Assembly: GCF_002953195.1 (NCBI RefSeq) | Contig: NZ_CP026377.1 | Coordinates: 2,666,001-2,730,000 of the forward strand | Length of the DNA stretch: 64,000 nucleotides | Origin: Mixta gaviniae | Lineage (GTDB): Bacteria > Pseudomonadota > Gammaproteobacteria > Enterobacterales > Enterobacteriaceae | Direction: 5' to 3' | In this document: positions 1 through 64,000 of the stretch, piece by piece | Layout of the letters: each line of letters opens with the position of its first letter | Numbering within the stretch: position 1 is the stretch's first letter | Position numbers and translations under genes: made by a program | The notes under the pieces: model-generated | Seen by the model: the letters and a program-made list of their open reading frames with translations, nothing else | What the model was told of the DNA's origin: nothing | The model's database searches: none

Positions 1-357
1 AAGGCGCCACTTCCTGGCGATGGCTTGTCAGCTTCTCGCCCTGCTTGCCTGCCTTACCCGCCTGCGGCGCATGGTGCGCTATGGCTGTCTGGCCCGACTA
101 TCGGGGCGTCGCGCTAATCCGTGGCCGCTGCCGCTTCCTGATCAGCGCGGCATTCTGCTGTGTGACCCGATCTGGCCTTAAGGAGCGCGGCGGTGGCGCC
201 GTCCCCCTCATTTGAAGCGGGGCAGAAACGTTCTGATATCGCGGCGCAGGCGTTGTCTGCCGCCCTCGCTATCAGAATGAAACCTCTACCTGCCCCTCTC
301 ACCGACTTTTCCGTCAACACGTCTTTCTTATCGTTTACTGCCTGCAGCCGGCGAGAA
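1..357. other. Unassigned left edge
   Basis: No gene is recognised here. The plus-strand frame starting at base 2 stays open to a TAA at 179-181 (about 59 codons, hydrophobic and arginine-rich). It could be the tail of a gene that begins outside the window, but it resembles no family I know. The minus strand shows no cheR start, so the usual enterobacterial continuation of this locus (cheRBYZ) does not begin within the 357 bases after the last chemoreceptor gene. I see no convincing terminator for that gene. Confidence 0.3.
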
Positions 358-2031
358 TCAGAAGGTTTCCCAGTTCTCGTCGGAGGCGGCGGCCTTGCGC
401 GCTACCGTTGTCGGCGCTGCGCCCGGCGCTTTTTTCGCTGCCATATTTACGTTAACGGCGGCGGCGGCGAATTCTTTACGAATTCTGAACACTGCGACCG
501 CCTGACTGAGACGGCTGGCCTGTTCTTCCAGCGCGGCAGCGGCCGAAGCGGACTCTTCCACCAGCGCGGCGTTCTGCTGCGTCACACGATCCATCTCGGT
601 CACCGCCAGGCCCACCTGGTCGATACCGCGGCTCTGCTCGTCGGACGCAGAGGCAATTTCGCCCATGATGTCGGTCACGCGGGTGACAGCGCTGACGATA
701 TCGCTCATCGTCTCGCCGGCGCTTTCAACCAGTACAGAACCGGTATCGACACGCGCCACGGAATCTTCAATCAGCGATTTAATTTCTTTCGCCGCCTGGG
801 CGCTGCGCTGCGCCAGGTTGCGCACTTCGCCCGCTACCACCGCGAAGCCGCGGCCCTGCTCGCCGGCGCGCGCCGCTTCCACCGCCGCGTTCAGCGCGAG
901 GATATTGGTCTGGAAGGCGATGCCGTCGATCACGCTGATGATATCGGCGATTTTCTTCGAGCTGCCGGCAATGTCGCTCATGGTTTTCACCACGCCGTCC
1001 ACCACCTTGCCGCCCTTCTGCGCGGTCTCAGAGGCGCTCAGCGCCAGCTGCGACGCCTGACGGGCGTTCTCGGCGTTCTGTTTCACCGTGGCGGTCAGCT
1101 CTTCCATGCTGGCGGCGGTCTGCTCCAGCGAGGCGGCCTGCTGCTCGGTACGTGAAGAGAGATCGTTGCTGCCGGCGGTGATTTCGCTGGCGCCGGTGTA
1201 GATGGCGTCAGAGCCGTCACGCACGTCGCTGACGGTACGCACCAGCTCCTGCTGCATGTTCTTCAGGCTTTCCGCCAGCACGCTCATTTCGTTGCGGCCT
1301 TCCACCACGATAGGCTGCGTCAGGTCGCCGCTGGCGATATGACGAATATGCTCAATGGTGGTTTTCAGCGGACGCAGCAGGATCTGATGCATGCCGGTCC
1401 AGACCAGTGCAACCACGCCCGCCAGAATGGCCAGCACGATGCCGATAATCCACAGCGAACGCTGGTAGGCATCTTCATTCTGCTCGGCGCCGGCGGCCAT
1501 CAGCGTGCTGGTGGTCTGCGCCCAGTTGTTGTAGGCGGTTTCAAAATCGTTCTGATAACCCTGCGTCGGCTGATCAACGAATCCTTTCAGGTCGCCAGCG
1601 CCCAGCATTTGCACCAGCTGGCCCAGCGCGTCATGCAGCACTTTGTATTTGTCGCTTACCGCCGTCAGGTAAGGCATGCTTTTTATATCGTCAGGCAGCT
1701 CCTGGTTATAGGCGGCGAAATTTTTATCCGCCGTCTGCAGCTGCTCGTTAGCCATCGCCACCAGTTCGGCCACGGTGCTACCGCTGCCCATATGGTTGGC
1801 GTCCAGCATGTAGCGAATGCCGGCGCGGTTAAGGGTGTTGCGCGCCTGAATCAGGGCGACCCAGGTGGCGTTCAGGCTGATCTGCTCGCGCTGGATCTGC
1901 TGCGACAGCACAAAACTTTCCCGATCCCCTTTCAGGGCGTTGAAGAACAGACCGCTGGATGCGACCTGCAGTACAGCGAATATCGCCAGCACCATTACCA
2001 GTGCCGTCACAACTTTAATATGCTTAAACAT
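358..2031 (-). CDS. tsr: Methyl-accepting chemotaxis protein, Tsr-like
   Basis: Inner-membrane chemoreceptor of 557 residues that signals to CheA/CheW. Order: TM1 (about 7-30), periplasmic four-helix domain (about 31-192), TM2 (about 193-214), HAMP, methylation helices and the highly conserved hairpin tip ([21 protein letters not shown]). It ends in the pentapeptide NWETF, which tethers CheR and CheB in Tsr and Tar. R64, N68, R69 and R73 fall exactly at the ligand-contact positions of E. coli Tsr, and the QPTQ motif places T156 as in Tsr, so a serine-type amino acid ligand is likely. Residue 152 is V where Tsr has F, with F151 next to it. It is the last of three tandem receptor genes and has its own sigma-28 promoter. 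The family is certain; the ligand is inferred. Confidence 0.93.
532..1269. repeat. Near-identical signalling-domain block, copy A
   Basis: About 740 bp coding for the HAMP end, methylation helices and tip of the first receptor. It is almost identical to 2388-3125 (constant offset 1856), including third codon positions, while the flanking sensor domains differ strongly. Recent gene conversion or duplication explains this better than protein-level selection alone. Confidence 0.85.
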
Positions 2032-2064
2032 GGTGGACCTTAACGCGTGGTTGAATGACTGGAT

Positions 2065-2091
2065 TTATCGGCACAGCAGGCGAGATCTTTA
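2065..2091 (-). promoter_or_regulatory. Sigma-28 (FliA) promoter of the tsr-like gene
   Basis: On the minus strand the sequence reads TAAAGATC, 11 bases, GCCGATAA. The -10 matches the FliA consensus 8/8, the -35 is close to TAAAGTTT, and the spacing is exactly 11. It lies 33 bases upstream of the start codon, so this receptor is a class 3 flagellar gene with its own promoter. Confidence 0.9.
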
Positions 2092-2158
2092 TCCTTATCT
2101 GAAATTAACTGCGGTACAGGGCGTGCCGTCAGAAGAGATCAAAAGTAAAAGCGGCAAC

Positions 2159-2182
2159 GGACGCCGTCGGGCGACGGCGTCC
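2159..2182 (-). terminator. Hairpin terminator after the second receptor gene
   Basis: A perfect 10-bp stem (GGACGCCGTC/GACGGCGTCC) with a 4-nt loop lies just beyond the stop codon of the 2220-3887 gene and before the next promoter. The T run on the minus strand is weak (CTTTTACTTTT after several bases), so intrinsic termination may be partial. Confidence 0.6.
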
Positions 2183-2219
2183 GGTTTTAACACTGCGCTT
2201 TTGCCAAACGCCTGAAGAA

Positions 2220-3887
2220 TTAGAAGGTTTCCCAGTTGCCGTCGGCAGCGGCAGGCGCGGCGTTCGGCTTCAGCGCGGCAGGCTTGCTGAGCGTCGGCGT
2301 CTTCAGCGCCGTCGTGCGGCCAGCCTGACCCTGACGTACCTTGAACACCGATACGGCATGGCTGAGGCGGCTCGCCTGCTCTTCCAACGCGGCAGCGGCC
2401 GAAGCGGACTCTTCCACCAGCGCGGCGTTCTGCTGCGTCACACGATCCATCTCGGTCACCGCCAGGCCCACCTGGTCGATACCGCGGCTCTGCTCGTCGG
2501 ACGCAGAGGCGATCTCACCCATGATGTCGGTGACGCGGGTGACTGCGCTGACGATATCGCTCATCGTCTCGCCGGCGGTTCCTACCAGCGCGGAGCCGGT
2601 ATCGACGCGCGCCACGGAATCTTCAATCAGCGATTTAATTTCTTTCGCCGCCTGGGCGCTGCGCTGCGCCAGATTGCGCACTTCGCCCGCCACCACCGCA
2701 AAGCCGCGGCCCTGCTCGCCGGCGCGCGCCGCTTCCACCGCCGCGTTCAGCGCGAGGATATTGGTCTGGAAGGCGATGCCGTCGATCACGCTGGTGATAT
2801 CGGCGATTTTCTTCGAGCTGCCGGCGATCTCGCTCATGGTTTTCACCACGCCGTCCACCACCTTGCCGCCTTTCTGCGCGGTCTCAGAGGCGCTCAGCGC
2901 CAGCTGCGACGCCTGACGGGCGTTCTCGGCGTTCTGTTTCACCGTGGCGGTCAGCTCTTCCATGCTGGCGGCGGTCTGCTCCAGCGAGGCGGCCTGCTGC
3001 TCGGTACGTGAAGAGAGATCGTTGCTGCCGGCGGTGATTTCGCTGGCGCCGGTGTAGATAGCGTCAGAGCCGTCACGCACGTCGCTGACGGTACGCACCA
3101 GCTCCTGCTGCATGTTCTTCAGGCTGGCGGCCAGCAGGCTCATTTCGTTGCGCCCTTCGACTTCGATAGGCTGCGTCAGATCGCCGGCGGCGATAGCCTG
3201 GATATGCTGTATCACGTTCTGCAGCGGCAGCAGCAGAATGCGCTGCAGGCCGAACCAGCAGAGAACGATCACGGCGATAACCAGCGCCATGACCGTACCG
3301 AGGATCCAGAGCATGGTGTTAAACGCGCTTTCGTTATCCACTACCCCTTTCGCCGACAGCACTGCCTGCGCGCCGCGCCATTCGCTATAGGTGGCCTGCG
3401 CCTCATTCTGCTTCTGTTCGATGTTCTGTTTGAACATCGCTTCCAGCTGACGAGCTGACAGCATATCGGTCATTTCGCTCAGGCTTTTCGCCAGCGAAGT
3501 GTATTTATCGTCCATACGTCGCGACAGCGCGTCATCCATGCCCGGGGTGTTCGGGATTGACTGAAATTCGCGGTAGTGCTTATCCGCTTCCGCCAGCTGG
3601 CTGCGGCTCTGCTGCACCAGTGCGTCAAGCCCGCCGCCGTTGATATTGCCGGCCATATCGCTCTGCAGGCGCAGCATGCCGCGGTTAAGCGTAATGCGCG
3701 TCTGGTTAAGGGCGATCCAGGCGTCAGTCAACGCCCCGATGTTTTGACTGGACGTTTGTGAAACGGAGAAATTGTTCTTGTCCTTATTCAGCGCGTGAAA
3801 AAACAGCCCGCCCGCAAGCAGCTGCATCGCGCCGAAAATAACCAGCACGGCAATCAGGCTGGTTACGACTTTGATTCGCTTTAACAT
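2220..3887 (-). CDS. Methyl-accepting chemotaxis protein, Tsr/Tar family paralogue
   Basis: Chemoreceptor of 555 residues with the same layout as its neighbours: TM1 (about 7-30), periplasmic helical domain, TM2 (about 192-214), HAMP, signalling hairpin, and a C-terminal NWETF tether. R64, N68, R69 and R73, the amino-acid carboxylate/amino contacts, are present. The loop that carries QPTQ in the other two receptors is replaced by a lysine/glutamine-rich stretch ([12 protein letters not shown]), so the second half of the ligand pocket differs and another ligand is likely. Its signalling half is nearly identical at the DNA level to that of the downstream receptor gene. It has its own sigma-28 promoter. 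Family certain, ligand unknown. Confidence 0.92.
2388..3125. repeat. Near-identical signalling-domain block, copy B
   Basis: Partner of 532-1269. Differences are few, for example an I to T change beside the conserved SVIDG motif, and the match ends abruptly in the HAMP-proximal region on one side and before the variable linker on the other. The third receptor (4060-5724) is similar but clearly more diverged in this region. Confidence 0.85.
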
Positions 3888-3928
3888 ACATACCCCTGGT
3901 ATTAAGAAATAAATTAACTACCAGTACG

Positions 3929-3955
3929 TTATCGGCACAGGATGGCTAACGTTTA
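3929..3955 (-). promoter_or_regulatory. Sigma-28 (FliA) promoter of the second receptor gene
   Basis: The minus strand reads TAAACGTT, 11 bases, GCCGATAA: a full -10 match and a good -35, 41 bases upstream of the start codon. It has the same architecture as the promoter at 2065-2091. Confidence 0.9.
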
Positions 3956-4008
3956 TTACCGCAGGGGCAAAATTCAGCGGAAATCGCGTGAAGATGGCAA
4001 AGAAAAAG

Positions 4009-4032
4009 CGATGCCGTCGGCTGACGGCATCG
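4009..4032 (-). terminator. Intrinsic terminator after the third receptor gene
   Basis: Stem CGATGCCGTC/GACGGCATCG (10 bp) with a 4-nt loop, followed on the minus strand by GCTTTTTCTTT. It shares the GCCGTC/GACGGC core with the hairpin at 2159-2182. It separates the 4060-5724 gene from the next promoter. Confidence 0.8.
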
Positions 4033-4059
4033 GCAAGGTAAAGAAAGGTAAAAGCGCAA

Positions 4060-5724
4060 TCAGAAAGTGACCCAATTCTCCCCGGCGGCGGCGGCCGGTT
4101 TCTCCTGGCCGACGGCTGGCTTAAGCGTCAGCGCCGGCGTGGCATGCGCTTCGCGGGCAACGGCTTCGCCCGCCGGCAGGTTAAAGACCGCGACCGCTTT
4201 GCCAAGGCGGCTCGCCTGCTCCTCCAGCGCGGCGGCGGCGGCGGCAGAGGCCTCCACCAGCGAGGCGTTCTGCTGCGTCACCCCATCCATTTCCGTTACC
4301 GCCTGGCCCACCTGCTCAATGCCGCGGCTCTGTTCGTCGGAGGCGGCGGCGATTTCGCCCATAATATCGGTGACGCGGTTCACCGCGCTGACAATCTCGC
4401 TCATGGTTTCACCGGCGCTATTGACCAGCACCGAGCCGGTATCGACGCAGCTGACCGAATCGACAATCAGATCTTTAATCTCTTTCGCCGCCTGCGCGCT
4501 GCGCTGCGCCAGGCTGCGTACCTCGCCCGCCACCACCGCGAAGCCCCGCCCCTGCTCGCCGGCGCGCGCCGCTTCCACCGCCGCGTTCAGCGCGAGAATA
4601 TTGGTCTGGAAGGCGATGCCATCAATCACGCTGATGATATCGGCGATTTTCTTCGAACTTTCGGCAATTTCGCTCATGGTCTGCACCACGCCGTCCACTA
4701 CCTTGCCGCCCTTTTGCGCGGTTTCCGAGGCGCTCAGCGCCAGCTGCGATGCCTGACGCGCGTTGTCGGCATTCTGTTTCACCGTGGCGGTCAGCTCTTC
4801 CATGCTGGCAGCGGTCTCCTCCAGCGAGGCAGCCTGCTGTTCGGTGCGCGACGCCAGATCGCCGCTGTCGAGAGAGATCTTGCTGGCGCTGGTGTAGATC
4901 ACGTCCGCGCCGCTGCGCACGTCGCGCACGGTACGCGCCAGCGACTGCTGCATAGTGCGCAGGCTTGCCGCCAGCTGGCCCATTTCGTTGCGGCTCTGAA
5001 TATCGATTTTCGCCGTCAGATCGCCTTCGGTAATGCGGTTAATGTGGCCCATGGCGTGATTCAGCGGACGTAGCAGGATGCGCTGCAGAATAATCCACAT
5101 GCCACCCAGCGCCACGGTGATCAGCAGCAGCATCATGATCGCCAGGCCGAGCGATTCATTGTAGTTTTCCTCGCTTTCCAGCAGCCCTTCTCTGGCTTTT
5201 TCGCGGTTCTTCGTCAGCCAGTCGTTATAGGCCTGCTCAAACGCCTCCTGATAACGCTGCGTCGGCTGCGCCAGCGCCGACTGAATATCGCGTTTGCTGA
5301 GAAACGCATTCAACTCCTGCAGCTTCTGATGCAGGTTGGTGTAATTTTCGATCAGCGCCAGATGATCCGGCTTCTGCATATTAAGCTGTTTCATGTTCTG
5401 GAATTCGGCGAATTTCGCGTCCGCGTCCGCCAGCTGACGGGTCGCCAGCGCCAGCAGCGCATCCGCTTCCGCATCGGTATTGTTCTCCGTTGAGAACATA
5501 TTGATGCGCAGCGCGGCGCGGTTCAACGAGCTGCGCGTCTGCAGCAGGCTGGCCCACAGCTGATGCAGCTGGTTGCGGCGCGCGCTGTCGGTTTGCTCCG
5601 TGGCGATGCTGGCGCGGTTTTCCCGCACCGCATTAAAATAAAGCCCGTTGGTGGCCAGCTGCATCACGCCGAATATGGCCAGTATCAAAAATAATACTGT
5701 CACTATTTTCATATTTTTAAACAT
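4060..5724 (-). CDS. Methyl-accepting chemotaxis protein, third paralogue
   Basis: Chemoreceptor of 554 residues: TM1 (about 7-30), periplasmic sensor, TM2 near 193-215, HAMP and signalling hairpin. R64, N68, R69 and R73 are kept and a QPTQ motif is present, so an amino-acid ligand bound in the Tsr/Tar manner is likely. The C-terminal tether is NWVTF instead of NWETF; the W and F that matter most for CheR/CheB binding are kept. It is the first receptor after cheW. Unlike its two paralogues it has no clear sigma-28 promoter immediately upstream. The best candidate -10 on the minus strand is ACCGATAA near 5934-5941, without a good -35. Confidence 0.92.
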   Translation of the reverse strand: MFKNMKIVTVLFLILAIFGVMQLATNGLYFNAVRENRASIATEQTDSARRNQLHQLWASLLQTRSSLNRAALRINMFSTENNTDAEADALLALATRQLADADAKFAEFQNMKQLNMQKPDHLALIENYTNLHQKLQELNAFLSKRDIQSALAQPTQRYQEAFEQAYNDWLTKNREKAREGLLESEENYNESLGLAIMMLLLITVALGGMWIILQRILLRPLNHAMGHINRITEGDLTAKIDIQSRNEMGQLAASLRTMQQSLARTVRDVRSGADVIYTSASKISLDSGDLASRTEQQAASLEETAASMEELTATVKQNADNARQASQLALSASETAQKGGKVVDGVVQTMSEIAESSKKIADIISVIDGIAFQTNILALNAAVEAARAGEQGRGFAVVAGEVRSLAQRSAQAAKEIKDLIVDSVSCVDTGSVLVNSAGETMSEIVSAVNRVTDIMGEIAAASDEQSRGIEQVGQAVTEMDGVTQQNASLVEASAAAAAALEEQASRLGKAVAVFNLPAGEAVAREAHATPALTLKPAVGQEKPAAAAGENWVTF

Positions 5725-6324
5725 ACAAGTCCCTTATTGTTTATCGCATACCGGCAATGCCCGCGGGCGACGCAACAGCGTAAAACAGCGCGCGCAGGTT
5801 AATTGATCTCCACGCGACGATCATTGCCTTATGACGCCTTTTTCGGCAGTCGTCAGATACCGGCGTTGTCATCAGATAATTCACACTGACACTGTTCTAA
5901 TTCTTCGGTGTTTCATAAAAAAACATAAATTTTTTATCGGTTAAATTAATAACAGGCTGTTTTAAAATGGAAATTTTCAGGATGGATTAAATGAAAAAAA
6001 CAAAGCGACGCGGCGTGAAAAGCAGCCTGTTTTTTTAAGCGAATAAACAGCGGGCAAAGGTGTGTTTTATTTGTGCATTCAGAAAAATCGATTAATACCA
6101 GCAGGTGGAAAAGATGTTAACGTCCTGCGTTATGTTTGTTTGTTGATGATTAATGGCTGCGTTTTAACGCGATCGCGTCTGCGGTTTTATTCACCGGCGT
6201 TAAGACATATCGCTGTACGATCGCCGACGGTTGATGGGACATTTCTCAGCATAAAAAAAGGGCGACTTCACGTCGCCCTTTTTTATTCCGCTCCCCCTGA
6301 ACATCGTTCGGGGCGCTGGCACGC
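5725..6324. other. 600-bp gap between the receptor genes and cheW
   Basis: AT-rich non-coding spacer. It contains the cheW terminator at 6253-6284 and presumably the promoter of the third receptor gene. Frames that cross it show no family resemblance and run antisense into cheW. Nothing else was recognised. Confidence 0.5.
6253..6284 (-). terminator. Bidirectional intrinsic terminator of motAB-cheAW
   Basis: Stem GGGCGAC (6260-6266) / GTCGCCC (6272-6278) with a 5-nt loop, flanked by seven A on one side and six T on the other, so it can act in both directions. It lies 40 bases past the cheW stop and ends the operon before the receptor genes. Confidence 0.88.
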
Positions 6325-6822
6325 TTACGCGCTGCGCAGCGTATCCATCAGCGCCATCTCTTCGCTGCTCAGCAGCTTTTCGATGTCAACCAGGATCAGC
6401 ATGCGATCGCCCAGCGCGCCCAGACCGGTCAGGTATTCCGTGGACATGGTCACGGCAAACTCCGGGGAAGGACGGATCTGATCGTTAGTCAGCGACAGCA
6501 CGTCGGAGACGCCGTCCACCACGATGCCGACCACGCGCTGCACCAGATTCAGTACGATCACCACGGTGTTGTCATTATATTCCACGCCCGGCTGCGCGAA
6601 TTTAATGCGCAGGTCGATAATCGGCACGATTACGCCGCGCAGGTTGGTCACCCCTTTAATGAACGCGGGGGTATTGGCGATGCGGGTCACCTGATCGTAA
6701 CCGCGGATCTCCTGCACCTTGAGAATATCGATCCCATATTCTTCATCGCCGAGGGTGAATACCAGAAACTCTTGTCCGACGGTTTCACCGGCCAGTTTCG
6801 TTACGTTTGCCATTCCAGTCAT
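6325..6822 (-). CDS. cheW: Chemotaxis coupling protein CheW
   Basis: 165 residues, the usual CheW length. A single SH3-like CheW domain ([25 protein letters not shown], then the [21 protein letters not shown] segment) bridges chemoreceptors and the CheA P5 domain in the core signalling unit. It sits 24 bases downstream of cheA in motA-motB-cheA-cheW, an order known from enteric bacteria, and is followed by a strong terminator. Confidence 0.97.
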
Positions 6823-6846
6823 AGCTTTGCCCTTAATTGGTTACGA

Positions 6847-8856
6847 TTACGCGGCGCCGGCCACGCGTTTCTCACGGTTTAAAGATTGCAGTGCCGATAC
6901 ATCGACAATCAGCGCCACGCTGCCATCGCCGAGGATGGTGGCGGCGGAGATGCCCGGCACTTTGCGATAGTTGCTTTCAAGGTTTTTAACCACAACCTGA
7001 TGCTGACCAATCAGCTGGTCGACCAGCAACGCATAGCGTTTTCCGGCGCTTTGCAATATCACCACGATGCCCTGGGTCGCTTCGGTTTTCGCGTCCTGCA
7101 CATCAAATACGTTCCACAGCTCTACCAGCGGCAGGTATTCGCCGCGCACTTCCAGCACGCACTCGCCACCCGCCAGCGGTTTCAGATCTTCCGCGCGCGG
7201 CTGCAGCGATTCCATCACCGCGTTCAGCGGCAGGATAAAGACTTCGTCCGCCACGCGTACCGACATGCCGTCGAGGATCGCCAGCGTCAGCGGCAGCAGA
7301 ATGCGAATGGTGGTGCCTTTGCCCTGCTTCGAGGCGATCTCGACGTGGCCGCCCATCTCCTGGATGTTTCGTTTCACCACGTCCATGCCGACGCCGCGAC
7401 CTGATACATCGGTCACCTGCTCGGCAGTAGAGAAGCCCGGCGCGAAAATCAGCATGCCGACCTCTTCGTCGCTCATCGTATCGCTAACCGGCAGGCCGGA
7501 TGAGAGCGCCTTGGCCAGAATACGTTCGCGGTTAAGCCCGGCGCCGTCGTCAATCACTTCGATACAGATATTGCCGCCCTGATGCTCTGCGGAGAGCGTC
7601 AGGTTGCCTACCGGGCTTTTGCCGGCGGCGTGGCGTTTTTCCGGCGACTCGATGCCGTGGTCGAGGCTGTTACGCACCAGGTGCGTCAGCGGATCGATAA
7701 TACGTTCAATCAGGCTCTTATCGAGTTCGGTCGAGCTGCCCAGCAGCGTCAGCTCAACTTCTTTGCCCAGCTTGCTGGCCAGGTCGCGCACCAGACGCGG
7801 GAAGCGGCTGAAGACATACTCCATCGGCATCATACGGATCGACATCACCGATTCCTGCAGATCGCGCGCGTTGCGCTCCAGCTGGCCCATGCTGTTCAGC
7901 AGGTCGCCGTGCGCCACCGGATCGAGCGCGCCGGAGCGCTGCGCCAGCATCGACTGGGTAATCACCAGTTCGCCGACCAGGTTGATCAGCTGATCGACCT
8001 TCTCGACCGCAACACGGATGCTGCTTGATTCGCTGGTTTTCGCCGGCGCGACTTTCTTCGGCTCGCGCTTCGCTGCCGGCGCCAGTTCGGTCACGTTGGC
8101 CGGCGTTGCCGCGATTTCCGCTTCCGCCATGGTGGTCGCCACCGGCGCCGGCTCGGCCGCTACCGGTTCCGCCGCCGCCGGCTGTGCCGCGCCCGCTTCC
8201 GGGAAGCTGATCTGCGCCTCGTCAATCACAAAGCAGAGAACAGCAACCAGATCGTCTTTAGCAACGGAGGAATCAAGCGTCGCTTCAAGGCTGTTTTCGC
8301 CTTTGATCACATCGCTGACGGTGCCGAGGTTGCCCAGCTCTTCGAGCAGCAGCGCCACTTCGTTTGGCTTCAGCGCGCTCAGCTTCAGCCGCAGGCCGGT
8401 GGAGGCCGGCGCGGCGGCAGGCTCCGCGGCGGCCAGGGTTTTCACCGGCGCAATCGCTTCGCCTTTCGCTTCTAACGCCAGCTGACGCAGCGCTTCGCAG
8501 ATATATTTAAAGCTGTCGGCGTCCGGCTCCTGGCCCGCCTTATAGGCATCGAGCTGTTCCTGCATAATATCTTTGGTTTCCAAAAACAGGTTGATGATGT
8601 CAGTGCTGAGCTGCATTTCGCCCCGGCGCGCACCGTCCAGAATGTTTTCCAGAATATGCGTGGTTTCCTGCAAAACCACGAAGCCGAAGGTGCCAGCTCC
8701 GCCTTTAATGGAATGGGCCGCACGGAAGATGGCGTTAAGCTGTTCCGAATCCGGCTCCTGCGGGTCGAGACCCAGCAGGTGTTGCTCCATGTCCGCTAAC
8801 AGCTCGTCAGCTTCATCGAAGAACGTCTGATAAAAATCGCTGATATCCATGCTCAC
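6847..8856 (-). CDS. cheA: Chemotaxis histidine kinase CheA
   Basis: Histidine kinase that phosphorylates CheY and CheB. The P1 HPt domain holds the phosphorylated histidine in RAAHSIKGGAGTFGF. It is followed by P2, an Ala/Pro-rich linker (about 220-270), P3 dimerisation, P4 ATPase (N box HLVRNSLDHGIE, then DDGAGL and GRGVGMDVV) and a C-terminal P5 CheW-like domain. I choose the GTG at 8856, which gives an N-terminus MSMDISDFYQ and puts the histidine at residue 48 as in E. coli. A ribosome site AGAGG lies 8 bases upstream, inside the end of motB. Length is 669 residues. An in-frame GTG 9 bases further upstream is less likely. Confidence 0.96.
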   Translation of the reverse strand: MSMDISDFYQTFFDEADELLADMEQHLLGLDPQEPDSEQLNAIFRAAHSIKGGAGTFGFVVLQETTHILENILDGARRGEMQLSTDIINLFLETKDIMQEQLDAYKAGQEPDADSFKYICEALRQLALEAKGEAIAPVKTLAAAEPAAAPASTGLRLKLSALKPNEVALLLEELGNLGTVSDVIKGENSLEATLDSSVAKDDLVAVLCFVIDEAQISFPEAGAAQPAAAEPVAAEPAPVATTMAEAEIAATPANVTELAPAAKREPKKVAPAKTSESSSIRVAVEKVDQLINLVGELVITQSMLAQRSGALDPVAHGDLLNSMGQLERNARDLQESVMSIRMMPMEYVFSRFPRLVRDLASKLGKEVELTLLGSSTELDKSLIERIIDPLTHLVRNSLDHGIESPEKRHAAGKSPVGNLTLSAEHQGGNICIEVIDDGAGLNRERILAKALSSGLPVSDTMSDEEVGMLIFAPGFSTAEQVTDVSGRGVGMDVVKRNIQEMGGHVEIASKQGKGTTIRILLPLTLAILDGMSVRVADEVFILPLNAVMESLQPRAEDLKPLAGGECVLEVRGEYLPLVELWNVFDVQDAKTEATQGIVVILQSAGKRYALLVDQLIGQHQVVVKNLESNYRKVPGISAATILGDGSVALIVDVSALQSLNREKRVAGAA

Positions 8857-8861
8857 GGTTA

Positions 8862-9893
8862 TCACCTCTGCTGTGAGTCGCCCTCAGGCTGCGGCGGAGT
8901 GACGGGAGCGGGAGCGACTTGCGTCACCGGCTGCTCCTGACTGACCGACGCGGCCTGCGAGGGTTGATGATCTGGGGTTATCGCCGCGTCAGAGGGCTGC
9001 GCCGGCGCGGTAATTTGTTTAATGCTCTGCGGATCGCTTAACTGCGTCGCGTCACTTTCGGCATTCTCTTTTTCGATTTGCGCCTGCGTGTCGTGATTCA
9101 GCACCAGCAGGCTGATGCGACGGTTAACCGCCTCATCGCCGCCGCGATTTTTCAGCCTCATGGTGTCGGACATGCCCACCACGCGCAGCATTTTGCTGCC
9201 ATCGAGTCCCCCGGCCACCAGCTCACGACGTGAGGCGTTGGCGCGGTCGGCCGACAGCTCCCAGTTGCTGTAGCCACGGTCGCCCGTTGCATACTGGAAA
9301 TCGTCGGTATGGCCTGCAAGACTGATTTTGTTCGGCAGATCGTTCAGGATCGGCGCAATAGCGCGCAAAATATCGCGCATATAAGGCTCAACCTGAGCGC
9401 TGCCGGTTTTAAACATCGGCCGGTTCTGGCTATCGATAATCTGGATGCGCAGCCCCTCTTCCACCATGTTGATGATCAGGTGCGGCCGCAGCGCTTTCAG
9501 GCGCGGGTCGGACTCGATCAGCTGGTCAAGGCGCTCGCGCAGGCGGTTAAGACGAATCTCTTCCAGCTTGCGCTTTTCCGCATCCAAATCGACATGCTTC
9601 TGTACTTCGCCATCCTTGCGGGTCGGATCGTCGCCGCCGCCAGGAATCGGACTTTCACTGTCGCTGCTGCGCTGACCGCCGGATAACGCCACCTTCAGCG
9701 GCGTCTGGAAATATTCGGCAATCTGCGTCAGCTGCTTAGGGTTGGCGACCGAAATCAGCCACATCACCATGAAAAACGCCATCATTGCGGTCATAAAGTC
9801 GGCGTAGGCGATTTTCCATGAGCCGTGACCGCCCTCATGTTTTTTATGCTTGCGCTTTTTTACTACTATGATGGGGTGATTCTGGTTGTTCAT
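8862..9893 (-). CDS. motB: Flagellar stator protein MotB
   Basis: 343 residues. A short basic cytoplasmic N-terminus is followed by one transmembrane helix with the proton-carrying aspartate D32 ([13 protein letters not shown]), a plug/linker, and a periplasmic OmpA-like peptidoglycan-binding domain (about 150-280: [29 protein letters not shown]). The long Pro/Gln-rich C-terminal tail (about 285-343) makes it longer than the 308 residues of E. coli MotB. It overlaps motA by 4 bases (ATGA) and its end supplies the cheA ribosome site. Confidence 0.96.
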
Positions 9894-10777
9894 GCGTCTT
9901 GGCCCGAAGTCTGTTTACCGGCTGATTTCGCGTTGCGTACGTGTTCCTCCAGTTCGGTGAACGACGGACGCTCGGTGGAGTACAGCGTTTTACGACCAAA
10001 TTCCACGGCGATCTGCGGCGCATAGCCATTCAGGCTGGAGAGCAGCGTCACCTTGATGCACTGCATCATCTTGGTGTTTTCCGAACACTTCTGACGCAGC
10101 ACCGACGCCAGCGGCGAAATAAAGCCGTACGCCAACAGGATGCCAAGGAAGGTACCGACCATCGCATGCGCGATCAGCTCGCCCAGCTCCGCTGCCGGAC
10201 GATCCGCCGAGGCCAGGGTATGTACCACGCCCATGACCGCCGCCACGATACCGAAAGCGGGAAGCGAGTCGCCCATGGCGCCGATACTTTGCGCTGGTAC
10301 GTCGCACTCATGCTCGTAGGTCTCGATCTCTTCATCCATCAGTGCTTCGATTTCAAACGCGTTCATATTGCCGCTGATCATTAACCGCATATAGTCGGTG
10401 ATAAAGTCCACCAACTTGTTATCGGACAGAATGCGCGGGTAATTAGCGAAAATTTCACTTTCTTTTGGGTTTTCAATATCGCGTTCCAGCGACATCATGC
10501 CCTGCTGACGCGATTTCGCCATCAGTCGATAGAGCAACGCCATCAAATCCATATAGACAGCTTTATTATATTTAGAACCGCGGAACAGCAGCGGCAGCGC
10601 TTTTAAGGTTGCTTTAATCGCTTTGCCGCTATTTCCGACGATAAAAGCGCCAATACCGGCGCCGCCGATAATGACCAGTTCGGACGGTTGATAAAGCGCG
10701 CCCAGGTGACCGCCGACCATCATATAGCCGCCTAACACCGAGCCAACAACGAGGATATAACCCAAAAGTACCAGCAC
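9890..10777 (-). CDS. motA: Flagellar stator protein MotA
   Basis: 295 residues, the E. coli length. Four transmembrane segments with a large cytoplasmic loop between the second and third. The loop holds the conserved charged region that contacts FliG ([11 protein letters not shown], then [15 protein letters not shown]). The proline-containing [18 protein letters not shown] helix lines the proton channel with MotB D32. It forms a 5:2 stator with MotB. First gene of the mot-che operon, 134 bases downstream of flhC. Confidence 0.97.
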
Positions 10778-10834
10778 AATAAATCCTTACGTCAGTAACG
10801 TGTTGGTGGAAGTTAAGCCAGAGAGCCGAGGCGT

Positions 10835-10861
10835 TATTCGGCAATGTGGAGGCAAAAAAAA
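10835..10861 (-). promoter_or_regulatory. Possible sigma-28 promoter of motA
   Basis: On the minus strand GCCGAATA lies at the -10 position, 58 bases before motA, with 11-base spacing to a run of T as -35. The -10 is 6/8 and the -35 about 4/8, so the match is weak. The expected class 3 promoter must lie between the flhC terminator and motA, and this is the best candidate. Confidence 0.35.
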
Positions 10862-10884
10862 AGCAGCGGTTAAAAACCGCTGCT
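10853..10884 (-). terminator. Intrinsic terminator of flhDC
   Basis: Stem AGCAGCGGT/ACCGCTGCT (9 bp, 5-nt loop) followed on the minus strand by nine T. It lies 28 bases after the flhC stop and separates the class 1 operon from motA. Confidence 0.9.
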
Positions 10885-10911
10885 GGATGTCATTCCACAA
10901 TGCGAACAAAC

Positions 10912-11490
10912 TTAAACGGCGTGTTTAACCTGTTCATCCAGCAGTTGTGAAAGGTTATCGGCACTCTCTGCTGAAAGTTTACGTCTTTTTACCGCACGTG
11001 ATGGCGGCTGGCACAGGCTGCAGGCAAAGCTGCCAACTGGCTGATGCGCATGGTTAATAAAGCTTCCGCCGCAGCATTTGCAGTCGGAAAGTTCCAGCAT
11101 GCCGCTTTCAACAAAACGCACCAGCGTCCAGGCGCGCGTCAGGCCCAGCAAGGGGCCCTCATCCGACTGAGGACATTGCTCAAGATAGAGGCGATACGCT
11201 TTGATGACCGCATCGACGCCCTTGGTCAGTTTGCTTTTCAACAGGAACTGCCAGGCGTTGCAGAACATCGACGCGTGAATATTCTGTTCCCACGTCATAA
11301 ACCAGTCGGTCGAGAACGGCAGCATGCCTTTCGGCGGCGGGCTACCGCGCAGTTCTTTATAGAGTTTAATCAGGCGGCCGCGGCTGAGCTGTGTTTCGCT
11401 TTCCAGCATTTGTAAACGCGCGCCGAGCGTGATCAGTTCCATTGCGAGCTGAATATCGCGCGCTTCCTGAACAATACTTTTTTCGCTCAT
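10912..11490 (-). CDS. flhC: Flagellar master regulator subunit FlhC
   Basis: 192 residues, the usual length. With FlhD it forms the FlhD4C2 activator of class 2 flagellar promoters. The zinc-binding cysteines are visible in CKCCGG and CSLCQPP (about 137-160). The ATG overlaps the flhD stop by one base (TAATG), so the two are translationally coupled. Confidence 0.97.
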
Positions 11491-11837
11491 TATACCGCCC
11501 TCTTTTTCGGCGCTTCGTCTTTAGCAGCGTCGCGCAATAAACGACTGGATAATAAAATACCGGTATGGATCTGCTGTAAATCATCCACACGCGATTCCTG
11601 CGTCAGGCGGTTAATAATGTTGTGGTCGTTAAAACGGAACTGGCATACCAGCTGATTAGTTTCCGCTAATTTAACCATCTCTGGCAGCGTTAACTGCGAC
11701 AGCGCATCCGCCATAGCTTCATCGATGCCAAGGCGAAACATTGCAGAGGCTTTTTCCTGGTTAATTAAACGTTGAGCAAGCAGCAAATATGACAAATTAA
11801 TATCGTAAATATGTTTTAATAATTCGGACGTACCCAT
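11490..11837 (-). CDS. flhD: Flagellar master regulator subunit FlhD
   Basis: 115 residues, very close to E. coli FlhD ([40 protein letters not shown]). First gene of the class 1 operon. The leader is about 245 bases if the promoter at 12089-12117 is used, comparable to the long, post-transcriptionally regulated leader in E. coli. Confidence 0.97.
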
Positions 11838-12088
11838 TCTTTTCCCATCCTGACTAACACTACTTTTAACTGTGCGGAATGGTTACCGCATTCTTGGTTG
11901 CTGGCTGGTAAATCTAAAGATGGCAAAAAAGCAGAGGCGGTAGCCAAACGTTTTCTGAAGTTGTTTCACATCCCACCGGGATCCTGAATCAGTAATAGTC
12001 ATAACTCCAGGCCATGTATTACTTGAGTTCTAACCATCTTCCGTGACGTTCGCTTACAGTTTTTTAAGATTATTCCGAAAGCAGTGCA

Positions 12089-12117
12089 AATGTATCCCCT
12101 CTGATTTCGACATACAA
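12089..12117 (-). promoter_or_regulatory. flhDC sigma-70 promoter
   Basis: On the minus strand, -35 TTGTAT, 17 bases, -10 TACATT, predicting a start near 12082. The CRP palindrome is then centred about 71.5 bases upstream, the spacing known for E. coli flhDC. The agreement of two independent signals supports it although each box is only 4/6. Confidence 0.6.
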
Positions 12118-12141
12118 CGAGCGACAGGTAAAATTTTAGAT

Positions 12142-12165
12142 AAAGTGTGATCCAGATCACACTTT
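12142..12165. promoter_or_regulatory. CRP-cAMP site of flhDC
   Basis: TGTGATCCAGATCACA at 12146-12161 is a perfect CRP core (TGTGA-N6-TCACA) inside a longer perfect inverted repeat with 10-bp arms. Catabolite activation of flhDC is established in enteric bacteria. Confidence 0.9.
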
Positions 12166-13255
12166 TAAGGCAAATCGCCTAAAAAAATCCATCAGTAACG
12201 CTTGTGAATAGTGCAGAACGCAACCAATAAAGCCACTTTTTGCTAAATTTTTATCTTAAATTTAACATTTCTGTTTCAAAAGTTTGCTTTTTATCCAATT
12301 CCATGCCAGCACTTCGCGAAATCGGCGTTACCTGACATTAACAACTGTCAATTTTTGTAAGTGCAGCATTTAACACTGGTTGGACCGCATTAAAGGCGTC
12401 GCGATATTAATCACTTAGCGTAATCGTTTCGAACGAGGATGATTATCCTGCGGGGGAAATTTGGCGGTCGTGACGGCGTTTCGACAACGGTTCGTTAACA
12501 GTGAAGCGTAAGTGTATAGAGGGCATCAGCAGGTGTAACAAGCTGTGACATAAGGGATATGAATGTTTTAGCAGAAGGGTGCAGCTGCACCCAGCTACTA
12601 TCGGCACTGTTGCGCCATTCTTTATGCCGCAGGCGCCTGTTTTCCAGAAAAAAGCGTCGACTGCATAAAAACCAGGCGAATTTTGCTCCACCGCTACTTT
12701 TTAGCCCGATCCATTCGTAAGGGAAAACGCAGCATTTCCTGCGGGATTTTACCCGTCAGCACAGTGCGTTCACCCAGGCTACATTGTCGCGACAATAAAC
12801 GGCCTCCCCCGCTTCGCTTCGCTGGCTTACCATTTCGCCTTCGCCTCCTCTCCGCCGGAGATCCCGTTTGCGGTCCGCGCAGTGACATAAACCACTACGC
12901 GGTTTTGCCGACGGCGCGGCGCATTCAGCCGCCGGGGGTGATAAAAACAGGGGCAACAGGATGCGGCAAACCGCCTCACCGGGGAAAAAATAGCCTGAAC
13001 GGGATGCGCCAGCTGTTCGCGTTGCGGCGAAAACCGGCTGAGCGGGAGGCAGCGAACCTGCTCATGGCGACGGGAAAGAAGCAGACGTTGTGCGCAGCGC
13101 CCGAAAAAGGCGGCCGGAGGCACCAGGCGCAGGAGGTGCGCAGCGTGGAATAAAAAGAGGGCAAGACGAAATAACAACGAGGCGGTAAATACCTCAGGGA
13201 GAGGAAAACAGAGAAGAAAGAGAAAAAAGAGAAGAAAAGAGGTAACGACATAAAT

Positions 13256-13283
13256 AACGCATCAACGTCCCTGTCGATGCGTT
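13256..13283 (-). terminator. Hairpin after otsA
   Basis: AACGCATC/GATGCGTT (8 bp, 12-nt loop) lies 13 bases past the otsA stop. The minus strand continues with ATTTATG rather than a T run, so this is a weak or partial terminator. Confidence 0.5.
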
Positions 13284-13295
13284 GGGCGAAATAAA

Positions 13296-14732
13296 TCAGG
13301 CGAGACGGGAAAAGTTCGCCACGTTATTATCCGCTGCATCCTGCTCGGTGCGCGGCGTAATCGCACGCAGGTCCTGCAGGAAGCTTTCGCGCCAGTGACT
13401 GATATCGTTTTTACGCAGGATATCCATCATGTCGTTATAACGGGAAATACGCTCGGTACGCGACATGGTCAGCGCTTTATCGAGCGCTGCCGCCACTTCA
13501 TCGCGATCGTACGGGTTGACGATCAGCGCGGAGGTCAGCTCGTTGGCTGCGCCGGCAAAGCGCGACAGCACCAGTACCCCCGGATCCTCAGGGTTCTGCG
13601 CCGCGACATACTCTTTCGCCACCAGGTTCATACCGTCGCGCAGCGGCGTAATCAATGCCACATCGGTCAGGCGGAAAATCTTCATCAACAGACGGCGATC
13701 GAAATGCTGGTTCAGGTAGTAAAGCGGCGTCCAGCCCAGGGTGCCATATTTACCGTTGATACGCCCTGCCTCTGTTTCCAGCTGGTGGCGGATATCCTGA
13801 TAAGCCTGCACGTCGCCGCGTGAGGTCGGCGCAATCTGCGAATAGCGGATTTTGCCGCGATGCTGCGGATAGTTCTCCAGCAGCGCCTCATAGGCGAGGA
13901 AACGCTCCGGCAACCCTTTGGAGTAGTCGAGACGTTCGCAGGCGATAATATTTTTCGCATCGCCCAGCTCGCGCTTCATGGCGGCCATCTTCGGCGGCAG
14001 CGGGCCTTCGGCCATCTCTTTGATGCTGTCCGGCTCGATGCCGATCGGATAGACCTCAGTAGAGAAGGTATGCCCAAAGGCGCGATGCTGTTTCGGCCCT
14101 TTCTGCTGCAGCTGCGTCAGCAGCGCCAGGCTTTCAAGGAACGCCTGACGATCGTTTTCGGTCTGGAAACCGAGCAGATCATAGTCGCACAGCATTTCCA
14201 GCAGCTCATTGTGCGGCGGCAGCGCGTTGAAAATTTCCGGCGTAGGGAATGGAATATGCAGGAAGAAACCAATGCGGTTTTTCACGCCGCGTTTGCGCAG
14301 CTCGGCGGCAAACGGCAGCAGATGATAATCGTGGATCCAGAGAATATCGTCCGGCTCAATCAGCGGCAGCAGGCGTTCCGCCAGCAGCTCGTTAACGTGG
14401 CAGTAGCCATCCCAGGCTTCGCGCTGGAACTGTACTAAATCGAGGCGATAATGGAAGGCGGGCCAAATAACCGTGTTGGAGAACTGACAGTAATAGAGAT
14501 CGTAGTCATTCTGGTTCAGCGGGAAAGAGGCGTAGGTGATGCCTTCATGCTTAACGATATCGACGTCTTCATTATCTTCTTCACCAATGGCGCTAATCTC
14601 GCCATTCCAGCCGAACCAAAGTCCACCTGTCGTTTTTAGCGCATCCAGAATGCCGACGGCCAAACCACCGGCGCTGGCCTTGGATCCATCTGGTACAGCG
14701 ATACGGTTAGATACGACTACTAAGCGACTCAT
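13296..14732 (-). CDS. otsA: Trehalose-6-phosphate synthase OtsA
   Basis: 478 residues, glycosyltransferase family 20. It makes trehalose-6-phosphate from UDP-glucose and glucose-6-phosphate for osmotic and cold protection. Visible features: N-terminal SRLVVVSNRIA with the GGLAVG loop, the VWIHDYHLL-type segment (ILWIHDYHLLPFA), the sugar-binding ERLDYSKGLPER motif, and the C-terminal TPLRDGMNLVAKEY loop. otsB overlaps its start by 26 bases, as in E. coli. Confidence 0.97.
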   Translation of the reverse strand: MSRLVVVSNRIAVPDGSKASAGGLAVGILDALKTTGGLWFGWNGEISAIGEEDNEDVDIVKHEGITYASFPLNQNDYDLYYCQFSNTVIWPAFHYRLDLVQFQREAWDGYCHVNELLAERLLPLIEPDDILWIHDYHLLPFAAELRKRGVKNRIGFFLHIPFPTPEIFNALPPHNELLEMLCDYDLLGFQTENDRQAFLESLALLTQLQQKGPKQHRAFGHTFSTEVYPIGIEPDSIKEMAEGPLPPKMAAMKRELGDAKNIIACERLDYSKGLPERFLAYEALLENYPQHRGKIRYSQIAPTSRGDVQAYQDIRHQLETEAGRINGKYGTLGWTPLYYLNQHFDRRLLMKIFRLTDVALITPLRDGMNLVAKEYVAAQNPEDPGVLVLSRFAGAANELTSALIVNPYDRDEVAAALDKALTMSRTERISRYNDMMDILRKNDISHWRESFLQDLRAITPRTEQDAADNNVANFSRLA

Positions 14733-15522
14733 AACCTTGACTCCTTACCGACGTTGTCTTGTCTTGCTTTAATTGTAATTTGATCTGCTCCAGCCAGGCG
14801 TGAACCTCGTCAACGCCTTTCAGGCGATAATGCGCCTGGCTTGAGCCTTCACCTACCTTGACGGAAATGCCCTGCAGCGCGTTGACCGCAAGAAATCCTT
14901 TTTCATCCGTCAGGTCGTCACCAATAAATACCGGAATACGTCCGGCAAACGGCGCTTCTCCCATAAAAGACGTTATTGCCGCTCCTTTGTCCACGCCCTG
15001 TGGTTTGATCTCCACGACGCATTTACCTGGCTGCAGCGCCAGCGTCGGGAAGCGTTCAACCAGCGAACGCGCCAGTTGCATCACTTCATCTTCATACTGC
15101 CTGGCGCGGCGATAGTGCAACGCAAACGCCATGCCTTTGGTTTCCAGCTGGGTGCCGGGCCATTTCGCCATCGCGGTATGCAGCGCCGCGCTCAGCTCCT
15201 GGCCCATCGATGCCGGCAGCGAAATGCGGTGCAGCTCGCCGTCTGCGCCGCGCCGTTCGGCGCCATGTACGCCGGCGGCCGGCGTGCGCAGCGGCGCGGC
15301 CAGCATATCCAGCTCATGAATCGGTCGGCCTGAGACCAGCGCCAGTGCGCCGTTGCTTAAGGTATAGAGCGCCTGCAGCGTCTGCCGCACCGGCTCAGGG
15401 ATAAACGCTTTATCCGGACGTGACTGAATAGCAGCCAGCGTGCCATCCACATCGAAAAAGAATGCGTAAAGGCCGCCGCTCAGGGAGGGTAGTTGTTGGT
15501 TATTTGCTGCTACGGTTGTCAC
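14707..15522 (-). CDS. otsB: Trehalose-6-phosphate phosphatase OtsB
   Basis: 271 residues, HAD superfamily. It dephosphorylates trehalose-6-phosphate to trehalose. Motif I is FFDVDGTLA (nucleophile and acid/base aspartates), motif II is the serine in LVSGRPI, and motif IV is FIGDDLTDEKGF. First gene of the otsBA operon. In E. coli it is RpoS-dependent; no clear promoter is assigned here. Confidence 0.95.
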   Translation of the reverse strand: MTTVAANNQQLPSLSGGLYAFFFDVDGTLAAIQSRPDKAFIPEPVRQTLQALYTLSNGALALVSGRPIHELDMLAAPLRTPAAGVHGAERRGADGELHRISLPASMGQELSAALHTAMAKWPGTQLETKGMAFALHYRRARQYEDEVMQLARSLVERFPTLALQPGKCVVEIKPQGVDKGAAITSFMGEAPFAGRIPVFIGDDLTDEKGFLAVNALQGISVKVGEGSSQAHYRLKGVDEVHAWLEQIKLQLKQDKTTSVRSQGYESLSSRI

Positions 15523-15866
15523 ACTCTTCCTCCTGTTCTGATAAATCTTCGCTGGCGCTGCCTGGCTTCCCGCACAGGTAAAATCGCCAACGTAAAGAGA
15601 ACGGTTTGATGCAGCGGAAGGATGCGGTTAGGGCAGATTGACAGCGTTGCTGATTGAGACGAGTAGCATAATGCCGGATATCAAACGATGGCGACTCTCT
15701 CCCGGGTTGACCTGTTGCCTGGCCGGCCCTGAGCCGACTGCCCATCACGCACCACTTCTGGCGGACATCGTAACAAAACAGTATAGACGCCAATTCGACG
15801 TTCGCCAGGCACGGCCCGATTTTCAGAACAGGCTGAATTTTGTAAAAAAGGCTCGCTTTTTCCGTT
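15523..15866. other. otsB upstream region
   Basis: 344 bp between otsB and the convergent-side end of yedK, both on the minus strand. It should hold the otsBA promoter and the yedK terminator. I see neither a clear sigma-70 pair nor a strong hairpin. Overlapping frames are shadows. Confidence 0.4.
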
Positions 15867-16550
15867 TCAGCACAGCGGGTCTTCTATTGGCGCCACCAGC
15901 TCCGCCTGTTGATGATGCGGGCTGCCGACCGCCCGGCTGACCGGATGCCAGCTGAACTGCTGCGGATCCATCGCCGCCTGCTGGCTTAACGCCACCGCAC
16001 GCGCCGGAGACGTTTCCGGATCGAGCCATTCGCCGACCGCTTCCGCCTCCAGCACCAGCGGACGCCGGTCGTGCAGATCGACCATGCCGCGATCGCTGGC
16101 GGCGGTGACAATGACAAACCCCTCTTTTTCCTGCGCACGCGCATAGGGCGCATGGCCGATGGCGGCGAAGAACAGCGGCTGATGCCGGCGCTGGTAGATA
16201 TAGTAAGGCTGCTTTTTATCGCCCTCGCGCTTCCACTCATACCAGCCGTCCGCCATTACCACCGCGCGGCCATGCTGCCACAGCGGGCGAAACATTTTGC
16301 TTTCGGCGGCGGTCTCCACCCGCGCGTTAATCAGCGGGGCTTTGTGCCACCAGGCGGGCCCGTAGCCCCAGAAAACCGGATCGAGATGCAGCGCATCGTC
16401 GCGATGGTTAAGCAGCAGCACCTTGCTGCCGGGCGCAACGTTATAGCGCCCTATCGGCTGTTCATCCCAGGCGATAGCGCGCTCCGCCTGGCCTTCGAGA
16501 CTTTTCAGCCAGGCTTCGCGCGATTGAATTTGGGTAAAGCGTCCGCACAT
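15867..16550 (-). CDS. yedK: SRAP-family abasic site sensor YedK
   Basis: 227 residues of the SRAP/HMCES family, which forms a stable thiazolidine cross-link with abasic sites in single-stranded DNA and protects them. All key residues are at the E. coli positions: C2 (exposed after Met removal, MCGRF), N37 (GRYNVAPG), E105 (ADGWYEWK) and H160 (DLHDRRP). The arrangement fits a fully active protein. It stands alone on the minus strand; the neighbours give no further hint. Confidence 0.95.
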   Translation of the reverse strand: MCGRFTQIQSREAWLKSLEGQAERAIAWDEQPIGRYNVAPGSKVLLLNHRDDALHLDPVFWGYGPAWWHKAPLINARVETAAESKMFRPLWQHGRAVVMADGWYEWKREGDKKQPYYIYQRRHQPLFFAAIGHAPYARAQEKEGFVIVTAASDRGMVDLHDRRPLVLEAEAVGEWLDPETSPARAVALSQQAAMDPQQFSWHPVSRAVGSPHHQQAELVAPIEDPLC

Positions 16551-16598
16551 AGCGCCTCCTTAATACCAGAGAGTATAGAAGGCGCGGCGCGAAACGCG

Positions 16599-17129
16599 TC
16601 AGGCGGCGGTGCGCCAGCGCTGAACAATTTCAGCGGTGGGCGCCACATACAGGCGGTTGCCGGGCAGGATCAGGTTGGCCCAGACTTCGTTATGCTGCTC
16701 GATAAGCTGCTGCGCCGAGCCCCAACGCCGATCGGAGGTGGTGTGCGCATCCGACGCCACGCTGATGGCGTAGCCTTTGCTGCCGCCGACCTTAATGGTG
16801 GTGTCAACGCAGTAGTCGGTGGCGCAGCCGCAGATCACAAAGCCGTTGGCGTTCAGCTGCTGCAGCACCGCATCCAGACCGGTGTTCCAGAAGCTGTCGC
16901 AGGCCTGCTTGTTAATATAGAAGGCATTCGGCGGCTGGTGCAGCTCCGGCAGAATTTGCCAGGCCTCGTTGCCCGGCTGCATATCCGCATCTTCATGCTG
17001 AATAAAGATGGTGTGATCGGCGGCGGCGATCAGCTGATTAATGCTGGCGGCGCGCCCCGCCCGATCGAAACGCGGCGTAGTGAACACGCCATTTTGCATA
17101 TCAACCACAATAACGATACGTGCGGACAT
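16599..17129 (-). CDS. Isochorismatase-like cysteine hydrolase
   Basis: 176 residues with the alpha/beta fold of the isochorismatase-like hydrolases. The catalytic triad is visible as D10 (IVVDMQNG), K74 (INKQACDSF) and C107 (GCATDYCVDTT), with the usual cis-peptide-type GxxTDxCV context. The family covers nicotinamidases, isochorismatases and other amidohydrolases. The metal-binding histidines of nicotinamidase are not evident, so the substrate is unknown. 48 bases upstream of yedK in the same direction, so the two may be cotranscribed. Confidence 0.8.
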   Translation of the reverse strand: MSARIVIVVDMQNGVFTTPRFDRAGRAASINQLIAAADHTIFIQHEDADMQPGNEAWQILPELHQPPNAFYINKQACDSFWNTGLDAVLQQLNANGFVICGCATDYCVDTTIKVGGSKGYAISVASDAHTTSDRRWGSAQQLIEQHNEVWANLILPGNRLYVAPTAEIVQRWRTAA

Positions 17130-17262
17130 AGGGCATTCTCAGGAAGAGAGGAGCCTCTATCATTAGCGCTGCCGGCGGCCAGGGTCAATCCCCCACAGGC
17201 GGCCTGCTGACAAATTTGCGGCGTGGCGCGCAGCATTGGAAAATTCGGCTACGCCGAAAGGG

Positions 17263-18219
17263 TTAAGACCCCGGGCGCGGCTGGCGGCTCGGCGGCTGCG
17301 TGCCGGTGATACGCGGCATCACCTCACGCATCAGCGCGATAAACTGGCGCAGCCGCGCCGGATAGTAGCTGGCATAAGGATAGAGCAGATAAACCGGCAG
17401 CGGCGGCGCCTGCCAGCCCGGCGTCAGCTGCTGTAACCGCCCCGCCTGCAGATCCTCTTTCACCACCCAGGCGGAAACCATCGCTGCGCCCAACCCGTCC
17501 AGCGCGGCGCGACGCACCGCATAGAGGCTGTCACTGCTCAGGCGCGGCACGATCGGAAACTGAAAATGCTCGCCGCTGCGCGCGTCGTTAAGGATCACTT
17601 CGTTGCTGTAAAAGATGCTCAGCGCCAGCCACGGCAGCCGGGCGAGATCCGTAACCTGACGCACCGGCGGAAACTGCGCCAGCAGCGCAGGCGCGGCAAC
17701 CACGATGCGCGGCACCTCCGCCAGCAAAATCGCCACCACTGAGGGGTCGGTAACCTCGCCCACATGGATCGCGCAGTCGATGCCTTCGGCAATAAAATCG
17801 GGCGTCGGATCGTTCAGCGTCCATTCAATACGGGTATGGGGGTAGCGCCGCAGATAATCTCCCAGCGGCGCGATCAGCTGATCCTGGCCGAAGGCGTGCG
17901 GCGCGCGCACCCTTAATACCCCGACCGGCTCATCGCTGACGGCGTGCAGCTCATCTTCCAGTAACAGCCACTGCTCTGTCAGACGGCGCGCATGCTGATA
18001 GCAGCGTTCACCGTCGTCGGTCAGTTTCATGCTATGGGTGGTGCGCTGGATCAGCCGCGCGCCAAGCAGCTGCTCCAGCGTGCGCAGGCGCCGACTGACG
18101 GTGGGCTGGCTGGTCTGCATCTGTTGGGCGGCGGCCGACAGGCTGCCGCTCTCGACAATGCGCACAAAGGTATGCAGCAACGTTATACGGTCAGTGCCAA
18201 TTGCGTTTAGCTCTTTCAT
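17263..18219 (-). CDS. LysR-family transcriptional regulator
   Basis: 318 residues. An N-terminal winged helix-turn-helix (about 13-72: TFVRIVESGSLSAAAQQMQTSQPTVSRRLRTLEQLLGA in outline) is followed by a LysR substrate-binding domain. It is divergent from the MFS transporter gene at 18315, which it probably controls. The candidate operator overlaps its own start codon, suggesting autoregulation. Effector unknown. Confidence 0.88.
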   Translation of the reverse strand: MKELNAIGTDRITLLHTFVRIVESGSLSAAAQQMQTSQPTVSRRLRTLEQLLGARLIQRTTHSMKLTDDGERCYQHARRLTEQWLLLEDELHAVSDEPVGVLRVRAPHAFGQDQLIAPLGDYLRRYPHTRIEWTLNDPTPDFIAEGIDCAIHVGEVTDPSVVAILLAEVPRIVVAAPALLAQFPPVRQVTDLARLPWLALSIFYSNEVILNDARSGEHFQFPIVPRLSSDSLYAVRRAALDGLGAAMVSAWVVKEDLQAGRLQQLTPGWQAPPLPVYLLYPYASYYPARLRQFIALMREVMPRITGTQPPSRQPRPGS

Positions 18220-18232
18220 ACGTGCTACGTAT
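18218..18232. promoter_or_regulatory. Candidate LysR operator
   Basis: ATACGTGCTACGTAT is a perfect 6-bp inverted repeat with a 3-bp centre and fits the LysR T-N11-A rule. It overlaps the start codon of the LysR gene and lies 83 bases before the divergent MFS start. Confidence 0.55.
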
Positions 18233-18314
18233 AACAGTTTTACCCTGAAGACGGCTACCCTTTATGCCGGCGAAAGCGAAAAATAGCCCTACTTTCGCTT
18301 TCGGAGCTACTGCC

Positions 18315-19514
18315 ATGTCAACGTTACTCTCTTCCACCGCCGCCAGTGAAACGGTTGGACTCAGCCGCCGCTCGCAGTTTTTGCTGGCCAGCGGCGCCGG
18401 CCTCAGCGTCGCCTCTATCTATTACAGCCAGCCGATGCTCGGCATCATGGGCGACAGCTTTCACGCCAGCATCGCCGATACCGGGCTGGTGCCGACGCTG
18501 ACGCAGCTGGGCTACGCGCTGGGCATTCTGTTTCTGACGCCGCTGGGCGACCGTTACGATCGTCGTCATATCATTCTGCTGAAGGGCGTGCTGTTGACGC
18601 TGACCCTGCTGTTATGCAGCGTTACCGGCACCTTTAGCATGCTGCTGCTGACCAGCCTGGCGATGGGCCTGGCGGCGACCGTGGCGCAGGACATTATTCC
18701 GGCGGCGGCGGCGCTCGCCAGCGAACAGCAGCGCGGCAAAATGGTCGGCACGGTGATGACCGGCCTGCTGGCGGGGATCCTGCTGTCGCGCGTGGTCAGC
18801 GGCGCGGTCGCCGACTGGTTCGGCTGGCGCAGTCTCTACGCCGGTGCCGCGCTGGGCGTGCTGCTGATTACCCTGGCTATCTGGCGGGCGCTGCCGCGCT
18901 TTACCGCGGCCTCACAGCTCTCCTATTTTGCGCTGCTGCGCTCACTGGGGCAGCTCTGGCTGCGTTACCCCGCCCTGCGCCGCGCGGCGCTGGCACAGGG
19001 GCTGTTGTCGGTTGCCTTCAGCGCCTTCTGGTCAACGCTGGCGCTAATGCTGGCGCAGCGCTATCACCTCGGCAGCGCCGCCGCTGGTGCCTTTGGCCTG
19101 GCGGGCGCAGCGGGCGCGCTGGCGGCGCCGATAGCGGGTGCCATCGCCGATCGCCGCGGCCCCAATCAGGTCACGCGTATCGGCGCGGCGCTGGTAACGT
19201 TCTCTTTCGCGTTGATGTTTGTTATGCCGCTGCTGTCGCCGTCGGCGCAGATTGCGGTGATCGTCATCAGCGCTATCGGCTTCGATTTAGGTTTGCAGGC
19301 GACGCTGATTGCGCACCAGACGCTGATTTACAGCCTGGATCCGGCCGCCCGCAGCCGTCTTAACGCGGTAATGTTCACCGTGGTGTTTATCGGCATGGCC
19401 AGCGGCGCGGCGCTCGGCAGCCATGCGCTGGCGCTGGCGGGCTGGAGCGGCGTGGTCGCTCTGGCCACGCTGGCGGCGGCGGGCGGCCTCGCTATTCGTC
19501 TTACCAGCCGTTAA
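18315..19514 (+). CDS. MFS transporter (DHA1-like, drug or metabolite efflux)
   Basis: 399 residues with about 12 transmembrane segments. Motif A between TM2 and TM3 is GDRYDRRHIILLK. A TM5-type motif C is not clearly seen. The start at 18315 (MSTLLSS) is chosen because GGAG lies 9 bases upstream; an in-frame ATG at 18264 would add 17 unlikely residues. Divergent from a LysR gene, the common layout of an inducible efflux pump. Substrate unknown. Confidence 0.85.
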   Translation: MSTLLSSTAASETVGLSRRSQFLLASGAGLSVASIYYSQPMLGIMGDSFHASIADTGLVPTLTQLGYALGILFLTPLGDRYDRRHIILLKGVLLTLTLLLCSVTGTFSMLLLTSLAMGLAATVAQDIIPAAAALASEQQRGKMVGTVMTGLLAGILLSRVVSGAVADWFGWRSLYAGAALGVLLITLAIWRALPRFTAASQLSYFALLRSLGQLWLRYPALRRAALAQGLLSVAFSAFWSTLALMLAQRYHLGSAAAGAFGLAGAAGALAAPIAGAIADRRGPNQVTRIGAALVTFSFALMFVMPLLSPSAQIAVIVISAIGFDLGLQATLIAHQTLIYSLDPAARSRLNAVMFTVVFIGMASGAALGSHALALAGWSGVVALATLAAAGGLAIRLTSR

Positions 19515-19599
19515 GCTGCGATTGCCTGCCGCGGCGGCTGGTGTGGATGACACCAGCCGCTACACTGAGATAAGCGTCTCTTTCACCTGCGGAGGCATT

Positions 19600-20163
19600 A
19601 TGACGACGTATAACAAACACCACTTTCCGGTTGAGAAAGTACGTAAATATCTGGAGCCGGGGCCGGTGGCGCTGGTGACATCGCAGTGGGAAAACCAGAC
19701 CGATATTATGACCCTCGGCTGGCACACCATTCTGGAATTTTCGCCCTCGCTGCTGGGCTGTATGATCGCCAGCATGAACCTCAGCCACGAACTGATCCGT
19801 AACAGCGGCGAATGCGTGATCAATATCCCCACCGTCGAGTTGATCGACGCAGTAGTGGCGATCGGCAACAGCCACGGCGACGACATTGATAAGTTCGCCG
19901 CCAACGGTCTCACCGCGCAACCCGGCAGCGTGGTAAAAGCGCCGCTGATTGATGAGTGCTTCGCCAGCTTTGAATGCCGCCTGCACGACGGCGCGCTGGT
20001 GGATAACTACAACTTTTTTATTTTCGAAGTGGTCAGGGCGCATGTCGATCCTGCCCTGGCGCTTCCGGAGACCCTGCACTACACCGGCGAAGGACAGTTT
20101 CGCGTAATGGGTGACCGGCAGCTCGATCAGCGCCAAAACTTTAAGCCTGAAATGCTGATTTAA
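19600..20163 (+). CDS. Flavin reductase-like FMN-binding protein
   Basis: 187 residues with the flavin reductase-like split beta-barrel pattern: PVALVTSQWENQTDIMTLGWHTILEFSP, then NSGECVINIP and SFECRL. Proteins of this family bind FMN and reduce it or use it as a cofactor. GGAGG lies 4 bases before the ATG at 19600; the frame is open further upstream but without a ribosome site. It stands 85 bases after the MFS gene. Function beyond flavin binding unknown. Confidence 0.82.
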   Translation: MTTYNKHHFPVEKVRKYLEPGPVALVTSQWENQTDIMTLGWHTILEFSPSLLGCMIASMNLSHELIRNSGECVINIPTVELIDAVVAIGNSHGDDIDKFAANGLTAQPGSVVKAPLIDECFASFECRLHDGALVDNYNFFIFEVVRAHVDPALALPETLHYTGEGQFRVMGDRQLDQRQNFKPEMLI

Positions 20164-20286
20164 CATGAAAAATTTTCCCGTTGGCTGCTTTGCTAAACAG
20201 AAAGAGCGGCGTGATTTGCCCGTTAACAGCCTGTTATGCGAGGATGGAAAACTGAGCGTCAGGACCTAATCTGGAGAAGTAAAAGA

Positions 20287-20826
20287 ATGGCAACTGAATA
20301 TGCGGTAATTGCGGGTGGCTGCTTCTGGTGTACCGAAGCGGTGTTTAAAGACATCATCGGCGTTGAATCGGTCGAAAGCGGCTATACCGGCGGCAATCGC
20401 CCTAACCCGACCTATGAGCAGGTTTGCAGCGGGGCGACTGGCCATGCCGAAGCGATCCGTATCGGCTTCGATCCGGAGAAAGTGAGCTATGGCGATCTGC
20501 TGGATATCAGCTTCGCCACGCACGATCCGACCCAGCTGAACCGCCAGGGCAACGATATCGGCACGCAGTACCGTTCGGCCATCTTCCCGGCCAACGCCGA
20601 ACAGGAAGCGGAAGCCAAAGCGGCCATCGCGCGCGCGCAGCAGGATCATAGCGACCCGATCGTCACCACCATCGAGCCACTGAAAGAGTTTTACTCAGCG
20701 GAAGCTTATCATCAGGATTACTGGGAAGGCGCGGGCCAGCGTAACGGCTACTGCATGGCGGTGATCCCGCCGAAGCTGCAGAAGCTGCGTAAGAGCTTTG
20801 CGAACCGCGTGAAATCTGCTTCATAA
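20287..20826 (+). CDS. msrA: Peptide methionine sulfoxide reductase MsrA (short type)
   Basis: 179 residues. It reduces methionine-S-sulfoxide. The catalytic cysteine is in [11 protein letters not shown] near residue 11, followed by GYTGG and GHAEAI. A further cysteine near the C-terminus (RNGYCMAV) may resolve the disulfide. It lacks the N-terminal extension of the 212-residue E. coli MsrA, so it may be a second, shorter paralogue. GGAGAAG lies upstream of the chosen ATG. It ends in a strong terminator shared with phoA. Confidence 0.92.
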
Positions 20827-20850
20827 GCCGCCGCGGCGGCACACGGATAA

Positions 20851-20873
20851 GGCGAGCCTGGCTCGCCTTTTTT
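20851..20873 (+). terminator. Intrinsic terminator of msrA
   Basis: GGCGAGC/GCTCGCC with a 3-nt loop followed by six T. It lies between the convergent msrA and phoA genes, 5 bases before the phoA stop side. Confidence 0.88.
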
Positions 20874-20877
20874 ACGT

Positions 20878-22287
20878 TTATTGCTTCAGGCCCAGCGCGT
20901 CGCGCAGGGTGAAGAACAGATCGGTCTGGTCGGTCAGGCCGCTGACGTTCGCCGCCTGCGGACCATAGGCGGCGATGCGCAGCTGGGTGCCGGTATGCTC
21001 CTGCGACTCCCCTTCCGCGTTGCCGTAGCTGACGGTCATCACCGCGCCATCTTTGGTATTCAACGCCTGCGTCAGGCCCGGCGCTTTGGTGCCGTTTTCA
21101 ACAATCTGGCTGGCGTGCGCATGGTCAGCGGTGACGATCACCAGCGTATTGCCCTCGCGGCGCGCGAAATCGAGCGCTTTTTGCACCGCCTCATCCAGGT
21201 CGACCGTTTCGCCAATCTGACCGCACGGGTTGGCGGCATGATCCTGCTTATCGATCGAGGCGCCCTCCACCTGCAGGAAGAAACCCTGCGGGTTTTTACT
21301 CAACAGGCTGATGGCCTTATCGGTCATCTGGGCCAGCGTCGGCGTGCTGGCGGAACGCTCCTGGTTGACGGCGCAGGTGACGGCAGGCTTATCGATATTG
21401 CCATGATAGCTCGCTTTCGGCCCCTGCCAGCGCACCGGCATATTGCCGTCGCTGAACAGACCCAGCAACGGATGCTGCTGGTTCGCCTCACTGACCGCCT
21501 GCAGTTCGTCAAGGTTGCTGACCAACCGGTAGCCGCGCGCCTCCGCCTGCTCGCGCAGCGTTTTGCCCTGATAGTCGCCCGCTTTCGCCACCTCTTTAAA
21601 AGTTTTCGCGCCGCCGCCCAGCGTCACATCGGCGCGGGTCGTCAGCAGCTGTTCCGCAATCGATCCCCTGCCGCCCTTTTCCAGCGCGTTGCTGGCGCAG
21701 AGTTCGCTGGTTTTTTCCGGGCCGTAGCATTTGCGCGAGGTGACGTGCGAGATCTGCGCCGCCGGGGTGGCATCCTCCAGCTCGGCGGTGGAGACGTTGC
21801 CGGTCGCTTTGCCGGCGGCCTTCGCCATCTCCAGCAACGTCATCTGATCCTTGCCGTTAACGTCCACGCCCAGCGCGCCGTTATAGGTTTTAACACCGGT
21901 GGACCAGGCGGTGGCCGAAGCGGCGGAATCGGTAACGTAGCTGGGCTTATGCGTCTCTTTATCAAGGGAGTAATGGGTATACTGGCCGGTCACCGGCAGC
22001 GCGTCGATGCCTTTAAAAAAACCGCCGGCACCCATGGCATAGTTGCGCGCCAGGGTGATTTCCGAATCACCCATGCCATCGCCGATGAGCAGAATAACGT
22101 TTTTCGCCCGCGCATTGCTCAGGGCGGCCTTCAGCGCCTCAGTCTGCTCGCCGCTAAAACGGCGTGCGCCGCCGGGCTGGGTGATGTCGCCCAGCGCGGC
22201 GCGCGTGATGGTCGCCATCTCCGCTGCGGCGCTGCCGCACACCAGCATCGCCAGTAACGAAACCGCAAATAAAGGCTGCTTTTTCAT
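20878..22287 (-). CDS. phoA: Periplasmic alkaline phosphatase PhoA
   Basis: 469 residues from the ATG at 22287, which begins a classical signal peptide ([22 protein letters not shown]); an upstream in-frame ATG at 22311 is less likely. The active-site metals and serine are in IGDGMGDSE and [11 protein letters not shown] (nucleophile serine), with further ligands in [20 protein letters not shown] and QEHTGTQL. It releases phosphate from monoesters in the periplasm. A PHO-box-like sequence lies 83 bases upstream. Confidence 0.95.
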
Positions 22288-22369
22288 CCAGTTAATCCTT
22301 GTTATGGTCACTATTTCAATTTGTGTAAAGAAGTGTGCGACAGCGAGGTGATCCTTTTTTTACGTTCTG

Positions 22370-22387
22370 ATTGCGGTTTTATGACAG
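22370..22387 (-). promoter_or_regulatory. PHO box-like PhoB site upstream of phoA
   Basis: The minus strand reads CTGTCATAAAACCGCAAT. The first 7-bp repeat and the A-rich spacer match the PhoB consensus exactly; the second repeat (CCGCAAT) is weak. Position and orientation fit phosphate control of phoA. Confidence 0.6.
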
Positions 22388-22447
22388 AGTGACGCGCCGC
22401 CAACTGGTCACGCCTTAACCGGGCGTAACAAAAGAGAAAAATAGTGC

Positions 22448-22476
22448 TTGACCCTATCAGGGCAACTCCCTATAGT
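22448..22476 (+). promoter_or_regulatory. Sigma-70 promoter of tRNA-Ser
   Basis: TTGACC, 17 bases, TATAGT, followed by a GC-rich discriminator (AGCGCCCC) typical of stringently controlled stable RNA promoters. It lies 41 bases upstream of the mature tRNA. Confidence 0.9.
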
Positions 22477-22517
22477 AGCGCCCCGTTGCCACCCTGAGCG
22501 GTGGTGACAGACAATGT

Positions 22518-22605
22518 GGTGAGGTGTCCGAGTGGCTGAAGGAGCACGCCTGGAAAGTGTGTATACGGCAACGTATCGGGGGTTCGAATCCCCCCCTCAC
22601 CGCCA
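22518..22605 (+). tRNA. serX: tRNA-Ser (anticodon GGA)
   Basis: 88 nt including the encoded CCA. Acceptor arms GGTGAGG/CCTCACC, long variable arm (GTATACGGCAACGTAT region), T-loop GGTTCGAATC, anticodon GGA in CTGGAAA. It appears the same as E. coli serine tRNA(GGA) from memory (serW/serX). Its last 18 nt are repeated 170 bp downstream. Confidence 0.97.
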
Positions 22606-22661
22606 TTATTTCACGAGAAAGCCTGAGCGAAAGTTCAGGCTTTTTTGTATGCCTATCGCAC
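22588..22661 (+). repeat. tRNA-tail/terminator direct repeat, copy 1
   Basis: 74 bp: the final 18 nt of tRNA-Ser, a 15-nt spacer and an intrinsic terminator plus flank. Repeated exactly at 22758-22831 (offset 170). Confidence 0.95.
22621..22646 (+). terminator. Intrinsic terminator of tRNA-Ser, copy 1
   Basis: GCCTGA/TCAGGC with an 8-nt loop followed by six T, 15 bases after the tRNA CCA end. Confidence 0.9.
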
Positions 22662-22687
22662 CCACGAGGGGGGTGATGAGAACCCCC

Positions 22688-22742
22688 GCCGGGTTCGACA
22701 ACCGGCGCAGCCGGTTGGACAGCCGCAGGCTGCCCGCAGGGC
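22688..22742 (+). other. Array of three hairpins with GCA loops
   Basis: Between the two tRNA-tail repeats lie AACCGGC-GCA-GCCGGTT (22700-22716), CAGCC-GCA-GGCTG (22720-22732) and GCCC-GCA-GGGC (22732-22742). The first can be replaced by an alternative pairing of 22688-22695 with 22700-22706. It has no coding look. It suggests a structured RNA made when transcription passes the first terminator. Confidence 0.6.
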
Positions 22743-22757
22743 GAGCGAAGCGAGTCC

Positions 22758-22831
22758 ATCCCCCCCTCACCGCCATTATTTCACGAGAAAGCCTGAGCGA
22801 AAGTTCAGGCTTTTTTGTATGCCTATCGCAC
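22758..22831 (+). repeat. tRNA-tail/terminator direct repeat, copy 2
   Basis: Exact second copy of 22588-22661. The tRNA part here has no body upstream, so it is only a tail fragment with CCA. Confidence 0.95.
22791..22816 (+). terminator. Intrinsic terminator, copy 2
   Basis: Identical to the terminator at 22621-22646. It would end read-through transcripts that contain the hairpin array. Confidence 0.88.
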
Positions 22832-22874
22832 TCACTACCTGAGCGAACCTGCCGACGTTTGTTAACGCCGCGCA

Positions 22875-22902
22875 TAAAAAAGCCCGAACTCACGTTCGGG
22901 CT
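22875..22902 (-). terminator. Intrinsic terminator of phoH
   Basis: AGCCCGAAC/GTTCGGGCT (9 bp, 4-nt loop) followed by T on the minus strand, 24 bases past the phoH stop. Confidence 0.88.
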
Positions 22903-22925
22903 TGGGCTACAGACTACTCACTCAA

Positions 22926-23714
22926 TCAATCGTACGCATGCAGCGCGCGCTGACACAGCGCGGATCGCACGCAATCCTCTTTACCAAACCGCACTACGCC
23001 CACCATCTCGTCTTCGACAAAGCGATTGAGCGCGTCGGCCAGTCCAGACGTTACGCCGGCAGGCAAATCGCACTGCGTAATGTCGCCATTCACAATAACC
23101 GTGACGTTTTCGCCCAGGCGGGTCAAAAACATTTTCATCTGCGCAGCGGTGACGTTTTGCGCCTCATCAAGGATCACCACGGCATTTTCAAAGGTGCGGC
23201 CGCGCATATAGGCGAAAGGCGCGATTTCCACCTTGCCGATTTCAGGACGCAGACAATATTGCATAAAGGAAGAGCCAAGACGTTTAACCAGAACGTCGTA
23301 GACCGGGCGAAAATAAGGGGCGAACTTTTCCGAGATGTCGCCGGGCAAAAAGCCCAGGTCTTCATCCGCCTGCAGCACCGGTCGGGTGACGATGATTCTG
23401 TCCACATCCTTATGAATCAGGGCCTCTGCCGCTTTCGCGGCGCTGATCCAGGTTTTGCCGCATCCGGCTTCGCCGGTGGCAAAGATCAGCTGTTTTGTCT
23501 CTATGGCGTTGAGATAGTGCGCCTGAGCATCATTTCGGGCTTCAATCGGCGCACGGTCGCGTGAATCACACGCCATGCCGATCGCATCCAGCCCACCCAT
23601 TTGCACCAGCGAGGTGACCGATTCTTCTTCACGCTGACGATGGCTGCGTGAATCGCTTCGTAGCACCCGACGTGCTTCACGACGCGCTTTGATCACTGCT
23701 TTCTGTCTTCCCAT
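22926..23714 (-). CDS. phoH: PhoH ATPase
   Basis: 262 residues of the PhoH P-loop family, nearly collinear with E. coli PhoH. Walker A is ATGEAGCGKTW (near 81-88) and Walker B is VVILDEAQN, with the GDITQCDLP segment after it. The exact role is unclear; the fold resembles the N-terminal half of RNA helicases, and the gene is phosphate-starvation inducible in E. coli. I found no convincing PHO box upstream. It keeps its E. coli neighbour efeB. Confidence 0.94.
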   Translation of the reverse strand: MGRQKAVIKARREARRVLRSDSRSHRQREEESVTSLVQMGGLDAIGMACDSRDRAPIEARNDAQAHYLNAIETKQLIFATGEAGCGKTWISAAKAAEALIHKDVDRIIVTRPVLQADEDLGFLPGDISEKFAPYFRPVYDVLVKRLGSSFMQYCLRPEIGKVEIAPFAYMRGRTFENAVVILDEAQNVTAAQMKMFLTRLGENVTVIVNGDITQCDLPAGVTSGLADALNRFVEDEMVGVVRFGKEDCVRSALCQRALHAYD

Positions 23715-24278
23715 AGTGGCACCTTACAGTTGGTTTCATTTCCCGCGCCGGAAAGGTTCTGGCGCGATTACGTGAACGCTTTAGAGGTTGGCTTCCTTCA
23801 GAGCCTTACTAGCCGTTGATGAACAGACGCACGCCATCGGCCTGCGCCAGACTGGATTCAGGGAAAGGGTTGAGCCGTGAGTATTAAAGCAAGTGGGGAA
23901 TAACCGAGAGAAAGAAATGCTCTCGCGAAAAATAGTGCGATGTTTTTTATGAGTAACGGGCTGTCCAATACAGGACGTTTCCATTCGCATTCTCCATCGT
24001 GGCAATTGAACCTACAGATGACCGCTCTGCATAAAGTGCAACAGAATCGTGTAAATTTGCAACATCAATTTTAACTGAATGGATAAAAAAACATCACATT
24101 AGCGCGCAATTAAACGCAGCCGGGGAAAAAATTATTTATAATCAATGGGTTGACTGAAATAAATAATGTCGAAACAATTCAGAAAGTTCTCAGGGGAAAT
24201 AAACAGTGCGCGAGAAAGGCGACATCTGTATAAAAAACCGCCTCCCGCCAATTATAACTGCGCGGGAGGCTAAGTTAA
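23715..24278. other. phoH-efeB spacer
   Basis: 564 bp. The half next to efeB is AT-rich and contains the efe terminator. A small minus-strand frame (23781-24005) has no family resemblance and lacks support. The phoH promoter must lie here; none is clear. Confidence 0.4.
24232..24270 (-). terminator. Intrinsic terminator of efeUOB
   Basis: GCCTCCCGC (24240-24248) / GCGGGAGGC (24262-24270), 13-nt loop, followed by GGTTTTTTA on the minus strand. Confidence 0.85.
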
Positions 24279-25553
24279 TCAGGCCTGCAGTAATGACTGT
24301 GCCAGATATTGCTGTTTATTGGCGACGCCAGGCAGCACAAAGAAATAGCCGCCGCCCACTGGTTTAATATATTCCTCCAGCGCTTCGCCATTCAGCCGAT
24401 TCTGTACGGTTAAAAACCCTTTTTCTAAATCGTGCTGGTAGCAAACAAACAGCAGCCCCATATCGAGCTGGCCGGAAGCGGTTACGCCGGCGGAATAGCT
24501 GTAGCCGCGTCGCAGCATCAGGCTGCTCTGCGTTTCCGGAGTACGCGGGTTAGCCAGACGAATATGTGCATCCAGCGGGATCACCTTCCCTTGCGGATCC
24601 TGGCGGTAGTCCGGCTCGTCATGCTCATGCTTCATGCCCAGCGGCGCGCCGCTCAGCTTTTCGCGGCCGAATATCGCCTGCTGTTCGCCCAGCGGCGTAC
24701 GATCCCAGAACTCGACGCGAAACTGAATAATACGCGCCGCCTGATAGCTGCCGCCGACGGCCCACGCAGGCTCTTGTTGGTCCGGCGTTACCCATAGCAC
24801 CGCATCCATCAGCGCCTGGTTAGCCGCGTCAGGGTTGGCGGTGCCATCTTTAAAACCGAGCAGGTTGACCGGCGTCTCTTTGCCTTTGCTGCGCGCCGCA
24901 TGGTTTGAAATAAAACCTTCACGTCGCCAGCGTACGCTAAGGGAATCGGGCGTATGTTTGATGATATCGCGCAGCGCATGAATTACGGTGTCATTGGTAT
25001 TGGCGCAGATTTGCAACAGCACATCGCCGTGACAGGCGTTGGCATCCAGCGCATCGTTGGGAAAACGGGTCATCGTCTGCAGCTTTGCCGGCTTCAGCGC
25101 CGTCAGGCCGTAGCGCTCATCAAACAGCGACGCGCCGACCGAGACGGTGATGGTCAGGTTATCTGGCCAGATATGCTCGCCCAGAATACCTGAGTCAAGC
25201 GGCGGCAGCTGCGGATTGCTGACCAGCGGCACCTCGCCGCCCTGGGTAAGAAAAGCGATGCGCTCGGTCAGCAACTGGAACAGCTGCGTCAGCCCCGCTT
25301 TATCATCAACCAGCACGTCAAAGGCCACCAGCATCATTGCCGCCTGCTGCGGCGTGGTAATGCCCGCCTGATGTTCGCCGTAAAACGGCTGGCGCTCTTC
25401 CCTTGCCGACGGAGAAACCGCGCCCGGCGAGAAACTTTCCGCCGCCGCGCCGCTCAACGGACAGCCGCCGACCGCTGCTGCCCCACTCAACAGGCCAAGG
25501 CCTTTTAACAGGCGACGCCGTGAAGGCATCGCCGCATCGAACAGCTTCTTCAT
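24279..25553 (-). CDS. efeB: Deferrochelatase/peroxidase EfeB
   Basis: 424 residues. DyP-type haem peroxidase exported by Tat: the N-terminus carries [14 protein letters not shown] followed by a hydrophobic stretch. The DyP signature is in [12 protein letters not shown] (GxxDG). Family members oxidise Fe2+ for EfeU or take iron from haem. It is 5 bases downstream of efeO and is the last gene of efeUOB. Confidence 0.95.
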
Positions 25554-25558
25554 CCCGC

Positions 25559-26680
25559 TTAGTCCAGGTCCAGCGTTCCGCGCAGCAGCGCCAGATCTTC
25601 CGCCAGCGCCGTTACCGGGCCTTTCAGCCGGTTACGATCGGTCAGCGTCAGCTTCTCATAAGAGGCAAAGCCCTGGCCGCTACGGTATTTGCTCAGGATC
25701 GCATCCACTTTTTTGAAGTTGCCGTCTACCTTGCTCAGCAGCTGCGGATTGGCTTTTTCCAGCTGCGGACGCAGCAGGTTGACGATCTTCTGCGCACCGT
25801 CGATGTTGGCCTGGAAATCCCACAGGTCGGTGCGGCTGTAGCGCTCTTCTTCGCCGGAGATTTTGCTGGCCGCCACTTCTTCGATCAGATCGGCCGCGCC
25901 GCCCACCACTTTGCCCGGAGGGAAAGCCAGCTCGCTGATGCGTTTTTGCAGCTCCAGCGTATCCTGATAGAGCCGGTCGGCGTACGGCGCCATGCCTTCA
26001 GCGCTGCGATCGCCGAACAGCGCTTTTTCCAGACGGTGGAAGCCGGTGAACTTCGGATCGTTCGCTTTCTGTTCGTAATCATCTTCACGGGCGTCGATGC
26101 TGCCGTCCAGGTCGGAGAACAGCTCAGCGATCGGTTCGATACGCTCGTAGTGCTGGCGCGTCGGCGCATAAAGCGACTGCGCTTTCGCCAGATCGCCCGC
26201 TTTTACCGCGTCGGTAAAGGCTTTGGTGCCGCTGACCAGCTGCGCCACTTCGCCCAGTACCCAGCTTTTATAGGCAGCGACCGGCTCGCTCAGCTGCATC
26301 AGCGCCGAGGGCGCGCCGTTCTGCTGTGCGGCATCGGCCGCTTTAACGATCAGTTTGCCTTTCGGATTGCTGAGCAGGCCGCAGGTCATCTCATATTCGC
26401 CCGGTTCAAGGTTGGCGGTCAGCTTTTGCGTAAAGCCCGGCGCGATGTTTTCACGCTCCTCCACCACCATCACCCCTTTCAGGATCTCCCACTCCAGCCC
26501 TTTCTGGCTGTTATTGCGCACCACAAATTGCGTTTTGCCGGCGTTGACGGTCAGCGACATCGGCTCGCACTGCTTATCGTTAACGCTGACGTTAACCTGC
26601 GGCACATCGGCGGCGCCGGCGGCGGCGGAAAAGGCCAGCATGCAGGCCAGCACGCTTTTACGACGGGTGAAAATGGTCAT
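25559..26680 (-). CDS. efeO: Periplasmic iron-binding protein EfeO
   Basis: 373 residues. Signal peptide ([23 protein letters not shown]), an N-terminal cupredoxin-like domain (about 25-120) and a C-terminal M75 imelysin-type domain with the metal motif HRLEKALFG (HxxE) near residue 215. It delivers iron to the permease EfeU. AGGGA lies upstream of the start. Confidence 0.95.
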
Positions 26681-26714
26681 AGCTTGAGTCCCTGTTAAAG
26701 TAATAAATCGATGT

Positions 26715-27545
26715 TCAGCGCGCCGGGCGCGCGACGCCGCTGGCGCGGGCCGGCATAAAAAAGCACAGCAGCGCCGGAATAAGGTAGATCAGCCAGACCG
26801 CCACTTCGCTGACGCTGGGCGCTTCCTGATAGCCCAGCAGGCTCTCCAGCAGCGTGCCGAACAGCGTATGGGTAGAGAGGGTCGCGCTAAGATCGAACGC
26901 TACCGACTGAGAGTGATTCCACAGCCCCGCTTCATGGAAAGCGCGAATGGCGCCAGCGGCCAGCCCGGCGGCGACAAAAATGATAAACAGGCTGGTCCAC
27001 TTAAAGAATTTCGCCAGGTTAAGCCTGACGCCGCCCCAGTAAATTAGCGCGCCGATCGCCGCCGCGCTCAGCAACCCCAACACCGCGCCGACCGGCGGCG
27101 CCAGGCCGACATCCTGGGTAAAGGCGGCCAGCAAAAAGAAGACCGATTCCAGCCCTTCGCGCGCGACGGCCAGAAACACCATCACTACCAGCGCCCAGCC
27201 GTTATTGCCGCCCTTCTGCAGCGCCTGGTCGACCGCATCCTCCAGCTGCGCCTTGACGTTGCGCGACACCTTACGCATCCAGAAGACCATCCAGGTAAGG
27301 ATCGCCACCGCAATCACCGCCACGATCCCTTCAAACAGCTCCTGCTGCTTTTGCGGAAATTCGCCGGTGGTGGCATTGATAAACAGGCCCAGCGCCAGAC
27401 AGAGCGCGGCGGCGATAAACACGCCCGCCCACATAGCGCCAAACCAGCGTGTACGCTGGGTGCGCTTCAGGTAACTGGCGATCAGGCTGACAATCAGCGC
27501 CGCTTCCAGACCTTCGCGCAACATAATTAAAAACGGGACGAACAT
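26715..27545 (-). CDS. efeU: Ferrous iron permease EfeU (Ftr1 family)
   Basis: 276 residues with about seven transmembrane helices. Both REGLE iron-binding motifs are present ([10 protein letters not shown] near the start and [11 protein letters not shown] near the middle). The reading frame is uninterrupted, unlike E. coli K-12, where efeU is frameshifted. First gene of efeUOB, GAGGAG before the ATG, Fur box upstream. Confidence 0.96.
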
Positions 27546-27605
27546 CCGGGCTCCTCGGCGAGACGGGCTTTACGTAAACCGACGTAAAGAAGCGTAAATC
27601 TAAAC

Positions 27606-27624
27606 GATACCGATTATCATTATC
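27606..27624. promoter_or_regulatory. Fur box of efeUOB
   Basis: GATACCGATTATCATTATC matches the 19-bp Fur consensus at 16 positions. It lies 61 bases upstream of the efeU start, fitting iron repression. Confidence 0.85.
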
Positions 27625-27922
27625 GGCAAGAAAAAAACAAGTCACCGGCGGTGATTATTTGTCAGGGAGCATGAGAAGCGGGCATCACGCGGCGAGCGCG
27701 CAGGCGGCCGTTTGTTAATGTGAGCTGGATTGTATGGCGACAGCGCCTGATACCGCCGGAGGGTTGCGGCGGTCACGATCGCCACGACGGTCAGCATCGC
27801 TTTAGGATCAAGATGCAGCAATAGAGCGGTCTGCCACTGTGGGGCGGCGCATGTTCTGCCCAGGCACCGCCGCCGCATACGGGAGACCATGCGCTTTTGG
27901 CACGCTTTACCCCGGGTCGCGC
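27625..27922. other. efeU-yjiS spacer
   Basis: About 300 bp. No gene, strong hairpin or repeat was seen. It is the left border of the accessory block that separates efeU from putP. Confidence 0.4.
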
Positions 27923-28102
27923 TCAACGAAAGTGCCGCACATCTTCCCGCGTCAGGCCGATATCCTTTAAATGTTCATCCGACATGCGCGCCAGAATGCG
28001 TCGGGTGCGCTGCCGTTTTATCCACTGTATCAACGCCCGCGCCGGCGTGAACATTAAGGCAAGGCTTATCGGCTTGCCGCTGCGGTTTGCTTCATATTCC
28101 AT
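27923..28102 (-). CDS. yjiS: DUF1127 small protein YjiS
   Basis: 59 residues ending in the DUF1127 core RRILARMSDEHLKDIGLTREDV. The family is small, basic and helical, and several members bind RNA or affect phosphate and stress physiology; YjiS itself has no fixed role. The ATG at 28102 has GAGGAG 7 bases upstream; a longer frame starting at 28168 lacks a ribosome site. Divergent from yjiR, its usual neighbour in E. coli. Confidence 0.88.
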   Translation of the reverse strand: MEYEANRSGKPISLALMFTPARALIQWIKRQRTRRILARMSDEHLKDIGLTREDVRHFR

Positions 28103-28273
28103 GACACGCTCCTCTCTGTGTTGGCTAAAGAGAGTGTCGCCCGACGGGCCATTTCCATACAGAGGCAAAAAACGCTTTTAATTAACATACAGTGTGCCGC
28201 ATAGTGGCGTTGAATGGCGTGAATCCCGCTGATCTGTACCGCTTTTTCCTGACTATTTTTCCCGGAGGCATAC

Positions 28274-29731
28274 ATGACGCGTTACCAGCATCTGGCCAGC
28301 TTACTCGCCGAGCGTATTGAGCGCGGCCTTTATCGCAGCGGTGAGCGTCTGCCTTCGGTGCGCACGCTCAGTCAGGAGCATGGCGTCAGCATCAGTACCG
28401 TCCAGCAAGCCTATTACCTGCTGGAGGAGAAACGGCTGATCACGCCGCAGCCGCGATCCGGCTACTTTGTGGCGCCCAGCAAAGCGGCGCCGCCCTTGCC
28501 CGCACTGACGCGCCCGGCGCAGCGGCCGGTTGAGATCACGCAGTGGGATGCGGTACTGGATCTGCTGAGCGGGCGTATGGAAGTGGAAGAGATGCTGCAG
28601 CTGGGCAACGGTACGCCCGATATCCACCAGCCAACGCTCAAACCGCTGTGGAAGATTATCGCCAGGCTGGCGCAAAAGCAGGATGCGCGCCTGCTGGATT
28701 ATGACACGCTGTATGGCGTCAGGGCGCTGCGCGAGGAGGTGGCGCGGCTGGCTATCGACAGCGGCTGCCAGCTCAGCGCGGACGATATCGTGATCACCAC
28801 CGGCTGCCATGAGGCGCTGTCGATAGCGGTGCGCGCCGTTTGTCAGCCCGGCGATATCATCGCTGTCGAATCGCCGACCTTTCACGGCACGATGCAGACG
28901 CTGCGTGGCTTTGGCCTGCGCGCCATCGAAATCCCCACCGACGCCGTAACCGGTATCAGTCTGGAAGCCCTTGAGCTGGCATTTGAGCAGTGGCCGGTAA
29001 AGGCCGTGGTGGTCGTGCCCAACTGCAATAATCCGCTCGGATTTATTATGCCGGAGGCGCGCAAGCGCGCGCTGATGACGCTGGCGCAGCACTTCGATGC
29101 GGCGATTATCGAAGATGATGTCTATGGCGAACTCGCCTGGGAATATCCACGCCCGATCACCCTTAAATCGCTGGATACCGATGGCCGGGTGCTGCTTTGC
29201 AGCTCGTTTTCCAAAACCATGGCGCCGGGGCTGCGCGTTGGCTGGATGGCGCCCGGCCGTTACCGCGATCGCGCGCTGCATATGAAATATATCGTCACCG
29301 GCTCGAGCGCCCCCCAGACGCAAATGGCGGTGGCGGCGTTTATTCGACAGGGCCACTATCTGCCGCATCTGCGCCGGATGCGCCATCGTTATCAACGCAA
29401 CTACGAGACGCTAAGCTGCTGGGTGCGTCGCTATTTCCCCTGCGGGATTTGCGTGTCGCGGCCACAGGGCGGTTTTTTAATGTGGATTGAGCTGCCGGAA
29501 GCCTTTGACGCGGTGCTGCTGAACAGGACGCTGCGCGAGTCGAAAATCCAGATTGCCGTCGGCTCGCTGTTTTCCGCCTCCGGCAAATACCGCAACTGCC
29601 TGCGCCTGAACTTCGGCCTGACGCTGGATGCGAAGATCGAGCAGGCGATTGTCACGCTGGCACAGGCGGTAGAGCGCGCCATGCACGCCTGCAGTGATGA
29701 CGGCATCAGCCATAAAACCATAAAGCCATAA
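28274..29731 (+). CDS. yjiR: MocR/GntR-type regulator with aminotransferase domain, YjiR-like
   Basis: 485 residues. N-terminal GntR winged helix (about 1-70: SGERLPSVRTLSQEHGVSISTVQQAYYLLEEKRLI in outline), a linker, then a fold type I aminotransferase-like domain with VVPNCNNPLG, IIEDDVYGEL and the PLP lysine in CSSFSKTMAPGLRVGW. Members sense PLP or amino compounds and control a neighbouring gene, here most likely yjiS across the 171-bp divergent region. GGAGG precedes the ATG. The stop codon lies inside an 8-bp tandem repeat. Confidence 0.9.
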   Translation: MTRYQHLASLLAERIERGLYRSGERLPSVRTLSQEHGVSISTVQQAYYLLEEKRLITPQPRSGYFVAPSKAAPPLPALTRPAQRPVEITQWDAVLDLLSGRMEVEEMLQLGNGTPDIHQPTLKPLWKIIARLAQKQDARLLDYDTLYGVRALREEVARLAIDSGCQLSADDIVITTGCHEALSIAVRAVCQPGDIIAVESPTFHGTMQTLRGFGLRAIEIPTDAVTGISLEALELAFEQWPVKAVVVVPNCNNPLGFIMPEARKRALMTLAQHFDAAIIEDDVYGELAWEYPRPITLKSLDTDGRVLLCSSFSKTMAPGLRVGWMAPGRYRDRALHMKYIVTGSSAPQTQMAVAAFIRQGHYLPHLRRMRHRYQRNYETLSCWVRRYFPCGICVSRPQGGFLMWIELPEAFDAVLLNRTLRESKIQIAVGSLFSASGKYRNCLRLNFGLTLDAKIEQAIVTLAQAVERAMHACSDDGISHKTIKP

Positions 29732-29750
29732 AGCCATAAAGCCATAAGCC
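29711..29750. repeat. 8-bp tandem repeat spanning the yjiR stop
   Basis: Five units of CATAAAGC or one-base variants (CATAAAAC, then three exact, then CATAAGCC). The stop TAA at 29729-29731 falls in the third unit. Confidence 0.85.
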
Positions 29751-29764
29751 GTGAAACCGTAAAA

Positions 29765-29795
29765 CAGATGAACGGGCCTGCAGCCCGTTCATCTG
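29765..29795. terminator. Strong hairpin after yjiR
   Basis: Perfect 13-bp inverted repeat CAGATGAACGGGC/GCCCGTTCATCTG with a 5-nt loop, in the convergent space between yjiR and the HrpK-like gene. No T run follows on either strand, so termination is not certain. Confidence 0.5.
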
Positions 29796-29897
29796 CAGAT
29801 GCGCGCGCTCCGTAAGTGAATGCAAACCAGCAAGCTGAACGACCCACTGGCCTGCAGATGCACACTCTCTTCTGAGGCGGCGCTTTTCCCCTTCTCT

Positions 29898-31493
29898 TTA
29901 GCCCTGCGCCCAGACGCGCTGGCCGTTCACCTGCTGATTGCCGGATTGAGCGGTCTGCGCGGCATTCAGCGCCTGGCCGGCGCCCTGTTGCACGCCCTCC
30001 TTCACGCCCTCTTTCACGCCCTGCTTCAGCCCCTCTTTCAGCCCGGCAGTCAGCGCGGCACGTCCCGCCGTGGCCGCCAGGCCCGCTGCGCCAACGCCCG
30101 GGATCAGCACCGATAGCCCGGTGGCAACATAGCTGAGAATATCCAATAGCTTAAAGATGCCGCCGCCACGCGTTTTCTTCGCATCGGGCTGCGTCTCCTG
30201 ACCACTGGCCATCTCCTCCTGGGCGGCAACTTCATCCTGGGTGGTGGGCGCGTTGGCCAGCTGCGGCGTCGCGGCGACCTGATTAGAGCCTTTACGAATA
30301 AAGGCATCCAGATCGCCCTTGCCGATCTTGTGGTCGTTGGCTTTGTTGAAGAAGTTGCCGCCCGCGCCATGCTTGCCGTTGTCCAGCATCGAAAACAGCA
30401 TGGAGTTCGGCTGGCTTAACAGGTTGGCCGCGTCGCGCACCTCCTGGCTGTTATGGGGATCGTTGGCGATCTTCACCAGTTTATCCGGCTTAATGCCGCC
30501 GCCCTTGAAGAAGATATCCTGATTATTTTTGAGGGTCTCCACCGCTTTGCTCTCCTGCGGCGAGAGTTTGACATTATAGGCGGCCAGGTCGCACAGCCGG
30601 TCGCGCGAGACGCTCGCATTGGGATCATCCTTGCCGGTAAATTGCTGCCATTCCGTCGGGTGGTCGGTGAAATACTTCGCCGCCGCCGCCACCTGCGGCG
30701 GGCATTTCCCCATATCCTGCGAGCCGTCGGCGATTTTCTGCAGCGTCTCCATATTGACCTTTTTCGGCAGGCTCTCGGAGTAGAGATAGAGTTCGCGCAT
30801 GGCGTCGTTGCCGCTCATCTCGCGGGCGGGGGAACCCGGTTTGGCATCGGAAGGCACATATTCGTGGGTATAGGTTTCTGCTTTGGCGTCGGCATATTGA
30901 CGGATAGCCGGGTTCTCCTGCCATTTGCGAATATCCTTCGCGCTGATCTTACCGTCGCTTTTGCCATTGTTGGCCGGATCGATCGCCTCAAACATCGCGG
31001 GGTTGTTCAGCAGCGTATCCAGCGCCTTTTTGGCGTCGCCTGGGGTTTGCGGATCGTCGCGCAGCTTCATCAGCCCTTCGCGATCCTGCGGCTTTTTCAG
31101 CAGATCTTCATGGCGGCCCAGGGTGGTAATCGCCTGTTCGAACGACATCTGGTCGCCCTGCGCACCGTTGCCCCCTTCTGCCGCGCCGCTCTGCGGCCAT
31201 TGCGTCACGCCGGCGGACGAACCGCCAAGGCTGGAAAGCAGCTCGCCGAACAGCGAGGCGATCAGCTGGCTCAGCAACGGCGTCTCAGCAACATTTTGCG
31301 GCGGCAGGCCCGCGCCCTGCAGCGGCGTCGGCAGCTGGCCCACCACATTCTGCATCTGCGGCGCAATGAAAGAGAGCGTGCCGGACGCCACGCCCTTTGT
31401 GCCTCCCTGCGGCGGCGCGGCGGCGCCCTGGCCGGGCGTATCGGCATCGCGCGGCGCGGTAAAACTGGATGGTGAAAAGCCTGAAAGACGCAT
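29898..31493 (-). CDS. HrpK/HrpF/NolX-like type III translocator-family protein
   Basis: 531 residues. The pattern resembles the HrpF/NolX/PopF/HrpK family, whose members are secreted by type III systems and help effectors cross the host membrane. Layout: Pro/Gly-rich, signal-peptide-free N-terminus (1-115); three diverged repeats (about 117-191, 230-306, 311-400), two with EF-hand-like acidic loops (DPANNGKSDGKIS, NKANDHKIGKGDLD); a disordered acidic linker; one hydrophobic segment (about 448-484, glycine/alanine-rich); and a C-terminal run of four-residue KEGV/KQGV repeats (485-506). AGGGAGA lies 6 bases before the ATG. A hrp-box-like promoter is upstream, yet no type III genes are in the window. 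Family call by memory, moderately sure. Confidence 0.7.
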   Translation of the reverse strand: MRLSGFSPSSFTAPRDADTPGQGAAAPPQGGTKGVASGTLSFIAPQMQNVVGQLPTPLQGAGLPPQNVAETPLLSQLIASLFGELLSSLGGSSAGVTQWPQSGAAEGGNGAQGDQMSFEQAITTLGRHEDLLKKPQDREGLMKLRDDPQTPGDAKKALDTLLNNPAMFEAIDPANNGKSDGKISAKDIRKWQENPAIRQYADAKAETYTHEYVPSDAKPGSPAREMSGNDAMRELYLYSESLPKKVNMETLQKIADGSQDMGKCPPQVAAAAKYFTDHPTEWQQFTGKDDPNASVSRDRLCDLAAYNVKLSPQESKAVETLKNNQDIFFKGGGIKPDKLVKIANDPHNSQEVRDAANLLSQPNSMLFSMLDNGKHGAGGNFFNKANDHKIGKGDLDAFIRKGSNQVAATPQLANAPTTQDEVAAQEEMASGQETQPDAKKTRGGGIFKLLDILSYVATGLSVLIPGVGAAGLAATAGRAALTAGLKEGLKQGVKEGVKEGVQQGAGQALNAAQTAQSGNQQVNGQRVWAQG

Positions 31494-31528
31494 CGTTTCT
31501 CCCTACTCTTGCTTTAACGTGTAGCCTT

Positions 31529-31556
31529 TATGTGGCGCGTTATCGGCGAGAGTTCC
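31529..31556 (-). promoter_or_regulatory. Candidate hrp box (HrpL promoter)
   Basis: The minus strand reads GGAACT-N15-CCACATA. The consensus is GGAACC-N15/16-CCACNNA, so 5/6 in the -35 part, a full match in the -10 part and correct spacing. It ends 35 bases upstream of the HrpK-like start codon, a normal distance. Confidence 0.55.
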
Positions 31557-31580
31557 TTCTGCGGCGGGAGGCGTTCGGTT

Positions 31581-32060
31581 TTAGCCAGCTTCAGACATCT
31601 TCTTAATCGGCAACGTTACCAGCGGTTTGATCTCTTTCAGCACGAACATGCTCTGCATCTCCTTGATGCCGGGAAGACGGCGCACCACCGACATGGCGAA
31701 ATCGGCGTAGGAATCCAGGTCAGAGGCGACCACCTGCAGCAGGAAATCCGCATCGCCGCCGATGCTGTAACAGGCGACCACATCTTCCAGCGCCGTCACC
31801 TCCTCTTCAAACTTCTTCGCTTCCGCTTCGCTGTGGCTGTCGATCGCCACGCGCACAAACACCATGACCCCCAGGCCGATTTTCTTACGGTTCAGCACCG
31901 CACGGTACCCCTGGATCACCTCGTCCTCTTCCAGCTTGCGCACCTTGCGCCAGCACGGCGAGGCGGACATGCCGATCTTCTCTGCCAGCACCTGATTGGT
32001 CACGCGGGCGTCATCCTGAAGCAGCTTGAGGATTTTCATCTCTGTCGGGGTAAGCGCCAT
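31581..32060 (-). CDS. Lrp/AsnC-family regulator
   Basis: 159 residues from the ATG at 32060 (MALTPTEMKILKLLQDD); upstream in-frame codons lack a ribosome site. N-terminal helix-turn-helix (RVTNQVLAEKIGMSASPCWRKVRKLEEDEVIQGY) and a C-terminal RAM amino-acid-binding domain. It is divergent from the 32223-38300 cluster with 162 bp between, so it probably controls that cluster in response to an amino acid or related compound. Confidence 0.92.
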   Translation of the reverse strand: MALTPTEMKILKLLQDDARVTNQVLAEKIGMSASPCWRKVRKLEEDEVIQGYRAVLNRKKIGLGVMVFVRVAIDSHSEAEAKKFEEEVTALEDVVACYSIGGDADFLLQVVASDLDSYADFAMSVVRRLPGIKEMQSMFVLKEIKPLVTLPIKKMSEAG

Positions 32061-32222
32061 AAAAGTAAATTCCTTTCTTTTTAACCGCGATAGAGGGTGA
32101 TTTTTTCCTGTCGCGCCGCAAGAAGCAAGCAATATAGGTAACAATTTCCCGCCAGGCTACGGCATAATACATTCGCAACTTTAATGATTAATTGAAGTGA
32201 AAGCCGAAAGGAACCGACTTCT

Positions 32223-32579
32223 ATGTTGATGCATATCGTCCTGTTTACGTTCAAAACCCCATGGAGCTGGGCTTCTATCGAAGCAATCGATGCGGAACGT
32301 TCGACGCGCGCGCACCCTAATTACATTGATGAAATTAAAGGATGGACCTGCGGGCGTAACATTACCCGCCGCGATATCGCCGCCGACTTCGTGGTGATCG
32401 GCCTGTTTGAGGGCCGCACGGCGCTGGAAAACTATATCGTGCACCCTAATCATCAGGATGGCGTGGCGAAATGGAAAGCGATCGCCGACTGGCACGTGGT
32501 GGATATCGAACTCTCCAGCGACTTTACGCAAAACGCCGGGCTCCTCTCCGTCTTTAACCAGCTGGCGGAAGCCAGCTGA
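32223..32579 (+). CDS. Dabb (stress-responsive A/B barrel) protein
   Basis: 118 residues beginning MHIVLFTFK, the usual Dabb start, with NITRRDIAADFVVIGLFE and the HPNHQDGVAKW segment typical of the family. Small dimeric ferredoxin-like fold. Most bacterial members have no assigned role, though some plant members act as cyclases. First gene of the putative biosynthetic cluster, 17 bp before the next gene. Role in the pathway unknown. Confidence 0.8.
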   Translation: MLMHIVLFTFKTPWSWASIEAIDAERSTRAHPNYIDEIKGWTCGRNITRRDIAADFVVIGLFEGRTALENYIVHPNHQDGVAKWKAIADWHVVDIELSSDFTQNAGLLSVFNQLAEAS

Positions 32580-32595
32580 CAACCGGGAAATCACT

Positions 32596-33018
32596 ATGAA
32601 ATTTGACGCCAGCCAGCATCGCTGCACGATTGTTATCGATAAAGATCTGCCTGCCGGCCTCGCCATAAATGCCGCAAGCGTCATCGGCATCAGCTTTGGC
32701 CGCACCGTTGAGAACCTGGTCGGCCCCGATATGCAGAGCGTAGATAACATTAACTATCCGGGCGTGATCTACGCACCGCTTCCGGTGTTGCTGGCGCCGG
32801 GCGAGATGATCCACGCGCTGCAGGAGACGGCGCAGAGCGATGAAGAGATCTATGTGATGCCCTTCAGCGCGCTGGCCCAGTCCTGTAAAACTTACGACGA
32901 ATATGGCGAACGCATCTCTTCGGTAGAGAGCAGCCGTATCGAACTGGTCGCCGTCGGGCTTATCGGCCCTAAAAAGAAAATTACTAAAATGACGGGTAAT
33001 TTGCCGCTCTATAAATAA
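32596..33018 (+). CDS. DUF2000 family protein
   Basis: 140 residues with the DUF2000 pattern: CTIVIDKDLPAGLAINAASVIGISFGR, LAQSCKTYDEYGERI and the C-terminal IGPKKKITKMTGNLPL. The fold is related to peptidyl-tRNA hydrolase 2, but the biochemical role is unknown. It is 16 bases after the Dabb gene with a ribosome site CGGGAAA, so clearly in the same operon. Confidence 0.82.
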   Translation: MKFDASQHRCTIVIDKDLPAGLAINAASVIGISFGRTVENLVGPDMQSVDNINYPGVIYAPLPVLLAPGEMIHALQETAQSDEEIYVMPFSALAQSCKTYDEYGERISSVESSRIELVAVGLIGPKKKITKMTGNLPLYK

Positions 33019-33044
33019 CTGTTCATCCCATACTGAACGCCATC

Positions 33045-33076
33045 AAATAAGCAGTTTTATAACAGGCTGCTTATTT
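33045..33076 (+). terminator. Hairpin between DUF2000 and adenylating-enzyme genes
   Basis: AAATAAGCAG/CTGCTTATTT, a perfect 10-bp stem with a 12-nt loop in a 110-bp gap. The tail is TTATTTAAG-like rather than a T run, so it may attenuate rather than stop transcription. Confidence 0.4.
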
Positions 33077-33128
33077 AAGCGTGCGCCGAAGCCGTTAACT
33101 TTTTATTTCTTTATTTAAGGAAAGGAAC

Positions 33129-34538
33129 ATGTACGCTATTTTTAAAGATGAGCTATATGAAAAGGCGAAAGAGGTTTACCGGCAACATTTACGCTTCGAG
33201 GCCGGCGAAACCGATAAAACCGCGCTGGCGGCGCATCAAAATAAACAGCTGCGCGAGGTGATAAAATATGTCACCACCCACTCGCCATTTTATCGCGAGC
33301 ATTTAAAAGGTTTAACGGCGACGGATATTGAAACCCTGACGACCGGGCATATTCATACGCTGCCTTTTACCACTAAAGAGGATCTGCGCAGCCACGGCGC
33401 CGCCTTAGCCGCCGCGCCGTTGCATAAAAGCTGGATCTATTATGAGACGACCGGCACCACCGGCAAACCCACGCCCTGCCCGCGCAACGAGATCGATTCA
33501 ATCCATAACAATACGCCGCTGATTATTCACTACCGTCAAATTTTCGAACAGCACGGCACCGATCATATTGTCGGCGTAATGGGGCCCAGTGAACTGCACT
33601 CCACCGGCGACACCTTCGAAGATGTGTTTCGTAGCCTGGGCTATGGCGTGGTGAAGATGTGGCCACGCTCGCCGGTAGTCGGCATTAAGCGGGTAATGGC
33701 GCTGATTGACGAGCTGAAGCTTACCGCGCTGGTCTGCACGCCGGCGGTAGCAATCTCCGTCGCGCGCGCCTTGCAAAGCGCCGGCCGCAATCCGGCCGAG
33801 ACCAGCGTCAGGCTGATCCTGACCGTCGGCGAGCTGACCACGCCCGCTCTGCTGCGCAACATCAGCGAAGCATGGGATGCGCAGGTCTACAGCTGTATGT
33901 ACGCCTCGCAGGAGTCCTCAATCCTCGCCGCCTGCGCCAGTGATGGCCATCTTTATACGCTGCCGTTGAATAACTACTACGAAATTATCGATCCGGTCAG
34001 CGGTAAAAACTTCGCGGCAGACCAGGGGCAGACCACCGGCGAGTTGGTGATTACCCACCTCTATCAGGGCCAGAAGCCGCTGATTCGTTACCGCACCGGC
34101 GATATGGTGCGCGCCTGCGCCATGCCGGACGGTAGCCAGAAAATTACGCCGATTGGGCGCGTGCGCGACGTGCTGATGCTGAACGGCGCCGCCTGTTGCG
34201 CATGGGATTTAGAAGCGGCGCTGCTGGAGCGTCTCAACGGCTGCCTGGATTATGCGATTCAGATCGATAAGGCGCAGGGGCGCGATGTGCTGAATATTAC
34301 CGTTGAGATGTTTGATAAGACGCAGGAGGTCGGCACGCGTCTGCAGGCGGCGAAGCTGCATATGGAAACGGTGCTGAGCGGCGTGACGGTCAACCTGACG
34401 GCGGGCGAAACGGCGGCGGTCACCGGCACCTCGGCGATGGTGAGCTGGAAGGCGGCGCGCCTGCACGATCTGCGTCCGGCGGCCGACAACAGCGATCGCG
34501 AAGCGGCGCTGGCGCTGATCAACCGGGGATTCCAGTAA
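33129..34538 (+). CDS. PaaK-like adenylate-forming enzyme
   Basis: 469 residues of the phenylacetate-CoA ligase-like branch of adenylate-forming enzymes. The phosphate loop is YYETTGTTGKPT (about 104-115), a second core motif is PLIRYRTGDMV, and the hinge is GRVRDVLMLNGAACC, followed by a C-terminal ACT-like lobe. Such enzymes activate a carboxylate with ATP, then pass it to CoA, a carrier or an amine. No carrier protein is nearby, so free CoA or an amine is the likely acceptor. AAGGAAAGGAAC precedes the ATG. It overlaps the next gene by one base (TAATG). Substrate unknown. Confidence 0.85.
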   Translation: MYAIFKDELYEKAKEVYRQHLRFEAGETDKTALAAHQNKQLREVIKYVTTHSPFYREHLKGLTATDIETLTTGHIHTLPFTTKEDLRSHGAALAAAPLHKSWIYYETTGTTGKPTPCPRNEIDSIHNNTPLIIHYRQIFEQHGTDHIVGVMGPSELHSTGDTFEDVFRSLGYGVVKMWPRSPVVGIKRVMALIDELKLTALVCTPAVAISVARALQSAGRNPAETSVRLILTVGELTTPALLRNISEAWDAQVYSCMYASQESSILAACASDGHLYTLPLNNYYEIIDPVSGKNFAADQGQTTGELVITHLYQGQKPLIRYRTGDMVRACAMPDGSQKITPIGRVRDVLMLNGAACCAWDLEAALLERLNGCLDYAIQIDKAQGRDVLNITVEMFDKTQEVGTRLQAAKLHMETVLSGVTVNLTAGETAAVTGTSAMVSWKAARLHDLRPAADNSDREAALALINRGFQ

Positions 34539-35506
34539 TGCGTGAAACCTCTTCTCAGGATCTGAATATGGCGCGTCCGGCGCATCACCGCTGGGTCTGG
34601 CTGAACGGCGAATATGTCCCGGCCAGCGAGGCGGCGCTGCCGATCACTACCCAGGCGTTTAATTACGGCACCGGCGTGTTTGAAGGCATTCGCGGCTACC
34701 GCCAGGCGGACAGCGAACGGGTCGCGGTATTCCGTCTCGACGATCACCTGCTGCGTCTGCGCCAGTCAGCCTCGCTGCTGGCCATTGACGATCTGCCGGA
34801 AGCCGCGGCGCTGGCAGAGATAACCCTGTCGCTGCTGCGGCGCAATGAGGCCGACGGCGACTGCTATATTCGCCCCGTCGCCTACAAGCGCCAGCTGCTG
34901 CCGGGCAGCGGCTTCGGCGTCAAGCTCTCCGGCGTCAGCAGCGGCCTGTCGATCAACTCGCTGAATATGGGCGCTTACGTTAAGCAGGAGGGCATCCGCT
35001 GCACCCTCTCCGGCTGGCGACGCGTGGCGGATAATGCCATACCCGCCCGGGCCAAGATCACCGGCAGTTATGTCAACTCCGCCCTGGCGATGGAGGCGGC
35101 GCAGCGCGGCGGCTATGACGATGCCATTATGCTCAACCATCTGGGCTACGTGGCCGAAGCGACTACCTCGAACGTTTTTATGGTGAAAAAAGGCCGGCTG
35201 ATTACGCCGCCCGTGACGGCGAACATTCTGGAAGGCATCACCCGCGATACGGTTATCACGCTGGCGCAGCACTATCTGGGCTTAACTGTCGAGCAGCGCG
35301 ATATTCTGCCTTCGGAGCTGCTGACCGCCGATGAATGTTTCCTGTCGGGCACCGGCGTGGAAATTACCCCGGTAACACAGCTGGATCACTGTCGGCTGCG
35401 CAGTAGCGGGACGGAAAGCGTGACGATGGCGATCAGGGAATATTATGCACAGGCGGTAAGAGGAAAATTAAACGCCTTTATGCACTGGTTAACGCCTGTC
35501 TGTTAA
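34538..35506 (+). CDS. Class IV aminotransferase (IlvE-like)
   Basis: 322 residues, fold type IV PLP enzyme. WLNGEYVPASEAALPITTQAFNYGTGVFEGIR matches branched-chain aminotransferase N-termini, the PLP lysine is K173 in ARAKITGSYVNSALAMEAA, and the later EATTSNVFMV and LSGTGVEITPV motifs are present. In this cluster it most likely aminates a 2-oxo acid made by the BacA-like enzyme. The start overlaps the previous stop. An alternative ATG at 34568 with AGGA upstream would remove 10 residues. A branched-chain role cannot be excluded. Confidence 0.88.
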   Translation: MRETSSQDLNMARPAHHRWVWLNGEYVPASEAALPITTQAFNYGTGVFEGIRGYRQADSERVAVFRLDDHLLRLRQSASLLAIDDLPEAAALAEITLSLLRRNEADGDCYIRPVAYKRQLLPGSGFGVKLSGVSSGLSINSLNMGAYVKQEGIRCTLSGWRRVADNAIPARAKITGSYVNSALAMEAAQRGGYDDAIMLNHLGYVAEATTSNVFMVKKGRLITPPVTANILEGITRDTVITLAQHYLGLTVEQRDILPSELLTADECFLSGTGVEITPVTQLDHCRLRSSGTESVTMAIREYYAQAVRGKLNAFMHWLTPVC

Positions 35507-35528
35507 ATACAATATCTGGGTGAAAAAA

Positions 35529-36107
35529 ATGAATTATCATTTTATGGATATGGGTTTGGGCTGTGCCGTCAATTTTCCTGTGCATACGTTGGGTCCTGCC
35601 GGAACCAGTAGCGAATACGCCTCGCAATTTTTTCATCACTGGATGAACACGCATTATTCAGCAAGTCAGCATCCTATTTATCTGAATGATTCCTACGAGC
35701 TGGCGCGAAATAATGTTAAGGACGCTCAGGGATTATTAATTGTCGCTAACGCGTATCCGAAAATTAATGATTTTTATATGGATACGCGGCTAAAACTGCT
35801 GGCGACCTTTCTTTACGACACGCCGCTGTATGGCCTGGTGGCTAAAACCGATTTACCGGCGCGGCCGCTGTTTATCGCTTCTCATCCGGCACCCGTGCCG
35901 CTGATTGCCGAGCTGCTGCCGCCAGGCTTGCAGGTGGCGAAAGTGGTGGAGATGGCTTCCACCAGCGCCGCGGCGCAGGCTGTCGCCGAAGGCGAAGTCG
36001 ATATGGCGCTGACCACGGAGATCGCCGCCCGTCTGCACGGGCTGCATTTTATCTCCCGCACCCGTCCTATTCATATGCTCTGGTCGGTTTTCGCCTCCAA
36101 CGTTTAA
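35529..36107 (+). CDS. BacA-like prephenate decarboxylase homologue (prephenate dehydratase fold)
   Basis: 192 residues. Starts like prephenate dehydratases (HTLGPAGTSSEYAS) and has the STSAAAQAVAEGEVDMALT segment. The dehydratase TRF motif with its catalytic threonine is replaced by HMLWSVF, and there is no ACT regulatory domain. This is the pattern I remember for BacA of bacilysin biosynthesis and other non-aromatising prephenate decarboxylases, including the NDFYMDTRLKLL and DTPLYGLV segments. It would turn prephenate into a dihydro-4-hydroxyphenylpyruvate. The ATG at 35529 is preferred over a GTG 9 bases upstream. The first 300 bp are clearly more AT-rich than the neighbours. Fold sure, reaction inferred. 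Confidence 0.75.
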   Translation: MNYHFMDMGLGCAVNFPVHTLGPAGTSSEYASQFFHHWMNTHYSASQHPIYLNDSYELARNNVKDAQGLLIVANAYPKINDFYMDTRLKLLATFLYDTPLYGLVAKTDLPARPLFIASHPAPVPLIAELLPPGLQVAKVVEMASTSAAAQAVAEGEVDMALTTEIAARLHGLHFISRTRPIHMLWSVFASNV

Positions 36108-36125
36108 CCCCCGATAAGGAACCCT

Positions 36126-36671
36126 ATGACCCGTTTAAAAAAACATACCCTCGACAGCGCGCCGGCCGGTAGCCGCCCGCTGCTGCAAAGCTCGATTGAT
36201 GGTTTTGGCTGGATCCCCTGGCAGAGCGCCTATATGGCGGAATCGCCCGCGCTGCTTTCAGCCTATCAGTTTGCCCATGACGCCTTTGGCAGCTGCTCGC
36301 TCAATGAAGAGGAGCGCGCTGTGGTCTGGATCACCACCGGCGTCCTTAATCAGTGTGACTATACGGTGCAGGCGCACAGCTGGATCGCGGAACGCAAAGG
36401 GGTCGATGCCGCGGTGATTGAGGCGCTGGTCAGCCAGCCGGACACCCTGCCGCCCAGGCTGGCCGCGCTTTATCGCTTTACCCGCCAGGTAGTGCTGGCG
36501 CAGGGGCAGATCCCGTCGGAGGCAGTGAGTGCGCTGCTGGCCGCCGGTTACAGCCAGCAAAACATGCTGGATGTGATCCTCGGCGTGGCGCAGAAAACCA
36601 TGTCGACGCTGCTTAATAGCATTGCCCAAACGGACGTCGAGCCGCAGTTTCAGTCTGTCGCGACGCAATAA
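36126..36671 (+). CDS. AhpD/carboxymuconolactone decarboxylase-like protein with one active-site cysteine
   Basis: 181 residues, all-helical AhpD-like fold. The active-site segment reads LNQCDYTVQAHSW: C77 and H84 are kept, but the second cysteine of the usual CxxC is T80. A normal disulfide-based peroxidase cycle is therefore unlikely. AAGGAA precedes the ATG and the gene is 18 bp behind the BacA-like gene. It may have a non-redox role in the pathway. Confidence 0.75.
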   Translation: MTRLKKHTLDSAPAGSRPLLQSSIDGFGWIPWQSAYMAESPALLSAYQFAHDAFGSCSLNEEERAVVWITTGVLNQCDYTVQAHSWIAERKGVDAAVIEALVSQPDTLPPRLAALYRFTRQVVLAQGQIPSEAVSALLAAGYSQQNMLDVILGVAQKTMSTLLNSIAQTDVEPQFQSVATQ

Positions 36672-36680
36672 GGAGCCGCC

Positions 36681-37631
36681 ATGCAGATTATTGGTCGCGA
36701 GGCGGTGGAAAGCGCCCTTTCGCCCGCACTCTGCCTGCAGCTGAGCCGCGACGCCTTTACGCTGGTCAGCGCCGGTAAAGTCAGGCAGACGCTGCGCAGC
36801 GTCATTGCGGCGGATCAGGGTTGCCTGATGGGCACCATGCCCGCCTACATTGCCGAAGGCCCCTGGGCCGGTTTTGGTTTGAAAACGGTAAAGGTGGATT
36901 TCAGCCATCGCGATGGACGCAGCTCTCATGAAGGCTGCATCCTGCTGTATGACGCGACGGCGACGGGCGAGATGGCGCTGGTGGACGCCGCATCGGTCAC
37001 CGAGCTGCGCACGGCGGCGGCCTCGGCGCTGGCGACCGATCTGCTGGCGCCGCCCGACGCCCAACGGCTGGCGATCCTGGGCACCGGCGTACAGGCAAGG
37101 CAGCATGCGCTGATGATGATGGCGGTGCGGCCGTTTCGCCAGCTGTTCCTCTGGGGACGGCGTGAAGAGAGCGTCGCCGCGTTCGCCCGCTGGTGCCGCG
37201 AACGGCTGGATCTGGTGGTCACCGTGGCGCCGACGCCGGCGGCGGCGGTCAGCAACGCGGAGGTGATCTGCACCGTGACGGCGGCAAAGGCGGCGTTTCT
37301 GCATCGCCGTGACCTGCCGCCGCGTTGCCATATCAATGCGGTGGGCGCCTCGGCTCCCGGCTTTCAGGAGATCGCGCCGGAGGTCTATGCGGCGGTCGAA
37401 CTCTATGTCGACGCGCGTCAGGCGGTGTGGGATGCCTCAAGCTGTCTGCAACAGGCCAGAGATCAGGGCCTGCTGCCGCAGACGCAGCGCGGCATTGAAC
37501 TTGGCGAACGGCTGAGCGTCGGTGACGCGCCGAAGGCCGCCGCGCCGAGAACCCTCTTTAAATCGGTGGGGCTTGCCGCGCAGGATTTAGTTTTCGCCCG
37601 GGCGATTGTCGCCCGACAGCCGCTGCGCTAA
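36681..37631 (+). CDS. Ornithine cyclodeaminase/mu-crystallin family enzyme
   Basis: 316 residues. Rossmann NAD(P) motif AILGTGVQARQH (about 131-142), conserved K68 (GLKTV), R110 (ELRTAAASALA) and the INAVGASAPGFQEI segment. The family includes ornithine cyclodeaminase, ketimine reductases and alanine or opine-type dehydrogenases. In this setting a reductase or imine-forming step is plausible; a true proline-forming cyclodeaminase is possible. AAGGAG precedes the ATG, 9 bp after the previous stop. Confidence 0.85.
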   Translation: MQIIGREAVESALSPALCLQLSRDAFTLVSAGKVRQTLRSVIAADQGCLMGTMPAYIAEGPWAGFGLKTVKVDFSHRDGRSSHEGCILLYDATATGEMALVDAASVTELRTAAASALATDLLAPPDAQRLAILGTGVQARQHALMMMAVRPFRQLFLWGRREESVAAFARWCRERLDLVVTVAPTPAAAVSNAEVICTVTAAKAAFLHRRDLPPRCHINAVGASAPGFQEIAPEVYAAVELYVDARQAVWDASSCLQQARDQGLLPQTQRGIELGERLSVGDAPKAAAPRTLFKSVGLAAQDLVFARAIVARQPLR

Positions 37632-37673
37632 GCCTCATCTGCGCTTTTTTTCTCTTTCTGAACAGGAATAACC

Positions 37674-38300
37674 ATGCTGGGAACCGCTCAAATACTCTCT
37701 TATATCGCCGCGCTCGGACTGGCGGCCGCCATTCCCGGGCCGGGCATGACCGCCCTGGTTGCCCGCAGCGTCAGCGGCGGCGCGGTCACGGGCTTCACCA
37801 TGCTTACCGGCCTGATTCTGGGCGATCTGATCTATCTTTCCGTCGCGGTATTCGGCCTGGCGGTGATCGCCCATAACTACACCTCGCTGTTTACCCTGAT
37901 TAACTGGGCGGCCTCGTTCTATCTCTGCTGGCTCGCCTGGCAGTTCTGGCGCTACCAGCCGCAAGCGGTCGATATCGATCAGCGGGCGACGCGCAAGGAA
38001 CTCGCCTCCGCCTGGTTTTCCGGCCTGACCATTACGCTGGGCAATCCGAAGACCATCGCCTTCTATCTGGCGATCCTGCCGCTGGTGATCTCGCTGGATA
38101 ATGTCTCGCTGCAGATTTGGGGCATGATGCTGGTCCCGCTGACCATTTTCGTGCTGCTGGCGGTAGGCGCAGTATTTATCCTCGCGGCGCTCAAGATCCG
38201 CCACTTTTTGACCAGCGCCGAAGCACAGCGCCTGCTGTTCCGCTCGGCGGGCGTGATTATGCTGCTGGCCGCAATAGGCATGGTGGCGAAGACCTTATAG
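37674..38300 (+). CDS. LysE/RhtB-family amino acid exporter
   Basis: 208 residues with five to six transmembrane helices; AAIPGPGMTALVARSVSGG and the LGNPKTIAFYLAILP segment are diagnostic of the LysE family. Last gene of the cluster, 42 bp after the cyclodeaminase-like gene, followed by a terminator. It is a natural exporter for an amino-acid-like product, or for removing an excess intermediate. Confidence 0.88.
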   Translation: MLGTAQILSYIAALGLAAAIPGPGMTALVARSVSGGAVTGFTMLTGLILGDLIYLSVAVFGLAVIAHNYTSLFTLINWAASFYLCWLAWQFWRYQPQAVDIDQRATRKELASAWFSGLTITLGNPKTIAFYLAILPLVISLDNVSLQIWGMMLVPLTIFVLLAVGAVFILAALKIRHFLTSAEAQRLLFRSAGVIMLLAAIGMVAKTL

Positions 38301-38310
38301 CGGCGGCGAG

Positions 38311-38319
38311 TTATCCACA
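38311..38319 (+). promoter_or_regulatory. Consensus DnaA box
   Basis: TTATCCACA matches the strongest DnaA box exactly. A second sequence 18 bases on (TGTGTATGA) is a two-mismatch box on the other strand. It may be chance or a DnaA titration site; there is no other sign of an origin. Confidence 0.35.
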
Positions 38320-38435
38320 GAAAATGGGGATACCCTGTGTATGAATTCGTATAACCCCCGTTTTGCCTGCCGCCGATGCGCTGAAAAAAGGGAAAAACGC
38401 GCCGCCAGGCCGCGCGGAAACGCTGAAAAATGGCC

Positions 38436-38470
38436 AAACGGCGCGTTTTTTCGCCCGACGCGCCGTTTTT
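38436..38470 (+). terminator. Intrinsic terminator of the LysE cluster
   Basis: AAACGGCGCGT/ACGCGCCGTTT (11 bp, 11-nt T-rich loop) followed by T, between the convergent LysE and VOC genes. Confidence 0.75.
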
Positions 38471-38474
38471 CCCG

Positions 38475-39323
38475 CTATGGATGAAAAAGCAGCGCCAGGC
38501 GGCCACCCTGCTCAGCCGATACCACGCGCGTCTCCCCTGCTTTCTCACAGGGAATATCGCCCGCCGCCAGGCTGGCGTCCACTTTGGCAATAGCATCAGT
38601 GCGAAAGCTCAGCGCCACCATGCGCGCCAATCCGTTGTCATCCTGCGGCAATGCGCCAAAGCGCCGCTGTGCCCAGTCAACCGGCGCGAACCGCACCCTG
38701 GCCGCGCCCGCCGGCAGAATAAACGTCCCCTCCTCCGCCGCCAGCACGCGCCGGGCGCCAAACAGCTGACGATACACCCCGGCGGCGGCGTCGGGATCCT
38801 GCGCCACAAGCGTAAATTCACTGATATTGACCACGCCATTGGGATGCCGCTGCCACGCCGGCTGCCACACCGCTTGCGGCGTCAGGTGCTGGCAGAAAAA
38901 GCTGCGGCCGTTGGGGATCAGCGACGGGCGCAGCCGCACCGTGCGAAAGCGCGCCTCGCTGACGCGGCCATCGGGCAGCGTCACCGGACGAAAAAAGGCG
39001 GCGGGCGCCTCGCCGGCTATATCGCGCTGTTGCAAATGCCGAAAGGTCGCGTCGGCATCAGCGGTTTTCCACACCAGGCCGGTCAGCCCGCGCGGCGCCT
39101 GCCAGATATCCTGGCGCTGGTCGCCGCGCCCCGCTTCATACCCCAGCAGCTCAAGATAATTTTCGCCAAATACCGCCAGATGGTTGCTCGACCCCAGAGA
39201 ATGGTGACCGCGCGGGGTCAGCTGAAAACCGAGCCGGCGATAACGCGCGCGCGCCTCATCCAGCCCATCCGCCACATTCATCACCGCATGATCCAGCACC
39301 GGCGTCGGCATGCGCTCCGTCAT
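38475..39323 (-). CDS. VOC/glyoxalase-like protein
   Basis: 282 residues with two beta-alpha-beta-beta-beta halves: LDHAVMNVADGLDEARARYRRLGF at the start and NISEFTLVAQDPDAAAGVYRQLFG in the middle, as in the glyoxalase_3-like family. It is likely metal-dependent; the substrate is unknown. Last gene of the eight-gene ABC/luciferase operon, overlapping the amidohydrolase stop by 4 bases. Confidence 0.8.
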   Translation of the reverse strand: MTERMPTPVLDHAVMNVADGLDEARARYRRLGFQLTPRGHHSLGSSNHLAVFGENYLELLGYEAGRGDQRQDIWQAPRGLTGLVWKTADADATFRHLQQRDIAGEAPAAFFRPVTLPDGRVSEARFRTVRLRPSLIPNGRSFFCQHLTPQAVWQPAWQRHPNGVVNISEFTLVAQDPDAAAGVYRQLFGARRVLAAEEGTFILPAGAARVRFAPVDWAQRRFGALPQDDNGLARMVALSFRTDAIAKVDASLAAGDIPCEKAGETRVVSAEQGGRLALLFHP

Positions 39324-40477
39324 ACGCCTTCCTCTGTTGTGGCATGGCGGGCGACGCGCGCCAGCGCCAGCGGCGCCAGCCGGGTAAAGTAGGCAACGGC
39401 CGGTTCGATGATCCCTTCATCAGGATCGAAAGCGGGATGATGCAGGCCGAAATCGCTGGCGCTGCCGATGCTGACAAACGCACCCGGCACGTGATGCAGG
39501 TAGAACGCGAAATCCTCGCCGCCCATCTGCGGCGCGGCCGTTTCGGCGCGGAAACCGCTCTGCTGCGCCAAATCGAGCGCGAAATCGGCCCAGGCGGGTG
39601 TATTGATCAGCGCCGGCGGCCCGGCGATCCACGTCAGCGCCGCCTGCGCGCCGAAGCCGGCGGCCATATGTTCAATCAGGGTGCGCATCTTTTCCGGGAT
39701 AGCGGCGCGGATCGCATCGTTATGGGTGCGTACCGTGCCCTCCAGCTCGATCTCTTGCGGCAGCACGTTCCAGGTATTGCCGGCGGTAAAACGCGTAACG
39801 CTGACCACCACCGACTCCAGCGAGCTGAAGACGCGGCTCGGCAGGGTTTGCAGCGCGGTGACGATCTGACTACCGATCACAATCGCGTCGATGCCTTCAT
39901 GCGGGCGCGCGGCGTGCGCCCCTTTGCCGCGAATGCGAATGGTGAAGCGATCGACATTGGCATAATAGGCGCCGCCGCGCGTTTTAAAGGTGCCAGGCGG
40001 CAGCTCCGGCGCGTTATGCATGCCGAAAATCGCCTGGACGCCCGTCAGCACGCCGGCGTCGATCAGCTGTTGCGCGCCGTTAAAGGTCTCTTCCGCCGGC
40101 TGGAACAGAAAGCGCACGCGGCCTGGCAGCGTCGCCTCCTGCTGCTTCAGGCGATGCGCCACGCCCAGCATGACCGAAGTATGGATATCGTGGCCGCAGG
40201 CGTGCATCACGCCTGGCCGCGTCGATTTCCAGGGCCGCCCGGCCGTCTCGTCGATCGGTAGCGCATCGATATCGGCGCGCAGTGCAATCAGCGGCTCGCC
40301 ATGGCCGATCTCCGCCACCACGCCGGTCGGTGTCTGCAGCGGCAGCAGGCGAATATCACCCTGCTGCAGCCAGCGGGTGATGCGTTCAGTGGTGGCGAAC
40401 TCATGGTTCGACAGCTCAGGGTGCTGATGCAGCTCGCGCCGCCAGCGGATCAGTTGCTCAGGAGAAGGTGCGGTCAT
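39320..40477 (-). CDS. M20-family amidohydrolase (hippurate hydrolase-like)
   Basis: 385 residues. Metal ligands are visible in MHACGHDIHTSVMLG, FQPAEETFNGAQ (catalytic Glu pair) and MGGEDFAFYL. Family members remove acyl groups from N-acyl amino acids such as hippurate or IAA conjugates. With the peptide-type importer upstream it may cleave the imported compound. AAGGA before the ATG; 2 bp after the CMD gene. Confidence 0.92.
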   Translation of the reverse strand: MTAPSPEQLIRWRRELHQHPELSNHEFATTERITRWLQQGDIRLLPLQTPTGVVAEIGHGEPLIALRADIDALPIDETAGRPWKSTRPGVMHACGHDIHTSVMLGVAHRLKQQEATLPGRVRFLFQPAEETFNGAQQLIDAGVLTGVQAIFGMHNAPELPPGTFKTRGGAYYANVDRFTIRIRGKGAHAARPHEGIDAIVIGSQIVTALQTLPSRVFSSLESVVVSVTRFTAGNTWNVLPQEIELEGTVRTHNDAIRAAIPEKMRTLIEHMAAGFGAQAALTWIAGPPALINTPAWADFALDLAQQSGFRAETAAPQMGGEDFAFYLHHVPGAFVSIGSASDFGLHHPAFDPDEGIIEPAVAYFTRLAPLALARVARHATTEEGV

Positions 40478-40479
40478 GG

Positions 40480-41586
40480 TTATCCTTGCGGTTCGGAAGG
40501 CAGAACAGGCTCGCCAAGGGTCAGCATCAGGCGATTCGCCCAGGCGAAAAAGGCGGTCGACTGGATCAGATCCAGCAATGCCAGGGTATCCAGCCCGTGA
40601 GCGCGCAGCGCATCGAGCAGCGTCTGGCTGACGCTGACCGGCGTCAGGGAGAGCGCGGCGGCGAAATCGATCAGCGCCGCCCAGCGCGGCGACTGGCCGC
40701 GAGAGAGCGCTTCGCCCGGCGCGACATCCAGCAGTGCCTGCACCGCATCGGGCTGCTTCGCCAGCTGGGTTGCCTTGCGCGCATGCACCGAGGCGCAGTA
40801 GATGCAGCCGTTCACCTTGCTGACCACCGTCGCCGCCAGCTCGCGCCCGGCGCGCGGCAGGCCGCCGGCGGTATAGAAAATGCCTTTATCGGTCAGGGTG
40901 CGCTGCTCCAGCAGCGGCAGGTTGCGCGCCAGCAGCCGGAAATAGTCGGAATCGGTGTGGCCGAAACGCGCCAGCGTCGCCTGTTCGTCGGCGTCGAACG
41001 CTGCCAGCGGCTTTGCGGGCAGCCACGGCTCCCAGCTCAGCTCCCGCTGCGTAAAGGCGACCGGCGCCGCTTTGCCGCTGGCGGCGCGCGGCGCAGTGTG
41101 CCAGCGTCCGGCCAGCGCCGTGCGGCCGCTCTCCGGCAGGGTTTCGCCCTGCAGCAGACGCAGCCCTGCCAGCAGACGGCTCTGGAAGCTGATAAAGGCA
41201 ACCAGCTGCGCCAGCGTCACCACGCCGCGCTCGCTCCAGCCGGCGTCGCGCAGTACCTGAATATGCTGCGGCGCGGCGGCGGCGGGTTCAAAAGTGAGAC
41301 GCCGCGCGAACGCCAGCGCCTCGCTATGCCGTCGCGTATCGCTAAGCGGCGCGGCCTGCCGCGCGTAGTGCGCCTGCAGCCCCGCCGCGTCATGCCACGC
41401 CGCCGCCTGAGAGGCGATGGCAAAACGTTCGGCCAGCGGAAAATCCGCATCCTGCTGGCTGAACAGCAGCTCGTAGCTGCCCTGCGCATGTCGCGTCGCC
41501 GCATCGCGCGTGGCGCGCGCGGCGGCCAGCTCAGAATGCGGATCGATATCCGCCAGCGCGGCGAGCAGATCGGTGGTCTCAGTCAT
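40480..41586 (-). CDS. CMD-domain/alkylhydroperoxidase-like protein
   Basis: 368 residues with two AhpD-like halves. The C-terminal half has an intact active site, VNGCIYCASVHARKA (CxxC followed by H). The length and context match the fused Avi_7169/Avi_7170-type CMD proteins found with luciferase-like monooxygenases, as far as I remember. Likely peroxide or redox chemistry linked to the flavin enzyme encoded next to it. AGGAGAG precedes the ATG. Confidence 0.8.
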   Translation of the reverse strand: MTETTDLLAALADIDPHSELAAARATRDAATRHAQGSYELLFSQQDADFPLAERFAIASQAAAWHDAAGLQAHYARQAAPLSDTRRHSEALAFARRLTFEPAAAAPQHIQVLRDAGWSERGVVTLAQLVAFISFQSRLLAGLRLLQGETLPESGRTALAGRWHTAPRAASGKAAPVAFTQRELSWEPWLPAKPLAAFDADEQATLARFGHTDSDYFRLLARNLPLLEQRTLTDKGIFYTAGGLPRAGRELAATVVSKVNGCIYCASVHARKATQLAKQPDAVQALLDVAPGEALSRGQSPRWAALIDFAAALSLTPVSVSQTLLDALRAHGLDTLALLDLIQSTAFFAWANRLMLTLGEPVLPSEPQG

Positions 41587-41598
41587 GCTTCTCTCCTG

Positions 41599-42612
41599 TT
41601 AATAAGCCGGCTTCTGGCCGAGCGTACGCAGCCAGGGCGCAATCCGTTCGGCAATCAGTTCAAGGGATCGCAGCGTGTCGGCGGGCGAAGGCTCCACCGA
41701 ATGCACCTGGAAAGAGATATCGGTGACGCGCGGCAGCACGCTGTCCTGCGCCAGCGACGCTTTTACGGCCTCGGCGTCGCCGATATGGGCATCAAACTGG
41801 GCGAAGATCGCATCCAGCGTGTCGCCGCGCAGCCGATGGCCGCTGCGCCGGTACTGCTCCGCCTGCTGGCGCAGCCCCGGCTCCGCCACGCGTCGCGCCC
41901 AGCCAGCGGAATCGGCGACGAAGGCGGTGCGCGAGGCGAGAATGCGCGGCTCACAACCTGCCGGCAGCGCCGCAAGGTAGGCATCGATCAGCGGATGCTG
42001 GATAGCGTTGAGCGGCTGCTCAGGATAATCGTCCGCGCGCGGCTGGGTGCGCGACAGCATCAGCCCGTGCCCCGCTTCACCGGCGCGCGCCGCCCCCTCC
42101 GGTGAAAAGGTGGCGATCCAGACGCGCTGCGCCAGCTGCGGCGCGGCGGGATAAAGGTGGTTATCGGGGTGCCCCAGCGAATCGCCGCGCCAGGCGCTGA
42201 GCAGCGTATGCAGGTTGTCGGCAAATGCCGCGCCGCGCTGCCCGAAGGTCAGCCCAAACGGCAGAAATGAGTCCGGCGTGCCGCCGGAGCCCAGCCCGAT
42301 CTCCAGCCGCCCGTCGCACAGCAGATCCAGCACCGCCGCATCCTCCGCCACGCGCAAAGCATTTTCCATCGGCAGCGTAATGATCGCCGTGCCGAGGCGA
42401 ATCGTGCGCGTCACCGCCGCCGCGTGGCTGAGAAACAGCAGCGGCGACGGCAGGCCGCCCTCTTTTTCGTGAAAATGGTGCTGGGCGATCCAGGCGCTGT
42501 CGAAACCGAGCCGCTCGGCGTGCTGGATCTGCGCCAGCGCCAGACGATAGCGCTGCTGTGCCGGAACGTTATCCAGCAGTCGGGTAAAAAAACCGATACG
42601 TTTGACCGTCAT
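41599..42612 (-). CDS. Luciferase-like FMN-dependent monooxygenase
   Basis: 337 residues of the bacterial luciferase-like superfamily: RIGFFTRLLDN, ERLGFDSAWIAQHHFHEKEGG, RTIRLGTAIITLPMENALRVAEDAAVLDLLCDGRLEIGLGSGG. It resembles the KPN_01858-type subgroup found next to peptide-type ABC importers. It would use reduced flavin and O2 on an imported substrate. It starts inside the stop of the ATPase gene (ATGA). Confidence 0.85.
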   Translation of the reverse strand: MTVKRIGFFTRLLDNVPAQQRYRLALAQIQHAERLGFDSAWIAQHHFHEKEGGLPSPLLFLSHAAAVTRTIRLGTAIITLPMENALRVAEDAAVLDLLCDGRLEIGLGSGGTPDSFLPFGLTFGQRGAAFADNLHTLLSAWRGDSLGHPDNHLYPAAPQLAQRVWIATFSPEGAARAGEAGHGLMLSRTQPRADDYPEQPLNAIQHPLIDAYLAALPAGCEPRILASRTAFVADSAGWARRVAEPGLRQQAEQYRRSGHRLRGDTLDAIFAQFDAHIGDAEAVKASLAQDSVLPRVTDISFQVHSVEPSPADTLRSLELIAERIAPWLRTLGQKPAY

Positions 42613-44233
42613 GCTGACTCCTTCATTAACGGCGGAAAAGTGGGGATGGCGGCGATCAGCTCGCGCGTATAGGGATGCTGCGGCGCGGCGAACAGGGTAA
42701 CGGCGTCACCGCTCTCCACCACTTCGCCCGCGCGCAGCACCGTTACGCTGTCGGCAAGCTGCCGCACCGTCGCCAGGTCATGCGTAATAAACAGATAGGT
42801 CAGCCCCAGCTCCTGCTGCAGCTGTTGCAGCAATGTCAGGATCTGCGCCTGCACGGTGACATCGAGCGCCGAGGTCGCCTCATCCAGCACCACAATCTCC
42901 GGCTGCAGGATCAGCGCCCGGGCCAGCGCCACCCGCTGCCGCTGGCCGCCGGAAAGTTCACGCGCGCTGCGCGTCAGGATATCCAGCGGCAGCGCGACGC
43001 GCGTGACCATCGCCTCAACGCGCGCGCGCCGCGCTGCCGCGCTCAGGCGTTCGAAGTTACGCAGCGGCTCCTCAATGATTTGCCGCAGCGACTGGCGCGG
43101 ATCGAGCGAGGCAAAAGGATTTTGATAAACGAACTGGATGCGCCGCCGCAGCTGGCGCAGCGCTTCGCCACGCAGCCCGCCGATCGCCTCGCCGTTCAGC
43201 AGAATGCTGCCGCTGTCAGGCTGTTCAAAGCCCAGCAGGATGCGCGCCAGAGTGGTCTTGCCGGAACCGGACTCCCCGACCAGCGCGTGAGTCGTGCCGC
43301 GTGCCACGCTGAAGCTGACATTGTTGAGCGCCTGCAGTCGCTGCGCGTTGCCCAGCGCGAACCCTTTGCTGATAGCGCTGGCCTGCAGCGCCGCGCCGGC
43401 AAAGCGCGCGCTTGCGTATCGCAGCGGCAGGCTACGGCGACGCGGCATGGCGTCCTGCAACAGCTGGCGCGTATAGGGATGTTTCGGCGCACCGGTCAGC
43501 TGCGCGGCCGGGCCCGCCTCCTGAATCTGTCCGTGGCGAAAGACGATAATGCGGTCCGCCCGCCCGGCGGCCAGCGCCAGATCGTGGGTGACGAACAGCA
43601 CCGCAGTGCCCGATTCGCGCCGCAGCGCGTCAAGCAGATCGAGAATGCGTTTCTGCACCGTGACGTCAAGCGCGCTGGTCGGCTCGTCGGCGATAATCAT
43701 ATCGGGCTGCAGGGCGATCGCGATGGCGATCAGCACGCGCTGCTTCATCCCCCCGACAGCTGGTGCGGATACTGATTCAGTCGCTGTTCGGGATGGCTGA
43801 GGCCGACGCGTGTCAACAGCTCCAGCGCCCGCTGCCGCCGCGCGTCGCGTCCGGACCGGGTATGCAGCAGCAAGATTTCTTCAACCTGCGCGCCGATGGT
43901 TTTCACCGGATTCAGGGCGTTGCCCGGATCCTGCGGCACCAGGCTGATGCGCGCGCCGCGCAGGCTATCGAAATACGTCGGCGACCCGGCGGCGATATCG
44001 ACGCCGTTCAGCAGAATGCGCCCCTGCTCGCGGCGGCCATTCTCCGCCAGCAGCCCGATAATCGCCTGCGCGGTGGTGGTTTTACCGGATCCCGATTCTC
44101 CCACCAGCGCCACCATCTCGCCGGCCTGTAGATCGAAACTGACATCATGCACCACCTGGCGCCACGCATTGCCGCTGCGATAGCTCAGGCTGAGATGTTC
44201 TACCGCCAGCAGCGGATAGGGTGTTGCGCTCAT
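42609..44233 (-). pseudogene. Dual-ATPase peptide-type ABC protein, split by a frameshift
   Basis: A fused DppD-DppF-type ATPase of about 540 residues. The first part (44233 to 43745) starts MSATPYPLLAVEHLSLSYRSG, with AGGAGG 6 bases upstream. It has Walker A GESGSGKTTT and runs to QYPHQLSGG, then TGA. The rest (43748 to 42609) continues in the -1 frame as MKQRVLIAIAIALQPDMIIADEPTSALD, then a complete second domain (GESGSGKTTLARILLG, LSGGQRQRVALARAL, VVLDEATSALD). The break is in a run of six G in the ABC signature; seven G would restore LSGGMKQRV. It may be a real mutation, a sequencing indel, or -1 slippage at G GGG GGA. The overlap ATGA would also allow reinitiation. Confidence 0.85.
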
Positions 44234-45087
44234 CGACGACCTCCTGAGAGCTGAAGGCTGATACGGTTGGCGGCCAGCACAACGGCCACCACCACCATGC
44301 CGGGAAAGGTGGTGAGCCACCACGCGGTTGACAAATAGTTGCGCCCTTCGGCGATCAGCAGCCCCCACTCCGGCGAAGGCGGCGGCGTGCCGTAGCCCAG
44401 AAAGCTGAGCGTCGACAGCGCGAGGATCGCCTGGCCGAACTGCAGCGCGGCGAACGCGATAAGCGGCGTCATAACGTTGGGCAAAATATGGCGCCGCAGC
44501 ACGGCGAAAAAGGTGCCGCCGCTGCCGAACGCCGCTTCCACGTAGTCACTGCGGCGGATACGCACTACCTCGCCGCGTGCCAGGCGGGCGAAGCTGGCGA
44601 CAGACGCGACGCCCACCGCCAGCGCGGCGTGCAGCGTGCCAAAACCAAGCAGGATCAGCACGCTCAGCGACAGCAGCAGTGAAGGAATGGAGAGCAGCAC
44701 GTCCACGCAGCGCATCATTAGCGCCTCGCCTTTGCCGCCGCTGGCGCCCGCCAGCAGACCAAGAAGCGTGCCCGCCGTCAGCCCCATCGCTACCGCCGTC
44801 AGCGCGGCGGACAGTGAATCCGCGGCGCCGTAAACGATGCGCGCAAAGAGATCGCGCCCCAGCTGATCGGTGCCGAGCCAGTGCCCCGCCTGCGGCGCCA
44901 GACGCTGCGCGCCGGCGATGCCTTCGGTGGCGCTGTAATCAGTCAGCAGGCCGGGGGCGATCGCCGCGACGCCCGCCAGCAGCAGCACCAGCCACGCCAG
45001 CCAGAGACCGGGCTGAAGAGCGCGCGAGGCGCGCAGGGTAGCGGTAGGCGCCTGCCGCGCCGCAGAGTCATCGACAAGGCTCATCAC
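44230..45087 (-). CDS. Peptide/nickel-type ABC permease (DppC-like)
   Basis: 285 residues, about six transmembrane helices, with an N-terminal cytoplasmic region before the first helix and the permease EAA-type loop (VRIRRSDYVEAAFGSGGTFFAVLRRHILPN). Overlaps the ATPase start by 4 bases and the DppB-like stop by 4 bases. Confidence 0.92.
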   Translation of the reverse strand: MMSLVDDSAARQAPTATLRASRALQPGLWLAWLVLLLAGVAAIAPGLLTDYSATEGIAGAQRLAPQAGHWLGTDQLGRDLFARIVYGAADSLSAALTAVAMGLTAGTLLGLLAGASGGKGEALMMRCVDVLLSIPSLLLSLSVLILLGFGTLHAALAVGVASVASFARLARGEVVRIRRSDYVEAAFGSGGTFFAVLRRHILPNVMTPLIAFAALQFGQAILALSTLSFLGYGTPPPSPEWGLLIAEGRNYLSTAWWLTTFPGMVVVAVVLAANRISLQLSGGRR

Positions 45088-46025
45088 GCACCTCCGGCGA
45101 CATGTTGCAGGCGCGGATCGAACAGCGGCATCAGCAGATCGACCAGCAGATTAATCACCACGAAGCCCAGCGCGGAGATCATCACCACCGCCTGCAGCAC
45201 CGCCACATCCTGATTGTTTACCGCCTGCTGCGTCAGCTGCCCCAGACCGCCGAGGCCGAACACCGTTTCGGTGATCAGCGCGCCGGCGATCAGTTCGCCC
45301 AGCAGCAGACCGGCGATCGTCAGCGCTGGCAGCATGGCGTTACGCAGCACGTGCCGCCACAGCACGCGGCTTTCGCTGGCGCCTTTGGCGCGCGCCATCG
45401 CCACAAAGGGCTGCGTCATCACCTCATCAATGCTGCGCAGCAGGATCTGCGCCAGCGGCGCGGAGATCGGCACCGCCACGGCGACGATCGGCAGGATCAG
45501 CCCCTGCCACGGCGACGGGTTGATCACCGGGATCCAGCGCAGCTGAAACGAGAAGAGCTGGATCAGCGCGATGCCAAGCCAGAAGGTTGGGATCGAGATA
45601 AATAGCGCGGGTGTCGCGGCCAGCAGCGAACGCAGCGGGCGCAGCAGCGGCTGATGCGCCAGCGCCGCCAGCGCGAACGCCAGCCCCAGCGCCAGTGCGA
45701 AGCCGCACAACGCCAGACGCAGCGTATCAGGCAGATTGCTGGCAAGCTGCTCGCTGACCGGCACGCCCGCCTGCACGGAGTAGCCGAAATCGCCCTGCAG
45801 CATGGCGGCCAGCGTGTGCAGATATTGTTGCCACAGCGGGCCGTCGGCGCCGTAGGCCAGACGCATTTCGGCGATCTGCTGCGGGCTAAGCCCCAGATCG
45901 GGGTTCTGAAACTTGATCAGCACCGCATCGCCGGGCAGCACCTGCAGCAGCACAAAGGAGAGCGTGTAGGCGGCCCACAGCACTAACAGCCCCAGACCCG
46001 CCCGTTGCAGCAGATAATGTCGCAT
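45084..46025 (-). CDS. Peptide/nickel-type ABC permease (DppB-like)
   Basis: 313 residues with the typical DppB N-terminus (YLLQRAGLGLLVLWAAYTLSFVLLQVLPGD) and the EAA loop (VMTQPFVAMARAKGASESRVLWRHVLRNA). Twelve bases behind the binding-protein gene. Confidence 0.92.
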   Translation of the reverse strand: MRHYLLQRAGLGLLVLWAAYTLSFVLLQVLPGDAVLIKFQNPDLGLSPQQIAEMRLAYGADGPLWQQYLHTLAAMLQGDFGYSVQAGVPVSEQLASNLPDTLRLALCGFALALGLAFALAALAHQPLLRPLRSLLAATPALFISIPTFWLGIALIQLFSFQLRWIPVINPSPWQGLILPIVAVAVPISAPLAQILLRSIDEVMTQPFVAMARAKGASESRVLWRHVLRNAMLPALTIAGLLLGELIAGALITETVFGLGGLGQLTQQAVNNQDVAVLQAVVMISALGFVVINLLVDLLMPLFDPRLQHVAGGA

Positions 46026-46037
46026 CGTTCACCTCGC

Positions 46038-47657
46038 TTAATGTTTTTCCAGCCAGGCGCCGTAGAAAGCGGGACGCCCCACCGCTTCGAAGCGGACGCC
46101 TTTCAGCCAGGGCGCGCCGGCAAACACCTGCGGCTCCTCGAAAATCGGAATGACGTAAGCGTTATCCAGCAGGTAGCGCTGCGCATCGCCGGTGAGCTGC
46201 AGGCGCTTCGCCGGATCGACCTCCGCCGAGATCGCCGTCAGCAGCGCGTTCAGCGTGTCGTCGCGGAAATTTTTCACCTTGTCGCTGGTGCCGCCTTTTT
46301 GCAGCAACGCGTCACGGTTGGCGGGATAGAACATGCTTTTCACCACATCAGGATCGGCGCGGCCGACTTCCGAGACGGTGAGCGGCGTTTTCAGCGGATC
46401 GAGGTTATCCAGCGTTTTACTGCCCGCATCGCCCGCCTTGACCGTCAGCGCGACGCCTGCCTGCCGCCACTGCTGCGCCACCAGCTGCAGTACCTCTTTA
46501 TTTTGCGGTTGCGGCAGCGATTCATAGACCGTCAGCGCCAGACGCTGGCCCGCTTTTTCGCGGATACCGTCCGCGCCCGGCGTCCAGCCCGCAGCGTCCA
46601 GCAGCGCCTTTGCCTGCTGCAGGTCATATTTCAGCTTATCGCTGAGATCGACGAAGCCGGCGGCGCTGGCGGCGAGAACCGATTTTGCCTGCGGATAGTG
46701 AGGCGAGAAGAGCGTATCGACCACCTGCTTTGCGTTGGTGGCGCGCAGCAGCGCCTGGCGCACGCGCAGATCGCTGACCAGCGGGTTATCGGGACGGAAA
46801 CTGATGCTGTCGTTGACGCCGCGTGTCGGTGCGGCATAGAGCGGGAAATGTTGCTCGCTGGCCTGCCGTTCATCATAGGCCTGTACCTGGCGGATAATAT
46901 CCGCCTGGCCTGCCAGCAGCGCGCCGATGCGCACGCTATCCTCCGGCGTGACGATCACTCTGATGCCGTCGAGATTGGCCGGCCCCTGTTGAGGGCTGCT
47001 TTTCGGCCCCCAGCGGTAATCTTTGCGCGCCGTTAAGTCCACTTCGCGGCCCAGCTTTTCGCCGCTGACGACAAACGGGCCGGAGCCGATAATATGGCGT
47101 GCGTCGCCCAGCTGATCGAAGCTGCGCGCCAGGGTACTGAGAGAGACCAGACCCGAGCCGATGGTTGCCGTGCCCTGCAAAAAGCCGGGTGACGATTTTT
47201 TGAAATAGAACTTCACGGTAAGCGGATCGATCACTTCGCTGCGCGCGTAGTTGTTGATCACCTCGGAGACCGGCAGGCGCTGCGCCTTATTGCCCAGCCC
47301 ATAGGTATCGAAGTTTTTCGCCACCGCGTTAGCGTCCAGCGGCGTGCCGTCGGAGAAGGTGACGCCGGGACGAATTTTAAAGGTGTATTCGGTTTTATCG
47401 GCGTTGCTGCTCCAGCTTTCCGCAATCCACGGCTCCACCTCCAGCGTTTGCGGATTTTGCCAGGTCAGCTTATCGGTGATCTGATTCAGAATGCCGCCGT
47501 TGGGATAGAAGCCGCCGGCGGGCGGATAGAGATTCGTGTGCGCCTGCTGCTCAAGATAGATCAGCGTACCGCCCTTCACCGGCTGGTCGGCGGCGTGAAC
47601 GGTGAGACTCCCTGCAAACAGAACCAACGCCAGCGGCGAAAAACGCAATCGCATCAT
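46038..47657 (-). CDS. ABC transporter substrate-binding protein, peptide/opine type
   Basis: 539 residues from the ATG at 47657 (AAGGA 9 bases upstream), which begins a clear signal peptide (MRLRFSPLALVLFAGSLTVHAA). Family 5 extracellular solute-binding fold: GGTLIYLEQQAHTNLYPP, EYTFKIRPGVTFSDGTPLDANAVAKNF and DNAYVIPIFEE. First gene of the operon; with the permeases and ATPase it imports a peptide-like, opine-like or acyl-amino-acid compound. Ligand unknown. Confidence 0.9.
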   Translation of the reverse strand: MMRLRFSPLALVLFAGSLTVHAADQPVKGGTLIYLEQQAHTNLYPPAGGFYPNGGILNQITDKLTWQNPQTLEVEPWIAESWSSNADKTEYTFKIRPGVTFSDGTPLDANAVAKNFDTYGLGNKAQRLPVSEVINNYARSEVIDPLTVKFYFKKSSPGFLQGTATIGSGLVSLSTLARSFDQLGDARHIIGSGPFVVSGEKLGREVDLTARKDYRWGPKSSPQQGPANLDGIRVIVTPEDSVRIGALLAGQADIIRQVQAYDERQASEQHFPLYAAPTRGVNDSISFRPDNPLVSDLRVRQALLRATNAKQVVDTLFSPHYPQAKSVLAASAAGFVDLSDKLKYDLQQAKALLDAAGWTPGADGIREKAGQRLALTVYESLPQPQNKEVLQLVAQQWRQAGVALTVKAGDAGSKTLDNLDPLKTPLTVSEVGRADPDVVKSMFYPANRDALLQKGGTSDKVKNFRDDTLNALLTAISAEVDPAKRLQLTGDAQRYLLDNAYVIPIFEEPQVFAGAPWLKGVRFEAVGRPAFYGAWLEKH

Positions 47658-47903
47658 TAGGTGAATTCCTTTGTTATCAATTGTCTTAACGGCGGAATTC
47701 ATCATCAATGGCGGGGCTACGCAGGTGAACCAATCAATTACGCATAGCTTATCCGGAAAACACAAATGGCGGCCGGCGGCGCCTTAGCGCCGTATCAGAA
47801 AGGCCGCAAGAATAAGGGGTTGCCGGATGGGCCGGGGTTAAGCGCATCTGTCAGGGCGTGGGTAAATAACGGGCGGAGACGATCGCCGCCCGGAAGCTGT
47901 TGG

Positions 47904-48620
47904 CTACTGAACTGCGGCGCATGCACGCAGGCTTTGCAGCGTGCGGCGCTGCCGGCCTTCAGCATCGAAGTTATCCGGCGCCAGCCAGCTGCACAGCGCC
48001 GACGCCACCTGCGGCCACTCTTTATCGATAATCGAGAACCAGTCGGTATCACGATTATGGCCTTTGATCACCAGCGCCTGGCGAAAGCGGCCTTCATACT
48101 GAAAGCCCAGCCGCTGCGCCGCGCGCCGCGAAGGCTCATTCAGGCTGTTGCACTTCCATTCATAGCGGCGGTAGCCCAGCGTATCAAAAGCGTAACGCAT
48201 CAGCAGCCACTGCGCCTCGGTCGCCATCGCCGTGCGGGATAACCGCGGCGAGAAGTGAACGTGCCCCACTTCCATCACGCCATTGGCGCTATCGATGCGC
48301 ATCAGCGCCAGCGAGCCGACCGGCGCGCCGCTCTGTTTATCCACCACCGCGAAATGCAGCGGATCGGCAAGCTGCTCCACGCTTTTCACCCAGGCGCCGA
48401 AGCTGGCTGCGCTGCTGTCCGGCTCGCGCAGCAGCCATGTCCAGTCACGGGTATCGGGCGCCGTCTGCAGCGCGGCGAACAGTGCCGGGTCATGGGCGAC
48501 GTTTAGCGGCTCCAGGCGACAGAGACGCCCTTCCAGCTGCACGCGTTGTGGATAAGGCCGCGGCTGCCACTCTGGCAACGGCTCGCCGACGGGTTGACCA
48601 AACTGATTATAGTGATGCAT
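47904..48620 (-). CDS. GNAT acetyltransferase (RimJ/RimL-like)
   Basis: 238 residues from the ATG at 48620 with AAGGAGG directly upstream; a longer frame to 48707 would run into the divergent gene. GNAT pattern: GRLCRLEPLNVAHDPALFAAL, VGSLALMRIDSANGVMEVGHVHFSP, and NEPSRRAAQRLGFQYEGRFRQALVIKGHNRDTDWFSI. Similar to uncharacterised YjcK/RimJ-like proteins. Divergent from a MocR-type regulator that likely controls it. Confidence 0.85.
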   Translation of the reverse strand: MHHYNQFGQPVGEPLPEWQPRPYPQRVQLEGRLCRLEPLNVAHDPALFAALQTAPDTRDWTWLLREPDSSAASFGAWVKSVEQLADPLHFAVVDKQSGAPVGSLALMRIDSANGVMEVGHVHFSPRLSRTAMATEAQWLLMRYAFDTLGYRRYEWKCNSLNEPSRRAAQRLGFQYEGRFRQALVIKGHNRDTDWFSIIDKEWPQVASALCSWLAPDNFDAEGRQRRTLQSLRACAAVQ

Positions 48621-48676
48621 TGCGCCTCCTTTGCTATTGAAGCGCTCAGCGTAAGGGGATACTGGTTCTTTAAAAA

Positions 48677-48704
48677 GCACCACCGTGATAGATTTTAATG
48701 GTGC
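48677..48704. promoter_or_regulatory. Candidate operator of the GNAT/MocR pair
   Basis: GCACCA-N16-TGGTGC inverted repeat in the 98-bp divergent region, ending 15 bases before the MocR start codon. It has the size expected for a dimeric GntR-type regulator. Confidence 0.4.
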
Positions 48705-48718
48705 CACCAGGAGCGACG

Positions 48719-50182
48719 ATGAATATACCCGACGACGCCTTTTTTGCCCTGCTTGAACGCGCGCTGGCGCAGCGCGGCAGCCTGACGCGCCAGCGCCTGC
48801 TGTATCAGGCGCTGCGCGACGCCATTCTTGAAGGCAGGCTGCAGGCGCAGAGCCGGCTGCCTGGCTCGCGCACTATCGCCCGGCGGCTGATGCTTTCGCG
48901 CAATACGGTGAACGCCGCGCTGGAACAGCTGACGCTGGAGGGCTATCTGCTGCGCGACCGTCTGGGTTCGCAGGTCGCGACGCTGGCGCCACCGCGCACA
49001 CCGGTTGAAACTATTGAGGTCCCGCCCCTGCCCGCGCGCCTCTCCCGGCTACCGCCGGGTATCCAGCGCGACTCGCCGCCGCTCGCCTTTACCCCCGGCA
49101 CGCCTGCCATCAACTATTTCCCGTTGCCGCTCTGGCGGCGTCTGCTGACACGCGTGTTGCGCGACGAGGGCTGTGCGCTGCTTGGCTACGGCGATTCGGC
49201 GGGCGAAGCGTCGCTGCGGGCGGCGATCGCCCGTCATCTGGCGCTGGCGCGCAATATTCAGTGTGAGGCGTCGCAGATTATTATCACCGAAGGCGCGCTG
49301 GAAGGGATTGCCCTGTGCGCGCGTCTGCTGACGCAGCCGGGCGAGCGCGCCTGGGTAGAAGATCCCGGCTATCTGGGCGTTAAAGGCACCTTTGTGGCCG
49401 CGGGCCTGACCACCAAAGCGATACCGGTGGATGATGAGGGGCTGCACGTCGCCGGGCAGTCCGCGCCGCCGCCCAGACTGATTTTCACCTCGCCATCGAA
49501 CCAGTATCCCACCGGCGTGGTGCTGAGCGCCGCGCGCCGTCTGGCGCTGCTCGATTTTGCCCGCCGGCATCAGGCGTGGATTATCGAAGATGACTACGAC
49601 AGCGAGTTCCGCTACGACAGCAACCCCATCCCGGCGATGGCCGGCATGCAGCCCAATGCGCCGGTGATCTATCTCGGTACCTTCAGCAAAACGCTGTTTC
49701 CGGCATTGCGCACCGGATTTGTCGTTCTGCCGCCGATGCTGGCCGCCGTCGCGCAGCCGACCGTCAATGCGCTGCTGCGCGGCGGTCATCGCGCGGAGCA
49801 GCGCACACTGGCGCGCTTTATTGAAGAGGGACACTATGCGCGCCACCTGGCGGCGATGCGACGTCTCTACCGTAAACGGCAGCAGCAGCTGCGCGCGGCG
49901 CTGGCAGACCACTTAACCGAGCCGTTTAGCGTGATGGGCGGCGACGGCGGCCTGCATCTCACCGTCACGCTTAACGCTATCGATGATGTCGCGCTGGCGC
50001 AGCAGGCGCGGCGCTATCAGCTGGCGCCCGCCGCGCTAAGCCCGTTCTATCTCGACTCCTCTTCTGCGCGCTGCGGCCTGGTGCTGGGCTACGGCAATAC
50101 TTGCGCCTCGCAGTTTGCGCCTGGCGTGCAGCGGCTGCAGCGGCTGATTACGCAATGGCGGCGTCATGTGGGTGAAGGTTAG
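48719..50182 (+). CDS. MocR/PdxR-type GntR regulator with aminotransferase domain
   Basis: 487 residues. GntR winged helix (about 15-80: GSLTRQRLLYQALRDAILEGRLQ, then SRTIARRLMLSRNTVNAALEQL), then a fold type I aminotransferase-like domain with FTSPSNQYPTG, WIIEDDYDSEFRYD and the PLP lysine in YLGTFSKTLFPALRTGF. ATG at 48719 with AGGAG 5 bases upstream. It probably senses PLP or an amino acid and controls the divergent GNAT gene. Confidence 0.9.
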   Translation: MNIPDDAFFALLERALAQRGSLTRQRLLYQALRDAILEGRLQAQSRLPGSRTIARRLMLSRNTVNAALEQLTLEGYLLRDRLGSQVATLAPPRTPVETIEVPPLPARLSRLPPGIQRDSPPLAFTPGTPAINYFPLPLWRRLLTRVLRDEGCALLGYGDSAGEASLRAAIARHLALARNIQCEASQIIITEGALEGIALCARLLTQPGERAWVEDPGYLGVKGTFVAAGLTTKAIPVDDEGLHVAGQSAPPPRLIFTSPSNQYPTGVVLSAARRLALLDFARRHQAWIIEDDYDSEFRYDSNPIPAMAGMQPNAPVIYLGTFSKTLFPALRTGFVVLPPMLAAVAQPTVNALLRGGHRAEQRTLARFIEEGHYARHLAAMRRLYRKRQQQLRAALADHLTEPFSVMGGDGGLHLTVTLNAIDDVALAQQARRYQLAPAALSPFYLDSSSARCGLVLGYGNTCASQFAPGVQRLQRLITQWRRHVGEG

Positions 50183-50209
50183 CCATGCTGTGGCGCGCTA
50201 TGCCGCCAA

Positions 50210-50510
50210 AAGCCCGGCATCAGTTCTGGGCGCTGTTCGGCCAGCAAACCGCGAGCCGGCTTTAACGCGGCGCACGCCTTTTGGCAGGATTACGCCATCT
50301 CTGCGACGGATATTGATAAGGTCTGGACGGCCATCGCCCTGCACATCATGCCGGGGATAGTGGAATTTATGGCACCGGCGCTCGCGCTGGTGACCGCTGG
50401 CGTGCGTGGAGAGGGGTGTGCGGGGTATCGAGTATGAACAGTTCAGCGAGCAGGCGATCGCCGCCGTCACGCTTGCAGATCCGCGTCCGTCAGCCTTTAA
50501 AGAAAAGAAG
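50210..50510 (+). pseudogene. Remnant of an HD-domain phosphohydrolase gene
   Basis: From about 50240 one frame reads NAAHAFWQDYAISATDIDKVWTAIALHIMPG and LALVTAGV, then breaks near 50400 and continues in another frame as GIEYEQFSEQAIAAVTLADPRP. This is the C-terminal half of an HD-domain hydrolase of the cyanamide hydratase-like type. The N-terminal half with the HD motif is missing and a frameshift is present. It sits between the MocR gene and putP. Confidence 0.6.
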
Positions 50511-50535
50511 GCCCAGCGGAAACCGGCGGGCCTTT
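50508..50535. terminator. Bidirectional terminator of putP and the remnant
   Basis: AAGGCCC/GGGCCTT with an inner GC pairing, flanked by A-rich (AAAGAAAAG) and T-rich (TTTGTTT) sequence, 48 bases past the putP stop. Confidence 0.75.
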
Positions 50536-50582
50536 GTTTATGCCGTCATATTCGGGCCGGCGTCGCAGCCGGCCTGAAAATG

Positions 50583-52067
50583 TTAGTGGGTATTATACTC
50601 CGCATCCGCCGCCTCGAAGCGCGCCTGCGCTTCGGCGGAGGGGCCGCGGCCCAGCAGGCTGAACACCACAATGGCGATGCTGGCGAAGATGAAGCCCGGA
50701 ATGATTTCATACAGATCGAGCCAGCCGTAATGCTTCCAGACCACCACGGTCAGCGCGCCGATCACCATGCCCGCCAGCGCGCCGTTGCGCGTTGTGCGCT
50801 TCCAGCAGACGGCGAACAGCACCACCGGCCCGAACGCGGCGCCGAAGCCGGCCCAGGCGTAGCTCACCAGGCCCAACACGCGGTTTTCCGGGTTAGCGGC
50901 AAGCAGAATCGCGATCAGCGCCACCACCAGCACCATGATACGGCCTACCCATACCAGCTCTTTCTGACCGGCGTTTTTACGCAGGAAACCTTTGTAAAGA
51001 TCTTCAGTCAGCGCGCTGGAGCAGACCAGCAGCTGGCAGCTCAGCGTTGACATCACCGCCGCCAGAATCGCGGAGAGCAGAATGCCGGCGATCCACGGGT
51101 TAAACAGAATGCGCGCCAGCTCGATAAAGATACGTTCGCCGTTTTCCGAGACGCCCGCCGCCTGTTCAGGATGGTTCTGGAAATAGGCGATGCCGAAGAA
51201 GCCGACTGCCACCGCGCCCGCCAGGCAGAGGATCATCCACGCCATGCCGATACGGCGGGCGGTGCGGATAGAGCGATGCGAATCCGCCGCCATAAAGCGC
51301 GCCAGGATATGCGGCTGACCGAAGTAGCCCAGTCCCCAGCCCAGCAGCGAGATCACCGCCACGAAGTTGAGACCTTTCAGCATATCGAGGTTTTCCAGGC
51401 TTTTCGCTTCGATCACGCGCAGCGAATCATCAAGACCGCCAACGGCGGCAATCACGATAATCGGCGTCAAAATCAGCGCGAAAATCATCAGGCTCGCCTG
51501 CACGGTATCGGTCCAGCTGACGGCGAGGAAGCCGCCGACGAAGGTGTAGAGAATAGTGGCGGCCGCGCCGGCCCACAGCGCGGTTTCGTAGCTCATGCCG
51601 AAAGTGCTTTCAAACAGGCGCGCCCCGGCGACGATGCCCGACGCGCAGTAGATGGTGAAGAACACCAGAATCACGATGGCGGAGATCACGCGCAGCAGCT
51701 TACTGCGATCTTCAAAGCGGCTGGTGAAAAAGTCCGGCAGCGTCAGCGCGTTATTATGATGCTCGGTCTGCACGCGCAGGCGTCCGGCGACAATTTTCCA
51801 GTTAAGCCACGCGCCCAGCGTCAACCCGATAGCGATCCAGCTTTCGGAAATACCGGAGAGGAAAATCGCCCCTGGCAGGCCCATCAGCAGCCAGCCGCTC
51901 ATATCCGATGCGCCTGCGGAGAGCGCGGTCACCACGCTGCCGAGACTGCGGCCACCGAGAATATAGTCATCAAAATTTTTGGTTGAGCGCCAGGCGATAA
52001 AGCCGATCAACACCATGCCAAGAATATAGATGATGAATGTCACCAACATGGGTGTACTTACTGTCAT
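50583..52067 (-). CDS. putP: Sodium/proline symporter PutP
   Basis: 494 residues, SSS family, about 13 transmembrane helices. Very close to E. coli PutP: TKNFDDYILGGRSLG, SAGASDMSGWLLMGLPGA, FARFMAADSH-type segment, WVGRIMVLVVA. The start at 52067 (MTVSTPMLVTF) has GGAGA upstream; an ATG four codons earlier is possible. It imports proline for PutA and is divergent from putA. Confidence 0.97.
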   Translation of the reverse strand: MTVSTPMLVTFIIYILGMVLIGFIAWRSTKNFDDYILGGRSLGSVVTALSAGASDMSGWLLMGLPGAIFLSGISESWIAIGLTLGAWLNWKIVAGRLRVQTEHHNNALTLPDFFTSRFEDRSKLLRVISAIVILVFFTIYCASGIVAGARLFESTFGMSYETALWAGAAATILYTFVGGFLAVSWTDTVQASLMIFALILTPIIVIAAVGGLDDSLRVIEAKSLENLDMLKGLNFVAVISLLGWGLGYFGQPHILARFMAADSHRSIRTARRIGMAWMILCLAGAVAVGFFGIAYFQNHPEQAAGVSENGERIFIELARILFNPWIAGILLSAILAAVMSTLSCQLLVCSSALTEDLYKGFLRKNAGQKELVWVGRIMVLVVALIAILLAANPENRVLGLVSYAWAGFGAAFGPVVLFAVCWKRTTRNGALAGMVIGALTVVVWKHYGWLDLYEIIPGFIFASIAIVVFSLLGRGPSAEAQARFEAADAEYNTH

Positions 52068-52257
52068 CAGGTTCTCCATTTATTATCGGTATTAAGCAGA
52101 GGGTTATTTGCCCTGTTATCCCCGCCGGAACGCAGCGGTTTTCTGTCTTTGTTAAATCTGAGGCGCGCTATCCTGCCGGAAAGGTGTATCGCACACAATG
52201 CATTTAACACAGCTGTTACAGTGAATTCACTCCCCCTCATAATCAGAAGTTCAGAAG

Positions 52258-52447
52258 GTTGCACCAGGTCACATTTCATCCGGTTACACCTTGGGCGCAA
52301 CCTGAAAACAGCACGAATTTTCAGGCTTCTGCAAACCTGGCGAGAAACTTGCAGCAAGTTCCGTGCCGCTTTGTGGGAATGAACAAAAGAGGGTTTGCAC
52401 AGAGTGTTACCGGGCTCACAATTAACACGGTTGCACAAAGTTGCAAC
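52258..52447. promoter_or_regulatory. PutA operator cluster (GTTGCA sites)
   Basis: The 436-bp putP-putA region holds GTTGCA at 52258-52263, 52430-52435 and 52440-52445, the last as the palindrome GTTGCAAC. GTTGCA is the core bound by the ribbon-helix-helix domain of E. coli PutA. Related TTGCA-like words lie between them. Confidence 0.75.
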
Positions 52448-52503
52448 ATGGGTGATATTGCGCCCTACAACGGTTATATAAGGTTTTGAGGAGCGTCTAA
52501 GGC

Positions 52504-55500
52504 ATGGGAACGACTACCATGGGTGTCAAACTGGATGAAGCCACCCGCGACAGAATTAAACAGGCTGCGCAGCATATCGATCGCACGCCGCACTGGCTGA
52601 TTAAACAGGCGATTTTTAACTATCTGGAGCAGCTGGAACAGGGCGCCCAGCCGGTCGAATTTCCATTGCAGGCCGCCAGCGATAATGATGAGACGCTGAC
52701 CGACGAGCCGCATCAGCCGTTCCTGGATTTCGCGGAACATATTCTGCCGCAGACGGTGGCGCGCGCCGCCATTACCTCCGCCTGGCGTCGCCCGGAGACG
52801 GAAGCGGTGCCGATGCTGCTGGAGCAGGCGCGTCTCCCTGCCCCGCTGGCGGAGAAAACCCATCAGCTCGCCTGGTCGCTGGCCGACAAGCTGCGGCACC
52901 AAAAGGGGGCAACCGGACGCGCCGGCATGGTGCAAAGCCTGCTGCAGGAGTTCTCGCTCTCCTCGCAGGAAGGCGTGGCGCTGATGTGCCTGGCCGAAGC
53001 GCTGCTGCGCATTCCCGACAAGCCGACGCGCGATGCGCTGATCCGCGATAAAATCAGCAACGGTAACTGGCAGTCGCATCTGGGGCGCAGCCCGTCGCTG
53101 TTCGTTAACGCCGCCACCTGGGGCCTGCTGTTTACCGGCCGCCTGGTCTCTACCCATAACGAAGCCAACCTGTCGCGCTCCCTGAACCGAATTATTAGCA
53201 AAAGCGGCGAGCCGCTGGTGCGTAAAGGTGTCGATATGGCGATGCGCCTGATGGGCGAACAGTTCGTCACCGGCGAAACCATCGCCGAGGCGCTGGCCAA
53301 CGCGCGCAAGCTGGAAGAGAAAGGCTTCCGTTACTCTTACGATATGCTGGGCGAAGCGGCGCTGACCGCCAGCGACGCCAAAGCCTACCTGGTTTCCTAT
53401 CAGCAGGCGATCCATGCCATCGGCAAAGCCTCCAACGGACGCGGCATTTATGAAGGGCCGGGTATCTCCATCAAGCTCTCCGCCCTGCATCCGCGCTACA
53501 GCCGCGCGCAGTATCAGCGCGTGATGGAAGAGCTTTATCCGATCCTGAAATCGCTGACGCTGCTGGCGCGCTCTTATGATATCGGCATCAATATCGACGC
53601 CGAAGAGGCGGACCGCCTGGAGCTGTCGCTCGATCTGCTGGAAAAACTCTGCTTCGAGCCGGAGCTGGAAGGCTGGAACGGCATCGGCTTTGTTATTCAG
53701 GCCTATCAGAAGCGCTGCCCGTTCGTTATCGACTCGCTGATCGATCTGGCGCAGCGCAGCCGCCGTCGCCTGATGATCCGTCTGGTGAAAGGCGCCTACT
53801 GGGATAGCGAAATCAAACGCGCTCAGATGGAAGGGCTGGAAGGCTATCCGGTCTATACGCGCAAGGTCTATACCGATATCTCCTACCTCGCCTGCGCGCG
53901 CAAACTGCTCTCGGTGCCGAACCTGATCTACCCGCAGTTCGCCACCCACAACGCCCACAGCCTGGCGGCGATTTATCATATGGCCGGCAATAACTACTAT
54001 CCGGGCCAGTATGAGTTCCAGTGTTTGCACGGCATGGGCGAGCCGCTCTACGAGCAAGTGGTGGGTAAAACCGCCGACGGCAAACTGAACCGCCCTTGTC
54101 GCATCTACGCGCCGGTCGGCACCCATGAAACATTGCTGGCCTACCTGGTACGCCGCCTGCTGGAAAACGGCGCCAATACCTCGTTCGTTAACCGCATCGC
54201 GGATAATACGCTGCCGCTTGATGAACTGGTCGCCGATCCGGTGCAGCAGGTCGAGCATCTGGCCGCCAGTGAAGGCGCAATCGGCCTGCCGCATCCGAAA
54301 ATTCCTCTGCCGCGCGATCTGTATGGCGACAAGCGTCCGAACTCCGCCGGGTTGGATATGGCGAACGAACATCGTCTCGCTTCGCTCTCCAGCGCCCTGC
54401 TGAGCAGCGCGGCGCAGCCGTGGCGCGCCGCGCCGATGATTGAAGGCGAGCTGAGCGACGGCGTGTTCCGTCCGGTGATTAACCCGGCCGACCCGACCGA
54501 TATCGTCGGCGAAGTGCGCGAGGCGAGCGAACAGGAAGTGGCGCAGGCGCTGGCCGCTTCCGTTAACGCCGGCCCTATCTGGTTCGCCACGCCGCCGCAG
54601 GAGCGCGCCGCCATTCTGGAACGCGCCGCGGTGATGATGGAAGGCGAAATGCAGACGCTGATCGGCATTCTGGTGCGCGAAGCGGGCAAAACCTTTAACA
54701 ACGCCATCGCCGAAGTGCGCGAAGCGGTTGATTTCCTTTACTACTACGCCGGTCTGGTGCAGAGCGATTTCGATAACGAAACCCATCGCCCGCTGGGCCC
54801 GGTGGTCTGCATCAGCCCGTGGAACTTCCCGCTGGCGATCTTCACCGGCCAGATTGCCGCCGCGCTGGCGGCAGGCAACAGCGTGCTGGCGAAACCGGCG
54901 GAACAGACGCCGCTGATCGCCGCGCAGGCGGTGCGTATTCTGCTGGAGGCGGGCGTGCCGGCTGGGGTGATCCAGCTGCTGCCGGGACTCGGTGAAACCG
55001 TCGGCGCGCAGCTGACCGGTGATGAACGTGTCCGCGGCGTGATGTTTACCGGCTCGACCGCGGTCGCCACTCTGCTGCAGCGTAACCTGGCGGGACGGCT
55101 TGATCCGCAGGGGCGCCCGACGCCGCTGATCGCCGAAACCGGCGGGATGAACGCGATGATCGTCGATTCCTCCGCCCTGACCGAACAGGTGGTGCTGGAT
55201 ATTGTCTCTTCTGCTTATGACAGCGCAGGACAGCGCTGCTCGGCGCTGCGTCTGCTCTGCATTCAGGAAGATGTCGCCGACCATACGCTTAAGATGCTGC
55301 GCGGGGCGATGGCGGAGTGCCGCATGGGCAATCCGGAGCGGCTCTCTACCGATATCGGCCCGGTGATCGACGCCGAGGCAAAAGAGAATATCGAGCGTCA
55401 TATTCAGGCGATGCGCGCCAAGGGGCTGACGGTGTTCCAGGCGGTGCAGGAGAACCTGCAGGACAGCAAAGAGTGGCAGTCCGGCACCTTTATCATGCCG

Positions 55501-56451
55501 ACGCTGATCGAGCTGAACAGCATCGACGAGCTGGATAAAGAGGTGTTTGGCCCGGTACTGCACGTGGTGCGCTTTACCCGCAGCATGCTGCCGCAGCTGG
55601 TGGAGCAGATCAACGCCTCCGGCTATGGCCTGACGCTGGGCGTGCATACCCGCATCGATGAGACCATCGCGCAGGTGACCCAGAGCGCCAAAGTCGGCAA
55701 CCTTTACGTCAACCGCAATATGGTCGGCGCGGTGGTGGGCGTGCAGCCGTTCGGCGGCGAAGGCCTGTCGGGCACCGGCCCGAAAGCGGGCGGCCCGCTC
55801 TATCTTTATCGTCTGCTGTCGCACCGTCCGGACGGCGCGCTGCAGGTGACGCTGGATCGTCACGATGCCGAGCGCCCGCTGGACGCCACGCTGCGCCCTG
55901 CCCTGATCGAGCCGCATCGCGCCCTGAGCAACTGGGCGAAAGCGAAGCCGGCGCTGGCGGAGCTGTGCGCGCGCTACGAGCAGCTGGCGCAGGGCGGAAC
56001 CGTGCGTCTGCTGCCGGGCCCGACCGGCGAGCGCAACACCTATATCCTGCTACCGCGCGAGCGCGTGCTGTGCCTGGCAGATAACGAGGAGGATGCGCTG
56101 ATCCAGCTGGCGGCGATCACCAGCGTCGGCAGCCGCGCGCTGTGGCAGGACGATGAGCTGCACCGCAAGCTGGCGCAGTCCCTGCCGGAGCAGGTGCGTG
56201 CGCGTATCGATTTTGCCCGTGACCCGCTGGCGCCGGAGCAGCATTACGACGCGGTGATTTATCACGGCGACGCCGATCAGCTGCGCCTGCTGTGCGAGAA
56301 AGTGGCGGCGCGCGGCGGCGCGATTGTCTCAGTGCAGGGCTTCGCCCGCGGCGAGACCAATCTGTTGCTGGAGCGTCTGTTGATTGAGCGCGCCCTGAGC
56401 GTTAATACCGCGGCGGCGGGCGGCAACGCCAGCCTGATGACCATCGGCTAA
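52504..56451 (+). CDS. putA: Trifunctional proline catabolism protein and repressor PutA
   Basis: 1315 residues. N-terminal ribbon-helix-helix DNA-binding domain (1-50: TMGVKLDEATRDRIKQAAQHIDRTPHWLIKQAIF), proline dehydrogenase barrel (about 240-560: RLVKGAYWDSEIKRAQ, FATHNAHSLA), P5C dehydrogenase (about 650-1120) with catalytic cysteine near residue 912 (GQRCSALR) and AETGGMNAMIV, and the C-terminal domain of long PutAs. It oxidises proline to glutamate at the membrane, and without proline represses putA and putP. GAGGAG precedes the start. Length matches E. coli (1320). Confidence 0.98.
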   Translation: MGTTTMGVKLDEATRDRIKQAAQHIDRTPHWLIKQAIFNYLEQLEQGAQPVEFPLQAASDNDETLTDEPHQPFLDFAEHILPQTVARAAITSAWRRPETEAVPMLLEQARLPAPLAEKTHQLAWSLADKLRHQKGATGRAGMVQSLLQEFSLSSQEGVALMCLAEALLRIPDKPTRDALIRDKISNGNWQSHLGRSPSLFVNAATWGLLFTGRLVSTHNEANLSRSLNRIISKSGEPLVRKGVDMAMRLMGEQFVTGETIAEALANARKLEEKGFRYSYDMLGEAALTASDAKAYLVSYQQAIHAIGKASNGRGIYEGPGISIKLSALHPRYSRAQYQRVMEELYPILKSLTLLARSYDIGINIDAEEADRLELSLDLLEKLCFEPELEGWNGIGFVIQAYQKRCPFVIDSLIDLAQRSRRRLMIRLVKGAYWDSEIKRAQMEGLEGYPVYTRKVYTDISYLACARKLLSVPNLIYPQFATHNAHSLAAIYHMAGNNYYPGQYEFQCLHGMGEPLYEQVVGKTADGKLNRPCRIYAPVGTHETLLAYLVRRLLENGANTSFVNRIADNTLPLDELVADPVQQVEHLAASEGAIGLPHPKIPLPRDLYGDKRPNSAGLDMANEHRLASLSSALLSSAAQPWRAAPMIEGELSDGVFRPVINPADPTDIVGEVREASEQEVAQALAASVNAGPIWFATPPQERAAILERAAVMMEGEMQTLIGILVREAGKTFNNAIAEVREAVDFLYYYAGLVQSDFDNETHRPLGPVVCISPWNFPLAIFTGQIAAALAAGNSVLAKPAEQTPLIAAQAVRILLEAGVPAGVIQLLPGLGETVGAQLTGDERVRGVMFTGSTAVATLLQRNLAGRLDPQGRPTPLIAETGGMNAMIVDSSALTEQVVLDIVSSAYDSAGQRCSALRLLCIQEDVADHTLKMLRGAMAECRMGNPERLSTDIGPVIDAEAKENIERHIQAMRAKGLTVFQAVQENLQDSKEWQSGTFIMPTLIELNSIDELDKEVFGPVLHVVRFTRSMLPQLVEQINASGYGLTLGVHTRIDETIAQVTQSAKVGNLYVNRNMVGAVVGVQPFGGEGLSGTGPKAGGPLYLYRLLSHRPDGALQVTLDRHDAERPLDATLRPALIEPHRALSNWAKAKPALAELCARYEQLAQGGTVRLLPGPTGERNTYILLPRERVLCLADNEEDALIQLAAITSVGSRALWQDDELHRKLAQSLPEQVRARIDFARDPLAPEQHYDAVIYHGDADQLRLLCEKVAARGGAIVSVQGFARGETNLLLERLLIERALSVNTAAAGGNASLMTIG

Positions 56452-56471
56452 TCGCCACCCTTCCGCTAAGC

Positions 56472-56672
56472 AAAACGCCATATGCTGAATGCGGCGTTTT
56501 GTTGACGCCGATCTTAAGGCGTCGGGAGCCCGGGCAGAAGAGTAAAGCGTCCCGCGCCAGGGATGCCGCGGGACGCGCTGTCAGGGATGACGGGTTGCGC
56601 CTTTACGATCGGCCCGGGCTCCCGGCGCGGACGCCGATAAACAAACGCCGCATTCAGCATGCGGCGTTTTTT
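56472..56672. repeat. Nested 200-bp palindrome between convergent genes
   Basis: Outer arms: GCTGAATGCGGCGTTT on the left and its complement on the right. Next, GGGAGCCCGGGC on the left pairs with GCCCGGGCTCCC on the right. The core is GCGTCCCGCG/CGCGGGACGC. Each outer arm is itself a hairpin with a T run (GCGGCGTTTT), so the ends serve as terminators for putA and the acyltransferase gene. Confidence 0.85.
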
Positions 56673-56694
56673 ATCGTTCATATTTTAGCGACTT

Positions 56695-57768
56695 TCAGAC
56701 ATCAAACTTCATGCGCAGCAGGCGCGGGTAGATAAACAGCGATTTGCCCAGCCCCTTATTCAGCACTTTCCACACCAGCACTGAACAGAGTGAACAGAGC
56801 GTCACCATGCCGACCGGGAAGCCCACCGCCCACAGCAGCGAAAAGAGCGCGGAATTAAACAGGTGGTGATCGAGCGCGAACAGAATCGCCGTCATGCCGA
56901 AATATTCGATAAAGATACGGTGCAGTACGTAGATTTGCAGCGTGTTTTTACCGATCCAGTTCATCCACGCCATATTCAGGCGCGCGTTCAGCGTGCGGCA
57001 CAGCGCAATGCAGCCCAGAATGGTCAGGGTACAGAGAAACAGGTTTTTCTCCAGCCCCAGCAGCAGATGCGCGCCGGCCATCACCGCCAGCCCCAGCCAC
57101 GGCAGCAGGTTGCTTTTACGCCATTCGCTGAGCTGGATCACCTGTGCGCTCCAGAACGCGCCCATAATAAAGTAGATAAAGTACTGCGAAAGGCTCTCCG
57201 GCCCCCAGCCGGGAATAATCTTCTCCACCGCCGCATAGTTCAGCAGCGCCGCCGCTACCGCCAGCGGCAGACGCTGCCGGCGGAACAGCTTGGCGAACAG
57301 GAAAAACAGCCCCAGCGCGTAGAGATACCAGGAGCTGCTCATCGCCATCAGCATCAGCGAAATAAATTCCTGCGGCGATTCGGCGTAAGAGGCGTTAATA
57401 TTGCTGGAAATACGATGATGGGTTATTTCTGATGAAATACCGTAAATAGAGAACCACTGGATCACCCCCCAGAGAATATAGAGATAAAACAGATTGGTAA
57501 CCCGGCTGGTAAACACTTTCTGCCAGGGCTTTTCATTAATAGCGCGCGCCGCCAGCATCCCGGAAACAAAAAAGAAGGCGGGCATGCGCAGCGGCGATAG
57601 CACGGTATTAAACGCCACCCAGATATGCGCCGGCAGGCTGCCTGCGGTCAGGTATTTCAACGTGCCTTCGAATCCCGGTAAAACCACGTGGTAAAGCACC
57701 ACCAGCAGAATGCACCCGCCTTTCAGCGTATTCACCCACTGTATTTCCTCGCTTTTTTTATTGTTCAT
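56695..57768 (-). CDS. ycfT: Acyltransferase family 3 membrane protein, YcfT-like
   Basis: 357 residues with about ten transmembrane helices. Acyltransferase-3 pattern: WVNTLKGGCILLVVLYHVV, then PAFFFVSGMLAAR and SSWYLYALGLFF, close to what I recall of E. coli YcfT (the AYAESPQEF region is shared). It probably moves an acyl group onto an envelope sugar. The ATG at 57768 has AGGA upstream. Acceptor unknown. Confidence 0.78.
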   Translation of the reverse strand: MNNKKSEEIQWVNTLKGGCILLVVLYHVVLPGFEGTLKYLTAGSLPAHIWVAFNTVLSPLRMPAFFFVSGMLAARAINEKPWQKVFTSRVTNLFYLYILWGVIQWFSIYGISSEITHHRISSNINASYAESPQEFISLMLMAMSSSWYLYALGLFFLFAKLFRRQRLPLAVAAALLNYAAVEKIIPGWGPESLSQYFIYFIMGAFWSAQVIQLSEWRKSNLLPWLGLAVMAGAHLLLGLEKNLFLCTLTILGCIALCRTLNARLNMAWMNWIGKNTLQIYVLHRIFIEYFGMTAILFALDHHLFNSALFSLLWAVGFPVGMVTLCSLCSVLVWKVLNKGLGKSLFIYPRLLRMKFDV

Positions 57769-57913
57769 TGCTGTGTTTCCTGCTGTGTGTTCAAAATAGA
57801 GTGGCAAAGCGGCCAGATCAGGATTATTGGCGTGGCGGGAATAAAAACGCTGTAGCGTTTATCTTAAAAAAAATAAGCGGCCCTGACGGGAATATTGAGA
57901 AAACAGCGGCGAG

Positions 57914-57953
57914 ATGAAAAAAAACGGGCGGGCGGTTATACCGCTCGCCCGTT
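57914..57953 (-). terminator. Intrinsic terminator of tcyJLN
   Basis: AACGGGCG/CGCCCGTT outer stem (57923-57953) with additional inner pairs and a TTATA loop, followed by T on the minus strand, 42 bases after the tcyN stop. Confidence 0.85.
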
Positions 57954-57995
57954 CAGGGAGAATATTTAAGACAATCCCGGCCGTAACCGGCCCAG

Positions 57996-58748
57996 CTATT
58001 GGCTGAGGAACTTCTCGAGGAACTGTCGGGTACGCGCCTGCTGCGGATTAGCGAACAGCGCCTTCGCCGGCCCCTGCTCCACAATGCGCCCCTGATCCAT
58101 AAAAATGGCGCGGTCGGCGACATCGCGCGCGAAGCTCATCTCATGGGTAACGATCACCATGGTGCGCTTCTCCTCCGCCAGCGAGCGGATGGTGTTCAGC
58201 ACTTCGCCCACCAGCTCCGGATCGAGTGCCGAGGTCGGCTCGTCAAACAGGATCACTTCCGGGCGCATCGCCAGCGCACGGGCAATCGCCACGCGCTGCT
58301 GCTGTCCGCCGGACAGACGACGCGGGTAGCTCTCCTCTTTGCCATGCAGCCCCACTTTCTCCAGCAGCGCGCGGGCGCGAGCAACCGCTTCCGCTTTCGG
58401 CTCGCCCTTGACGATCACCGGCCCTTCAATAATGTTTTCCAACACCGAACGGTGCGGGAAGAGATTGAAGCTCTGGAAAACAAAGCCCACCTGCTGACGC
58501 AACTGACGCACGCGCTCTTTCTGTTTGCCGATCGGCTGCGCCGCATCGATCTCGATGCCGCCCACTTTAATGGTGCCGCTGTCCGGCTCCTCCAGCAGGT
58601 TGATGCTGCGCAGTAGTGTGGTCTTGCCGGAGCCGCTCGGCCCGATAATCGCCACCACTTCGCCGGAGGCGACCTCCAGATCGATGCCGTGCAGCACCGT
58701 CTGGCCATTGAACTGCTTCACCAGCTTTTTGACTTCAATGGCGCTCAT
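57996..58748 (-). CDS. tcyN: L-cystine ABC transporter ATPase TcyN
   Basis: 250 residues, PAAT-type ATPase: Walker A GPSGSGKTT, Q-loop FVFQSFNLFPH, signature LSGGQQQRVAIARAL, Walker B VILFDEPTSALDPE. Formerly yecC. Overlaps tcyL by 4 bases. Confidence 0.96.
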   Translation of the reverse strand: MSAIEVKKLVKQFNGQTVLHGIDLEVASGEVVAIIGPSGSGKTTLLRSINLLEEPDSGTIKVGGIEIDAAQPIGKQKERVRQLRQQVGFVFQSFNLFPHRSVLENIIEGPVIVKGEPKAEAVARARALLEKVGLHGKEESYPRRLSGGQQQRVAIARALAMRPEVILFDEPTSALDPELVGEVLNTIRSLAEEKRTMVIVTHEMSFARDVADRAIFMDQGRIVEQGPAKALFANPQQARTRQFLEKFLSQ

Positions 58749-59413
58749 TTCTCCTCCCGATCCTGACGATTAACGTGGGCTTCCAGCCGGTTTTGCAGCG
58801 CCGACAGCACCGTCGCCATCACCCAGTAGATCAGCGATGCCGCCAGATACATGGTGAAGACTTCCAGCGTGCGCGAGGTGATCAGCTGCGCCTGACGGAA
58901 CAGCTCCGGCACCTGAATGGTGGCGGCCAGCGAAGTATCTTTCACCAGGCTGATAAAGCTGTTGCCCAACGGCGGCAGCGCGGTGCGCGCCGCCTGCGGC
59001 AGTACCACGCGACGCAGCGTCTGCCAGCGCGTCATGCCGATGCTTGCCGCCGCTTCCCACTGGCCGCGCTCGATAGCGGCGATCGCCCCGCGCAGCGATT
59101 CAGACGCGTAGGCGGCGGTATTCAGCGACAGGCCGATCATCGCCGACGGGATCGGATCAAGCTCAATGCCGAACTGCGGCAGCCCGTAATAGATCATAAA
59201 CAGCTGGGCGATCAGCGGCGTGCCGCGAAATACGGAAACGTAGAAGCGCGCCAGCAGGCCGATCGGCCAGAAGGTCGAGAGGCGCATCAGCGCCAGGATA
59301 AAGCCCAGCACCAGGCCGAAGAACATACCGCCGATGCTGAGCTGCAGCGTAAAGACGGCGCCTTTTAATAAAAAAGGTGCTGAATCCAGCACCAGTTGAA
59401 TACTCTCTTGCAT
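58745..59413 (-). CDS. tcyL: L-cystine ABC transporter permease TcyL
   Basis: 222 residues, about five transmembrane helices, with the polar amino acid permease loop (AAIERGQWEAAASIGMTRWQTLRRVVLPQAAR). Formerly yecS. Its ATG shares a base with the tcyJ stop (TAATG). Confidence 0.96.
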   Translation of the reverse strand: MQESIQLVLDSAPFLLKGAVFTLQLSIGGMFFGLVLGFILALMRLSTFWPIGLLARFYVSVFRGTPLIAQLFMIYYGLPQFGIELDPIPSAMIGLSLNTAAYASESLRGAIAAIERGQWEAAASIGMTRWQTLRRVVLPQAARTALPPLGNSFISLVKDTSLAATIQVPELFRQAQLITSRTLEVFTMYLAASLIYWVMATVLSALQNRLEAHVNRQDREEK

Positions 59414-60213
59414 TATTTAGTGACGTCCGCGCCAAACCATTTTTCAGAAATTTTATTCAGCGTGCCGTCTTTCTGCATCTCGCCAATCGCCGTGTTAATG
59501 GCATTCAGCAGATCGTCGTTGCCCTTACGCAGCGCGACGCCCGCTTCCTGACGGGAGAAGGCCGGGCCTGCGACCGCCATGGTGTTGCCGGTTTTTTTCA
59601 CCAGATCGAGCGCGGCGAGGCGGTCAACGAGGATCGCGTCAACGCGACCGGAGCGCAGATCCTGGTATTTGGTCGGGTCATCGTCATAGGTACGGATATC
59701 CACGCCCTTCACATTCTCACGCAGCCACTGCTCGTAGTTGGTGCCAAGACCGACGCCCACTTTTTTGTTCGCCAGATCCTGCGGCCCTTTAATAGACCCC
59801 TCTTTATCCTTGCGCGTCAGCGCCTGAATGCCGGAAACGGTATAAGGCGCGGAGAAATCGTACTTTTTCTTGCGCTCATCAGAAATGGTCACCTGGTTGA
59901 TGACGACGTCGATGCGTTTGGAGTCCAGCGACGCCAGCATGCCGTCCCATTTGGTCGGCTTCAGGCTCGCTTTCACACCCAAATGCTGCGCCAGCGCCTG
60001 CGCGAACTCCACTTCAAAACCGGTCAGCTTGCCGTTTTCATCCTGGAAGCTGAACGGCGGATAGGTCCCTTCCAGCCCCACCAGCAGGCTGCCGCGCTCT
60101 TTCACTTTGTTCAGCAGATTTTCCGCAGCGAAGGTCTTCACATTGACGCCGGCAACCAGCGCCGTCGCCATCACGCCCAGCAGCAGCTGACGACGTACCT
60201 GAGAGAAATTCAT
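59413..60213 (-). CDS. tcyJ: L-cystine-binding protein TcyJ (FliY)
   Basis: 266 residues from the ATG at 60213 (GGGGTGA upstream), the E. coli length; a longer frame begins at 60276. Signal peptide (MNFSQVRRQLLLGVMATALVAG), then a family 3 solute-binding fold (SLLVGLEGTYPPFSFQDENGKLTGFEVEFAQAL in outline). It binds cystine for TcyLN and lies in the fliAZ neighbourhood, from which its old name FliY comes. Confidence 0.96.
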   Translation of the reverse strand: MNFSQVRRQLLLGVMATALVAGVNVKTFAAENLLNKVKERGSLLVGLEGTYPPFSFQDENGKLTGFEVEFAQALAQHLGVKASLKPTKWDGMLASLDSKRIDVVINQVTISDERKKKYDFSAPYTVSGIQALTRKDKEGSIKGPQDLANKKVGVGLGTNYEQWLRENVKGVDIRTYDDDPTKYQDLRSGRVDAILVDRLAALDLVKKTGNTMAVAGPAFSRQEAGVALRKGNDDLLNAINTAIGEMQKDGTLNKISEKWFGADVTK

Positions 60214-60374
60214 AGTCACCCCATTTATTGTTGGATTGTTGTGCAGGCCGCTTTCCGTCTGTGCTACGGAAAGCAAGGCCGAACGGCCAGGCTAAAGCCC
60301 GGTGCCATCGTGCAGTGCCTCGACAGCGCCCGGGGGTAAACAGCCTGATTATAAACCTTTTTCAGTTTTCAGGA

Positions 60375-61361
60375 TTAGACGGAAGGATAATAAGCAAATA
60401 ACGCCGGCGCGCCGCCGGTATGCACAAACAGCAGCGGCCCTTCGCGCCGGAAACGCTGCTGGCTGATGCCGTCGATCAGGCCCGCCATCGCCTTGCCGGT
60501 GTAAACCGGGTCGAGGATGATGCCTTCCAGCCGCGCCAGCAGTTTCACCGCCTCCATGCCTTCGTCGCTCGGCACGCCGTAGCGCGGCGCGAAGTAGTCG
60601 TCCCACAGGGTAATGTCGGCGCGACTGGTGGTCTCCAGCAGTTCATCGAGGTTCTGGCGCAGCGCGCTGACCAGCGGCAGCTGATCGGCGATATGACGTG
60701 ACACCGTCACGCCGACCAGTTCGGTTTCCGGCAGCAATGCTTCCAGGCCGACCGCCAGCCCGGCGTGAGTCCCGGCGCTGCCGGAGGCAACCACTACTGC
60801 GGCGAAATCAACCACGCCTTCGCTTTGATGCGCGATCTCTTGCGCGCACTCGACGTAACCCAGCGCGCCCAGCGCGTTAGAGCCGCCGACCGGCACCACG
60901 TAAGGCCGGAAGCCCTGCGCCTCAAGGCGAACGCGAAGCTCTTCCAGCTGCGCGGCGGGCGCATGCAGCGCATCGACCAATTCAACTTCGCAGTCGAGCA
61001 GATCGAGCAGCAGGCGGTTGCCGTTGCCAAGGTAGTTTTCCGCGCGGGTGGCGATCGGGTTTTCCAGCAGGGCGATGCATTTCAGCCCCAGCTTCGCCGC
61101 CACCGCCGCCGTCTGGCGTACGTGGTTCGACTGAATCGCGCCGGCGGTAATCAGCACGTCCGCCCCTTCCCGCAGCGCATCCGCCGCCAGGAACTCCAGC
61201 TTGCGCAGCTTATTGCCGCCCAGCGCCAGCGGGGTGATATCGTCACGCTTGATAAAGATATCGCGGCCGAGATAGTCAGAGAGACGCGGCAGATGCTCCA
61301 GCGGCGTCGGCGCCCCGATCAGTTCGAGACGAGGATATTGGATTAGGTTGGACAGGGACAA
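60375..61361 (-). CDS. dcyD: D-cysteine desulfhydrase DcyD
   Basis: 328 residues, fold type II PLP enzyme that degrades D-cysteine to pyruvate, sulfide and ammonia. PLP lysine in [20 protein letters not shown], phosphate loop [11 protein letters not shown] choose a TTG start at 61361: GGAGG lies 5 bases upstream, and [13 protein letters not shown] aligns residue for residue with the E. coli N-terminus and gives exactly its length. A GTG-type start at 61379 would put the ribosome site inside the gene. Probably cotranscribed with tcyJLN after a 161-bp gap that holds a 9-bp hairpin (60250-60274). Confidence 0.95.
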
Positions 61362-61476
61362 AGCAGCCTCCACGCACACAGGATAAGCCTACAGTGTTGC
61401 AGAAGATGCGGTGGGGATCTATGGTCAGTTCGTGTGATAGCCGCGCTGAAACGCCTGGCTGCCGGAAAAAACAGCG

Positions 61477-61504
61477 AGGCACGGATAAAGGCTTATCCGT
61501 GCCT
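61477..61504 (-). terminator. Intrinsic terminator of fliAZ
   Basis: Perfect 12-bp stem AGGCACGGATAA/TTATCCGTGCCT with a 4-nt loop, then CGCTGTTTTTT on the minus strand, 5 bases after the fliZ stop. Confidence 0.85.
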
Positions 61505-61509
61505 GTCGC

Positions 61510-62013
61510 TTAATTACGCTGCCAGCCTAAAAACTGATCGTATTTGCGCAGGGCGATGCGGTAATTATTATTGCCGGCATCCGGTAAATCATGTTCCAGA
61601 CATTCATGCCAGCTGCAGCCGCGTAATTTCTCGGCCGGGTAATTCTTCGCCGACAACATATCATCCAGACGCCGCAGGCGAACCACATATTCACGAATGG
61701 TGCTGTGGCTCATTTCGGTCTGCTCAAACAAATATTGTTTAAACGCCATAATGTCAAAATAGTTGGGGTGGGTATTGCAGTAAATATCGCTGCAAAACCG
61801 GCACAGCGCGGTCAGTTCATTTTGTAATTTAAGCCAAACCTGATCGTCGATCGGTTGGTCCATCCGGGAGATGGCTTCTTTATTAATGATCTGACCGCGG
61901 AAAACTAATGCCATCCTGTCGAGTACTTTTCCGCAGTGTGAACAATTGCTTTGGCTGTGTTTGTAATCTTTAAGATAACGGCTTAATGGCCTCGTTTTTA
62001 GTTTGGTTCCCAT
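61510..62013 (-). CDS. fliZ: Flagellar regulator FliZ
   Basis: 167 residues, a little shorter than E. coli FliZ (183). The conserved PLSRYLKDYKHSQ, cysteine-rich CSHCGKVLDR, LCRFCSDIYC, FKQYLFEQTEMS and TIREYVVRLRRL segments are present, the last resembling a DNA-binding helix of integrase type. FliZ represses RpoS-dependent promoters and supports flagellar expression. 47 bp behind fliA. Confidence 0.95.
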   Translation of the reverse strand: MGTKLKTRPLSRYLKDYKHSQSNCSHCGKVLDRMALVFRGQIINKEAISRMDQPIDDQVWLKLQNELTALCRFCSDIYCNTHPNYFDIMAFKQYLFEQTEMSHSTIREYVVRLRRLDDMLSAKNYPAEKLRGCSWHECLEHDLPDAGNNNYRIALRKYDQFLGWQRN

Positions 62014-62060
62014 TGAGGAGACCCCCGGTTATAAGTCCTCGAAAGCGAGAGCTGACGCTG

Positions 62061-62783
62061 TCAGCGCGCTCCCGTTAACCGGGCGCGCAGGCGTTTGATC
62101 GCCTGACTGTGCAGCTGGCTGACGCGGGACTCACCCACCTCCAACACGGCGCCAATCTCTTTCAGGTTCAGCTCTTCCTGGTAATACAGTGTCAGCACCA
62201 TTTTTTCGCGTTCGGGCAATGCCTCGATCGCTTCAATGACGCGTTCACGGAGATTCCCTTCCATCAGCTGGTGAAGCGGGTTGGCCTCTTCATGACCTTC
62301 CGTCACCAGTTCCGCACTATCGCCATGCTCTTCGCGATACTCGTCATAGGAGAAAAGCTGGCTGTTGTTGGTATCCAGCAGAATCTGCCGATACTCCTCC
62401 AGCGAAACATTGAGCTGTTTGGCGACCTCCTGCTCCGATGCGGCGCGCCCAAGGGCTTGCTCGCAATGGTGCATCGCGCTCGCCACTTCACGCGCGTTGC
62501 GGCGCACGCTGCGCGGCGCCCAGTCGCGGCTGCGTAGCTCATCGAGCATCGCGCCACGAATGCGCTGCACGGCATAGGTGGTGAAGGCGGTGCCCTGTAG
62601 CGCGTCATAGCGCTCCACAGCATTCAGCAGTCCGATACCTCCGGCCTGCAGTAAATCATCCAGCTCAACACTCGCGGGCAGCCGTACCTGCAGGCGCAAC
62701 GCCTCATGGCGTACCAGCGGTACATATCGCTGCCACAGCGAATGCTTGTCCATCACGCCGTCGGCGGTATAGAGATCGTTCAC
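62061..62783 (-). CDS. fliA: Flagellar sigma factor FliA (sigma-28)
   Basis: 240 residues (E. coli 239). Regions 2-4 are intact: LDDLLQAGGIGLLNAVERYD and FTTYAVQRIRGAMLDELRSRDW (region 2), SVRRNAREV (region 3), LPEREKMVLTLYYQEELNLKEIGAVLEVGESRVSQLHSQAIKRLR (region 4). It directs the class 3 promoters seen at 2065, 3929 and 63963. FlgM-sensitive in the family. Confidence 0.98.
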   Translation of the reverse strand: MNDLYTADGVMDKHSLWQRYVPLVRHEALRLQVRLPASVELDDLLQAGGIGLLNAVERYDALQGTAFTTYAVQRIRGAMLDELRSRDWAPRSVRRNAREVASAMHHCEQALGRAASEQEVAKQLNVSLEEYRQILLDTNNSQLFSYDEYREEHGDSAELVTEGHEEANPLHQLMEGNLRERVIEAIEALPEREKMVLTLYYQEELNLKEIGAVLEVGESRVSQLHSQAIKRLRARLTGAR

Positions 62784-62807
62784 TTTGACTACCCTGCGTT
62801 AGTTACG

Positions 62808-62834
62808 TTATCGGCATGATTATCCAATTCTGTA
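62808..62834 (-). promoter_or_regulatory. Sigma-28 promoter of fliA
   Basis: TACAGAAT, 11 bases, GCCGATAA on the minus strand, 25 bases upstream of the fliA start. Full -10 and 5/8 -35. Autoregulation of fliAZ by FliA is known in enteric bacteria. Confidence 0.8.
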
Positions 62835-62934
62835 GGGCGATCGATTGGCGGAATAGGGATAAAAAAGGCGGGTTATTTAGAAAAAGTTTGTAACTACTAC
62901 CGGCGCAAGGCCGGTAAGATCACATTTTGAACAT

Positions 62935-63906
62935 TCATGACAGCGGGCGTATTGCTTTCAGCCTGGCGCGCGTCGCCGGCGGCACCAGTCCCCACAGGGC
63001 GCAGGCCTGGCCCTCAATACCGCGGTAAAACGTCAGCAGTTCTTCATCCGCCTGTAGCGTCTGACGGAAGCGCACCGTGCCCTGTTCGCTGTCGATATGT
63101 AACAGCCCGCTGATAAACAACCGTTGCAAATCGCTGCGCAGCAGTAATCCGTTATCGACGCTGTTATCGGTAAGCAGCCCTTCATCATTTTCACGGGTAT
63201 CAATATGGCACGCTTCCACCCAGGGCGCGGCGACATGCGCCTGCACCCGGGTGCCGGTAATAATGCAGCCGCCGTAGCGTGCGCTGACCGCCGCGGTGAA
63301 CTCCGCCTGGCTGGCGCGCTGCAGCACACGGGTTCGCACGCGCCGCCCTACCTGCTGGCCGGCGATCACCGCGCCGGGCGTCGGCAGCGCCGGCGTCTCC
63401 AGCACCACGAGAAACTGCAGCGTGCGCGCCTCGCTAAAGCAGGGTTGCGCCTGCGCATCGAACAGCTGCCAGTAATCGTCGTCGCCCTGCTGACGCATCA
63501 GCGTCAGGCGGTAGCCCCGGCTGGCCAGCAGATTCTGCGCCGTGGCGGAGCCGGGATCGAGCATGGCGTACACCCGGCTCTCCCCCATCACTTTCCACAG
63601 CGATTTAGCGAGGTCGTTGCGCCGCAGGTAAAGGAAGGTTTGTCCGTTCTGCATATAGTGCTCAAAACGGCGCAGATAGTTTTTGCGTTCGTTGTCGTCC
63701 GACACGAACAGCAGATCTTCCAGCGGGCTGTTTTCCGTCTGATGGGCGAACACCGCCCGGATAACCAGCTGACGCGGACTGGTGGAAGGGCTTAATAAGC
63801 CGCGCAGCGTCAGCGCCTTCTCCGCAGGATATTTCTGTCCGTAGCGGCGGCTGATTTCCTCAAAGGTCAGGTGTTCACCTGGTAACAAGTCATAATTGAA
63901 GCGCAT
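62935..63906 (-). CDS. HNH-type protein with altered active site
   Basis: 323 residues from the ATG at 63906 (GGAG 5 bases upstream; a GTG two codons earlier is less likely). The C-terminal region looks like the HNH_2 family: EFTAAVSARYGGCIITGTRV, VEACHIDTREND, DNSVDNGLLLRSDLQRLF. H234 and N252 are kept, but the third position is Q261 (DLQRLF, usually DLHRLF), and the second structural cysteine is T219 (ITGT, usually ITGC). Catalysis may be weak or lost. The N-terminal 200 residues are unassigned. It occupies the place next to fliA where a flagellin gene is common and is preceded by a sigma-28 promoter. Confidence 0.7.
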   Translation of the reverse strand: MRFNYDLLPGEHLTFEEISRRYGQKYPAEKALTLRGLLSPSTSPRQLVIRAVFAHQTENSPLEDLLFVSDDNERKNYLRRFEHYMQNGQTFLYLRRNDLAKSLWKVMGESRVYAMLDPGSATAQNLLASRGYRLTLMRQQGDDDYWQLFDAQAQPCFSEARTLQFLVVLETPALPTPGAVIAGQQVGRRVRTRVLQRASQAEFTAAVSARYGGCIITGTRVQAHVAAPWVEACHIDTRENDEGLLTDNSVDNGLLLRSDLQRLFISGLLHIDSEQGTVRFRQTLQADEELLTFYRGIEGQACALWGLVPPATRARLKAIRPLS

Positions 63907-63962
63907 TAACACTCCATAAAAATAAGCGGGTCAGGCCCGTTAATTACCCTGTTTTGCACTGA

Positions 63963-63989
63963 TTATCGGCAGCGGACGCGTTTTCTGTA
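63963..63989 (-). promoter_or_regulatory. Sigma-28 promoter upstream of the HNH-type gene
   Basis: TACAGAAA, 11 bases, GCCGATAA on the minus strand: 8/8 in the -10, correct spacing, and a -35 nearly the same as that of fliA. The -10 ends 56 bases before the HNH-type start codon and no other gene lies between. Confidence 0.75.
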
Positions 63990-64000
63990 TCCGTAACGCG

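What the first reader, a model, noticed from the sequence alone, without database searches (positions are those of the whole stretch)
31581..38300. Possible undescribed pathway for a prephenate-derived amino acid
Seen: nine genes. An Lrp-type regulator is divergent from eight tightly spaced genes: Dabb, DUF2000, PaaK-like adenylating enzyme, class IV aminotransferase, BacA-like prephenate decarboxylase homologue, AhpD-like, ornithine cyclodeaminase-like and LysE exporter. Known: BacA-type enzymes divert prephenate to dihydro-hydroxyphenylpyruvate, which an aminotransferase turns into a dihydro-aromatic amino acid (bacilysin anticapsin route, dihydrophenylalanine in Photorhabdus). Inference: this cluster makes, modifies and exports such an amino acid or a simple amide of it, without an NRPS and without the ATP-grasp ligase of bacilysin. 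I know no described cluster with this gene set.
Basis: partly seen in the sequence, partly recalled or inferred. Interest (0 to 1): 0.88.

Follow-up and report, generated by a model that had tools for sequence, protein, structure and literature searches.

The report
Dihydrophenylalanine gene cluster outside Photorhabdus
This is an intact set of nine genes that most likely makes and exports dihydrophenylalanine, a known antibiotic look-alike of phenylalanine; the pathway is already partly described in the insect pathogen Photorhabdus, but most of its genes still lack a clear job.

Summary
In detail: an Lrp-type regulator divergent from eight co-directional genes, with a BacA-type (not dehydratase-type) enzyme. 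The gene set is a real unit: the eight operon genes recur in the same order in 10 of the 11 loci that I read with flanks and whose BacA-like protein is at least 45% identical (Pantoea, Acerihabitans, Photobacterium, Vibrio, Photorhabdus-type genomes, plasmids of Pantoea and Pseudomonas); 8 of these 10 also carry the divergent regulator. A DNA motif in the promoter region is conserved too. The distribution is rare and patchy. The pathway is not undescribed: Photorhabdus, with the same eight genes, makes dihydrophenylalanine by a non-aromatizing prephenate decarboxylase and a transaminase (Crawford 2011, seen only through a review). Erwinia amylovora, which I recall as another producer, has the BacA-like protein (72%). 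Best reading: a dihydrophenylalanine cluster, a new member of a known kind. The open part is chemistry: by stoichiometry the transamination product must still lose its ring hydroxyl reductively. The only NAD(P)-type reductase family in the operon is the ornithine-cyclodeaminase-like protein; the PaaK-like, CMD-like, Dabb and DUF2000 proteins have no role in the passages I read.

The parts
31581..32060 (-). Lrp/AsnC-family regulator, divergent from the operon
   Evidence: Pfam AsnC_trans_reg 3.7e-19; 106 bits against a cut-off of 233 for Lrp itself, so a separate paralogue; 74-94% identical in 8 other loci; no match in L027/L028
32132..32149 (+). Conserved promoter/operator-like motif ATATAGGTAACAAWTTYC in the divergent intergenic region
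   Evidence: In 8 aligned intergenic regions 6 have it exactly, L007 has a one-base variant and L034 lacks it; exact in 6 of the 39 loci held then: L006, L008, L009, L010, L033, L036; only exact copy in the genome; mean 0.01 in window shuffles at up to 3 mismatches
32223..32579 (+). Dabb-domain protein (A/B barrel)
   Evidence: Pfam Dabb 3e-15; aligned in 11 sequences including the Streptomyces plasmid locus, where it lies directly before BacA
32596..33018 (+). DUF2000 protein, peptidyl-tRNA-hydrolase-2-like fold
   Evidence: Pfam 1.7e-32; AlphaFold model pLDDT 86.4; Foldseek best 2gax (unknown function, 4.5e-9), then peptidyl-tRNA hydrolase 3erj (3.6e-4); also beside distant BacA-like genes in L011, L012, L029
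33129..34538 (+). PaaK-like adenylate-forming enzyme
   Evidence: Pfam AMP-binding 3.3e-9; NCBIfam CoA-ligase, PaaK and BagE/FevW models below cut-off; PDB neighbours PaaK 4r1l and AjiA1 6wuq; 48-74% identical in the 10 full-operon loci
34538..35506 (+). Class IV (branched-chain-type) aminotransferase
   Evidence: Pfam 5.6e-47; NCBIfam PRK06606 312 bits against cut-off 279
35529..36107 (+). BacA-type prephenate decarboxylase homologue, 192 aa, no ACT domain, no TRF motif
   Evidence: AlphaFold model pLDDT 93.2; Foldseek top hits are prephenate dehydratases
36126..36671 (+). CMD-fold protein (AhpD-like by sequence, but CxxT in place of CxxC)
   Evidence: Pfam CMD 2.9e-6; alignment A6 of 10 proteins
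36681..37631 (+). Ornithine cyclodeaminase/mu-crystallin family NAD(P)-dependent reductase
   Evidence: Pfam 3e-50; PDB neighbours thiomorpholine-carboxylate dehydrogenase 4bv8 and mu-crystallin 2i99; GxGxQA in 10 of 10 aligned proteins
37674..38300 (+). LysE-family amino acid exporter
   Evidence: Pfam LysE 2.9e-23; 62-85% identical in the 10 full-operon loci

Best explanation
The nine genes are a complete, patchily spread cluster for making and exporting L-2,5-dihydrophenylalanine (H2Phe, DHP), an antimetabolite of phenylalanine. Step 1 (inferred from family): the BacA-type enzyme decarboxylates prephenate without aromatizing it, giving dihydro-hydroxyphenylpyruvate. Step 2 (inferred from order and family): the adjacent class IV aminotransferase gives dihydrotyrosine. 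Step 3 (inferred, mechanism unknown): the ring hydroxyl is removed with a two-electron reduction, for which the ornithine-cyclodeaminase-like protein is the only NAD(P)-type reductase in the operon; the CMD-like, PaaK-like, Dabb and DUF2000 proteins would activate the hydroxyl, move the double bonds or protect the cell. Step 4 (inferred): LysE exports the amino acid. An Lrp-type protein, perhaps acting at the conserved site 32132-32149, controls the operon.
For: Same eight genes and order in L027 and L028; PaaK of L028 is 91% identical to a protein that its source names Photorhabdus akhurstii; the four genomes of that genus have one BacA-like match each at E <= 1e-10. [quoted passage not shown] A 2012 title ties dihydrophenylalanine synthesis to Erwinia amylovora and E. 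pyrifoliae strains (reference list); E. amylovora has the BacA-like protein P0028 (72%). BacA-like, not dehydratase: no TRF, PDT-like fold, no ACT domain. A LysE exporter suggests an amino acid product. Conservation of the whole set.
Against: No product, expression or enzyme activity is shown for this genome. The Photorhabdus paper was not held; its gene numbers plu3042-3044 are recalled. The Photorhabdus-type BacA-like protein is only 45-51% identical to the window's, its operon lacks the divergent Lrp gene and no exact copy of the motif was found there. Eight genes are more than decarboxylation, transamination and export need, so a further-modified product is possible. For E. amylovora only the BacA-like protein was seen by species name; the PaaK and CMD representatives were named Erwinia sp. 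Ejp617. Reductases outside the operon could do the reduction: on the two Pantoea plasmids SDR and alkene reductase genes lie beside the regulator.
Confidence: 0.75

Rival explanations
1. The cluster makes H2Phe only as an intermediate; the PaaK-like enzyme activates it (or a partner acid) and the true product is an ester, amide or otherwise modified dihydro-amino acid.
For: An adenylate-forming enzyme is present in all 10 full-operon loci, and its NCBIfam and PDB neighbours include BagE/FevW and AjiA1, which I recall as ligases joining acyl adenylates to small partners. More genes than H2Phe obviously needs.
Against: The exporter is LysE-type, a family recalled for free amino acids; Pfam shows no acyltransferase, carrier protein or ATP-grasp domain in the nine products; free H2Phe is the compound named for Photorhabdus.
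Confidence: 0.15
2. The cluster makes a hydroxylated dihydro- or tetrahydrotyrosine (anticapsin-like), as in bacilysin.
For: Shares BacA plus aminotransferase with bacilysin; a distant relative annotated as bacilysin protein BacA (P0115, 39%), and several close relatives carry the same label.
Against: No cupin, SDR or ATP-grasp domain among the nine products; Photorhabdus, whose type of genome has the same eight genes, is credited with dihydrophenylalanine.
Confidence: 0.06
3. The operon is a catabolic or housekeeping aromatic pathway, and the BacA-like protein is a drifted prephenate dehydratase.
For: Weak PDT Pfam score (5.3e-5) and PDT-like fold.
Against: TRF motif absent while the genome has a normal PheA at another place that keeps it; rare and patchy, partly plasmid-borne distribution; exporter in the operon.
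Confidence: 0.03

Closest known systems
Dihydrophenylalanine cluster of Photorhabdus (Crawford et al. 2011; gene numbers plu3042-3044 recalled)
   Same: All eight operon genes in the same order in Photorhabdus-type genomes, including aminotransferase-BacA-CMD adjacency; decarboxylase plus transaminase
   Different: 45-51% identity at BacA; no adjacent Lrp gene in L027/L028; no exact copy of the conserved motif there
Bacilysin cluster (bacABCDEFG) of Bacillus
   Same: BacA-type decarboxylase and an aminotransferase, an exporter
   Different: No cupin, SDR or ATP-grasp product here; LysE-type exporter (the bac gene list is recalled)
Other prephenate decarboxylase pathways: salinosporamide, aeruginosins, suomilides
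   Same: Prephenate diverted by a decarboxylase (PMC10157211 passages; the names SalX and AerD are recalled)
   Different: As I recall, those feed NRPS/PKS assembly lines; Pfam shows no such domain in the nine products here
Pantoea Natural Product 3 (eight-gene cluster)
   Same: Eight genes, found in Pantoea including P. vagans
   Different: PNP-3 is 8,487 bp, 49.06% GC and reported only from Pantoea; the operon here spans 6.1 kb and recurs in other genera. Not compared by sequence.

Membership tests
BacA-type non-aromatizing prephenate decarboxylase | Prephenate-dehydratase-like fold | tested here: met
   AlphaFold model pLDDT 93.2; best Foldseek hits prephenate dehydratases, E 2.1e-8
BacA-type non-aromatizing prephenate decarboxylase | Catalytic TRF threonine of dehydratases missing (role of the motif recalled) | tested here: met
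   Own PheA has NITRF; the window protein, P0028, L028 and P0115 lack it in the alignment shown
BacA-type non-aromatizing prephenate decarboxylase | No regulatory ACT domain (short protein) | tested here: met
   192 aa with no ACT hit; own PheA 386 aa
BacA-type non-aromatizing prephenate decarboxylase | Converts prephenate to dihydro-hydroxyphenylpyruvate | not testable with these tools
   Needs purified enzyme
Dihydrophenylalanine biosynthetic cluster | BacA-type gene beside an aminotransferase gene | tested here: met
   34538-35506 and 35529-36107; same in L027, L028
Dihydrophenylalanine biosynthetic cluster | Same gene set as the known producer Photorhabdus | tested here: met
   8 of 8 operon genes in order in L027 and L028; the genus is named through one 91% identical PaaK, not through a genome record
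Dihydrophenylalanine biosynthetic cluster | Cluster-dependent H2Phe in culture | not testable with these tools
   Needs metabolite comparison of wild type and deletion
Bacilysin cluster | BacB cupin, BacC/BacG SDR and BacD ATP-grasp genes present | tested here: not met
   Pfam scan of the nine products shows none at E <= 0.01
AhpD alkylhydroperoxidase (36126-36671) | CxxC redox pair (recalled) | tested here: not met
   C-x-x-T in 10 of 10 aligned proteins
Pantoea Natural Product 3 cluster | Sequence identity to MN807451.1 | not tested
   I did not look for the record; size, GC and range as printed differ

The most novel reading that the evidence does not exclude
The genes without an assigned role carry out an ATP-driven reductive deoxygenation that I know from no amino acid pathway: the PaaK-like ligase turns the allylic ring hydroxyl of dihydrotyrosine (or its keto acid) into an ester leaving group, the ornithine-cyclodeaminase-like reductase displaces it with hydride, and the CMD-like, Dabb and DUF2000 proteins steer double-bond position and prevent aromatization; the DUF2000 protein, with a peptidyl-tRNA-hydrolase-2-like fold, might instead protect the producer by clearing mischarged tRNA.
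Probability: 0.2. Interest if true: 0.65.

Novelty: new member of a known kind. Interest (0 to 1): 0.4.

Why it matters
Dihydrophenylalanine is known from an insect symbiont and, as I recall, from the fire blight bacterium. One conserved eight-gene operon, often with its own regulator and a conserved control site, in plant-, insect- and sea-associated bacteria and on plasmids makes two points testable: which genes make the compound outside Photorhabdus, and how the ring hydroxyl is removed without aromatization. It also suggests that the label 'bacilysin biosynthesis protein BacA' in enterobacteria usually does not mean bacilysin.

Tried and rejected
Rejected: a true prephenate dehydratase (no TRF); bacilysin (no cupin, SDR or ATP-grasp domain); identity with PNP-3 (passages of PMC11350110: other size, GC and range; not a sequence comparison). 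The other 11 Pantoea antibiotic clusters of that paper were not compared beyond the names, sizes and ranges in those passages. PNP-4 in PMC7744662 was read only by two passages and the abstract; the genes shown there differ.

Led nowhere: one search found no paper. In the rows shown (9 of 9; 38 of 39; 15 of 33; 15 of 39; 20 of 28; 20 of 98,224; 25 of 204; 4 of 4; 12 of 649) I saw no title or abstract start that describes this gene set; these are listings of an open-licence library, not proof of absence. PMC13123061 on E. amylovora virulence has no hit for DHP, dihydro or prephenate; PMC2827408 on the E. pyrifoliae genome has none for prephenate or dihydrophenyl; PMC2422844 and PMC4706420 gave nothing on this cluster. 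A 10-bp perfect inverted repeat in the 110-bp gap before PaaK is not found in the 10 other gaps examined. The promoter and terminator scan found no more than shuffles give. The BacA tree is weakly supported (3 of 21 inner branches starred, 12 open, Photorhabdus-type row on a long branch), so I draw no history from it. E. amylovora genome DNA was not reached: the single genome-contig scan with one sequence, which favours close relatives, gave 5 loci, none named Erwinia; the genus search that I could centre was that of Pantoea sp. A4.
Full report
OBSERVATION. Pfam agrees with the names; NCBIfam adds detail. The regulator starts at an ATG at 32060. The eight operon genes are co-directional with short or overlapping junctions, except 110 bp before the PaaK-like gene. 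GC is 58.4% against 59.8% for the window. The host is an unnamed single-contig 4.53-Mb genome.

BACA, NOT DEHYDRATASE. The 192-aa product gives only a weak PDT score (5.3e-5, below the curated cut-off). The genome has a 386-aa PheA elsewhere that keeps the NITRF motif; the window protein, E. amylovora P0028, the L028 protein and the Streptomyces protein annotated BacA (P0115) lack it. In the 23-row alignment A1 TLGPxGTSSE, TPxYG, HPxP, STSxAA and IxMxW are invariant. The AlphaFold model is confident (pLDDT 93.2) and its best PDB matches are prephenate dehydratases. That the TRF threonine is the catalytic residue of dehydratases is recalled.

CONSERVATION. A one-sequence scan of genome contigs, which favours close relatives, gave 5 loci, and 5 of 5 hold all nine genes in the same order and orientation: Pantoea sp. 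A4, Acerihabitans arboris, Photobacterium halotolerans, Vibrio ruber, Vibrio sp. MEBiC08052. In the plasmid collection 79 records had some match; I opened four of them. Pantoea vagans pPant1 (aminotransferase in two pieces), Pantoea jilinensis plas2 and Pseudomonas aeruginosa pNY8709-IMP hold all nine; the Streptomyces scopuliridis plasmid holds only Dabb and BacA of the nine, beside an annotated aminotransferase of another family and an EamA transporter. Two genomes of genus g235 hold the eight operon genes without the regulator (L027, L028). So of 11 loci with a BacA-like protein of at least 45% identity that were read with flanks (L006-L010, L027, L028, L033-L036; L026 repeats L007), 10 have the eight operon genes and 8 also the divergent regulator. 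Short stretches from the four g235 genomes show aminotransferase, BacA, CMD and OCD adjacent in 4 of 4. Of six loci with more distant BacA-like matches (28-38%), three keep only DUF2000 beside it (L011, L012, L029) and three show none of the other eight (L030-L032) at E <= 1e-3.

PROTEIN-LEVEL RANGE. The 47 best-scoring of 120 BacA-like hits (56-100% identity, the window's own among them) include proteins named Dickeya, Serratia, Chania, Chromobacterium, Enterobacter, Erwinia, Acerihabitans, Brenneria, Vibrio, Photobacterium and Thalassotalea. For 27 of these 47 the longest contig has the same length as one in the PaaK or CMD lists, for 16 of 47 in both (all 120 listed of 452 PaaK hits, 119 of them with a contig, and 58 of 64 CMD rows). 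This suggests the same contig, not adjacency. Of 21 hand-picked rows among the other 73, 5 share a length with the PaaK list and none with the CMD list.

RARITY. With the plasmid copies this looks like a patchy, mobile cluster (inference).

REGULATORY SITE. In the Lrp-Dabb gap the block ATATAGGTAACAAWTTYC is exact in 6 of 8 aligned regions, has one change in L007 and is lost in L034; L036 has it too. It is the only exact copy in the genome; three other places need 3 mismatches, and the reversed control pattern has 3 matches at that laxity, so those are noise. The regulator is more conserved than each of the eight operon genes in 8 of 8 loci that carry it (74-94%). That it binds there is inference.

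IDENTITY OF g235. The PaaK-like protein of L028 is 91% identical to P0210, which its source names Photorhabdus akhurstii. Each of the four g235 genomes has a single BacA-like match at E <= 1e-10. [quoted passage not shown] 2011). The paper itself is not held. From memory, its abstract names plu3042-3044 as required, Plu3043 as the decarboxylase and Plu3042 as the transaminase; the order aminotransferase-BacA-CMD found here fits. The conclusion that this operon is the dihydrophenylalanine cluster rests on that match.

ERWINIA. A reference title in PMC8310351 says that Erwinia amylovora and E. pyrifoliae strains were differentiated by synthesis of dihydrophenylalanine. Reports of the compound from E. 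amylovora (Feistner 1988; Schwartz 1991) are recalled. P0028 is named Erwinia amylovora and is 72% identical to the window protein; PaaK P0125 and CMD P0244 are named Erwinia sp. Ejp617. The other genes in E. amylovora itself were not seen by name.

MECHANISM. By formula, prephenate minus CO2, transaminated, is C9H13NO3 (dihydrotyrosine), while dihydrophenylalanine is C9H13NO2; so one oxygen must leave with two electrons added. Simple dehydration would give phenylalanine. The only NAD(P)-type oxidoreductase among the nine products is the OCD-like protein; its nearest solved relatives are thiomorpholine-carboxylate dehydrogenase, mu-crystallin and pyrroline-carboxylate reductase (ketimine reductases, as I recall), and GxGxQA is conserved in 10 of 10 aligned proteins. 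A reductase outside the operon is not excluded: on the two Pantoea plasmids SDR and alkene reductase genes lie beside the regulator. The PaaK-like enzyme has relatives that I recall as ester- or amide-forming. The CMD-like protein lacks the peroxidase CxxC; one CMD relative, P0296, carries a RidA-type domain. DUF2000 has a PTH2-like fold. Since of the nine only Dabb accompanies BacA on the Streptomyces plasmid, and only DUF2000 in three distant loci, both may act near the BacA product. These steps are hypotheses.

VERDICT. A real, conserved, probably functional cluster, most likely for dihydrophenylalanine. It is a new member of a known kind, not an undescribed pathway; the missing chemistry of most of its genes is the interesting part.

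Noticed in passing
29898-31493, minus strand: A 531-aa NolX-family protein (Pfam NolX, 2e-93), a type III translocon-like protein as I recall the family, next to the cluster; whether the genome has a matching secretion system was not looked at.
   Followed up: no
L034 (Pseudomonas aeruginosa plasmid pNY8709-IMP): The nine-gene cluster lies on a 335-kb plasmid from a blood isolate.
   Followed up: partly
L011:1098-4978 and L012:4870-8450: A different cassette in other families of the order: distant BacA, DUF2000 and an FGE-sulfatase-like protein in both, LysE exporter and AraC regulator by Pfam in L012 and by eye in L011, in L011 also a molybdopterin oxidoreductase. The L012 BacA match reads in two pieces. 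I know no described pathway for it.
   Followed up: partly
L035:8911-12519: A Streptomyces plasmid carries annotated aminotransferase, Dabb and BacA-like genes with an EamA transporter nearby, perhaps a shorter relative of the pathway.
   Followed up: no
P0296: A CMD relative with a RidA-type imine deaminase domain, which hints at an enamine or imine intermediate.
   Followed up: no
P0146: A PaaK-like protein of 72% identity is named Salmonella enterica by its source; misassignment or recent transfer, not checked.
   Followed up: no
L033:8046-8976: The aminotransferase of Pantoea vagans FBS135 reads in two pieces and no gene is listed there, so that copy may be silent.
   Followed up: partly
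L033:85-4624 and L036:87-4625: SDR and alkene reductase genes lie beside the regulator on two Pantoea plasmids; not looked for in the other loci.
   Followed up: no
40480-41586, minus strand: Another CMD-family protein (368 aa) lies downstream, near genes for an M20 peptidase and a luciferase-like monooxygenase.
   Followed up: no
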